Assembly (NCBI GenBank): GCA_031213475.1
Contig: JARUPZ010000018.1
Coordinates: 6,485,680 to 6,549,679, forward strand
From: Nereocystis luetkeana
Lineage: Eukaryota; Sar; Phaeophyceae; Laminariales; Laminariaceae
Direction of reading: 5' to 3'
Length of the DNA stretch: 64,000 nt
The position numbers and the translations under genes were made by a program. Below the pieces are notes generated by a model. The model did no database searches, had not been told where the DNA came from, and was given only the letters and a program-made list of their open reading frames with translations. This document shows positions 1 through 64,000 of this stretch, in pieces; position 1 is the stretch's first letter; every line of letters starts with the position of its first letter.

Positions 1-311
1 CTCCCCCCCTCCCAAGAGCCTTCATTCCTTGCTACGAGTAACCGGTCTCGAAGGCGCGAAGCGAAACAAAATGTTCCCTCCCATGGAACGATCAGTCATC
101 ACTGGGAGTTACTGGGGGTCTTGGGTAACCACGAACTACAACCACGGCAGAAATTCAAGGCCGGGTCACGACATGCGGCGACCAGTACTGGTACGAAGAC
201 TCGACTACGTATCTTCAAGGATCCACAACGACCATCCTCCTACAACTCGTGGACTAGCACCTACCTAGGATACAGTACTACCACCAACCTCCAGCCCACA
301 GTAGATACGAC
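1..311 (+). repeat. Partial monomer at left window edge
   Basis: This unit lacks its first 35 bases and starts inside the C-rich tract. It carries the short A-tract (TCTCGAAGGCG), the TTCATTCC variant and the AAC insertion, so the full unit would be 346 bp. It belongs to the variant class seen only in the first 17 kb. The array therefore continues to the left of the window. Confidence 0.97.
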
Positions 312-675
312 GTGGGGACACCAGCCGGATTAATTATGTGGGTATCCTCCCCCCCTCCCAAGAGCCTTCGTTCCTTGCTACGAGTAACCGGTCTCGAAAA
401 AAGGCGCGAAGCGAAACAAAATGTTCCCTCCCATGGAACGATCAGTCATCACTGGGAGTTACTGGGGGTCTTGGGTAACCACGAACTACAACCACGGCAG
501 AAATTCAAGGCCGGGTCACGACATGCGGCGACCAGTACTGGTACGAAGACTCGACTACGTATCTTCAAGGATCCACAACGACCATCCTCCTACTCGTGGA
601 CTAGCACCTACCTAGGATACAGTACTACCACCAACCTCCAGCCCACAGTAGATACGACGTGGGGACACCAGCCGG

Positions 676-684
676 ATTAATTAT
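676..684 (+). other. AT-rich variable spot of the monomer (example)
   Basis: The commonest form between CCGG and GTGGG is ATTAATTAT. Elsewhere it becomes ATTATTTAT (for example 18249, 19278, 32040), ATTTTTTAT (22727, 25480), AATTTTTAT (39285, 45835), AATTTTTGAT (42043, 48593), AATTTTTTAT (51699, 54460), ATTACTTAT (37570), ATTAACTAT (41009, 47559) and ATTAAATGT (29971). These forms track particular monomer types and are good markers for HOR phase. Confidence 0.85.
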
Positions 685-692
685 GTGGGTAT

Positions 693-706
693 CCTCCCCC
701 CCTCCC
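693..706 (+). other. C-rich tract CCTCCCCCCCTCCC (G-rich on - strand)
   Basis: This tract is present in almost every monomer. The complementary strand reads GGGAGGGGGGGAGG, which can supply three GGG runs plus one GG, so a two-tetrad G-quadruplex is possible but a canonical four-run GGG motif is not reached. The C7 run is kept at constant length in nearly all copies. Rare changes are CCTGCCCCCC (21019, 24120), CCCTCTCAAG (21674, 22365, 24775, 25118, 27536 and 29953 units), CCCCCCTTCC (58583 and 59624 units) and CCCCCCTGAC (52376 unit). Confidence 0.7.
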
Positions 707-727
707 AAGAGCCTTCGTTCCTTGCTA

Positions 728-743
728 CGAGTAACCGGTCTCG
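728..743 (+). other. Imperfect palindrome CGAG-TA-ACCGGT-CTCG (example)
   Basis: CGAG and ACC on the left pair with GGT and CTCG on the right, giving a 7-bp stem interrupted by a TA bulge around the ACCGGT centre. It lies directly before the variable A-tract. Several subfamilies alter it: GAGAAACCGG (8248, 9627), GAGAAACGGG (10656, 12028), ACCAGTCTCG (13407, 15476, 17202), GTGTAACC (14097 and later units), ACCGCTCTCG (21331 onward) and ACCGGCTTCG (20984 type). Confidence 0.6.
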
Positions 744-745
744 AA
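744..745 (+). other. Variable A-tract site, main source of monomer length change
   Basis: The short form TCTCGAAGG gives 343-bp units. The longer forms are A6 (347 bp, for example 397-402), A7 (2380, 4803 and 22017 units), A6T (348 bp, 26155 onward), ATAAAA (22708, 23055, 25461, 25808, 27879), AACAAA after CTTCG (20984 type) and AGAAAAT (32024, 34793). The form present correlates with other variants in the same monomer, so it works as a subfamily label. Slippage in the homopolymer is the likely origin. Confidence 0.85.
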
Positions 746-796
746 GGCGCGAAGCGAAACAAAATGTTCCCTCCCATGGAACGATCAGTCATCACT

Positions 797-818
797 GGGA
801 GTTACTGGGGGTCTTGGG
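797..818 (+). other. Three G-runs on the + strand (example)
   Basis: GGG, GGGGG and GGG occur within 22 bases, separated by 7 and 4 bases. Counting GG pairs this satisfies a two-tetrad quadruplex pattern with loops of about 7, 1 and 4. It lacks a fourth GGG for the standard motif. The run is nearly invariant; one exception is GGGTGTTGGG in the 62381 unit. Together with the C-rich tract, each monomer has one G-rich cluster on each strand about 100 bases apart. Confidence 0.5.
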
Positions 819-873
819 TAACCACGAACTACAACCACGGCAGAAATTCAAGGCCGGGTCACGACATGCGGCG

Positions 874-885
874 ACCAGTACTGGT
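874..885 (+). other. Perfect 12-bp palindrome ACCAGTACTGGT (example)
   Basis: This self-complementary dodecamer with a ScaI-type AGTACT core occurs once per monomer, about 216 bases after the unit start. It is intact in most units. One arm is changed to AGTATTGG in 14 units (20984, 24085, 26503, 26850, 27193, 28920, 29267, 29610, 30296, 30643, 32024, 34793, 60314, 62033) and to AGTACAGG in five (53405, 56166, 57199, 61343, 63067). A second AGTACT lies about 90 bases downstream without the flanking arms. Confidence 0.8.
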
Positions 886-3800
886 ACGAAGACTCGACTA
901 CGTATCTTCAAGGATCCACAACGACCATCCTCCTACTCGTGGACTAGCACCTACCTAGGATACAGTACTACCACCAACCTCCAGCCCACAGTAGATACGA
1001 CGTGGGGACACCAGCCGGATTAATTATGTGGGTATCCTCCCCCCCTCCCAAGAGCCTTCGTTCCTTGCTACGAGTAACCGGTCTCGAAGGCGCGAAGCGA
1101 AACAAAATGTTCCCTCCCATGGAACGATCAGTCATCACTGGGAGTTACTGGGGGTCTTGGGTAACCACGAACTACAACCACGGCAGAAATTCAAGGCCGG
1201 GTCACGACATGCGGCGACCAGTACTGGTACGAAGACTCGACTACGTATCTTCAAGGATCCACAACGACCATCCTCCTACTCGTGGACTAGCACCTACCTA
1301 GGATACAGTACTACCACCAACCTCCAGCCCACAGTAGATACGACGTGGGGACACCAGCCGGATTAATTATGTGGGTATCCTCCCCCCCTCCCAAGTGCCT
1401 TCATTCCTTGCTACGAGTAACCGGTCTCGAAGGCGCGAAGCGAAACAAAATGTTCCCTCCCATGGAACGATCAGTCATCACTGGGAGTTACTGGGGGTCT
1501 TGGGTATCCACGAACTACAACCACGGCAGAAATTCAAGGCCGGGTCACGACATGCGGCGACCAGTACTGGTACGAAGACTCGACTACGTATCTTCAAGGA
1601 TCCACAACGACCATCCTCCTACTCGTGGACTAGCACCTACCTAGGATACAGTACTACCACCAACCTCCAGCCCACAGTAGATACGACGTGGGGACACCAG
1701 CCGGATTAATTATGTGGGTATCCTCCCCCCCTCCCAAGAGCCTTCGTTCCTTGCTACGAGTAACCGGTCTCGAAGGCGCGAAGCGAAACAAAATGTTCCC
1801 TCCCATGGAACGATCAGTCATCACTGGGAGTTACTGGGGGTCTTGGGTAACCACGAACTACAACCACGGCAGAAATTCAAGGCCGGGTCACGACATGCGG
1901 CGACCAGTACTGGTACGAAGACTCGACTACGTATCTTCAAGGATCCACAACGACCATCCTCCTACAACTCGTGGACTAGCACCTACCTAGGATACAGTAC
2001 TACCACCAACCTCCAGCCCACAGTAGATACGACGTGGGGACACCAGCCGGATTAATTATGTGGGTATCCTCCCCCCCTCCCAAGAGCCTTCATTCCTTGC
2101 TACGAGTAACCGGTCTCGAAGGCGCGAAGCGAAACAAAATGTTCCCTCCCATGGAACGATCAGTCATCACTGGGAGTTACTGGGGGTCTTGGGTAACCAC
2201 GAACTACAACCACGGCAGAAATTCAAGGCCGGGTCACGACATGCGGCGACCAGTACTGGTACGAAGACTCGACTACGTATCTTCAAGGATCCACAACGAC
2301 CATCCTCCTACAACTCGTGGACTAGCACCTACCTAGGATACAGTACTACCACCAGCCTCCAGCCCACAGTAGATACGACGTGGGGACACCAGCCGGATTA
2401 ATTATGTGGGTATCCTCCCCCCCTCCCAAGAGCCTTCGTTCCTTGCTACGAGTAACCGGTCTCGAAAAAAAGGCGCGAAGCGAAACAAAATGTTCCCTCC
2501 GATGGAACGATCAGTCATCACTGGGAGTTACTGGGGGTCTTGGGTAACCACGAACTACAACCACGGCAGAAATTCAAGGCCGGGTCACGACATGCGGCGA
2601 CCAGTACTGGTACGAAGACTCGACTACGTATCTTCAAGGATCCACAACGACCATCCTCCTACAACTCGTGGACTAGCACCTACCTAGGATACAGTACTAC
2701 CACCAACCTCCAGCCCACAGTAGATACGACGTGGGGACACCAGCCGGATTAATTATGTGGGTATCCTCCCCCCCTCCCAAGAGCCTTCGTTCCTTGCTAC
2801 GAGTAACCGGTCTCGAAAAAAGGCGCGAAGCGAAACAAAATGTTCCCTCCCATGGAACGATCAGTCATCACTGGGAGTTACTGGGGGTCTTGGGTAACCA
2901 CGAACTACAACCACGGCAGAAATTCAAGGCCGGGTCACGACATGCGGCGACCAGTACTGGTACGAAGACTCGACTACGTATCTTCAAGGATCCACAACGA
3001 CCATCCTCCTACTCGTGGACTAGCACCTACCTAGGATACAGTACTACCACCAACCTCCAGCCCACAGTAGATACGACGTGGGGACACCAGCCGGATTAAT
3101 TATGTGGGTATCCTCCCCCCCTCCCAAGAGCCTTCGTTCCTTGCTACGAGTAACCGGTCTCGAAAAAAGGCGCGAAGCGAAACAAAATGTTCCCTCCCAT
3201 GGAACGATCAGTCATCACTGGGAGTTACTGGGGGTCTTGGGTAACCACGAACTACAACCACGGCAGAAATTCAAGGCCGGGTCACGACATGCGGCGACCA
3301 GTACTGGTACGAAGACTCGACTACGTATCTTCAAGGATCCACAACGACCATCCTCCTACTCGTGGACTAGCACCTACCTAGGATACAGTACTACCACCAA
3401 CCTCCAGCCCACAGTAGATACGACGTGGGGACACCAGCCGGATTAATTATGTGGGTATCCTCCCCCCCTCCCAAGAGCCTTCGTTCCTTGCTACGAGTAA
3501 CCGGTCTCGAAGGCGCGAAGCGAAACAAAATGTTCCCTCCCATGGAACGATCAGTCATCACTGGGAGTTACTGGGGGTCTTGGGTAACCACGAACTACAA
3601 CCACGGCAGAAATTCAAGGCCGGGTCACGACATGCGGCGACCAGTACTGGTACGAAGACTCGACTACGTATCTTCAAGGATCCACAACGACCATCCTCCT
3701 ACTCGTGGACTAGCACCTACCTAGGATACAGTACTACCACCAACCTCCAGCCCACAGTAGATACGACGTGGGGACACCAGCCGGATTAATTATGTGGGTA

Positions 3801-5150
3801 TCCTCCCCCCCTCCCAAGTGCCTTCATTCCTTGCTACAAGTAACCGGTCTCGAAGGCGCGAAGCGAAACAAAATGTTCCCTCCCATGGAACGATCAGTCA
3901 TCACTGGGAGTTACTGGGGGTCTTGGGTATCCACGAACTACAACCACGGCAGAAATTCAAGGCCGGGTCACGACATGCGGCGACCAGTACTGGTACGAAG
4001 ACTCGACTACGTATCTTCAAGGATCCACAACGACCATCCTCCTACTCGTGGACTAGCACCTACCTAGGATACAGTACTACCACCAACCTCCAGCCCACAG
4101 TAGATACGACGTGGGGACACCAGCCGGATTAATTATGTGGGTATCCTCCCCCCCTCCCAAGAGCCTTCGTTCCTTGCTACGAGTAACCGGTCTCGAAGGC
4201 GCGAAGCGAAACAAAATGTTCCCTCCCATGGAACGATCAGTCATCACTGGGAGTTACTGGGGGTCTTGGGTAACCACGAACTACAACCACGGCAGAAATT
4301 CAAGGCCGGGTCACGACATGCGGCGACCAGTACTGGTACGAAGACTCGACTACGTATCTTCAAGGATCCACAACGACCATCCTCCTACAACTCGTGGACT
4401 AGCACCTACCTAGGATACAGTACTACCACCAACCTCCAGCCCACAGTAGATACGACGTGGGGACACCAGCCGGATTAATTATGTGGGTATCCTCCCCCCC
4501 TCCCAAGAGCCTTCATTCCTTGCTACGAGTAACCGGTCTCGAAGGCGCGAAGCGAAACAAAATGTTCCCTCCCATGGAACGATCAGTCATCACTGGGAGT
4601 TACTGGGGGTCTTGGGTAACCACGAACTACAACCACGGCAGAAATTCAAGGCCGGGTCACGACATGCGGCGACCAGTACTGGTACGAAGACTCGACTACG
4701 TATCTTCAAGGATCCACAACGACCATCCTCCTACAACTCGTGGACTAGCACCTACCTAGGATACAGTACTACCACCAGCCTCCAGCCCACAGTAGATACG
4801 ACGTGGGGACACCAGCCGGATTAATTATGTGGGTATCCTCCCCCCCTCCCAAGAGCCTTCGTTCCTTGCTACGAGTAACCGGTCTCGAAAAAAAGGCGCG
4901 AAGCGAAACAAAATGTTCCCTCCCATGGAACGATCAGTCATCACTGGGAGTTACTGGGGGTCTTGGGTAACCACGAACTACAACCACGGCAGAAATTCAA
5001 GGCCGGGTCACGACATGCGGCGACCAGTACTGGTACGAAGACTCGACTACGTATCTTCAAGGATCCACAACGACCATCCTCCTACTCGTGGACTAGCACC
5101 TACCTAGGATACAGTACTACCACCAACCTCCAGCCCACAGTAGATACGAC

Positions 5151-7211
5151 GTGGGGACACCAGCCGGATTAATTATGTGGGTATCCTCCCCCCCTCCCAA
5201 GAGCCTTCATTCCTTGCTACGAGTAACCGGTCTCGAAGGCGCGAAGCGAAACAAAATGTTCCCTCCCATGGAACGATCAGTCATCACTGGGAGTTACTGG
5301 GGGTCTTGGGTAACCACGAACTACAACCACGGCAGAAATTCAAGGCCGGGTCACGACATGCGGCGACCAGTACTGGTACGAAGACTCGACTACTTATCTT
5401 CAAGGATCCACAACGACCATCCTCCTACTCGTGGACTAGCACCTACCTAGGATACAGTACTACCACCAACCTCCAGCCCACAGTAGATACGACGTGGGGA
5501 CACCAGCCGGATTAATTATGTGGGTATCCTCCCCCCCTCCCAAGAGCCTTCATTCCTTGCTACGAGTAACCGGTCTCGAAGGCGCGAAGCGAAACAAAAT
5601 GTTCCCTCCCATGGAACGATCAGTCATCACTGGGAGTTACTGGGGGTCTTGGGTAACCACGAACTACAACCACGGCAGAAATTCAAGGCCGGGTCACGAC
5701 ATGCGGCGACCAGTACTGGTACGAAGACTCGACTACGTATCTTCAAGGATCCACAACGACCATCCTCCTACAACTCGTGGACTAGCACCTACCTAGGATA
5801 CAGTACTACCACCAACCTCCAGCCCACAGTAGATACGACGTGGGGACACCAGCCGGATTAATTATGTGGGTATCCTCCCCCCCTCCCAAGAGCCTTCGTT
5901 CCTTGCTACGAGTAACCGGTCTCGAAGGCGCGAAGCGAAACAAAATGTTCCCTCCCATGGAACGATCAGTCATCACTGGGAGTTACTGGGGGTCTTGGGT
6001 AACCACGAACTACAACCACGGCAGAAATTCAAGGCCGGGTCACGACATGCGGCGACCAGTACTGGTACGAAGACTCGACTACGTATCTTCAAGGATCCAC
6101 AACGACCATCCTCCTACTCGTGGACTAGCACCTACCTAGGATACAGTACTACCACCAACCTCCAGCCCACAGTAGATACGACGTGGGGACACCAGCCGGA
6201 TTAATTATGTGGGTATCCTCCCCCCCTCCCAAGTGCCTTCATTCCTTGCTACGAGTAACCGGTCTCGAAGGCGCGAAGCGAAACAAAATGTTCCCTCCCA
6301 TGGAACGATCAGTCATCACTGGGAGTTACTGGGGGTCTTGGGTAACCACGAACTACAACCACGGCAGAAATTCAAGGCCGGGTCACGACATGCGGCGACC
6401 AGTACTGGTACGAAGACTCGACTACGTATCTTCAAGGATCCACAACGACCATCCTCCTACTCGTGGACTAGCACCTACCTAGGATACAGTACTACCACCA
6501 ACCTCCAGCCCACAGTAGATACGACGTGAGGAAACCAGCCGGATTATTTATGTGGGTATCCTCCCCCCCTCCCAAGAGCCTTCATTCCTTGCTACGAGTA
6601 ACCGGTCTCGAAGGCGCGAAGCGAAACAAAATGTTCCCTCCCATGGAACGATCAGTCATCACTGGGAGTTACTGGGGGTCTTGGGTAACCACGAACTACA
6701 ACCACGGCAGAAATTCAAGGCCGGGTCACGACATGCGGCGACCAGTACTGGTACGAAGACTCGACTACGTATCTTCAAGGATCCACAACGACCATCCTCC
6801 TACTCGTGGACTAGCACCTACCTAGGATACAGTACTACCACCAACCTCCAGCCCACAGTAGATACGACGTGGGGACACCAGCCGGATTAATTATGTGGGT
6901 ATCCTCCCCCCCTCCCAAGAGCCTTCATTCCTTGCTACGAGTAACCGGTCTCGAAGGCGCGAAGCGAAACAAAATGTTCCCTCCCATGGAACGATCAGTC
7001 ATCACTGGGAGTTACTGGGGGTCTTGGGTAACCACGAACTACAACCACGGCAGAAATTCAAGGCCGGGTCACGACATGCGGCGACCAGTACTGGTACGAA
7101 GACTCGACTACGTATCTTCAAGGATCCACAACGACCATCCTCCTACTCGTGGACTAGCACCTACCTAGGATACAGTACTACCACCAACCTCCAGCCCACA
7201 GTAGATACGAC
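5151..7211 (+). repeat. Irregular run of six monomers
   Basis: Units start at 5151, 5494, 5840, 6183, 6526 and 6869 (343, 346, 343, 343, 343, 343 bp). I find no repeated order here. Private changes are ACTACTTATC in 5151 and GTGAGGAAACC with ATTATTTAT at the start of 6526. Unit 6183 carries CAAGTGCC without the GGGTATCC that goes with it elsewhere, so it looks like a recombinant of two types. Unit 6869 appears identical to the next unit, 7212. Confidence 0.8.
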
Positions 7212-9969
7212 GTGGGGACACCAGCCGGATTAATTATGTGGGTATCCTCCCCCCCTCCCAAGAGCCTTCATTCCTTGCTACGAGTAACCGGTCTCGAAGG
7301 CGCGAAGCGAAACAAAATGTTCCCTCCCATGGAACGATCAGTCATCACTGGGAGTTACTGGGGGTCTTGGGTAACCACGAACTACAACCACGGCAGAAAT
7401 TCAAGGCCGGGTCACGACATGCGGCGACCAGTACTGGTACGAAGACTCGACTACGTATCTTCAAGGATCCACAACGACCATCCTCCTACTCGTGGACTAG
7501 CACCTACCTAGGATACAGTACTACCACCAACCTCCAGCCCACAGTAGATACGACGTGGGGACACCAGCCGGATTAATTATGTGGGTATCCTCCCCCCCTC
7601 CCAAGAGCCTTCATTCCTTGCTACGAGTAACCGGTCTCGAAGGCGCGAAGCGAAACAAAATGTTCCCTCCCATGGAACGATCAGTCATCACTGGGAGTTA
7701 CTGGGGGTCTTGGGTAACCACGAACTACAACCACGGCAGAATTTCAAGGCCGGGTCACGACATGCGGCGACCAGTACTGGTACGAAGACTCGACTACGTA
7801 TCTTCAAGGATCCACAACGACCATCCTCCTACAACTCGTGGACTAGCACCTACCTAGGATACAGTACTACCACCAACCTCCAGCCCACAGTAGATACGAC
7901 GTGGGGACACCAGCCGGATTAATTATGTGGGTATCCTCCCCCCCTCCCAAGAGCCTTCGTTCCTTGCTACGAGTAACCGGTCTCGAAAAAAGGCGCGAAG
8001 CGAAACAAAATGTTCCCTCCCATGGAACGATCAGTCATCACTGGGAGTTACTGGGGGTCTTGGGTAACCACGAACTACAACCACGGCAGAAATTCAAGGC
8101 CGGGTCACGACATGCGGCGACCAGTACTGGTACGAAGACTCGACTACGTATCTTCAAGGATCCACAACGACCATCCTCCTACTCGTGGACTAGCACCTAC
8201 CTAGGATACAGTACTACCACCAACCTCCAGCCCACAGTAGATACGACGTGGGGACACCAGCCGGATTAATTATGTGGGTATCCTCCCCCCCTCCCAAGAG
8301 CCTTCGTTCCTTGCTACGAGAAACCGGTCTCGAAGGCGCGAAGCGAAACAAAATGTTCCCTCCCATGGAACGATCAGTCATCACTGGGAGTTACTGGGGG
8401 TCTTGGGTAACCACGAACTACAACCACGGCAGAAATTCAAGGCCGGGTCACGACATGCGGCGACCAGTACTGGTACGAAGACTCGACTACGTATCTTCAA
8501 GGATCCACAACGACCATCCTCCTACTCGTGGACTAGCACCTACCTAGGATACAGTACTACCACCAACCTCCAGCCCACAGTAGATACGACGTGGGGACAC
8601 CAGCCGGATTAATTATGTGGGTATCCTCCCCCCCTCCCAAGAGCCTTCATTCCTTGCTACGAGTAACCGGTCTCGAAGGCGCGAAGCGAAACAAAATGTT
8701 CCCTCCCATGGAACGATCAGTCATCACTGGGAGTTACTGGGGGTCTTGGGTAACCACGAACTACAACCACGGCAGAAATTCAAGGCCGGGTCACGACATG
8801 CGGCGACCAGTACTGGTACGAAGACTCGACTACGTATCTTCAAGGATCCACAACGACCATCCTCCTACTCGTGGACTAGCACCTACCTAGGATACAGTAC
8901 TACCACCAACCTCCAGCCCACAGTAGATACGACGTGGGGACACCAGCCGGATTAATTATGTGGGTATCCTCCCCCCCTCCCAAGAGCCTTCATTCCTTGC
9001 TACGAGTAACCGGTCTCGAAGGCGCGAAGCGAAACAAAATGTTCCCTCCCATGGAACGATCAGTCATCACTGGGAGTTACTGGGGGTCTTGGGTAACCAC
9101 GAACTACAACCACGGCAGAATTTCAAGGCCGGGTCACGACATGCGGCGACCAGTACTGGTACGAAGACTCGACTACGTATCTTCAAGGATCCACAACGAC
9201 CATCCTCCTACAACTCGTGGACTAGCACCTACCTAGGATACAGTACTACCACCAACCTCCAGCCCACAGTAGATACGACGTGGGGACACCAGCCGGATTA
9301 ATTATGTGGGTATCCTCCCCCCCTCCCAAGAGCCTTCGTTCCTTGCTACGAGTAACCGGTCTCGAAAAAAGGCGCGAAGCGAAACAAAATGTTCCCTCCC
9401 ATGGAACGATCAGTCATCACTGGGAGTTACTGGGGGTCTTGGGTAACCACGAACTACAACCACGGCAGAAATTCAAGGCCGGGTCACGACATGCGGCGAC
9501 CAGTACTGGTACGAAGACTCGACTACGTATCTTCAAGGATCCACAACGACCATCCTCCTACTCGTGGACTAGCACCTACCTAGGATACAGTACTACCACC
9601 AACCTCCAGCCCACAGTAGATACGACGTGGGGACACCAGCCGGATTAATTATGTGGGTATCCTCCCCCCCTCCCAAGAGCCTTCGTTCCTTGCTACGAGA
9701 AACCGGTCTCGAAGGCGCGAAGCGAAACAAAATGTTCCCTCCCATGGAACGATCAGTCATCACTGGGAGTTACTGGGGGTCTTGGGTAACCACGAACTAC
9801 AACCACGGCAGAAATTCAAGGCCGGGTCACGACATGCGGCGACCAGTACTGGTACGAAGACTCGACTACGTATCTTCAAGGATCCACAACGACCATCCTC
9901 CTACTCGTGGACTAGCACCTACCTAGGATACAGTACTACCACCAACCTCCAGCCCACAGTAGATACGAC
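7212..9969 (+). repeat. 4-monomer HOR, two copies of 1379 bp
   Basis: Copy 1 is units 7212, 7555, 7901, 8248. Copy 2 is units 8591, 8934, 9280, 9627. Every unit is offset by exactly 1379 bp. Shared markers are CAGAATTTCAAGG plus the AAC insertion in unit 2, A6 in unit 3 and GAGAAACCGG in unit 4. I noticed no substitution between the copies, so the duplication is recent or homogenised. Confidence 0.93.
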
Positions 9970-10312
9970 GTGGGGACACCAGCCGGATTAATTATGTGGG
10001 TATCCTCCCCCCCTCCCAAGTGCCTTCATTCCTTGCTACGAGTAACCGGTCTCGAAGGCGCGAAGCGAAACAAAATGTTCCCTCCCATGGAACGATCAGT
10101 CATCACTGGGAGTTACTGGGGGTCTTGGGTAACCACGAACTACAACCACGGCAGAAATTCAAGTCCGGGTCACGACATGCGGCGACCAGTACTGGTACGA
10201 AGACTCGACTACGTATCTTCAAGGATCCACAACGACCATCCTCCTACTCGTGGACTAGCACCTACCTAGGATACAGTACTACCACCAACCTCCAGCCCAC
10301 AGTAGATACGAC
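9970..10312 (+). repeat. Single monomer between HOR blocks
   Basis: This 343-bp unit carries CAAGTGCC and TTCATTCC but not GGGTATCC, as in unit 6183, plus the private change TTCAAGTCCGGG. It separates the 1379-bp HOR from the 1372-bp HOR and fits neither repeating order. Confidence 0.85.
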
Positions 10313-12713
10313 GTGGGGACACCAGCCGGATTAATTATGTGGGTATCCTCCCCCCCTCCCAAGAGCCTTCATTCCTTGCTACGAGTAACCGGTCTCGAAG
10401 GCGCGAAGCGAAACAAAATGTTCCCTCCCATGGAACGATCAGTCATCACTGGGAGTTACTGGGGGTCTTGGGTAACCACGAACTACAACCACGGCAGAAA
10501 TTCAAGGCCGGGTCACGACATGCGGCGACCAGTACTGGTACGAAGACTCGACTACGTATCTTCAAGGATCCACAACGACCATCCTCCTACTCGTGGACTA
10601 GCACCTACCTAGGATACAGTACTACCACCAACCTCCAGCACACAGTAGATACGACGTGGGGACACCAGCCGGATTAATTATGTGGGTATCCTCCCCCCCT
10701 CCCAAGAGCCTTCGTTCCTTGCTACGAGAAACGGGTCTCGAAGGCGCGAAGCGAAACAAACTGTTCCCTCCCATGGAACGATCAGTCATCACTGGGAGTT
10801 ACTGGGGGTCTTGGGTAACCACGAATTACAACCACGGCAGAAATTCAAGGCCGGGTCACGACATGCGGCGACCAGTACTGGTACGAAGACTCGACTACGT
10901 ATCTTCAAGGATCCACAACGACCATCCTCCTACTCGTGGACTAGCACCTACCTAGGATACAGTACTACCACCAACCTCCAGCCCACAGTAGATACGACGT
11001 GGGGACACCAGCCGGATTAATTATGTGGGTATCCTCCCCCCCTCCCAAGTGCCTTCATTCCTTGCTACGAGTAACCGGTCTCGAAGGCGCGAAGCGAAAC
11101 AAAATGTTCCCTCCCATGGAACGATCAGTCATCACTGGGAGTTACTGGGGGTCTTGGGTATCCACGAACTACAACCACGGCAGAAATTCAAGGCCGGGTC
11201 ACGACATGCGGCGACCAGTACTGGTACGAAGACTCGACTACGTATCTTCAAGGATCCACAACGACCATCCTCCTACTCGTGGACTAGCACCTACCTAGGA
11301 TACAGTACTACCACCAACCTCCAGCCCACAGTAGATACGACGTGGGGACACCAGCCGGATTAATTATGTGGGTATCCTCCCCCCCTCCCAAGAGCCTTCA
11401 TTCCTTGCTACGAGTAACCGGTCTCGAAGGCGCGAAGCGAAACAAAATGTTCCCTCCCATGGAACGATCAGTCATCACTGGGAGTTACTGGGGGTCTTGG
11501 GTAACCACGAACTACAACCACGGCAGAAATTCAAGGCCGGGTCACGACATGCGGCGACCAGTACTGGTACGAAGACTCGACTACGTATCTTCAAGGATCC
11601 ACAACGACCATCCTCCTACTCGTGGACTAGCACCTACCTAGGATACAGTACTACCACCAACCTCCAGCCCACAGTAGATACGACGTGGGGACACCAGCCG
11701 GATTAATTATGTGGGTATCCTCCCCCCCTCCCAAGAGCCTTCATTCCTTGCTACGAGTAACCGGTCTCGAAGGCGCGAAGCGAAACAAAATGTTCCCTCC
11801 CATGGAACGATCAGTCATCACTGGGAGTTACTGGGGGTCTTGGGTAACCACGAACTACAACCACGGCAGAAATTCAAGGCCGGGTCACGACATGCGGCGA
11901 CCAGTACTGGTACGAAGACTCGACTACGTATCTTCAAGGATCCACAACGACCATCCTCCTACTCGTGGACTAGCACCTACCTAGGATACAGTACTACCAC
12001 CAACCTCCAGCCCACAGTAGATACGACGTGGGGACACCAGCCGGATTAATTATGTGGGTATCCTCCCCCCCTCCCAAGAGCCTTCGTTCCTTGCTACGAG
12101 AAACGGGTCTCGAAGGCGCGAAGCGAAACAAACTGTTCCCTCCCATGGAACGATCAGTCATCACTGGGAGTTACTGGGGGTCTTGGGTAACCACGAACTA
12201 CAACCACGGCAGAAATTCAAGGCCGGGTCACGACATGCGGCGACCAGTACTGGTACGAAGACTCGACTACGTATCTTCAAGGATCCACAACGACCATCCT
12301 CCTACTCGTGGACTAGCACCTACCTAGGATACAGTACTACCACCAACCTCCAGCCCACAGTAGATACGACGTGGGGACAGCAGCCGGATTAATTATGTGG
12401 GTATCCTCCCCCCCTCCCAAGTGCCTTCATTCCTTGCTACGAGTAACCGGTCTCGAAGGCGCGAAGCGAAACAAAATGTTCCCTCCCATGGAACGATCAG
12501 TCATCACTGGGAGTTACTGGGGGTCTTGGGTATCCACGAACTACAACCACGGCAGAAATTCAAGGCCGGGTCACGACATGCGGCGACCAGTACTGGTACG
12601 AAGACTCGACTACGTATCTTCAAGGATCCACAACGACCATCCTCCTACTTGTGGACTAGCACCTACCTAGGATACAGTACTACCACCAACCTCCAGCCCA
12701 CAGTAGATACGAC
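10313..12713 (+). repeat. 4-monomer HOR, 1372 bp, 1.75 copies
   Basis: Units 10313, 10656 and 10999 match 11685, 12028 and 12371 at an offset of 1372 bp (four 343-bp units). The marker unit (10656, 12028) has GAGAAACGGGTC and AAACTGTTCC, and is followed by the CAAGTGCC/GGGTATCC type. Differences are CAGCACACAG at the end of 10313, GAATTACAACC in 10656, and GACAGCAGCC and CTTGTGG in 12371. Units 11342 and 11685 look identical to each other. The last unit, 12371, also begins the next HOR. Confidence 0.88.
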
Positions 12714-15700
12714 GTGGGGACACCAGCCGGATTAATTATGTGGGTATCCTCCCCCCCTCCCAAGAGCCTTCATTCCTTGCTACGAGTAACCGGTCTCGAA
12801 GGCGCGAAGCGAAACAAAATGTTCCCTCCCATGGAACGATCAGTCATCACTGGGAGTTACTGGGGGTCTTGGGTAACCACGAACTACAACCACGGCAGAA
12901 ATTCAAGGCCGGGTCACGACATGCGGCGACCAGTACTGGTACGAAGACTCGACTACGTATCTTCAAGGATCCACAACGACCATCCTCCTACAACTCGTGG
13001 CCTAGCACCTACCTAGGATACAGTACTACCACCAACCTCCAGCCCACAGTAGATACGACGTGGGGACACCAGCCGGATTAATTATGTGGGTATCCTCCCC
13101 CCCTCCCAAGAGCCTTCGTTCCTTGCTACGAGTAACCGGTCTCGAAAAAAGGCGCGAAGCGAAACAAAATGTTCCCTCCCATGGAACGATCAGTCATCAC
13201 TGGGAGTTACTGGGGGTCTTGGGTAACCACGAACTACAACCACGGCAGAAATTCAAGGCCGGGTCACGACATGCGGCGACCAGTACTGGTACGAAGACTC
13301 GACTACGTATCTTCAAGGATCCACAACGACCATCCTCCTACTCGTGGACTAGCACCTACCTAGGATACAGTACTACCACCAACCTCCAGCCCACAGTAGA
13401 TACGACGTGGGGACACCAGCCGGATTAATTATGTGGGTATCCTCCCCCCCTCCCAAGAGCCTTCGTTCCTTGCTACGAGTAACCAGTCTCGAAAAAAGGC
13501 GCGAAGCGAAACAAAATGTTCCCTCCCATGGAACGATCAGTCATCACTGGGAGTTACTGGGGGTCTTGGGTAACCACGAACTACAACCACGGCAGAAATT
13601 CAAGGCCGGGTCACGACATGCGGCGACCAGTACTGGTACGAAGACTCGACTACGTATCTTCAAGGATCCACAACGACCATCCTCCTACTCGTGGACTAGC
13701 ACCTACCTAGGATACAGTACTACCACCAACCTCCAGCCCACAGTAGATACGACGTGGGGACACCAGCCGGATTAATTATGTGGGTATCCTCCCCCCCTCC
13801 CAAGAGCCTTCGTTCCTTGCTACGAGTAACCGGTCTCGAAGGCGCGAAGCGAAACAAAATGTTCCCTCCCATGGAACGATCAGTCATCACTGGGAGTTAC
13901 TGGGGGTCTTGGGTAACCACGAACTACAACCACGGCAGAAATTCAAGGCCGGGTCACGACATGCGGCGACCAGTACTGGTACGAAGACTCGACTACGTAT
14001 CTTCAAGGATCCACAACGACCATCCTCCTACTCGTGGACTAGCACCTACCTAGGATACAGTACTACCACCAACCTCCAGCCCACAGTAGATACGACGTGG
14101 GGACACCAGCCGGATTAATTATGTGGGTATCCTCCCCCCCTCCCAAGAGCCTTCGTTCCTTGCTACGTGTAACCGGTCTCGAAGGCGCGAAGCGAAACAA
14201 AATGTTCCCTCCCATGGAACGATCAGTCATCACTGGGAGTTACTGGGGGTCTTGGGTAACCACGAACTACAACCACGGCAGAAATTCAAGGCCGGGTCAC
14301 GACATGCGGCGACCAGTACTGGTACGAAGACTCGACTACGTATCTTCAAGGATCCACAACGACCATCCTCCTACTCGTGGACTAGCACCTACCTAGGATA
14401 CAGTACTACCACCAACCTCCAGCCCACAGTAGATACGACGTGGGGACAGCAGCCGGATTAATTATGTGGGTATCCTCCCCCCCTCCCAAGTGCCTTCATT
14501 CCTTGCTACGAGTAACCGGTCTCGAAGGCGCGAAGCGAAACAAAATGTTCCCTCCCATGGAACGATCAGTCATCACTGGGAGTTACTGGGGGTCTTGGGT
14601 ATCCACGAACTACAACCACGGCAGAAATTCAAGGCCGGGTCACGACATGCGGCGACCAGTACTGGTACGAAGACTCGACTACGTATCTTCAAGGATCCAC
14701 AACGACCATCCTCCTACTTGTGGACTAGCACCTACCTAGGATACAGTACTACCACCAACCTCCAGCCCACAGTAGATACGACGTGGGGACACCAGCCGGA
14801 TTAATTATGTGGGTATCCTCCCCCCCTCCCAAGAGCCTTCATTCCTTGCTACGAGTAACCGGTCTCGAAGGCGCGAAGCGAAACAAAATGTTCCCTCCCA
14901 TGGAACGATCAGTCATCACTGGGAGTTACTGGGGGTCTTGGGTAACCACGAACTACAACCACGGCAGAAATTCAAGGCCGGGTCACGACATGCGGCGACC
15001 AGTACTGGTACGAAGACTCGACTACGTATCTTCAAGGATCCACAACGACCATCCTCCTACAACTCGTGGCCTAGCACCTACCTAGGATACAGTACTACCA
15101 CCAACCTCCAGCCCACAGTAGATACGACGTGGGGACACCAGCCGGATTAATTATGTGGGTATCCTCCCCCCCTCCCAAGAGCCTTCGTTCCTTGCTACGA
15201 GTAACCGGTCTCGAAAAAAGGCGCGAAGCGAAACAAAATGTTCCCTCCCATGGAACGATCAGTCATCACTGGGAGTTACTGGGGGTCTTGGGTAACCACG
15301 AACTACAACCACGGCAGAAATTCAAGGCCGGGTCACGACATGCGGCGACCAGTACTGGTACGAAGACTCGACTACGTATCTTCAAGGATCCACAACGACC
15401 ATCCTCCTACTCGTGGACTAGCACCTACCTAGGATACAGTACTACCACCAACCTCCAGCCCACAGTAGATACGACGTGGGGACACCAGCCGGATTAATTA
15501 TGTGGGTATCCTCCCCCCCTCCCAAGAGCCTTCGTTCCTTGCTACGAGTAACCAGTCTCGAAAAAAGGCGCGAAGCGAAACAAAATGTTCCCTCCCATGG
15601 AACGATCAGTCATCACTGGGAGTTACTGGGGGTCTTGGGTAACCACGAACTACAACCACGGCAGAAATTCAAGGCCGGGTCACGACATGCGGCGACCAGT

Positions 15701-18234
15701 ACTGGTACGAAGACTCGACTACGTATCTTCAAGGATCCACAACGACCATCCTCCTACTCGTGGACTAGCACCTACCTAGGATACAGTACTACCACCAACC
15801 TCCAGCCCACAGTAGATACGACGTGGGGACACCAGCCGGATTAATTATGTGGGTATCCTCCCCCCCTCCCAAGAGCCTTCGTTCCTTGCTACGAGTAACC
15901 GGTCTCGAAGGCGCGAAGCGAAACAAAATGTTCCCTCCCATGGAACGATCAGTCATCACTGGGAGTTACTGGGGGTCTTGGGTAACCACGAACTACAACC
16001 ACGGCAGAAATTCAAGGCCGGGTCACGACATGCGGCGACCAGTACTGGTACGAAGACTCGACTACGTATCTTCAAGGATCCACAACGACCATCCTCCTAC
16101 TCGTGGACTAGCACCTACCTAGGATACAGTACTACCACCAACCTCCAGCCCACAGTAGATACGACGTGGGGACACCAGCCGGATTAATTATGTGGGTATC
16201 CTCCCCCCCTCCCAAGAGCCTTCGTTCCTTGCTACGTGTAACCGGTCTCGAAGGCGCGAAGCGAAACAAAATGTTCCCTCCCATGGAACGATCAGTCATC
16301 ACTGGGAGTTACTGGGGGTCTTGGGTAACCACGAACTACAACCACGGCAGAAATTCAAGGCCGGGTCACGACATGCGGCGACCAGTACTGGTACGAAGAC
16401 TCGACTACGTATCTTCAAGGATCCACAACGACCATCCTCCTACTCGTGGACTAGCACCTACCTAGGATACAGTACTACCACCAACCTCCAGCCCACAGTA
16501 GATACGACGTGGGGACACCAGCCGGATTAATTATGTGGGTATCCTCCCCCCCTCCCAAGAGCCTTCATTCCTTGCTACGAGTAACCGGTCTCGAAGGCGC
16601 GAAGCGAAACAAAATGTTCCCTCCCATGGAACGATCAGTCATCACTGGGAGTTACTGGGGGTCTTGGGTAACCACGAACTACAACCACGGCAGAAATTCA
16701 AGGCCGGGTCACGACATGCGGCGACCAGTACTGGTACGAAGACTCGACTACGTATCTTCAAGGATCCACAACGACCATCCTCCTACAACTCGTGGCCTAG
16801 CACCTACCTAGGATACAGTACTACCACCAACCTCCAGCCCACAGTAGATACGACGTGGGGACACCAGCCGGATTAATTATGTGGGTATCCTCCCCCCCTC
16901 CCAAGAGCCTTCGTTCCTTGCTACGAGTAACCGGTCTCGAAAAAAGGCGCGAAGCGAAACAAAATGTTCCCTCCCATGGAACGATCAGTCATCACTGGGA
17001 GTTACTGGGGGTCTTGGGTAACCACGAACTACAACCACGGCAGAAATTCAAGGCCGGGTCACGACATGCGGCGACCAGTACTGGTACGAAGACTCGACTA
17101 CGTATCTTCAAGGATCCACAACGACCATCCTCCTACTCGTGGACTAGCACCTACCTAGGATACAGTACTACCACCAACCTCCAGCCCACAGTAGATACGA
17201 CGTGGGGACACCAGCCGGATTAATTATGTGGGTATCCTCCCCCCCTCCCAAGAGCCTTCGTTCCTTGCTACGAGTAACCAGTCTCGAAAAAAGGCGCGAA
17301 GCGAAACAAAATGTTCCCTCCCATGGAACGATCAGTCATCACTGGGAGTTACTGGGGGTCTTGGGTAACCACGAACTACAACCACGGCAGAAATTCAAGG
17401 CCGGGTCACGACATGCGGCGACCAGTACTGGTACGAAGACTCGACTACGTATCTTCAAGGATCCACAACGACCATCCTCCTACTCGTGGACTAGCACCTA
17501 CCTAGGATACAGTACTACCACCAACCTCCAGCCCACAGTAGATACGACGTGGGGACACCAGCCGGATTAATTATGTGGGTATCCTCCCCCCCTCCCAAGA
17601 GCCTTCGTTCCTTGCTACGAGTAACCGGTCTCGAAGGCGCGAAGCGAAACAAAATGTTCCCTCCCATGGAACGATCAGTCATCACTGGGAGTTACTGGGG
17701 GTCTTGGGTAACCACGAACTACAACCACGGCAGAAATTCAAGGCCGGGTCACGACATGCGGCGACCAGTACTGGTACGAAGACTCGACTACGTATCTTCA
17801 AGGATCCACAACGACCATCCTCCTACTCGTGGACTAGCACCTACCTAGGATACAGTACTACCACCAACCTCCAGCCCACAGTAGATACGACGTGGGGACA
17901 CCAGCCGGATTAATTATGTGGGTATCCTCCCCCCCTCCCAAGAGCCTTCGTTCCTTGCTACGTGTAACCGGTCTCGAAGGCGCGAAGCGAAACAAAATGT
18001 TCCCTCCCATGGAACGATCAGTCATCACTGGGAGTTACTGGGGGTCTTGGGTAACCACGAACTACAACCACGGCAGAAATTCAAGGCCGGGTCACGACAT
18101 GCGGCGACCAGTACTGGTACGAAGACTCGACTACGTATCTTCAAGGATCCACAACGACCATCCTCCTACTCGTGGACTAGCACCTACCTAGGATACAGTA
18201 CTACCACCAACCTCCAGCCCACAGTAGATACGAC
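12371..18234 (+). repeat. 6-monomer HOR (2069 bp) twice, then a 5-monomer version (1726 bp)
   Basis: Copy 1 is 12371-14439 and copy 2 is 14440-16508, each with unit lengths 343, 346, 347, 347, 343, 343. Copy 3 is 16509-18234 with lengths 346, 347, 347, 343, 343; the first unit is missing. Markers in order are GACAGCAGCC with CTTGTGG, AAC with GTGGCCTAGC, A6, A6 with ACCAGTCTCG, a plain unit, and CTACGTGTAACC. Loss of exactly one monomer with the rest preserved is the expected product of unequal exchange between neighbouring units. Confidence 0.94.
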
Positions 18235-20647
18235 GTGGGCACACCAGCCGGATTATTTATGTGGGTATCCTCCCCCCCTCCCAAGAGCCTTCGTTCCTTG
18301 CTACGAGTAACCGGTCTCGAAAAAAGGCGCGAAGCGAAACAAAATGTTCCCTCCCATGGAACGATCAGTCATCACTGGGAGTTACTGGGGGTCTTGGGTA
18401 ACCACGAACTACAACCACGGCAGAAATTCAAGGCCGGGTCACGACATGCGGCGACCAGTACTGGTACGAAGACTCGACTACGTATTTTCAAGGATCCACA
18501 ACGACCATCCTCCTACTCGTGGACTAGCACCTACCTAGGATACAGTACTACCACCAACCTCCAGCCCACAGTAGATACGACGTGGGGACACCAGCCGGAT
18601 TAATTATGTGGGTATCCTCCCCCCCTCCCAAGAGCCTTCGTTCCTTGCTACGAGTAACCGGTCTCGAAGGCGCGAAGCGAAACAAAATGTTCCCTCCCAT
18701 GGAACGATCAGTCATCACTGGGAGTTACTGGGGGTCTTGGGTAACCACGAACTACAACCACGGCAGAAATTCAAGGCCGGGTCACGACATGCGGCGACCA
18801 GTACTGGTACGAAGACTCGACTACGTATCTTCAAGGATCCACAACGACCATCCTCCTACTCGTGGACTAGCACCTACCTAGGATACAGTACTACCACCAA
18901 CCTCCAGCCCACAGTAGATACGACGTGGGGACACCAGCCGGATTATTTATGTGGGTATCCTCCCCCCCTCCCAAGAGCCTTCGTTCCTTGCTACGTGTAA
19001 CCGGTCTCGAAGGCGCGAAGCGAAACAAAATGTTCCCTCCCATGGAACGATCAGTCATCACTGGGAGTTACTGGGGGTCTTGGGTAACCACGAACTACAA
19101 CCACGGCAGAAATTCAAGGCCGGGTCACGACATGCGGCGACCAGTACTGGTACGAAGACTCGACTACGTATCTTCAAGGATCCACAACGACCATCCTCCT
19201 ACTCGTGGACTAGCACCTACCTAGGATACAGTACTACCACCAACCTCCAGCCCACAGTAGATACGACGTGGGGACACCAGCCGGATTATTTATGTGGGTA
19301 TCCTCCCCCCCTCCCAAGAGCCTTCGTTCCTTGCTACGAGTAACCGGTCTCGAAAAAAGGCGCGAAGCGAAACAAAATGTTCCCTCCCATGGAACGATCA
19401 GTCATCACTGGGAGTTACTGGGGGTCTTGGGTAACCACGAACTACAACCACGGCAGAAATTCAAGGCCGGGTCACGACATGCGGCGACCAGTACTGGTAC
19501 GAAGACTCGACTACGTATTTTCAAGGATCCACAACGACCATCCTCCTACTCGTGGACTAGCACCTACCTAGGATACAGTACTACCACCAACCTCCAGCCC
19601 ACAGTAGATACGACGTGGGGACACCAGCCGGATTAATTATGTGGGTATCCTCCCCCCCTCCCAAGAGCCTTCGTTCCTTGCTACGAGTAACCGGTCTCGA
19701 AGGCGCGAAGCGAAACAAAATGTTCCCTCCCATGGAACGATCAGTCATCACTGGGAGTTACTGGGGGTCTTGGGTAACCACGAACTACAACCACGGCAGA
19801 AATTCAAGGCCGGGTCACGACATGCGGCGACCAGTACTGGTACGAAGACTCGACTACGTATCTTCAAGGATCCACAACGACCATCCTCCTACTCGTGGAC
19901 TAGCACCTACCTAGGATACAGTACTACCACCAACCTCCAGCCCACAGTAGATACGACGTGGGGACACCAGCCGGATTATTTATGTGGGTATCCTCCCCCC
20001 CTCCCAAGAGCCTTCGTTCCTTGCTACGTGTAACCGGTCTCGAAGGCGCGAAGCGAAACAAAATGTTCCCTCCCGTGGAACGATCAGTCATCACTGGGAG
20101 TTACTGGGGGTCTTGGGTAACCACGAACTACAACCACGGCAGAAATTCAAGGCCGGGTCACGACATGCGGCGACCAGTACTGGTACGAAGACTCGACTAC
20201 GTATCTTCAAGGATCCACAACGACCATCCTCCTACTCGTGGACTAGCACCTACCTAGGATACAGTACTACCACCAACCTCCAGCCCACAGTAGATACGAC
20301 GTGGGGACACCAGCCGGATTATTTATGTGGGTATCCTCCCCCCCTCCCAAGAGCCTTCGTTCCTTGCTACGAGTAACCGGTCTCGAAAAAAGGCGCGAAG
20401 CGAAACAAAATGTTCCCTCCCATGGAACGATCAGTCATCACTGGGAGTTACTGGGGGTCTTGGGTAACCACGAACTACAACCACGGCAGAAATTCAAGGC
20501 CGGGTCACGACATGCGGCGACCAGTACTGGTACGAAGACTCGACTACGTATTTTCAAGGATCCACAACGACCATCCTCCTACTCGTGGACTAGCACCTAC
20601 CTAGGATACAGTACTACCACCAACCTCCAGCCCACAGTAGATACGAC
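18235..20647 (+). repeat. 3-monomer HOR, 1033 bp, 2.3 copies
   Basis: Units 18235, 18582, 18925 repeat as 19268, 19615, 19958, and the first type appears again at 20301. Markers are A6 with CGTATTTTCAAGG in unit 1, a plain unit 2, and ATTATTTAT with GTGTAACC in unit 3. Private changes are GTGGGCACACC at 18235 and CCCGTGGAACG in 19958. The GTGTAACC unit links this block to the end unit of the preceding HOR. Confidence 0.92.
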
Positions 20648-20983
20648 GTGGGGACACCAGCCGGATTAATTATGTGGGTATCCTCCCCCCCTCCCAAGAG
20701 CCTACGTTCCTTGCTACGAGTAACCGGTCTCGAAAAAAGGCGCGAAGCGAAACAAAATGTTCCCTCCCATGGAACGATCAGTCATCACTGGGAGTTACTG
20801 GGGGTCTTGGGTAACCACGAACTACAACCACGGCAGAAATTCAAGGCCGGGTCACGACATGCGGCGACCAGTACTGGTACGAAGACTCGACTACGTATCT
20901 TCAAGGATCCACAACGACCATCCTCCTACTCGTGGACTAGGATACAGTACTACCACCAACCTCCAGCCCACAGTAGATACAAC
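20648..20983 (+). repeat. 336-bp monomer with 11-bp deletion between CTAG repeats
   Basis: Normal units read CTAG, seven bases, CTAG near their 3' end. Here the second copy follows directly (GGACTAGGATAC, junction at 20937-20940), removing one CTAG and the spacer, 11 bp in all. The 4-bp direct repeat explains the loss by slippage or microhomology. The same monomer has GCCTACGTTCC and ends in ATACAACG. It is duplicated at 23749-24084. Confidence 0.95.
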
Positions 20984-23748
20984 GTGGGGACACCAGCCGG
21001 ATTATTTATGTGGGTATCCTGCCCCCCTCCCAAGAGTCTTCGTTCCTTGCTACGAGTAACCGGCTTCGAACAAAGGCGCGAAGCGAAACAAAATGTTCCC
21101 TCCCATGGAACGATCAGTCATTACTGCGAGTTACTGGGGGTCTTGGGTAACCACGAACTACAACCACGGCAGAAAAACAAGGCCGGGTCACGACATGCGG
21201 CGACCAGTATTGGTACGAAGACTCGACTACGTATCTTCAAGGATCCACAACGACCATCCTCCTACTCGTGGACTAGCACCTACCTAGGATACAGTACTAC
21301 CACCAACCTCCAGCCCACAGTAGATACGACGTGGGGACACCAGCCGGATTAATTATGTGGGTATCCTCCCCCCCTCCCAAGAGCCTTCGTTCCTTGCTAC
21401 GAGTAACCGCTCTCGAAGGCGCGAAGCGCAACAAAATGTTTCCTCCCATGGAACGATCAGTCTTCACTGGGAGTTACTGGGGGTCTTGGGTAACCACGAA
21501 CTACAACCACGGCAGAAATTCAAGGCCGGGTCACGACATGCGGCGACCAGTACTGGTACGAAGACTCGACTACGTATCTTCAAGGATCCACAACGACCAT
21601 GCTCCTACTCGTGGACTAGCACCTACCTAGGATACAGTACTACGACCAACCTCCAGCCCACAGTAGATACGACGTGGGGACACCAGCCGGATTAATTATG
21701 TGGGTATCCTCCCCCCCTCTCAAGAGCCTTCGTTCCTTGCTACGAGTAACCGGTCTCGAAGGCGCGAAGCGAAACAAAATGTTCCCTCCCATGGAACGAT
21801 CAGTCATCACTGGGAGTTACTGGGGGTCTTGGGTAACCACGAACTACAACCACGGCAGAAATTCAAGGCCGGGTCACGACATGCGGCGACCAGTACTGGT
21901 ACGAAGACTCGACTACGTAACTTCAAGGATCCACAACGACCATCCTCCTACTCGTGGACTAGCACCTACCTAGGATACAGTACTACCACCAACCTCCAGC
22001 CCACAGTAGATACGACGTGGGGACACCAGCCGGATTAATTATGTGGGTATCCTCCCCCCCTCCCAAGAGCCTTCGTTCCTTGCTACGAGTAACCGGTCTC
22101 GAAAAAAAGGCGCGAAGCGAAACAAAATGTTCCCTCTCATGGAACGATCAGTCATCACTGGGAGTTACTGGGGGTCTTGGGTAACCACGAACTACAACCA
22201 CGGCAGAAATTCAAGGCCGGGCCACGACATGCGGCGACCAGTACTGGTACGAAGACTCGACTACGTATCTTCAAGGATCCACAACGACCATCCTCCTACT
22301 CGTGGACTAGCACCTACCTAGGATACAGTACTACCACCAACCTCCAGCCCACAGTAGATACGACGTGGGGACACCAGCCGGATTAATTATGTGGGTATCC
22401 TCCCCCCCTCTCAAGAGCCTTCGTTCCTTGCTACGAGTAACCGGTCTCGAAGGCGCGAAGCGAAACAAAATGTTCCCTCCCATGGAACGATCAGTCATCA
22501 CTGGGAGTTACTGGGGGTCTTGGGTAACCACGAACTACAACCACGGCAGAAATTCAAGGCCGGGTCACGACATGCGGCGACCAGTACTGGTACGAAGACT
22601 CGACTACGTATCTTCAAGGATCCACAACGACCATCCTCCTACTCGTGGACTAGCACCTACCTAGGATACAGTACTACCACCAACCTCCAGCCCACAGTAG
22701 ATACGACGTGGGGACACCAGCCGGATTTTTTATGTGGGTATCCTCCCCCCCTCCCAAGAGCCTTCGTTCCTTGCTACGAGTAACCGGTCTCGATAAAAGG
22801 CGCGAAGCGAAACAAAATGTTCCCTCCCATGGAACGATCAGTCATCACTGGGAGTTACTGGGGGTCTTGGGTAACCACGAACTACAACCACGGCAGAAAT
22901 TCAAGGCCGGGTCACGACATGCGGCGACCAGTACTGGTACGAAGACTCGACTACGTATCTTCAAGGATCCACAACGACCATCCTCCTACTCGTGGACTAG
23001 CACCTACCTAGGATACAGTACTACCACCAACCTCCAGCCCACAGTAGATACGACGTGGGGACACCAGCCGGATTAATTATGTGGGTATCCTCCCCCCCTC
23101 CCAAGAGCCTTCGTTCCTTGCTACGAGTAACCGGTCTCGATAAAAGGCGCGAAGCGAAACAAAATGTTCCCTCCCATGGAACGATCAGTCATCACTGGGA
23201 GTTACTGGGGGTCTTGGGTAACCACGAATTACAACCACGGCAGAAATTCAAGGCCGGGTCACGACATGCGGCGACCAGTACTGGTACGAAGACTCGACTA
23301 CGTATCTTCAAGGATCCACAACGACCATCCTCCTACTCGTGGACTGGCACCTACCTAGGATACAGTACTACCACCAACCTCCAGCCCACAGTAGATACGA
23401 CGTGGGGACACCAGCCGGATTATTTATGTGGGTATCCTCCCCCCCTCCCAAGAGCCTTCGTTCCTTGCTACGAGTAACCGGTCTCGAAAAAAGGCGCGAA
23501 GCGAAACAAAATGTTCCCTCCCATGGAACGATCAGTCATCACTGGGAGTTACTGGGGGTCTTGGGTAACCACGAATTACAACCACGGCAGAAATTCAAGG
23601 CCGGGTCACGACATGCGGCGACCAGTACTGGTACGAAGACTCGACTACGTATCTTCAAGGATCCACAACGACCATCCTCCTACTCGTGGACTAGCACCTA
23701 CCTAGGATACAGTACTACCACCAACCTCCAGCCCACAGTAGATACGAC

Positions 23749-24084
23749 GTGGGGACACCAGCCGGATTAATTATGTGGGTATCCTCCCCCCCTCCCAAGA
23801 GCCTACGTTCCTTGCTACGAGTAACCGGTCTCGAAAAAAGGCGCGAAGCGAAACAAAATGTTCCCTCCCATGGAACGATCAGTCATCACTGGGAGTTACT
23901 GGGGGTCTTGGGTAACCACGAACTACAACCACGGCAGAAATTCAAGGCCGGGTCACGACATGCGGCGACCAGTACTGGTACGAAGACTCGACTACGTATC
24001 TTCAAGGATCCACAACGACCATCCTCCTACTCGTGGACTAGGATACAGTACTACCACCAACCTCCAGCCCACAGTAGATACAAC
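23749..24084 (+). repeat. Second copy of the 336-bp deleted monomer
   Basis: This unit is the counterpart of 20648-20983 at an offset of 3101 bp, with the same 11-bp deletion, GCCTACGTTCC and ATACAACG end. Sharing all three markers shows that the deletion preceded the block duplication. Confidence 0.95.
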
Positions 24085-24774
24085 GTGGGGACACCAGCCG
24101 GATTATTTATGTGGGTATCCTGCCCCCCTCCCAAGAGTCTTCGTTCCTTGCTACGAGTAACCGGCTTCGAACAAAGGCGCGAAGCGAAACAAAATGTTCC
24201 CTCCCATGGAACGATCAGTCATTACTGGGAGTTACTGGGGGTCTTGGGTAACCACGAACTACAACCACGGCAGAAAAACAAGGCCGGGTCACGACATGCG
24301 GCGACCAGTATTGGTACGAAGACTCGACTACGTATCTTCAAGGATCCACAACGACCATCCTCCTACTCGTGGACTAGCACCTACCTAGGATACAGTACTA
24401 CCACCAACCTCCAGCCCACAGTAGATACGACGTGGGGACACCAGCCGGATTAATTATGTGGGTATCCTCCCCCCCTCCCAAGAGCCTTCGTTCCTTGCTA
24501 CGAGTAACCGCTCTCGAAGGCGCGAAGCGCAACAAAATGTTTCCTCCCATGGAACGATCAGTCTTCACTGGGAGTTACTGGGGGTCTTGGGTAACCACGA
24601 ACTACAACCACGGCAGAAATTCAAGGCCGGGTCACGACATGCGGCGACCAGTACTGGTACGAAGACTCGACTACGTATCTTCAAGGATCCACAACGACCA
24701 TGCTCCTACTCGTGGACTAGCACCTACCTAGGATACAGTACTACCACCAACCTCCAGCCCACAGTAGATACGAC

Positions 24775-25117
24775 GTGGGGACACCAGCCGGATTAATTAT
24801 GTGGGTATCCTCCCCCCCTCTCAAGAGCCTTCGTTCCTTGCTACGAGTAACCGGTCTCGAAGGCGCGAAGCGAAACAAAATGTTCCCTCTCATGGAACGA
24901 TCAGTCATCACTGGGAGTTACTGGGGGTCTTGGGTAACCACGAACTACAACCACGGCAGAAATTCAAGGCCGGGCCACGACATGCGGCGACCAGTACTGG
25001 TACGAAGACTCGACTACGTATCTTCAAGGATCCACAACGACCATCCTCCTACTCGTGGACTAGCACCTACCTAGGATACAGTACTACCACCAACCTCCAG
25101 CCCACAGTAGATACGAC
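24775..25117 (+). repeat. Recombinant monomer (21674 type joined to 22017 type)
   Basis: The 5' part has CCCTCTCAAG (T at 24821) and the short A-tract (24858-24863), as in unit 21674. The 3' part has TCCCTCTCATGG (T at 24890) and CGGGCCACGAC, as in unit 22017, which itself has A7 and CCCTCCCAAG. The switch therefore lies between 24861 and 24890. One monomer equivalent (348 bp) was lost relative to the first 9-mer copy. Confidence 0.9.
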
Positions 25118-26154
25118 GTGGGGACACCAGCCGGATTAATTATGTGGGTATCCTCCCCCCCTCTCAAGAGCCTTCGTTCCTTGCTACGAGTAACCGGTCT
25201 CGAAGGCGCGAAGCGAAACAAAATGTTCCCTCCCATGGAACGATCAGTCATCACTGGGAGTTACTGGGGGTCTTGGGTAACCACGAACTACAACCACGGC
25301 AGAAATTCAAGGCCGGGTCACGACATGCGGCGACCAGTACTGGTACGAAGACTCGACTACGTATCTTCAAGGATCCACAACGACCATCCTCCTACTCGTG
25401 GACTAGCACCTACCTAGGATACAGTACTACCACCAACCTCCAGCCCACAGTAGATACGACGTGGGGACACCAGCCGGATTTTTTATGTGGGTATCCTCCC
25501 CCCCTCCCAAGAGCCTTCGTTCCTTGCTACGAGTAACCGGTCTCGATAAAAGGCGCGAAGCGAAACAAAATGTTCCCTCCCATGGAACGATCAGTCATCA
25601 CTGGGAGTTACTGGGGGTCTTGGGTAACCACGAACTACAACCACGGCAGAAATTCAAGGCCGGGTCACGACATGCGGCGACCAGTACTGGTACGAAGACT
25701 CGACTACGTATCTTCAAGGATCCACAACGACCATCCTCCTACTCGTGGACTAGCACCTACCTAGGATACAGTACTACCACCAACCTCCAGCCCACAGTAG
25801 ATACGACGTGGGGACACCAGCCGGATTAATTATGTGGGTATCCTCCCCCCCTCCCAAGAGCCTTCGTTCCTTGCTACGAGTAACCGGTCTCGATAAAAGG
25901 CGCGAAGCGAAACAAAATGTTCCCTCCCATGGAACGATCAGTCATCACTGGGAGTTACTGGGGGTCTTGGGTAACCACGAACTACAACCACGGCAGAAAT
26001 TCAAGGCCGGGTCACGACATGCGGCGACCAGTACTGGTACGAAGACTCGACTACGTATCTTCAAGGATCCACAACGACCATCCTCCTACTCGTGGACTAG
26101 CACCTACCTAGGATACAGTACTACCACCAACCTCCAGCCCACAGTAGATACGAC

Positions 26155-26502
26155 GTGGGGACACCAGCCGGATTAATTATGTGGGTATCCTCCCCCCCTC
26201 CCAAGAGCCTTCGTTCCTTGCTACGAGTAACCGGTCTCGAAAAAATGGCGCGAAGCGAAACAAAATGTTCCCTCCCATGGAACGATCAGTCATCACTGGG
26301 AGTTACTGGGGGTCTTGGGTAACCACGAATTACAACCACGGCAGAAATTCAAGGCCGGGTCACGACATGCGGCGACCAGTACTGGTACGAAGACTCGACT
26401 ACGTATCTTCAAGGATCCACAACGACCATCCTCCTACTCGTGGACTAGCACCTACCTAGGATACAGTACTACCACCAACCTCCAGCCCACAGTAGATACA
26501 AC
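26155..26502 (+). repeat. Single 348-bp monomer, first A6T form
   Basis: This is the first unit from the left with TCGAAAAAATGGCG, the form that is common in the right half of the window. It also has GAATTACAACC and ends in ATACAACG. It sits between the 3101-bp and 2417-bp HOR blocks. Confidence 0.85.
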
Positions 26503-29500
26503 GTGGGGACACCAGCCGGATTAATTATGTGGGTATCCTCCCCCCCTCCCAAGAGCCTTCGTTCCTTGCTACGAGTAACCGGCTTCGAACAAAGGCGCGA
26601 AGCGAAACAAAATGTTCCCTCCCATGGAACGATCAGTCATCACTGGGAGTTACTGGGGGTCTTGGGTAACCACGAACTACAACCACGGCAGAAAAACAAG
26701 GCCGGGTCACGACATGCGGCGACCAGTATTGGTACGAAGACTCGACTACGTATCTTCAAGGATCCACAACGACCATCCTCCTACTCGTGGACTAGCACCT
26801 ACCTAGGATACAGTACTACCACCAACCTCCAGCCCACAGTAGATACGACGTGGGGACACCAGCCGGATTAATTATGTGGGTATCCTCCCCCCCTCCCAAG
26901 AGCCTTCGTTCCTTGCTACGAGTAACCGCTCTCGAAGGCGCGAAGCGCAACAAAATGTTTCCTCCCATGGAACGATCAGTCTTCACTGGGAGTTTCTGGG
27001 GGTCTTGGGTAACCACGAACTACAACCACGGCAGAAAAACAAGGCCGGGTCACGACATGCGGCGACCAGTATTGGTACGAAGACTCGACTACGTATCTTC
27101 AAGGATCCACAACGACCATCCTCCTACTCGTGGACTAGCACCTACCTAGGATACAGTACTACCACCAACCTCCAGCCCACAGTAGATACGACGTGGGGAC
27201 ACCAGCCGGATTAATTATGTGGGTATCCTCCCCCCCTCCCAAGAGCCTTCGTTCCTTGCTACGAGTAACCGCTCTCGAAGGCGCGAAGCGCAACAAAATG
27301 TTTCCTCCCATGGAACGATCAGTCTTCACTGGGAGTTTCTGGGGGTCTTGGGTAACCACGAACTACAACCACGGCAGAAATTCAAGGCCGGGTCACGACA
27401 TGCGGCGACCAGTATTGGTACGAAGACTCGACTACGTATCTTCAAGGATCCACAACGACCATCCTCCTACTCGTGGACTAGCACCTACCTAGGATACAGT
27501 ACTACCACCAACCTCCAGCCCACAGTAGATACGACGTGGGGACACCAGCCGGATTAATTATGTGGGTATCCTCCCCCCCTCTCAAGAGCCTTCGTTCCTT
27601 GCTACGAGTAACCGCTCTCGAAGGCGCGAAGCGAAACAAAATGTTCCCTCCCATGGCACGATCAGTCATCACTGGGAGTTACTGGGGGTCTTGGGTAACC
27701 ACGAACTACAACCACGGCAGAAATTCAAGGCCGGGTCACGACATGCGGCGACCAGTACTGGTACGAAGACTCGACTACGTATCGTCAAGGATCCACAACG
27801 ACCATCCTCCTACTCGTGGACTAGCACCTACCTAGGATACAGTACTACCACCAACCTCCAGCCCACAGTAGATACGACGTGGGGACACCAGCCGGATTAT
27901 TTATGTGGGTATCCTCCCCCCCTCCCAAGAGCCTTCGTTCCTTGCTACGAGTAACCGGTCTCGATAAAAGGCGCGAAGCGAAACAAAATGTTCCCTCCCA
28001 TGGAACGATCAGTCATCACTGGGAGTTACTGGGGGTCTTGGGTAACCACGAACTACAACCACGGCAGAAATTCAAGGCCGGGTCACGACATGCGGCGACC
28101 AGTACTGGTACGAAGACTCGACTACGTATCTTCAAGGATCCACAACGACCATCCTCCTACTCGTGGACTAGCACCTACCTAGGATACAGTACTACCACCA
28201 ACCTCCAGCCCACAGTAGATACGACGTGGGGACACCAGCCGGATTAATTATGTGGGTATCCTCCCCCCCTCCCAAGAGCCTTCGTTCCTTGCTACGAGTA
28301 ACCGGTCTCGAAAAAAGGCGCGAAGCGAAACAAAATGTTCCCTCCCATGGAACGATCAGTCATCACTGGGAGTTACTGGGGGTCTTGGGTAACCACGAAC
28401 TACAACCACGGCAGAAATTCAAGGCCGGGTCACGACATGCGGCGACCAGTACTGGTACGAAGACTCGACTACGTATCTTCAAGGATCCACAACGACCATC
28501 CTCCTACTCGTGGACTAGCACCTACCTAGGATACAGTACTACCACCAACCTCCAGCCCACAGTAGATACGACGTGGGGACACCAGCCGGATTAATTATGT
28601 GGGTATCCTCCCCCCCTCCCAAGAGCCTTCGTTCCTTGCTACGAGTAACCGGTCTCGAAAAAAGGCGGGAAGCGAAACAAAATGTTCCCTCCCATGGAAC
28701 GATCAGTCATCACTGGGAGTCACTGGGGGTCTTGGGTAACCACGAATTACAACCACGGCAGAAATTCAAGGCCGGGTCACGACATGCGGCGACCAGTACT
28801 GGTACGAAGACTCGACTACGTATCTTCAAGGATCCACAACGACCATCCTCCTACTCGTGGACTAGCACCTACCTAGGATACAGTACTACCACCAACCTCC
28901 AGCCCACAGTAGATACGACGTGGGGACACCAGCCGGATTAATTATGTGGGTATCCTCCCCCCCTCCCAAGAGCCTTCGTTCCTTGCTACGAGTAACCGGC
29001 TTCGAACAAAGGCGCGAAGCGAAACAAAATGTTCCCTCCCATGGAACGATCAGTCATCACTGGGAGTTACTGGGGGTCTTGGGTAACCACGAACTACAAC
29101 CACGGCAGAAATTCAAGGCCGGGTCACGACATGCGGCGACCAGTATTGGTACGAAGACTCGACTACGTATCTTCAAGGATCCACAACGACCATCCTCCTA
29201 CTCGTGGACTAGCACCTACCTAGGATACAGTACTACCACCAACCTCCAGCCCACAGTAGATACGACGTGGGGACACCAGCCGGATTAATTATGTGGGTAT
29301 CCTCCCCCCCTCCCAAGAGCCTTCGTTCCTTGCTACGAGTAACCGCTCTCGAAGGCGCGAAGCGCAACAAAATGTTTCCTCCCATGGAACGATCAGTCTT
29401 CACTGGGAGTTTCTGGGGGTCTTGGGTAACCACGAACTACAACCACGGCAGAAAAACAAGGCCGGGTCACGACATGCGGCGACCAGTATTGGTACGAAGA

Positions 29501-30985
29501 CTCGACTACGTATCTTCAAGGATCCACAACGACCATCCTCCTACTCGTGGACTAGCACCTACCTAGGATACAGTACTACCACCAACCTCCAGCCCACAGT
29601 AGATACGACGTGGGGACACCAGCCGGATTAATTATGTGGGTATCCTCCCCCCCTCCCAAGAGCCTTCGTTCCTTGCTACGAGTAACCGCTCTCGAAGGCG
29701 CGAAGCGCAACAAAATGTTTCCTCCCATGGAACGATCAGTCTTCACTGGGAGTTTCTGGGGGTCTTGGGTAACCACGAACTACAACCACGGCAGAAATTC
29801 AAGGCCGGGTCACGACATGCGGCGACCAGTATTGGTACGAAGACTCGACTACGTATCTTCAAGGATCCACAACGACCATCCTCCTACTCGTGGACTAGCA
29901 CCTACCTAGGATACAGTACTACCACCAACCTCCAGCCCACAGTAGATACGACGTGGGGACACCAGCCGGATTAAATGTGTGGGTATCCTCCCCCCCTCTC
30001 AAGAGCCTTCGTTCCTTGCTACGAGTAACCGCTCTCGAAGGCGCGAAGCGAAACAAAATGTTCCCTCCCATGGCACGATCAGTCATCACTGGGAGTTACT
30101 GGGGGTCTTGGGTAACCACGAACTACAACCACGGCAGAAATTCAAGGCCGGGTCACGACATGCGGCGACCAGTACTGGTACGAAGACTCGACTACGTATC
30201 TTCAAGGATCCACAACGACCATCCTCCTACTCGTGGACTAGCACCTACCTAGGATACAGTACTACCACCAACCTCCAGCCCACAGTAGATACAACGTGGG
30301 GACACCAGCCGGATTAATTATGTGGGTATCCTCCCCCCCTCCCAAGAGCCTTCGTTCCTTGCTACGAGTAACCGGCTTCGAACAAAGGCGCGAAGCGAAA
30401 CAAAATGTTCCCTCCCATGGAACGATCAGTCATCACTGGGAGTTACTGGGGGTCTTGGGTAACCACGAACTACAACCACGGCAGAAAAACAAGGCCGGGT
30501 CACGACATGCGGCGACCAGTATTGGTACGAAGACTCGACTACGTATCTTCAAGGATCCACAACGACCATCCTCCTACTCGTGGACTAGCACCTACCTAGG
30601 ATACAGTACTACCACCAACCTCCAGCCCACAGTAGATACGACGTGGGGACACCAGCCGGATTAATTATGTGGGTATCCTCCCCCCCTCCCAAGAGCCTTC
30701 GTTCCTTGCTACGAGTAACCGCTCTCGAAGGCGCGAAGCGCAACAAAATGTTTCCTCCCATGGAACGATCAGTCTTCACTGGGAGTTTCTGGGGGTCTTG
30801 GGTAACCACGAACTACAACCACGGCAGAAAAACAAGGCCGGGTCACGACATGCGGCGACCAGTATTGGTACGAAGACTCGACTACGTATCTTCAAGGATC
30901 CACAACGACCATTCTTCTACTCGTGGACTAGCACCTACCTAGGATACAGTACTACCACCAACCTCCAGCCCACAGTAGATACGAC
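26503..30985 (+). repeat. 7-monomer HOR, 2417 bp, with two partial extra copies
   Basis: Copy 1 has units 26503, 26850, 27193, 27536, 27879, 28226, 28573. Copy 2 repeats the first four (28920, 29267, 29610, 29953). Copy 3 repeats the first two (30296, 30643). Markers are CTTCGAACAAAGG in unit 1, AGTTTCTGG with AGAAAAACAAGG in unit 2, AGTTTCTGG without it in unit 3 and CCATGGCACG in unit 4. Private changes are TATCGTCAAGG (27536), GGCGGGAAGCG and GAGTCACTGG (28573), ATTAAATGTG (29953) and CATTCTTCTAC (30643). Shrinking copies suggest repeated exchanges from one side. Confidence 0.88.
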
Positions 30986-33900
30986 GTGGGGACACCAGCC
31001 GGATTATTTATGTGGGTATCCTCCCCCCCTCCCAAGAGCCTTCGTTCCTTGCTACGAGTAACCGGTCTCGAAAAAATGGCGCGAAGCGAAACAAAATGTT
31101 CTCTCTCATGGAACGATCAGTCATCACTGGGAGTTACTGGGGGTCTTGGGTAACCACGAACTACAACCACGGCAGAAATTCAAGGCCGGGTCACGACATG
31201 CGGCGACCAGTACTGGTACGAAGACTCGACTACGTATCTTCAAGGATCCACAACGACCATCCTCCTACTCGTGGACTAGCACCTACCTAGGATACAGTAC
31301 TACCACCAACCTCCAGCACACAGTAGATACGACGTGGGGACACCAGCCGGATTAATTATGTGGGTATCCTCCCCCCCTCCCAAGAGCCTTCGTTCCTGTC
31401 TACGAGTAACCGCTCTCGAAGGCGCGAAGCGCAACAAAATGTTTCCTCCCATGGAACGATCAGTCTTCACTGGGAGTTTCTGGGGGTCTTGGGTAACCAC
31501 GAACTACAACCACGGCAGAAATTCAAGGCCGGGTCACGACATGCGGCGACCAGTACTGGTACGAAGACTCGACTACGTATCTTCAAGGATCCACAACGAC
31601 CATCCTCCTACTCGTGGACTAGCACCTACCTAGGATACAGTACTACCACCAACCTCCAGCCCACAGTAGATACAACGTGGGGACACCAGCCGGATTAATT
31701 ATGTGGGTATCCTCCCCCCCTCCCAAGAGCCTTCGTTCCTTGCTACGAGTAACCGGCTTCGAACAAAGGCGCGAAGCGAAACAAAATGTTCCCTCCCATG
31801 AAACGATCAGTCATCACTGGGAGTTACTGGGGGTCTTGGGTATCCACGAACTACAACCACGGCAAAAATTCAAGGCCGGGTCACGACATGCGGCGACCAG
31901 TACTGGTACGAAGACTCGACTACGTATCTTCAAGGATCCACAACGACCATCCTCCTACTCGTGGACTAGCACCTACCTAGGATACAGTACTACCACCAAC
32001 CTCCAGCCCACAGTAGATACGACGTGGGGACACCAGCCGGATTATTTATGTGGGTATCCTCCCCCCCTCCCAAGAGCCTTCGTTCCTTGCTACGAGTAAC
32101 CGGTCTCGAGAAAATGGCGCGAAGCGAAACGAAATGTTCTCTCTCATGGAACGAGCAGTCATCACTGGGAGTTACTGGGGGTCTTGGGTAACCACGAACT
32201 ACAACCACGGCAGAAATTCAAGGCCGGGTCACGACATGCGGCGACCAGTATTGGTACGAAGACTCGACTACGTATCTTCAAGGATCCACAACGACCATCC
32301 TCCTACTCGTGGACTAGCACCTACCTAGGATACAGTACTACCACCAACCTCCAGCCCACAGTAGATACGACGTGGGGACACCAGCCGGATTATTTATGTG
32401 GGTATCCTCCCCCCCTCCCAAGAGCCTTCGTTCCTTGCTACGAGTAACCGCTCTCGAAGGCGCGAAGCGCAACAAAATGTTTCCTCACATGGAACGATCA
32501 GTCTTCACTGGGGTTTACTGGGGGTCTTGGGTAACCACGAACTACAACCACGGCAGAAATTCAAGGCCGGGTCACGCCATGCGGCGACCAGTACTGGTAC
32601 GAAGACTCGACTACGTATCTTCAAGGATCCACAACGACCATCCTTCTACTCGTGGACTAGCACCTACCTAGGATACAGTACTACCACCAACCTCCAGCCC
32701 ACAGTAGATACGACGTGGGGACACCAGCCGGATTAATTATGTGGGTATCCTCCCCCCCTCCCAAGAGCCTTCGTTCTTTGCTACGAGTAACCGCTCTCGA
32801 AAAAAGGCGCGAAGCGAAACAAATTGTTCCCTCCCATGGAACGATCAGTCATCACTGGGAGTTACTGGGGGTCTTGGGTAACCACGAACTACAACCACGG
32901 CAGAAATTCAAGGCCGGGTCACGACATGCGGCGACCAGTACTGGTACGAAGACTCGACTACGTATCTTCAAGGATCCACAACGACCATCCTCCTACTCGT
33001 GGACTAGCACCTAGCTAAAAGAGTACTACCACCAACCTCCAGCACACAGTAGATACGACGTGGGGACACCAGCCGGATTAATTATGTGGGTATCCTCCCC
33101 CCCTCCCAAGAGCCTTCGTTCCTTGCTACGAGTAACCGGTCTCGAAAAAATGGCGCGAAGCGAAACAAAATGTTCCCTCCCATGGAACGATCAGTCATCA
33201 CTGGGAGTTACTGGGGGTCTTGGGTAACCACGAACTACAACCACGGCAGAAATTCAAGGCCGGGTCACGACATGCGGCGACCAGTACTGGTACGAAGACT
33301 CGACTACGTATCTTCAAGGATCCACAACGACCATCCTCCTACTCGTGGACTAGCACCTACCTAGGATACAGTACTACCACCAACCTCCAGCCCACAGTAG
33401 ATACAACGCGGGGACACCAGCCGGATTAATTATGTGGGTATCCTCCCCCCCTCCCAAGAGCCTTCGTTCCTTGCTACGAGTAACCGGCTTCGAACAAAGG
33501 CGCGAAGCGAAACAAAATGTTCCCTCCCATGGAACGATCAGTCATCACTGGGAGTTACTGGGGGTCTTGGGTAACCACGAACTACAACCACGGCAGAAAT
33601 TCAAGGCCGGGTCACGACATGCGGCGACCAGTACTGGTACGAAGACTCGACTACGTATCTTCAAGGATCCACAACGACCATCCTCCTACTCGTGGACTAG
33701 CACCTACCTAGGATACAGTACTACCACCAACCTCCAGCCCACAGTAGATACGACGTGGGGACACCAGCCGGATTATTTATGTGGGTATCCTCCCCCCCTC
33801 CCAAGAGCCTTCGTTCCTTGCTACGAGTAACCGGTCTCGAAAAAATGGCGCGAAGCGAAACAAAATGTTCTCTCTCATGGAACGATCAGTCATCACTGGG

Positions 33901-36176
33901 AGTTACTGGGGGTCTTGGGTAACCACGAACTACAACCACGGCAGAAATTCAAGGCCGGGTCACGACATGCGGCGACCAGTACTGGTACGAAGACTCGACT
34001 ACGTATCTTCAAGGATCCACAACGACCATCCTCCTACTCGTGGACTAGCACCTAGCTAGGATACAGTACTACCACCAACCTCCAGCACACAGTAGATACG
34101 ACGTGGGGACACCAGCCGGATTAATTATGTGGGTATCCTCCCCCCCTCCCAAGAGCCTTCGTTCCTTGCTACGAGTAACCGCTCTCGAAGGCGCGAAGCG
34201 CAACAAAATGTTTCCTCCCATGGAACGATCAGTCTTCACTGGGAGTTTCTGGGGGTCTTGGGTAACCACGAACTACAACCACGGCAGAAATTCAAGGCCG
34301 GGTCACGACATGCGGCGACCAGTACTGGTACGAAGACTCGACTACGTATCTTCAAGGATCCACAACGACCATCCTCCTACTCGTGGACTAGCACCTACCT
34401 AGGATACAGTACTACCACCAACCTCCAGCCCACAGTAGATACAACGTGGGGACACCAGCCGGATTAATTATGTGGGTATCCTCCCCCCCTCCCAAGAGCC
34501 TTCGTTCCTTGCTACGAGTAACCGGCTTCGAACAAAGGCGCGAAGCGAAACAAAATGTTCCCTCCCATGAAACGATCAGTCATCACTGGGAGTTACTGGG
34601 GGTCTTGGGTATCCACGAACAACAACCACGGCAAAAATTCAAGGCCGGGTCACGACATGCGGCGACCAGTACTGGTACGAAGACTCGACTACGTATCTTC
34701 AAGGATCCACAACGACCATCCTCCTACTCGTGGACTAGCACCTACCTAGGATACAGTACTACCACCAACCTCCAGCCCACAGTAGATACGACGTGGGGAC
34801 ACCAGCCGGATTATTTATGTGGGTATCCTCCCCCCCTCCCAAGAGCCTTCGTTCCTTGCTACGAGTAACCGGTCTCGAGAAAATGGCGCGAAGCGAAACA
34901 AAATGTTCTCTCTCATGGAACGAGCAGTCATCACTGGGAGTTACTGGGGGTCTTGGGTAACCACGAACTACAACCACGGCAGAAATTCAAGGCCGGGTCA
35001 CGACATGCGGCGACCAGTATTGGTACGAAGACTCGACTACGTATCTTCAAGGATCCACAACGACCATCCTCCTACTCGTGGACTAGCACCTACCTAGGAT
35101 ACAGTACTACCACCAACCTCCAGCCCACAGTAGATACGACGTGGGGACACCAGCCGGATTAATTATGTGGGTATCCTCCCCCCCTCCCAAGAGCCTTCGT
35201 TCCTTGCTACGAGTAACCGCTCTCGAAGGCGCGAATCGCAACAAAATGTTTCCTCACATGGAACGATCAGTCTTCACTGGGGTTTACTGGGGGTCTTGGG
35301 TAACCACGAACTACAACCACGGCAGAAATTCAAGGCCGGGTCACGCCATGCGGCGACCAGTACTGGTACGAAGACTCGACTACGTATCTTCAAGGATCCA
35401 CAACGACCATCCTTCTACTCGTGGACTAGCACCTACCTAGGATACAGTACTACCACCAACCTCCAGCCCACAGTAGATACGACGTGGGGACACCAGCCGG
35501 ATTAATTATGTGGGTATCCTCCCCCCCTCCCAAGAGCCTTCGTTCTTTGCTACGAGTAACCGCTCTCGAAAAAAGGCGCGAAGCGAAACAAATTGTTCCC
35601 TCCCATGGAACGATCAGTCATCACTGGGAGTTACTGGGGGTCTTGGGTAACCACGAACTACAACCACGGCAGAAATTCAAGGCCGGGTCACGACATGCGG
35701 CGACCAGTACTGGTACGAAGACTCGACCACGTATCTTCAAGGATCCACAACGACCATGCTCCTACTCGTGGACTAGCACCTACCTAGGATACAGTACTAC
35801 CACCAACCTCCAGCCCACAGTAGATACGACGTGGGGACACCAGCCGGATTAATTATGTGGGTATCCTCCCCCCCTCCCAAGAGCCTTCGTTCCTTGCTAC
35901 GAGTAACCGGTCTCGAAAAAATGGCGCGAAGCGAAACAAAATGTTCCCTCTCATGGAACGATCAGTCATCACTGGGAGTTACTGGGGGTCTTGGGTAACC
36001 ACGAACTACAACCACGGCAGAAATTCAAGGCCGGGTCACGACATGCGGCGACCAGTACTGGTACGAAGACTCGACTACGTATCTTCAAGGATCCACAACG
36101 ACCATCCTCCTACTCGTGGACTAGCACCTAGCTAAAAGAGTACTACCACCAACCTCCAGCACACAGTAGATACGAC
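30986..36176 (+). repeat. 8-monomer HOR, 2769 bp, about 1.9 copies
   Basis: Copy 1 has units 30986, 31334, 31677, 32024, 32372, 32715, 33060, 33408. Copy 2 has 33755, 34103, 34446, 34793, 35141, 35484, 35831, with an exact 2769-bp offset through 35484. Markers are TTCTCTCTC, AGTTTCTGG, CCATGAAACG with GGCAAAAATTC, CGAGAAAATGG with GAACGAGCAG, CCTCACATGG with CACGCCATG, and TTCTTTGC with AAATTGTTCC. This is the most diverged stretch of monomers in the window. In unit 6 and 7 the copies differ in which unit carries the CTAGCTAAAAGAG end: 32715 in copy 1 and 35831 in copy 2. Confidence 0.9.
32715..33059 (+). repeat. 345-bp monomer with rewritten 3' end, probable recombinant
   Basis: The 5' part (TTCTTTGC, ACCGCTCTCG, AAATTGTTCC) matches unit 35484. 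The 3' part (CACCTAGCTAAAAGAG at about 33009, CAGCACACAG) matches unit 35831, not 35484. The simplest reading is a hybrid of the two types, by crossover or conversion between about 32830 and 33009. Length is 347 minus 2 bp from the altered CTAG region. Confidence 0.7.
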
Positions 36177-37208
36177 GTGGGGACACCAGCCGGATTAATT
36201 ATGTGGGTATCCTCCCCCCCTCCCAAGAGCCTTCGTTCCTTGCTACGAGTAACCGGTCTCGAAGGCGCGAAGCGAAACAAAATGTTTCCTCCCATGGAAC
36301 GATCAGTCTTCACTGGGAGTTTCTGGGGGTCTTGGGTAACCACGAACTACAACCACGGCAGAAATTCAAGGCCGGGTCACGACATGCGGCGACCAGTACT
36401 GGTACGAAGACTCGACTACGTATCTTCAAGGATCCACAACGACCATTCTTCTACTCGTGGACTAGCACCTACCTAGGATACAGTACTACCACCAACCTCC
36501 AGCCCACAGTAGATACGACGTGGGGACACCAGCCGGATTAATTATGTGGGTATCCTCCCCCCCTCCCAAGAGCCTTCGTTCCTTGCTACGAGTAACCGGT
36601 CTCGAAAAAATGGCGCGAAGCGAAACAAAATGTTCCCTCTCATGGAACGATCAGTCATCACTGGGAGTTACTGGGGGTCTTGGGTAACCACGAACTACAA
36701 CCACGGCAGAAATTCAAGGCCGGGTCACGACATGCGGCGACCAGTACTGGTACGAAGACTCGACTACGTATCTTCAAGGATCCACAACGACCATCCTCCT
36801 ACTCGTGGACTAGCACCTAGCTAAAAGAGTACTACCACCAACCTCCAGCACACAGTAGATACGACGTGGGGACACCAGCCGGATTAATTATGTGGGTATC
36901 CTCCCCCCCTCCCAAGAGCCTTCGTTCCTTGCTACGAGTAACCGGTCTCGAAGGCGCGAAGCGAAACAAAATGTTTCCTCCCATGGAACGATCAGTCTTC
37001 ACTGGGAGTTTCTGGGGGTCTTGGGTAACCACGAACTACAACCACGGCAGAAATTCAAGGCCGGGTCACGACATGCGGCGACCAGTACTGGTACGAAGAC
37101 TCGACTACGTATCTTCAAGGATCCACAACGACCATTCTTCTACTCGTGGACTAGCACCTACCTAGGATACAGTACTACCACCAACCTCCAGCGCACAGTA
37201 GATACGAC
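35831..37208 (+). repeat. 2-monomer HOR, two copies of 689 bp
   Basis: Units 35831 and 36177 repeat as 36520 and 36866. Unit 1 (346 bp) has A6T, TCCCTCTCATGG, the CTAGCTAAAAGAG end and CAGCACACAG. Unit 2 (343 bp) has GCGAAACAAAATG, GTTTCCTCC, GTCTTCACTG, AGTTTCTGG and CATTCTTCTAC. The only difference I saw is CAGCGCACAG at the end of 36866. Confidence 0.92.
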
Positions 37209-37551
37209 GTGGGGACACCAGCCGGATTAATTATGTGGGTATCCTCCCCCCCTCCCAACAGCCTTCGTTCCTTGCTACAAGTAACCGGACTCGAAGGCGC
37301 GAAGCGAAACAAAATGTTCCCTCCCATGGAACGATCAGTCATCACTGGGAGTTACTGGGGGTCTTGGGTAACCACGAACTACAACCACGGCAGAAATTCA
37401 AGGCCGGGTCACGACATGCGGCGACCAGTACTGGTACGAAGACTCGACTACGTATCTTCAAGGATCCACAACGACCATCCTCCTACTCGTGGACTAGCAC
37501 CTACCTAGGATACAGTACTACCACCAACCTCCAGCCCACAGTAGATACGAC
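37209..37551 (+). repeat. Single monomer between HOR blocks
   Basis: This 343-bp unit has three private or rare changes close together: CCCAACAGCC, GCTACAAGTAACC and CCGGACTCG. It separates the 689-bp and 686-bp two-monomer blocks. Confidence 0.85.
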
Positions 37552-38923
37552 GTGGGGACACCAGCCGGATTACTTATGTGGGTATCCTCCCCCCCTCCCA
37601 AGAGCCTTCGTTCCTTGCTACGAGTAACCGGTCTCGAAGGCGCGAAGCGCAACAAAATGTTTCCTCCCATGGAACGATCAGTCTTCACTGGGAGTTACTG
37701 GGGGTCTTGGGTAACCACGAACTACAACCACGGCAGAAATTCAAGGCCGGGTCACGACATGCGGCGACCAGTACTGGTACGAAGACTCGACTACGTATCT
37801 TCAAGGATCCACAACGACCATCCTTCTACTCGTGGACTAGCACCTACCTAGGATACAGTACTACCACCAACCTCCAGCCCACAGTAGATACGACGTGGGG
37901 ACACCAGCCGGATTAATTATGTGGGTATCCTCCCCCCCTCCCAAGAGCCTTCGTTCCTTGCTACGAGTAACCGGTCTCGAAGGCGCGAAGCGAAACAAAA
38001 TGTTCCCTCCCATGGAACGATCAGTCATCACTGGGAGTTACTGGGGGTCTTGGGTAACCACGAACTACAACCACGGCAGAAATTCAAGGCCTGGTCACGA
38101 TATGCGGCGACCAGTACTGGTACGAAGACTCGACTACGTATCTTCAAGGATCCACAACGACCATCCTCCTACTCGTGGACTAGCACCTACCTAGGATACA
38201 GTACTACCACCAACCTCCAGCCCACAGTAGATACGACGTGGGGACACCAGCCGGATTAATTATGTGGGTATCCTCCCCCCCTCCCAAGAGCCTTCGTTCC
38301 TTGCTACGAGTAACCGGTCTCGAAGGCGCGAAGCGCAACAAAATGTTTCCTCCCATGGAACGATCAGTCTTCACTGGGAGTTACTGGGGGTCTTGGGTAA
38401 CCACGAACTACAACCACGGCAGAAATTCAAGGCCGGGTCACGACATGCGGCGACCAGTACTGGTACGAAGACTCGACTACGTATCTTCAAGGATCCACAA
38501 CGACCATCCTTCTACTCGTGGACTAGCACCTACCTAGGATACAGTACTACCACCAACCTCCAGCCCACAGTAGATACGACGTGGGGACACCAGCCGGATT
38601 AATTATGTGGGTATCCTCCCCCCCTCCCAAGAGCCTTCGTTCCTTGCTACGAGTAACCGGTCTCGAAGGCGCGAAGCGAAACAAAATGTTCCCTCCCATG
38701 GAACGATCAGTCATCACTGGGAGTTACTGGGGGTCTTGGGTAACCACGAACTACAACCACGGTAGAAATTCAAGGCCTGGTCACGATATGCGGCGACCAG
38801 TACTGGTACGAAGACTCGACTACGTATCTTCAAGGATCCACAACGACCATCCTCCTACTCGTGGACTAGCACCTACCTAGGATACAGTACTACCACCAAC
38901 CTCCAGCCCACAGTAGATACGAC
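37552..38923 (+). repeat. 2-monomer HOR, two copies of 686 bp
   Basis: Units 37552 and 37895 repeat as 38238 and 38581. Unit 1 has GCGCAAC, GTTTCC, GTCTTCACTG and CATCCTTCTAC. Unit 2 has AGGCCTGGTCACGATATG. Differences are ATTACTTAT at 37570 and GGTAGAAATT in 38581. Units 37895 onward also form the left part of the 6550-bp duplication. Confidence 0.88.
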
Positions 38924-39613
38924 GTGGGGACACCACCCGGATTAATTATGTGGGTATCCTCCCCCCCTCCCAAGAGCCTTCGTTCCTTGCTACGAGTAAC
39001 CGGTCTCGAAGGCGCGAAGCGCAACAAAATGTTTCCTCCCATGGAACGATCAGTCATCACTGGGAGTTACTGGGGGTCTTGGGTAACCACGAACTACAAC
39101 CACGGTAGAAATTCAAGGCCTGGTCACGACATGCGGCGACCAGTACTGGTACGAAGACTAGACTACGTATCTTCAAGGATCCACAACGACCATCCTCCTA
39201 CTCGTGGACTAGCACCTACCTAGGATACAGTACTACCACCAACCTCCAGCCCACAGTAGATACGACGTGGGGACACCAGCCGGAATTTTTATGTGGGTAT
39301 CCTCCCCCCCTCCCAAGAGCCTTCGTTCCTGGCTACGAGTAACCGGTCTCGAAAAAAGGCGCGAAGCGAAACAAAATGTTCCCTCCCATGGAACGATCAG
39401 TCTTCACTGGGAGTTACTGGGGGTCTTGGGTAACCACGAACTACAACCACGGCAGAAATTCAAGGCCGGGTCACGACATGCGGCGACCAGTACTGGTACG
39501 AAGACTCGACTACGTATCTTCAAGGATCCACAACGACCATCCTCCTACTCGTGGACTAGCACCTACCTAGGATACAGTACTACCACCAACCTCCAGCCCA
39601 CAGTAGATACGAC

Positions 39614-42600
39614 GTGGGGACACCAGCCGGATTATTTATGTGGGTATCCTCCCCCCCTCCCAAGAGCCTTCGTTCCTTGCTACGAGTAACCGGTCTCGAA
39701 GGCGCGAAGCGAAACAAAATGTTCCCTCCCATGGAACGATCAGTCATCACTGGGAGTTACTGGGGGTCTTGGGTAACCACGAACTACAACCACGGCAGAA
39801 ATTCAAGGCCTGGTCACGATATGCGGCGACCAGTACTGGTACGAAGACTCGACTACGTATCTTCAAGGATCCACACAGACCATCCTCTGACTCGTGGACT
39901 AGCACCTACCTAGGATACAGTACTACCACCAACCTCCAGCCCACAGTAGATACGACGTGGGGACACCAGCCGGATTAATTATGTGGGTATCCTCCCCCCC
40001 TCCCAAGAGCCTTCGTTCCTTGCTACGAGCAACCGCTCTCGAAGGCGCGAAGCGCAACAAAATGTTTCCTCCCATGGAACGATCAGTCTTCACTGGGAGT
40101 TACTGGGGGTCTTGGGTAACCACGAACTACAACCACGGCAGAAATTCAAGGCCGGGTCACGACATGCGGCGACCAGTACTGGTACGAAGACTCGACTACG
40201 TATCTTCAAGGATCCACAACGACCATCCTCCTACTCGTGGACTAGCACCTACCTAGGATACAGTACTACCACCAACCTCCAGCCCACAGTAGATACGACG
40301 TGGGGACACCAGCCGGATTAATTATGTGGGTATCCTCCCCCCCTCCCAAGAGCCTTCGTTCCTTGCTACGAGTAACCGGTCTCGAAAAAATGGCGCGAAG
40401 CGAAACAAAATGTTCCCTCCCATGGAACGATCAGTCATCACTGGGAGTTACTGGGGGTCTTGGGTAACCACGAACTACAACCACGGCAGAAATTCAAGGC
40501 CGGGTCACGACATGCGGCGACCAGTACTGGTACGAAGACTCGACTACGTATCTTCAAGGATCCACAACGACCATCCTCCTACTCGTGGACTAGCACCTAC
40601 CTAGGATACAGTACTACCACCAACCTCCAGCCCACAGTAGATACGACGTGGGGACACCAGCCGGATTAATTATGTGGGTATCCTCCCCCCCTCCCAAGAG
40701 CCTTCGTTCCTTGCTACGAGCAACCGCTCTCGAAGGCGCGAAGCGCAACAAAATGTTCCCTCCCATGGAACGATCAGTCTTCACTGGGAGTTACTGGGGG
40801 TCTTGGGTAACCACGAACTACAACCACGGCAGAAATTCAAGGCCGGGTCACGACATGCGGCGACCAGTACTGGTACGAAGACTCGACTACGTATCTTCAA
40901 GGATCCACAACGACCATCCTCCTACTCGTGGACTAGCACCTACCTAGGATACAGTACTACCACCAACCTCCAGCCCACAGTAGATACGACGTGGGGACAC
41001 CAGCCGGATTAACTATGTGGGTATCCTCCCCCCCTCCCAAGAGCCTTCGTTCCTTGCTACGAGTAACCGGTCTCGAAAAAATGGCGCGAAGCGAAACAAA
41101 ATGTTCCCTCCCATGGAACGATCAGTCATCACTGGGAGTTACTGGGGGTCTTGGGTAACCACGAACTACAACCACGGCAGAAATTCAAGGCCGGGTCACG
41201 ACATGCGGCGACCAGTACTGGTACGAAGACTCGACTACGTATCTTCAAGGATCCACAACGACCATCCTCCTACTCGTGGACTAGCACCTACCTAGGATAC
41301 AGTACTACCACCAACCTCCAGCCCACAGTAGATACGACGTGGGGACACCAGCCGGATTAATTATGTGGGTATCCTCCCCCCCTCCCAAGAGCCTTCGTTC
41401 CTTGCTACGAGTAACCGGTCTCGAAGGCGCGAAGCGAAACAAAATGTTCCCTCCCATGGAACGATCAGTCATCACTGGGAGTTACTGGGGGTCTTGGGTA
41501 ACCACGAACTACAACCACGGCAGAAATTCAAGGCCTGGTCACGACATGCGGCGACCAGTACTGGTACGAAGACTCGACTACGTATCTTCAAGGATCCACA
41601 ACGACCATCCTTCTACTCGTGGACTAGCACCTACCTAGGATACAGTACTACCACCAACCTCCAGCCCACAGTAGATACGACGTGGGGACACCAGCCGGAT
41701 TAATTATGTGGGTATCCTCCCCCCCTCCCAAGAGCCTTCGTTCCTTGCTACGAGTAACCGCTCTCGAAGGCGCGAAGCGCAACAAAATGTTTCCTCCCAT
41801 GGAACGATCAGTCTTCACTGGGAGTTACTGGGGGTCTTGGGTAACCACGAACTACAACCACGGCAGAAATTCAAGGCCGGGTCACGACATGCGGCGACCA
41901 GTACTGGTACGAAGACTCGACTACGTATCTTCAAGGATCCACAACGACCATCCTTCTACTCGTGGACTAGCACCTACCTAGGATACAGTACTACCACCAA
42001 CCTCCAGCCCACAGTAGATACGACGTGGGGACACCAGCCGGAATTTTTGATGTGGGTATCCTCCCCCCCTCCCAAGAGCCTTCGTTCCTTGCTACGAGTA
42101 ACCGGTCTCGAAAAAAGGCGCGAAGCGAAACAAAATGTTCCCTCCCATGGAACGATCAGGCATCACTGGGAGTTACTGGGGGTCTTGGGTAACCACGAAC
42201 TTCAACCACGGCAGAAATTCAAGGCCGGGTCACGATATGCCGCGACCAGTACTGGTACGAAGACTCGACTACGTATCTTCAAGGATCCACAACGACCATC
42301 CTCCTACTCGTGGACTAGCACCTACCTAGGATACAGTACTACCACCAACCTCCAGCCCACAGTAGATACGACGTGGGGACACCAGCCGGATTATTTATGT
42401 GGGTATCCTCCCCCCCTCCCAAGAGCCTTCGTTCCTTGCTACGAGTAACCGGTCTCGAAAAAAGGCGCGAAGCGAAACAAAATGTTCCCTCCCATGGAAC
42501 GATCAGTCATCACTGGGAGTTACTGGGGGTCTTGGGTAACCACGAACTACAACCACGGCAGAAATTCAAGGCCGGGTCACGACATGCGGCGACCAGTACT

Positions 42601-44787
42601 GGTACGAAGGCTCGACTACGTATCTTCAAGGATCCACAACGACCATCCTCCTACTCGTGGACTAGCACCTACCTAGGATACAGTACTACCACCAACCTCC
42701 AGCCCACAGTAGATACGACGTGGGGACACCAGCCGGATTAATTATGTGGGTATCCTCCCCCCCTCCCAAGAGCCTTCGTTCCTTGCTACGAGTAACCGGT
42801 CTCGAAGGCGCGAAGCGAAACAAAATGTTCCCTCCCATGGAACGATCAGTCATCACTGGGAGTTACTGGGGGTCTTGGGTAACCACGAACTACAACCACG
42901 GCAGAAATTCAAGGCCTGGTCACGATATGCGGCGACCAGTACTGGTACGAAGACTCGACTACGTATCTTCAAGGATCCACACAGACCATCCTCCGACTCG
43001 TGGACTAGCACCTACCTAGGATACAGTACTACCACCAACCTCCAGCCCACAGTAGATACGACGTGGGGACACCAGCCGGATTAATTATGTGGGTATCCTC
43101 CCCCCCTCCCAAGAGCCTTCGTTCCTTGCTACGAGCAACCGCTCTCGAAGGCGCGAAGCGCAACAAAATGTTTCCTCCCATGGAACGATCAGTCTTCACT
43201 GGGAGTTACTGGGGGTCTTGGGTAACCACGAACTACAACCACGGCAGAAATTCAAGGCCGGGTCACGACATGCGGCGACCAGTACTGGTACGAAGACTCG
43301 ACTACGTATCTTCAAGGATCCACAACGACCATCCTCCTACTCGTGGACTAGCACCTACCTAGGATACAGTACTACCACCAACCTCCAGCCCACAGTAGAT
43401 ACGACGTGGGGACACCAGCCGGATTAATTATGTGGGTATCCTCCCCCCCTCCCAAGAGCCTTCGTTCCTTGCTACGAGTAACCGGTCTCGAAAAAATGGC
43501 GCGAAGCGAAACAAAATGTTCCCTCCCATGGAACGATCAGTCATCACTGGGAGTTACTGGGGGTCTTGGGTAACCACGAACTACAACCACGGCAGAAATT
43601 CAAGGCCGGGTCACGACATGCGGCGACCAGTACTGGTACGAAGACTCGACTACGTATCTTCAAGGATCCACAACGACCATCCTCCTACTCGTGGACTAGC
43701 ACCTACCTAGGATACAGTACTACCACCAACCTCCAGCCCACAGTAGATACGACGTGGGGACACCAGCCGGATTAATTATGTGGGTATCCTCCCCCCCTCC
43801 CAAGAGCCTTCGTTCCTTGCTACGAGCAACCGCTCTCGAAGGCGCGAAGCGCAACAAAATGTTTCCTCCCATGGAACGATCAGTCTTCACTGGGAGTTAC
43901 TGGGGGTCTTGGGTAACCACGAACTACAACCACGGCAGAAATTCAAGGCCGGGTCACGACATGCGGCGACCAGTACTGGTACGAAGACTCGACTACGTAT
44001 CTTCAAGGATCCACAACGACCATCCTCCTACTCGTGGACTAGCACCTACCTAGGATACAGTACTACCACCAACCTCCAGCCCACAGTAGATACGACGTGG
44101 GGACACCAGCCGGATTAATTATGTGGGTATCCTCCCCCCCTCCCAAGAGCCTTCGTTCCTTGCTACGAGTAACCGGTCTCGAAAAAATGGCGCGAAGCGA
44201 AACAAAATGTTCCCTCCCATGGAACGATCAGTCATCACTGGGAGTTACTGGGGGTCTTGGGTAACCACGAACTACAACCACGGCAGAAATTCAAGGCCGG
44301 GTCACGACATGCGGCGACCAGTACTGGTACGAAGACTCGACTACGTATCTTCAAGGATCCACAACGACCATCCTCCTACTCGTGGACTAGCACCTACCTA
44401 GGATACAGTACTACCACCAACCTCCAGCCCACAGTAGATACGACGTGGGGACACCAGCCGGATTAATTATGTGGGTATCCTCCCCCCCTCCCAAGAGCCT
44501 TCGTTCCTTGCTACGAGTAACCGGTCTCGAAGGCGCGAAGCGAAACAAAATGTTCCCTCCCATGGAACGATCAGTCATCACTGGGAGTTACTGGGGGTCT
44601 TGGGTAACCACGAACTACAACCACGGCAGAAATTCAAGGCCTGGTCACGACATGCGGCGACCAGTACTGGTACGAAGACTCGACTACGTATCTTCAAGGA
44701 TCCACAACGACCATCCTCCTACTCGTGGACTAGCACCTACCTAGGATACAGTACTACCACCAACCTCCAGCCCACAGTAGATACGAC
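39614..44787 (+). repeat. Nested 9-monomer HOR (3106 bp), first pair, second member cut short
   Basis: Units 39614, 39957, 40300, 40648, 40991, 41339, 41682, 42025, 42373 form a 3106-bp block. Units 42720, 43063, 43406, 43754, 44097 and 44445 repeat its first six. Markers are CCACACAGACC, GAGCAACCGCTCTCG, A6T units alternating with GAGCAACC units, and AGGCCTGGTCACG. Members differ in CTCTGAC against CTCCGAC, GTTCCC against GTTTCC (40648/43754) and ATTAACTAT against ATTAATTAT (40991/44097). The second member stops inside unit 44445, where the 6550-bp duplication begins again. Confidence 0.9.
44445..44787 (+). repeat. Junction monomer of the 6550-bp duplication
   Basis: At 44651 this unit has C (CACGACATG), as in units 41339, 47889 and 50995, whereas its partner 37895 has T. 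At 44718 it has C (CATCCTCC), as in 37895, whereas 41339, 47889 and 50995 have T. It is therefore a hybrid: left part from the sixth unit of the 9-mer, right part from the 37895 type. The crossover lies between 44651 and 44718. Confidence 0.88.
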
Positions 44788-46163
44788 GTGGGGACACCAG
44801 CCGGATTAATTATGTGGGTATCCTCCCCCCCTCCCAAGAGCCTTCGTTCCTTGCTACGAGTAACCGGTCTCGAAGGCGCGAAGCGCAACAAAATGTTTCC
44901 TCCCATGGAACGATCAGTCTTCACTGGGAGTTACTGGGGGTCTTGGGTAACCACGAACTACAACCACGGCAGAAATTCAAGGCCGGGTCACGACATGCGG
45001 CGACCAGTACTGGTACGAAGACTCGACTACGTATCTTCAAGGATCCACAACGACCATCCTTCTACTCGTGGACTAGCACCTACCTAGGATACAGTACTAC
45101 CACCAACCTCCAGCCCACAGTAGATACGACGTGGGGACACCAGCCGGATTAATTATGTGGGTATCCTCCCCCCCTCCCAAGAGCCTTCGTTCCTTGCTAC
45201 GAGTAACCGGTCTCGAAGGCGCGAAGCGAAACAAAATGTTCCCTCCCATGGAACGATCAGTCATCACTGGGAGTTACTGGGGGTCTTGGGTAACCACGAA
45301 CTACAACCACGGTAGAAATTCAAGGCCTGGTCACGATATGCGGCGACCAGTACTGGTACGAAGACTCGACTACGTATCTTCAAGGATCCACAACGACCAT
45401 CCTCCTACTCGTGGACTAGCACCTACCTAGGATACAGTACTACCACCAACCTCCAGCCCACAGTAGATACGACGTGGGGACACCACCCGGATTAATTATG
45501 TGGGTATCCTCCCCCCCTCCCAAGAGCCTTCGTTCCTTGCTACGAGTAACCGGTCTCGAAGGCGCGAAGCGCAACAAAATGTTTCCTCCCATGGAACGAT
45601 CAGTCATCACTGGGAGTTACTGGGGGTCTTGGGTAACCACGAACTACAACCACGGTAGAAATTCAAGGCCTGGTCACGACATGCGGCGACCAGTACTGGT
45701 ACGAAGACTAGACTACGTATCTTCAAGGATCCACAACGACCATCCTCCTACTCGTGGACTAGCACCTACCTAGGATACAGTACTACCACCAACCTCCAGC
45801 CCACAGTAGATACGACGTGGGGACACCAGCCGGAATTTTTATGTGGGTATCCTCCCCCCCTCCCAAGAGCCTTCGTTCCTGGCTACGAGTAACCGGTCTC
45901 GAAAAAAGGCGCGAAGCGAAACAAAATGTTCCCTCCCATGGAACGATCAGTCTTCACTGGGAGTTACTGGGGGTCTTGGGTAACCACGAACTACAACCAC
46001 GGCAGAAATTCAAGGCCGGGTCACGACATGCGGCGACCAGTACTGGTACGAAGACTCGACTACGTATCTTCAAGGATCCACAACGACCATCCTCCTACTC
46101 GTGGACTAGCACCTACCTAGGATACAGTACTACCACCAACCTCCAGCCCACAGTAGATACGAC

Positions 46164-49100
46164 GTGGGGACACCAGCCGGATTATTTATGTGGGTATCCT
46201 CCCCCCCTCCCAAGAGCCTTCGTTCCTTGCTACGAGTAACCGGTCTCGAAGGCGCGAAGCGAAACAAAATGTTCCCTCCCATGGAACGATCAGTCATCAC
46301 TGGGAGTTACTGGGGGTCTTGGGTAACCACGAACTACAACCACGGCAGAAATTCAAGGCCTGGTCACGATATGCGGCGACCAGTACTGGTACGAAGACTC
46401 GACTACGTATCTTCAAGGATCCACACAGACCATCCTCTGACTCGTGGACTAGCACCTACCTAGGATACAGTACTACCACCAACCTCCAGCCCACAGTAGA
46501 TACGACGTGGGGACACCAGCCGGATTAATTATGTGGGTATCCTCCCCCCCTCCCAAGAGCCTTCGTTCCTTGCTACGAGCAACCGCTCTCGAAGGCGCGA
46601 AGCGCAACAAAATGTTTCCTCCCATGGAACGATCAGTCTTCACTGGGAGTTACTGGGGGTCTTGGGTAACCACGAACTACAACCACGGCAGAAATTCAAG
46701 GCCGGGTCACGACATGCGGCGACCAGTACTGGTACGAAGACTCGACTACGTATCTTCAAGGATCCACAACGACCATCCTCCTACTCGTGGACTAGCACCT
46801 ACCTAGGATACAGTACTACCACCAACCTCCAGCCCACAGTAGATACGACGTGGGGACACCAGCCGGATTAATTATGTGGGTATCCTCCCCCCCTCCCAAG
46901 AGCCTTCGTTCCTTGCTACGAGTAACCGGTCTCGAAAAAATGGCGCGAAGCGAAACAAAATGTTCCCTCCCATGGAACGATCAGTCATCACTGGGAGTTA
47001 CTGGGGGTCTTGGGTAACCACGAACTACAACCACGGCAGAAATTCAAGGCCGGGTCACGACATGCGGCGACCAGTACTGGTACGAAGACTCGACTACGTA
47101 TCTTCAAGGATCCACAACGACCATCCTCCTACTCGTGGACTAGCACCTACCTAGGATACAGTACTACCACCAACCTCCAGCCCACAGTAGATACGACGTG
47201 GGGACACCAGCCGGATTAATTATGTGGGTATCCTCCCCCCCTCCCAAGAGCCTTCGTTCCTTGCTACGAGCAACCGCTCTCGAAGGCGCGAAGCGCAACA
47301 AAATGTTCCCTCCCATGGAACGATCAGTCTTCACTGGGAGTTACTGGGGGTCTTGGGTAACCACGAACTACAACCACGGCAGAAATTCAAGGCCGGGTCA
47401 CGACATGCGGCGACCAGTACTGGTACGAAGACTCGACTACGTATCTTCAAGGATCCACAACGACCATCCTCCTACTCGTGGACTAGCACCTACCTAGGAT
47501 ACAGTACTACCACCAACCTCCAGCCCACAGTAGATACGACGTGGGGACACCAGCCGGATTAACTATGTGGGTATCCTCCCCCCCTCCCAAGAGCCTTCGT
47601 TCCTTGCTACGAGTAACCGGTCTCGAAAAAATGGCGCGAAGCGAAACAAAATGTTCCCTCCCATGGAACGATCAGTCATCACTGGGAGTTACTGGGGGTC
47701 TTGGGTAACCACGAACTACAACCACGGCAGAAATTCAAGGCCGGGTCACGACATGCGGCGACCAGTACTGGTACGAAGACTCGACTACGTATCTTCAAGG
47801 ATCCACAACGACCATCCTCCTACTCGTGGACTAGCACCTACCTAGGATACAGTACTACCACCAACCTCCAGCCCACAGTAGATACGACGTGGGGACACCA
47901 GCCGGATTAATTATGTGGGTATCCTCCCCCCCTCCCAAGAGCCTTCGTTCCTTGCTACGAGTAACCGGTCTCGAAGGCGCGAAGCGAAACAAAATGTTCC
48001 CTCCCATGGAACGATCAGTCATCACTGGGAGTTACTGGGGGTCTTGGGTAACCACGAACTACAACCACGGCAGAAATTCAAGGCCTGGTCACGACATGCG
48101 GCGACCAGTACTGGTACGAAGACTCGACTACGTATCTTCAAGGATCCACAACGACCATCCTTCTACTCGTGGACTAGCACCTACCTAGGATACAGTACTA
48201 CCACCAACCTCCAGCCCACAGTAGATACGACGTGGGGACACCAGCCGGATTAATTATGTGGGTATCCTCCCCCCCTCCCAAGAGCCTTCGTTCCTTGCTA
48301 CGAGTAACCGCTCTCGAAGGCGCGAAGCGCAACAAAATGTTTCCTCCCATGGAACGATCAGTCTTCACTGGGAGTTACTGGGGGTCTTGGGTAACCACGA
48401 ACTACAACCACGGCAGAAATTCAAGGCCGGGTCACGACATGCGGCGACCAGTACTGGTACGAAGACTCGACTACGTATCTTCAAGGATCCACAACGACCA
48501 TCCTTCTACTCGTGGACTAGCACCTACCTAGGATACAGTACTACCACCAACCTCCAGCCCACAGTAGATACGACGTGGGGACACCAGCCGGAATTTTTGA
48601 TGTGGGTATCCTCCCCCCCTCCCAAGAGCCTTCGTTCCTTGCTACGAGTAACCGGTCTCGAAAAAAGGCGCGAAGCGAAACAAAATGTTCCCTCCCATGG
48701 AACGATCAGGCATCACTGGGAGTTACTGGGGGTCTTGGGTAACCACGAACTTCAACCACGGCAGAAATTCAAGGCCGGGTCACGATATGCCGCGACCAGT
48801 ACTGGTACGAAGACTCGACTACGTATCTTCAAGGATCCACAACGACCATCCTCCTACTCGTGGACTAGCACCTACCTAGGATACAGTACTACCACCAACC
48901 TCCAGCCCACAGTAGATACGACGTGGGGACACCAGCCGGATTATTTATGTGGGTATCCTCCCCCCCTCCCAAGAGCCTTCGTTCCTTGCTACGAGTAACC
49001 GGTCTCGAAAAAAGGCGCGAAGCGAAACAAAATGTTCCCTCCCATGGAACGATCAGTCATCACTGGGAGTTACTGGGGGTCTTGGGTAACCACGAACTAC

Positions 49101-52100
49101 AACCACGGCAGAAATTCAAGGCCGGGTCACGACATGCGGCGACCAGTACTGGTACGAAGGCTCGACTACGTATCTTCAAGGATCCACAACGACCATCCTC
49201 CTACTCGTGGACTAGCACCTACCTAGGATACAGTACTACCACCAACCTCCAGCCCACAGTAGATACGACGTGGGGACACCAGCCGGATTAATTATGTGGG
49301 TATCCTCCCCCCCTCCCAAGAGCCTTCGTTCCTTGCTACGAGTAACCGGTCTCGAAGGCGCGAAGCGAAACAAAATGTTCCCTCCCATGGAACGATCAGT
49401 CATCACTGGGAGTTACTGGGGGTCTTGGGTAACCACGAACTACAACCACGGCAGAAATTCAAGGCCTGGTCACGATATGCGGCGACCAGTACTGGTACGA
49501 AGACTCGACTACGTATCTTCAAGGATCCACACAGACCATCCTCCGACTCGTGGACTAGCACCTACCTAGGATACAGTACTACCACCAACCTCCAGCCCAC
49601 AGTAGATACGACGTGGGGACACCAGCCGGATTAATTATGTGGGTATCCTCCCCCCCTCCCAAGAGCCTTCGTTCCTTGCTACGAGCAACCGCTCTCGAAG
49701 GCGCGAAGCGCAACAAAATGTTTCCTCCCATGGAACGATCAGTCTTCACTGGGAGTTACTGGGGGTCTTGGGTAACCACGAACTACAACCACGGCAGAAA
49801 TTCAAGGCCGGGTCACGACATGCGGCGACCAGTACTGGTACGAAGACTCGACTACGTATCTTCAAGGATCCACAACGACCATCCTCCTACTCGTGGACTA
49901 GCACCTACCTAGGATACAGTACTACCACCAACCTCCAGCCCACAGTAGATACGACGTGGGGACACCAGCCGGATTAATTATGTGGGTATCCTCCCCCCCT
50001 CCCAAGAGCCTTCGTTCCTTGCTACGAGTAACCGGTCTCGAAAAAATGGCGCGAAGCGAAACAAAATGTTCCCTCCCATGGAACGATCAGTCATCACTGG
50101 GAGTTACTGGGGGTCTTGGGTAACCACGAACTACAACCACGGCAGAAATTCAAGGCCGGGTCACGACATGCGGCGACCAGTACTGGTACGAAGACTCGAC
50201 TACGTATCTTCAAGGATCCACAACGACCATCCTCCTACTCGTGGACTAGCACCTACCTAGGATACAGTACTACCACCAACCTCCAGCCCACAGTAGATAC
50301 GACGTGGGGACACCAGCCGGATTAATTATGTGGGTATCCTCCCCCCCTCCCAAGAGCCTTCGTTCCTTGCTACGAGCAACCGCTCTCGAAGGCGCGAAGC
50401 GCAACAAAATGTTTCCTCCCATGGAACGATCAGTCTTCACTGGGAGTTACTGGGGGTCTTGGGTAACCACGAACTACAACCACGGCAGAAATTCAAGGCC
50501 GGGTCACGACATGCGGCGACCAGTACTGGTACGAAGACTCGACTACGTATCTTCAAGGATCCACAACGACCATCCTCCTACTCGTGGACTAGCACCTACC
50601 TAGGATACAGTACTACCACCAACCTCCAGCCCACAGTAGATACGACGTGGGGACACCAGCCGGATTAATTATGTGGGTATCCTCCCCCCCTCCCAAGAGC
50701 CTTCGTTCCTTGCTACGAGTAACCGGTCTCGAAAAAATGGCGCGAAGCGAAACAAAATGTTCCCTCCCATGGAACGATCAGTCATCACTGGGAGTTACTG
50801 GGGGTCTTGGGTAACCACGAACTACAACCACGGCAGAAATTCAAGGCCGGGTCACGACATGCGGCGACCAGTACTGGTACGAAGACTCGACTACGTATCT
50901 TCAAGGATCCACAACGACCATCCTCCTACTCGTGGACTAGCACCTACCTAGGATACAGTACTACCACCAACCTCCAGCCCACAGTAGATACGACGTGGGG
51001 ACACCAGCCGGATTAATTATGTGGGTATCCTCCCCCCCTCCCAAGAGCCTTCGTTCCTTGCTACGAGTAACCGGTCTCGAAGGCGCGAAGCGAAACAAAA
51101 TGTTCCCTCCCATGGAACGATCAGTCATCACTGGGAGTTACTGGGGGTCTTGGGTAACCACGAACTACAACCACGGCAGAAATTCAAGGCCTGGTCACGA
51201 CATGCGGCGACCAGTACTGGTACGAAGACTCGACTACGTATCTTCAAGGATCCACAACGACCATCCTTCTACTCGTGGACTAGCACCTACCTAGGATACA
51301 GTACTACCACCAACCTCCAGCCCACAGTAGATACGACGTGGGGACACCAGCCGGATTAATTATGTGGGTATCCTCCCCCCCTCCCAAGAGCCTTCGTTCC
51401 TTGCTACGAGTAACCGCTCTCGAAGGCGCGAAGCGCAACAAAATGTTTCCTCCCATGGAACGATCAGTCTTCACTGGGAGTTACTGGGGGTCTTGGGTAA
51501 CCACGAACTACAACCACGGCAGAAATTCAAGGCCGGGTCACGACATGCGGCGACCAGTACTGGTACGAAGACTCGACTACGTATCTTCAAGGATCCACAA
51601 CGACCATCCTTCTACTCGTGGACTAGCACCTACCTAGGATACAGTACTACCACCAACCTCCAGCCCACAGTAGATACGACGTGGGGACACCAGCCGGAAT
51701 TTTTTATGTGGGTATCCTCCCCCCCTCCCAAGAGCCTTCGTTCCTTGCTACGAGTAACCGGTCTCGAAAAAAGGCGCGAAGCGAAACAAAATGTTCCCTC
51801 CCATGGAACGATCAGGCATCACTGGGAGTTACTGGGGGTCTTGGGTAACCACGAACTACAACCACGGCAGAAATTCAAGGCCGGGTCACGATATGCCGCG
51901 ACCAGTACTGGTACGAAGACTCGACTACGTATCTTCAAGGATCCACAACGACCATCCTCCTACTCGTGGACTAGCACCTACCTAGGATACAGTACTACCA
52001 CCAACCTCCAGCCCACAGTAGATACGACGTGGGGACACCAGCCGGATTAATTATGTGGGTATCCTCCCCCCCTCCCAAGAGCCTTCGTTCCTTGCTACGA

Positions 52101-52375
52101 GTAACCGGTCTCGAAAAAAGGCGCGAAGCGAAACAAAATGTTCCCTCCCATGGAACGATCAGTCATCACTGGGAGTTACTGGGGGTCTTGGGTAACCACG
52201 AACTACAACCACGGCAGAAATTCAAGGCCGGGTCACGACATGCGGCGACCAGTACTGGTACGAAGACTCGACTACGTATCTTCAAGGATCCACAACGACC
52301 ATCCTCCTACTCGTGGACTAGCACCTACCTAGGATACAGTACTACCACCAACCTCCAGCCCACAGTAGATACGAC
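46164..52375 (+). repeat. Nested 9-monomer HOR (3106 bp), second pair, both members complete
   Basis: Units 46164 to 48923 form one block and 49270, 49613, 49956, 50304, 50647, 50995, 51338, 51681, 52029 form a full second block at an offset of 3106 bp. In the first pair the second block has only six units. Late differences are ATTTTTGATG with GAACTTCAACC (48575) against AATTTTTTAT with GAACTACAACC (51681), and GAAGGCTCGAC (48923) against GAAGACTCGAC (52029). Confidence 0.9.
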
Positions 52376-52718
52376 GTGGGGACACCAGCCGGATTATTTA
52401 TGTGGGTATCCTCCCCCCCTGACAAGAGCCTTCGTTCCTTGCTACGAGTAACCGCTCTCGAAGGCGCGAAGCGCAACAAAATGTTTCCTCCCATGGAACG
52501 ATCAGTCATCACTGGGAGTTACTGGGGGTCTTGGGTAACCACGAACTACAACCACGGCAGAAATTCAAGGCCTGGTCACGACATGCGGCGACCAGTACTG
52601 GTACGAAGACTCGACTACGTATCTTCAAGGATCCACAACGACCATCCTTCTACTCGTGGACTAGCACCTACCTAGGATACAGTACTACCACCAACCTCCA
52701 GCCCACAGTAGATACGAC
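52376..52718 (+). repeat. Single recombinant-looking monomer
   Basis: This 343-bp unit combines ATTATTTAT, the private CCCCCCTGACAAG, ACCGCTCTCG, GCGCAAC and GTTTCC with GTCATCACTG, AGGCCTGGTCACGAC and CATCCTTCTAC. The left half resembles unit 51338 and the right half unit 50995. It ends the 9-mer region. Confidence 0.8.
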
Positions 52719-55700
52719 GTGGGGACACCAGCCGGATTAATTATGTGGGTATCCTCCCCCCCTCCCAAGAGCCTTCGTTCCTTGCTACGAGTAACCGGTC
52801 TCGAAGGCGCGAAGCGAAACAAAATGTTCCCTCCCATGGAACGATCAGTCATCACTGGGAGTTACTGGGGGTCTTGGGTAACCACGAACTACAACCACGG
52901 CAGAAATTCAAGGCCGGGTCACGACATGCGGTGACCAGTACTGGTACGAAGACTCGACTACGTATCTTCAAGGATCCACAACGACCATCCTCCTACTTTT
53001 GGACTAGCACCTACCTAGGATACAGTACTACCACCAACCTCCAGCCCACAGTAGATACGACGTGGGGACACCAGCCGGATTAATTATGTGGGTATCCTCC
53101 CCCCCTCCCAAGAGCCTTCGTTCCTTGCTACGAGTAACCGGTCTCGAAGGCGCGAAGCGCAACAAAATGTTTCCTCCCATGGAACGATCAGTCTTCACTG
53201 GGAGTTACTGGGGGTCTTGGGTAACCACGAACTACAACCACGGCAGAAATTCAAGGCCGGGTCACGACATGCGGCGACCAGTACTGGTACGAAGACTCGA
53301 CTACGTATCTTCAAGGATCCACAACGACCATCCTCCTACTCGTGGACTAGCACCTACCTAGGATACAGTACTACCACCAACCTCCAGCCCACAGTAGATA
53401 CGACGTGGGGACACCAGCCGGATTAATTATGTGGGTATCCTCCCCCCCTCCCAAGAGCCTTCGTTCCTTGCTACGAGTAACCGGTCTCGAAAAAAGGCGC
53501 GAAGCGAAACAAAATGTTCCCTCCCATGGAACGATCAGTCATCACTGGGAGTTACTGGGGGTCTTGGGTAACCACGAATTACAACCACGGCAGAAATTCA
53601 AGGCCGGGTGACGACATGCGGCGACCAGTACAGGTACGAAGACTCGACTACGTATCTTCAAGGATCCACAACGACCATCCTCCTACTCGTGGACTAGCAC
53701 CTACCTAGGATACAGTACTACCACCAACCTCCAGCTCACAGTAGATACGACGTGGGGACACCAGCCGGATTAATTATGTGGGTATCCTCCCCCCCTCCCA
53801 AGAGCCTTCGTCCCTTGCTACGAGTAACCGGCCTCGAAGGCGCGAAGCGCAACAAAATGTTTCCTCCCATGGAACGATCAGTCTTCACTGGGAGTTACTG
53901 GGGGTCTTGGGTAACCACGAACTACAACCACGGCAGAAATTCAAGGCCGGGTCACGACATGCGGCGACCAGTACTGGTACGAAGACTCGACTACGTATCT
54001 TCAAGGATCCACAACGACCATCCTCCTACTCGTGGACTAGCACCTACCTAGGATACAGTACTACCACCAACCTCCAGCCCACAGTAGATACGACGTGGGG
54101 ACACCAGCCGGATTAATTATGTGGGTATCCTCCCCCCCTCCCAAGAGCCTTCGTTCCTTGCTACGAGTAACCGGTCTCGAAAAAAGGCGCGAAGCGAAAC
54201 AAAATGTTCCCTCCCATGGAACGATCAGTCATCACTGGGAGTTACTGGGGGTCTTGGGTAACCACGAACTACAACCACGGCAGAAATTCAAGGCCTGGTC
54301 ACGATATGCGGCGACCAGTACTGGTACGAAGACTCGACTACGTATCTTCAAGGATCCACAACGACCATCCTCCTACTCGTGGACTAGCACCTACCTAGGA
54401 TACAGTACTACCACCAACCTCCAGCCCACAGTAGATACGACGTGGGGACACCAGCCGGAATTTTTTATGTGGGTATCCTCCCCCCCTCCCAAGAGCCTTC
54501 GTTCCTTGCTACGAGTAACCGGTCTCGAAAAAAGGCGCGAAGCGAAACAAAATGTTCCCTCCCATGGAACGATCAGGCATCACTGGGAGTTACTGGGGGT
54601 CTTGGGTAACCACGAACTACAACCACGGCAGAAATTCAAGGCCGGGTCACGATATGCCGCGACCAGTACTGGTACGAAGACTCGACTACGTATCTTCAAG
54701 GATCCACAACGACCATCCTTCTACTCGTGGACTAGCACCTACCTAGGATACAGTACTACCACCAACCTCCAGCCCACAGTAGATACGACGTGGGGACACC
54801 AGCCGGATTATTTATGTGGGTATCCTCCCCCCCTCCCAAGAGCCTTCGTTCCTTGCTACGAGTAACCGGTCTCGAAGGCGCGAAGCGCAACAAAATGTTT
54901 CCTCCCATGGAACGATCAGTCATCACTGGGAGTTACTGGGGGTCTTGGGTAACCACGAACTACAACCACGGCAGAAATTCAAGGCCGGGTCACGACATGC
55001 GGTGACCAGTACTGGTACGAAGACTCGACTACGTATCTTCAAGGATCCACAACGACCATCCTCCTACTCTTGGACTAGCACCTACCTAGAATACAGTACT
55101 ACCACCAACCTCCAGCCCACAGTAGATACGACGTGGGGACACCAGCCGGATTAATTATGTGGGTATCCTCCCCCCCTCCCAAGAGCCTTCGTTCCTTGCT
55201 ACGAGTAACCGGTCTCGAAGGCGCGAAGCGCAACAAAATGTTTCCTCCCATGGAACGATCAGTCTTCACTGGGAGTTACTGGGGGTCTTGGGTAACCACG
55301 AACTACAACCACGGCAGAAATTCAAGGCCGGGTCACGACATGCGGCGACCAGTACTGGTACGAAGACTCGACTACGTATCTTCAAGGATCCACAACGACC
55401 ATCCTCCTACTCGTGGACTAGCACCTACCTAGGATACAGTACTACCACCAACCTCCAGCCCACAGTAGATACGACGTGGGGACACCAGCCGGATTAATTA
55501 TGTGGGTATCCTCCCCCCCTCCCAAGAGCCTTCGTTCCTTGCTACGAGTAACCGGTCTCGAAAAAAGGCGCGAAGCGAAACAAAATGTTCCCTCCCATGG
55601 AACGATCAGTCATCACTGGGAGTTACTGGGGGTCTTGGGTAACCACGAATTACAACCACGGCAGAAATTCAAGGCCGGGTCACGACATGCGGCGACCAGT

Positions 55701-57888
55701 ACTGGTACGAAGACTCGACTACGTATCTTCAAGGATCCACAACGACCATCCTCCTACTCGTGGACTAGCACCTACCTAGGATACAGTACTACCACCAACC
55801 TCCAGCCCACAGTAGATACGACGTGGGGACACCAGCCGGATTAATTATGTGGGTATCCTCCCCCCCTCCCAAGAGCCTTCGTTCCTTGCTACGAGTAACC
55901 GGTCTCGAAGGCGCGAAGCGCAACAAAATGTTTCCTCCCATGGAACGATCAGTCTTCACTGGGAGTTACTGGGGGTCTTGGGTAACCACGAACTACAACC
56001 ACGGCAGAAATTCAAGGCCGGGTCACGACATGCGGCGACCAGTACTGGTACGAAGACTCGACTACGTATCTTCAAGGATCCACAACGACCATCCTCCTAC
56101 TCGTGGACTAGCACCTACCTAGGATACAGTACTACCACCAACCTCCAGCCCACAGTAGATACGACGTGGGGACACCAGCCGGATTATTTATGTGGGTATC
56201 CTCCCCCCCTCCCAAGAGCCTTCGTTCCTTGCTACGAGTAACCGGTCTCGAAAAAAGGCGCGAAGCGAAACAAAATGTTCCCTCCCATGGAACGATCAGT
56301 CATCACTGGGAGTTACTGGGGGTCTTGGGTAACCACGAATTACAACCACGGCAGAAATTCAAGGCCGGGTCACGACATGCGGCGACCAGTACAGGTACGA
56401 AGACTCGACTACGTATCTTCAAGGATCCACAACGACCATCCTCCTACTCGTGGACTAGCACCTACCTAGGATACAGTACTACCACCAACCTCCAGCTCAC
56501 AGTAGATACGACGTGGGGACACCAGCCGGATTAATTATGTGGGTATCCTCCCCCCCTCCCAAGAGCCTTCGTCCCTTGCTACGAGTAACCGGCCTCGAAG
56601 GCGCGAAGCGCAACAAAATGTTTCCTCCCATGGAACGATCAGTCTTCACTGGGAGTTACTGGGGGTCTTGGGTAACCACGAACTACAACCACGGCAGAAA
56701 TTCAAGGCCGGGTCACGACATGCGGCGACCAGTACTGGTACGAAGACTCGACTACGTATCTTCAAGGATCCACAACGACCATCCTCCTACTCGTGGACTA
56801 GCACCTACCTAGGATACAGTACTACCACCAACCTCCAGCTCACAGTAGATACGACGTGGGGACACCAGCCGGATTAATTATGTGGGTATCCTCCCCCCCT
56901 CCCAAGAGCCTTCGTTCCTTGCTACGAGTAACCGGTCTCGAAGGCGCGAAGCGCAACAAAATGTTTCCTCCCATGGAACGATCAGTCTTCACTGGGAGTT
57001 ACTGGGGGTCTTGGGTAACCACGAACTACAACCACGGCAGAAATTCAAGGCCGGGTCACGACATGCGGCGACCAGTACTGGTACGAAGACTCGACTACGT
57101 ATCTTCAAGGATCCACAACGACCATCCTCCTACTCGTGGACTAGCACCTACCTAGGATACAGTACTACCACCAACCTCCAGCCCACAGTAGATACGACGT
57201 GGGGACACCAGCCGGATTAATTATGTGGGTATCCTCCCCCCCTCCCAAGAGCCTTCGTTCCTTGCTACGAGTAACCGGTCTCGAAAAAAGGCGCGAAGCG
57301 AAACAAAATGTTCCCTCCCATGGAACGATCAGTCATCACTGGGAGTTACTGGGGGTCTTGGGTAACCACGAATTACAACCACGGCAGAAATTCAAGGCCG
57401 GGTCACGACATGCGGCGACCAGTACAGGTACGAAGACTCGACTACGTATCTTCAAGGATCCACAACGACCATCCTCCTACTCGTGGACTAGCACCTACCT
57501 AGGATACAGTACTACCACCAACCTCCAGCTCACAGTAGATACGACGTGGGGACACCAGCCGGATTAATTATGTGGGTATCCTCCCCCCCTCCCAAGAGCC
57601 TTCGTCCCTTGCTACGAGTAACCGGCCTCGAAGGCGCGAAGCGCAACAAAATGTTTCCTCCCATGGAACGATCAGTCTTCACTGGGAGTTACTGGGGGTC
57701 TTGGGTAACCACGAACTACAACCACGGCAGAAATTCAAGGCCGGGTCACGACATGCGGCGACCAGTACTGGTACGAAGACTCGACTACGTATCTTCAAGG
57801 ATCCACAACGACCATCCTCCTACTCGTGGACTAGCACCTACCTAGGATACAGTACTACCACCAACCTCCAGCTCACAGTAGATACGAC
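52719..57888 (+). repeat. Mixed zone with recurring short HORs (2071, 1033 and 690 bp)
   Basis: Units 52719, 53062, 53405, 53752, 54095, 54442 (2071 bp) are followed by 54790, 55133 and 55476, which match the first three. The leading unit has GCGGTGACC and a TACTTTTGG or TACTCTTGG change. Units 55133 and 55476 repeat as 55823 and 56166 (690 bp). Units 56166, 56513, 56856 (1033 bp) repeat as 57199 and 57546, marked by GTACAGGTAC, CAGCTCACAG, TTCGTCCCTTGC and CCGGCCTCG. Unit 54442 carries GATCAGGCATC and the AATTTTTTAT form, as in unit 51681, linking this zone to the 9-mer. Confidence 0.82.
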
Positions 57889-59970
57889 GTGGGGACACCA
57901 GCCGGATTAATTATGTGGGTATCCTCCCCCCCTCCCAAGAGCCTTCGTTCCTTGCTACGAGTAACCGGTCTCGAAAAAAGGCGCGAAGCGAAACAAAATG
58001 TTCCCTCCCATGGAACGATCAGTCATCACTGGGGGTTACTGGGGGTCTTGGGTAACCACGAATTACAACCACGGCAGAAATTCAAGGCCGGGTCACGTCA
58101 TGCGGCGACCAGTACTGGTACGAAGACTCGACTACGTATCTTCAAGGATCCATAACGACCATCCTCCTACTCGTGGACTAGCACCTACCTAGGATACAGT
58201 ACTACCACCAACCTCCAGCCCACAGTAGATACGACGTGGGGACACCAGCCGGATTAATTATGTGGGTATCCTCCCCCCCTCCCAAGAGCCTTCGTTCCTT
58301 GCTACGAGTAACCGGTCTCGAAAAAAGGCGCGAAGCGAAACAAAATGTTCCCTCCCATGGAACGATCAGTCATCACTGGGAGTTACTGGGGGTCTTGGGT
58401 AACCACGAACTACAACCACGGCAGAAATTCAAGGCCGGGTCACGACATGCGGCGACCAGTACTGGTACGAAGACTCGACTACGTATCTTCAAGGATCAAC
58501 AACGACCATCCTTCTACTCGTGGACTAGCACCTACCTAGGATACAGTACTACCACCAACCTCCAGCCCACAGTAGATACGACGTGGGGACACCAGCCGGA
58601 TTAATTATGTGGGTATCCTCCCCCCCTTCCAAGAGCCTTCGTTCCTTGCTACGAGTAACCGGTCTCGAAAAAAGGCGCGAAGCGAAACAAAATGTTCCCT
58701 CCCATGGAACGATCAGTCATCACTGGGATTTACTGGGGGTCTTGGGTAACCACGAATTAAAACCACGGCAGAAATTCAAGGCCGGGTCACGACATGCGGC
58801 GACCAGTACTGGTACGAAGACTCGACTACGTATCTTCGAGGATCCATAACGACCATCCTCCTACTCGTGGACTAGCACCTACCTAGGATACAGTACAACC
58901 ACCAACCTCCAGCTCACAGTAGATACGACGTGGGGACACCAGCCGGATTAATTATGTGGGTATCCTCCCCCCCTCCCAAGAGCCTTCGTTCCTTGCTACG
59001 AGTAACCGGTCTCGAAAAAAGGCGCGAAGCGAAACAAAATGTTCCCTCCCATGGAACGATCAGTCATCACTGGGGGTTACTGGGGGTCTTGGGTAACCAC
59101 GAATTACAACCACGGCAGAAATTCAAGGCCGGGTCACGTCATGCGGCGACCAGTACTGGTACGAAGACTCGACTACGTATCTTCAAGGATCCATAACGAC
59201 CATCCTCCTACTCGTGGACTAGCACCTACCTAGGATACAGTACTACCACCAACCTCCAGCCCACAGTAGATACGACGTGGGGACACCAGCCGGATTAATT
59301 ATGTGGGTATCCTCCCCCCCTCCCAAGAGCCTTCGTTCCTTGCTACGAGTAACCGGTCTCGAAAAAAGGCGCGAAGCGAAACAAAATGTTCCCTCCCATG
59401 GAACGATCAGTCATCACTGGGAGTTACTGGGGGTCTTGGGTAACCACGAACTACAACCACGGCAGAAATTCAAGGCCGGGTCACGACATGCGGCGACCAG
59501 TACTGGTACGAAGACTCGACTACGTATCTTCAAGGATCAACAACGACCATCCTTCTACTCGTGGACTAGCACCTACCTAGGATACAGTACTACCACCAAC
59601 CTCCAGCCCACAGTAGATACGACGTGGGGACACCAGCCGGATTAATTATGTGGGTATCCTCCCCCCCTTCCAAGAGCCTTCGTTCCTTGCTACGAGTAAC
59701 CGGTCTCGAAAAAAGGCGCGAAGCGAAACAAAATGTTCCCTCCCATGGAACGATCAGTCATCACTGGGAGTTACTGGGGGTCTTGGGTAACCACGAATTA
59801 CAACCACGGCAGAAATTCAAGGCCGGGTCACGACATGCGGCGACCAGTACTGGTACGAAGACTCGACTACGTATCTTCGAGGATCCATAACGACCATCCT
59901 CCTACTCGTGGACTAGCACCTACCTAGGATACAGTACTACCACCAACCTCCAGCCCACAGTAGATACGAC
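57889..59970 (+). repeat. 3-monomer HOR, two copies of 1041 bp
   Basis: Units 57889, 58236, 58583 repeat as 58930, 59277, 59624, and all six are 347 bp with A6. Markers are TGGGGGTTACTGG with CACGTCATG and GATCCATAACG in unit 1, GGATCAACAACG with CATCCTTCTAC in unit 2 (which destroys the BamHI-type site), and CCCCCCTTCC with CTTCGAGGATCC in unit 3. Units 1 and 2 look identical between copies. Unit 3 of the first copy has four extra changes (GGGATTTAC, GAATTAAAACC, GTACAACC, CAGCTCAC). Confidence 0.93.
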
Positions 59971-62900
59971 GTGGGGACACCAGCCGGATTAATTATGTGG
60001 GTATCCTCCCCCCCTCCCAAGAGCCTTCGTTCCTTGCTACGAGTAACCGGCCTCGAAGGCGCGAAGCGAAACAAAATGTTCCCTCCCATGGAACGATCAG
60101 TCATCACTGGGAGTTACTGGGGGTCTTGGGTAACCACGAACTACAACCACGGCAGAAATTCAAGGCCGGGTCACGACATGCGGCGACCAGTACTGGTACG
60201 AAGACTCGACTACGTATCTTCAAGGATCCACAACGACCATCCTCCTACTCGTTGACTAGCACCTACCTAGGATACAGTACTACCACCAACCTCCAGCCCA
60301 CAGTAGATACGACGTGGGGACACCAGCCGGATTAATTATGTGGGTATCCTCCCCCCCTCCCAAGAGCCTTCGTTCCTTGCTACGAGTAACCGGTCTCGAA
60401 GGCGCGAAGCGAAACAAAATGTTCCCTCCCATGGAACGATCAGTCATCACTGGGAGTTACTGGGGGTCTTGGGTAACCACGAACTACAACCACGGCAGAA
60501 ATTCAAGACCGGGTCACGACATGCGGCGACCAGTATTGGTACGAAGACTCGACTACGTATCTTCAAGGATCCATAACGACCATCCTCCTACTCGTGGACT
60601 AGCACCTACCTAGGATACAGTACTACCACCAACCTCCAGCCCACAGTAGATACGACGTGGGGACACCAGCCGGATTATTTATGTGGGTATCCTCCCCCCC
60701 TCCCAAGAGCCTTCGTTCCTTGCTACGAGTAACCGGTCTCGAAGGCGCGAAGCGAAACAAAATGTTCCCTCCCATGGAACGATCAGTCATCACTGGGAGT
60801 TACTGGGGGTCTTGGGTAACCACGAACTACAACCACGGCAGAAATTCAAGGCCGGGTCACGACATGCGGTGACCAGTACTGGTACGAAGACTCGACTACG
60901 TATCTTCAAGGATCCACAACGACCATCCTCCTACTCTTGGACTAGCACCTACCTAGGATACAGTACTACCACCAACCTCCAGCCCACAGTAGATACGACG
61001 TGGGGACACCAGCCGGATTAATTATGTGGGTATCCTCCCCCCCTCCCAAGAGCCTTCGTTCCTTGCTACGAGTAACCGGTCTCGAAGGCGCGAAGCGCAA
61101 CAAAATGTTTCCTCCCATGGAACGATCAGTCTTCACTGGGAGTTACTGGGGGTCTTGGGTAACCACGAACTACAACCACGGCAGAAATTCAAGGCCGGGT
61201 CACGACATGCGGCGACCAGTACTGGTACGAAGACTCGACTACGTATCTTCAAGGATCCACAACGACCATCCTCCTACTCGTGGACTAGCACCTACCTAGG
61301 ATACAGTACTACCACCAACCTCCAGCCCACAGTAGATACGACGTGGGGACACCAGCCGGATTAATTATGTGGGTATCCTCCCCCCCTCCCAAGAGCCTTC
61401 GTTCCTTGCTACGAGTAACCGGTCTCGAAAAAAGGCGCGAAGCGAAACAAAATGTTCCCTCCCATGGAACGATCAGTCATCACTGGGAGTTACTGGGGGT
61501 CTTGGGTAACCACGAATTACAACCACGGCAGAAATTCAAGGCCGGGTCACGACATGCGGCGACCAGTACAGGTACGAAGACTCGACTACGTATCTTCAAG
61601 GATCCACAACGACCATCCTCCTACTCGTGGACTAGCACCTACCTAGGATACAGTACTACCACCAACCTCCAGCCCACAGTAGATACGACGTGGGGACACC
61701 AGCCGGATTAATTATGTGGGTATCCTCCCCCCCTCCCAAGAGCCTTCGTTCCTTGCTACGAGTAACCGGCCTCGAAGGCGCGAAGCGAAACAAAATGTTC
61801 CCTCCCATGGAACGATCAGTCATCACTGGGAGTTACTGGGGGTCTTGGGTAACCACGAACTACAACCACGGCAGAAATTCAAGGCCGGGTCACGACATGC
61901 GGCGACCAGTACTGGTACGAAGACTCGACTACGTATCTTCAAGGATCCACAACGACCATCCTCCTACTCGTTGACTAGCACCTACCTAGGATACAGTACT
62001 ACCACCAACCTCCAGCCCACAGTAGATACGACGTGGGGACACCAGCCGGATTAATTATGTGGGTATCCTCCCCCCCTCCCAAGAGCCTTCGTTCCTTGCT
62101 ACGAGTAACCGGTCTCGAAAAAATGGCGCGAAGCGAAACAAAATGTTCCCTCCCATGGAACGATCAGTCATCACTGGGAGTTACTGGGGGTCTTGGGTAA
62201 CCACGAACTACAACCACGGCAGAAATTCAAGGCCGGGTCACGACATGCGGCGACCAGTATTGGTACGAAGACTCGACTACGTATCTTCAAGGATCCACAA
62301 CGACCATCCTCCTACTCGTGGACTAGCACCTACCTAGGATACAGTACTACCACCAACCTCCAGCCCACAGTAGATACGACGTGGGGACACCAGCCGGATT
62401 ATTTATGTGGGTATCCTCCCCCCCTCCCAAGAGCCTTCGTTCCTTGCTACGAGTAACCGGTCTCGAAGGCGCGAAGCGAAACAAAATGTTCCCTCCCATG
62501 GAACGATCAGTCATCACTGGGAGTTACTGGGGGTGTTGGGTAACCACGAACTACAACCACGGCAGAAATTCAAGGCCGGGTCACGACATGCGGTGACCAG
62601 TACTGGTACGAAGACTCGACTACGTATCTTCAAGGATCCACAACGACCATCCTCCTACTCTTGGACTAGCACCTACCTAGGATACAGTACTACCACCAAC
62701 CTCCAGCCCACAGTAGATACGACGTGGGGACACCAGCCGGATTAATTATGTGGGTATCCTCCCCCCCTCCCAAGAGCCTTCGTTCCTTGCTACGAGTAAC
62801 CGGTCTCGAAGGCGCGAAGCGCAACAAAATGTTTCCTCCCATGGAACGATCAGTCTTCACTGGGAGTTACTGGGGGTCTTGGGTAACCACGAACTACAAC

Positions 62901-64000
62901 CACGGCAGAAATTCAAGGCCGGGTCACGACATGCGGCGACCAGTACTGGTACGAAGACTCGACTACGTATCTTCAAGGATCCACAACGACCATCCTCCTA
63001 CTCGTGGACTAGCACCTACCTAGGATACAGTACTACCACCAACCTCCAGCCCACAGTAGATACGACGTGGGGACACCAGCCGGATTAATTATGTGGGTAT
63101 CCTCCCCCCCTCCCAAGAGCCTTCGTTCCTTGCTACGAGTAACCGGTCTCGAAAAAAGGCGCGAAGCGAAACAAAATGTTCCCTCCCATGGAACGATCAG
63201 TCATCACTGGGAGTTACTGGGGGTCTTGGGTAACCACGAATTACAACCACGGCAGAAATTCAAGGCCGGGTCACGACATGCGGCGACCAGTACAGGTACG
63301 AAGACTCGACTACGTATCTTCAAGGATCCACAACGACCATCCTCCTACTCGTGGACTAGCACCTACCTAGGATACAGTACTACCACCAACCTCCAGCTCA
63401 CAGTAGATACGACGTGGGGACACCAGCCGGATTAATTATGTGGGTATCCTCCCCCCCTCCCAAGAGCCTTCGTTCCTTGCTACGAGTAACCGGCCTCGAA
63501 GGCGCGAAGCGAAACAAAATGTTCCCTCCCATGGAACGATCAGTCATCACTGGGAGTTACTGGGGGTCTTGGGTAACCACGAACTACAACCACGGCAGAA
63601 ATTCAAGGCCGGGTCACGACATGCGGCGACCAGTACTGGTACGAAGACTCGACTACGTATCTTCAAGGATCCACAACGACCATCCTCCTACTCGTGGACT
63701 AGCACCTACCTAGGATACAGTACTACCACCAACCTCCAGCCCACAGTAGATACGACGTGGGGACACCAGCCGGATTAATTATGTGGGTATCCTCCCCCCC
63801 TCCCAAGAGCCTTCGTTCCTTGCTACGAGTAACCGGTCTCGAAAAAATGGCGCGAAGCGAAACAAAATGTTCCCTCCCATGGAACGATCAGTCATCACTG
63901 GGAGTTACTGGGGGTCTTGGGTAACCACGAACTACAACCACGGCAGAAATTCAAGGCCGGGTCACGACATGCGGCGACCAGTACTGGTACGAAGACTCGA
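59971..64000 (+). repeat. 5-monomer HOR (1719 and 1724 bp), running off the right edge
   Basis: Units 59971, 60314, 60657, 61000, 61343 repeat as 61690, 62033, 62381, 62724, 63067, and a third copy starts at 63414. Markers are CCGGCCTCG in unit 1 with CTCGTTGACTAG (absent in 63414), AGTATTGG in unit 2, ATTATTTAT with GCGGTGACC and TACTCTTGG in unit 3, GCGCAAC with GTTTCC in unit 4 and GAATTACAACC with GTACAGGTAC in unit 5. Unit 2 is 343 bp with CAAGACCGGG and CCATAACG in copy 1, and 348 bp with A6T in copy 2 and apparently in copy 3. Confidence 0.9.
63757..64000 (+). repeat. Partial monomer at right window edge
   Basis: The first 244 bases of a unit with the A6T form (TCGAAAAAATGG), matching unit 62033 in that feature. 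The palindrome here is intact (AGTACTGG), unlike in 62033. The array continues beyond the window. Confidence 0.96.

Follow-up and report, generated by a model that had tools for sequence, protein, structure and literature searches.

A tract of tandem repeats in the kelp Nereocystis luetkeana raises the question of whether a pair of nearly identical blocks, each 19 monomers long, represents a higher-order organization of the repeat or a local duplication of one segment. The stretch of DNA analyzed, referred to here as the window, comprises 64,000 nucleotides of contig JARUPZ010000018.1 (C18:6485680-6549679); the contig has 10.885 Mb and the assembly 1987 contigs and 465,085,209 bases in total. 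Positions without a contig prefix are those of the window. Elsewhere in this assembly COX1 was found on contig C1987, with 7jro_a, a plant entry, as its best solved-structure match by phmmer, and its neighbors on that contig look similar to nad2, nad9 and cob.

The whole window (1-64000) is satellite DNA, a single repeat unit arrayed head to tail over a long distance. Tandem Repeats Finder (TRF) reported ~185.6 copies of a 343-bp consensus with 97% matches, all monomers lying on the same strand, and the 185 monomers into which the window was cut represent 110 distinct sequences with a mean of 5.3 differences from the consensus. Their lengths fall mainly into classes of 343, 347 and 348 bp, separated by an insertion of 4-5 bases near consensus position 282 (282-284), the four-base part of which is present in 77 of the 185 monomers. 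CpG depletion is slight (observed/expected 0.90). No RNA family of Rfam matched positions 37800-51500 at gathering thresholds, no tRNA or tmRNA was found within the 64-kb window, and six open frames reach 150 aa or more in this sequence, which is satellite throughout.

The array extends well beyond the window. The 264 kb at C18:6395680-6659679, which include it, are unbroken satellite on one strand with no N, and edge pieces and probes place the array limits at C18:6245811 and C18:6776001, which gives 530,191 bp if the array is continuous; these 264 kb and both edges were read, and the remainder was sampled at 10 probes, all of them satellite. The final 1.5 kb of the contig consist of TTAGGG repeats and the initial 1.5 kb are devoid of them, so that the array is internal, ~4.1 Mb from the telomere. 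GC content is ~46-62% in most of the probes flanking the array, and long G/C runs are present; together with the near-expected CpG and the TTAGGG end, this composition may point to a brown alga. At the left edge (C18:6245811-6246400) the initial monomers are degenerate and apparently rearranged; at the right edge the array stops abruptly within a near-consensus monomer, and a GTA/AGT trinucleotide repeat of ~650 bp lies ~1 kb farther to the right, at about C18:6776995-6777655. Short monomers of 269-274 bp, in which ~74 bp are lost, occur at C18:6397781, 6398393, 6442837 and 6444486, and an 881-bp stretch at C18:6607310 contains three monomers including two deletions of this ~74-bp type. A satellite search of the genome, in which 32 of 169 candidates were scored, named at least C18 and six other contigs, two of which, C722 and C1438, measure 20-30 kb each.

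Within this array, the original prediction had pointed to monomers that pair with partners 6550 bp downstream, and the lag analysis of 37895-51337 bore this out: 6550 bp ranks first among lags 20-7999, with 99.97% identity, and corresponds to 19.00 monomers. The longest exact match at this lag covers 6616 bp (38102-44717 against 44652-51267), which places copy 1 of the duplication at 38102-44651 and copy 2 at 44652-51201, with no difference between the true copies over 6550 bp; by the rule of three their divergence is below ~0.05%. From position 37801 on, mismatches at this lag are listed at 37825, 38101, 44718 and 44867, with register lost at 45149, and the left edge of the relation falls inside the 200-bp bin 37601-37800. 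Thus, of the three differences predicted near the tract ends, two lie within the proposed pairing range (37895-44788) and the third, at 44867, is just outside it. The expectation of at least eight rare private markers agrees with eight distinct variants that, of the 764 monomers in the 264 kb, only those of the two copies carry. When the order of these 764 monomers was shuffled (n=20), the longest exact repeat reached 831-1160 bp as compared with the 6616 bp observed, and chance is therefore excluded. As no base differs between the copies, the exchange that linked them would be recent, in keeping with the very recent event originally proposed, and the data support the view that this is a real, ordinary segmental tandem duplication inside a satellite.

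The exact match exceeds the lag by 66 bp, which locates the exchange point within 44652-44717; in monomer coordinates this interval is 62 to 127, flanked by the diagnostic positions 61 and 128. The monomer that spans this interval (44591-44933) is a hybrid whose left part resembles the monomer at 51141 and whose right part resembles that at 38041: it differs from the former at positions 128 and 277 alone and from the latter at the single position 61, while the two parents differ from each other at precisely positions 61, 128 and 277. A single switch between parents is thus observed at the 44591 junction, the one to which this comparison applies, and the 700-bp surroundings of the junction occur once in 264 kb. 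In view of the diagnostic positions of the hybrid, the mismatches near the ends of the duplication are best read as older differences between the parent stretches flanking the crossover and probably did not arise after copying; the mismatch at 37825 falls in the monomer adjoining the parent monomer.

A shorter relation is nested in this structure. In copy 1, six monomers match at a lag of 3106 bp (1, 0, 1, 1, 0 and 2 differences) before register is lost, and in copy 2 nine monomers do so (1, 0, 1, 1, 0, 0, 1, 2 and 7 differences). The nested 3106-bp 9-mer and its contrasting lengths of six and nine units, both anticipated from the letters, were thus recovered, but the ninth unit is weak. The 9-monomer unit of copy 1 occupies 39760-42865 and its second copy, from 42866, is truncated by what would be the younger crossover, as the run stops at the junction, where the sixth partner is the hybrid monomer and the seventh lies in the next 19-monomer copy. 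In copy 2 the unit and its partner (46310-52521) extend into the right flank, with eight good monomers in addition to the weak ninth. Since one run ends at the junction and the other enters the flank, the 9-monomer duplication is placed earlier, and a 19-monomer duplication that copied part of it accounts for six versus nine units with no extra event. On this evidence the 9-mer would be an older duplication carried inside, and shortened by, the younger 19-monomer crossover.

Duplications of this kind are frequent in the surrounding array. Taking as an exact tandem duplication any match at least as long as its lag, with lags up to 20 kb, 44 were detected in 264 kb: 23 of about one monomer, nine of two, four of three, two of nine and one each of 4, 5, 6, 8, 17 and 19 monomers, two of the two-monomer rows being one event present in both 19-monomer copies. 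For the 21 duplications with at least two monomers, the length never deviates from a whole monomer number by more than 0.03. No exact repeat in the 264 kb is longer than the 19-mer, which heads a graded series and is followed by a 17-mer (lag 5859, 6032 bp exact); a 26-monomer relation (lag 8973, 6379 bp exact) has a match shorter than its lag and is incomplete as an exact tandem copy. Identical monomers amount to ~2-5% at separations of 1 to 10 monomers and to 0.5% or less at 100 or more, and monomers differ on average by 9.1 to 10.7 at sampled separations of 1 to 400 and 14.4 at 600. A single exchange hotspot in the monomer was considered and rejected, since one exchange interval spans monomer positions 62-128 and another 135-203, with no overlap, and the 21 listed events share no site. 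In the length range 10 to 30 bp, the consensus carries no perfect palindrome other than ACCAGTACTGGT, at position 70, and a shorter one within it, and the place of ACCAGTACTGGT lies outside 8 of the 21 listed exchange intervals.

The excerpts of PMC8122249 consulted use the term higher-order repeat for a block of several monomers that underwent amplification and homogenization, and the predicted reading of the locus as one such repeat inside another would have the 19-mer and the 9-mer act as working homogenization units of a true higher-order array. Two nearly identical 19-mers, each with a repeated 9-mer inside, are what such a reading calls for, but in the strict sense it is unsupported, as each of these units is present in about two copies. 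No unit of 2 to 39 monomers forms many homogenized tandem copies in the 264 kb analyzed (of ~530 kb): the highest copy numbers are 3.5 for 2-mers, 3.0 for 3-mers, 2.5 for 4-mers and 2.29 for larger units up to 39-mers, with the 19-mer reaching 2.11, and the differences between monomers have no dominant period across the sampled separations. The duplications of this array are mostly segment pairs and not higher-order arrays, and a working higher-order repeat is very improbable. Rolling-circle copying followed by reinsertion of an excised 19-monomer circle deserves still less credence. Such reinsertion also yields exact head-to-tail copies of whole monomers, and the duplicated length here is in whole monomers as this product would give; a reinserted product, however, would often exceed two copies, while just two are present and one exchange junction accounts for every diagnostic base.

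A more serious concern, though an unlikely one, is that the assembler entered one 6550-bp block twice or joined two haplotype paths. The copies show zero differences, only 4 mismatches separate the parent stretches across 798 bp or more, so that noisy reads might be confused there, and small contigs repeat parts of the array exactly: three pieces of C722 (9.5 of its 29.9 kb) and two overlapping pieces of C1438 are base-for-base identical to and colinear with C18, and from these exact copies in all five sampled pieces it follows that the assembly is redundant over the satellite and that its placement of sequence was not unique throughout. C722 was considered as an independent test of the junction and dropped, as it begins at position 46928, ~2.2 kb to the right, and the redundancy neither confirms nor refutes the junction. 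Against an artifact stand the hybrid monomer, which makes the junction specific, and its surroundings, which are single in 264 kb. If the reads were accurate, a false join would depend on the 66 identical bp that two diagnostic bases enclose; many shorter duplications in the array are likewise built of whole monomers; and the nested 9-mer already carries substitutions.

In our judgment, the 19-monomer duplication very probably arose, as a recent and ordinary event, by unequal homologous exchange in register or by an equivalent repair driven by homology. Two near-identical monomers 19 monomers apart would have paired out of register, and a single exchange inside the 66-bp identical stretch would have produced two head-to-tail copies of 19 monomers linked by the hybrid monomer; the older 9-monomer duplication would have been within the copied block and, in the first copy, truncated where the junction lies. 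The assembled letters show directly both copies, the whole-monomer register, the hybrid monomer and many similar structures nearby. Exchange in register is expected to duplicate monomers in whole numbers, as is the case here (19.00) and throughout the 21 events. The position of the 19-mer at the tail of the size range and the redundancy of the assembly in this array count against the exchange reading. That unequal exchange between sisters or homologues was responsible, rather than break-induced replication or other homology-driven repair, is what we infer; all of them leave the same product.

As to the role of the 530-kb array, it may be one chromosome's centromere, or a block resembling a centromere, a doubtful but conceivable reading in which the exact repeats of 2 to 26 monomers would reflect present turnover by exchange. 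Searches on brown-algal and kelp satellites, centromeres, and 343-bp and TTAGGG-linked satellites, in which the portions of text retrieved were compared by words, returned no description of this satellite, and none was found that combines satellite, unequal crossing, higher-order repeat and local duplication. In the parts of PMC11541908 and PMC12477816 consulted, Ectocarpus has a specific satellite at the subtelomeres and retrotransposon-rich centromeres with tandem repeats making up only 3.5%, whereas here ~530 kb of one satellite are internal in the contig. If the centromere reading were true, the lineage would be one for which there are few descriptions of large satellite centromeres. For a brown alga, an internal satellite block of this size would stand apart from the retrotransposon-rich centromeres that the same portion of PMC11541908 gives for Ectocarpus.

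The accepted picture of satellite DNA is unchanged by the 19-monomer duplication alone. Its value is that of a clean worked example of how a satellite array grows, in which the exchange can be narrowed to 66 bp and two nested events can be put in order, and, if reads confirm it, the array would supply a list of ordered exchange events from which to measure turnover. Among known systems, the closest is the unequal-exchange model of satellite evolution, which is said to go back to Smith. Local whole-monomer head-to-tail duplications in an array that is ~97% alike are shared with this model, here with the hybrid monomer at the junction; the data do not differ from it, 19 monomers being at the large end of the range found here. 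The model is also named in the excerpts of PMC8122249, where the higher-order repeats of primate alpha satellite resemble this locus in having multi-monomer blocks that, from copy to copy, are more similar than neighboring monomers are. In those excerpts, however, the primate blocks are amplified and the monomers within a block are ~70% alike, whereas in N. luetkeana there are about two copies of the block and the monomers are ~97% alike.
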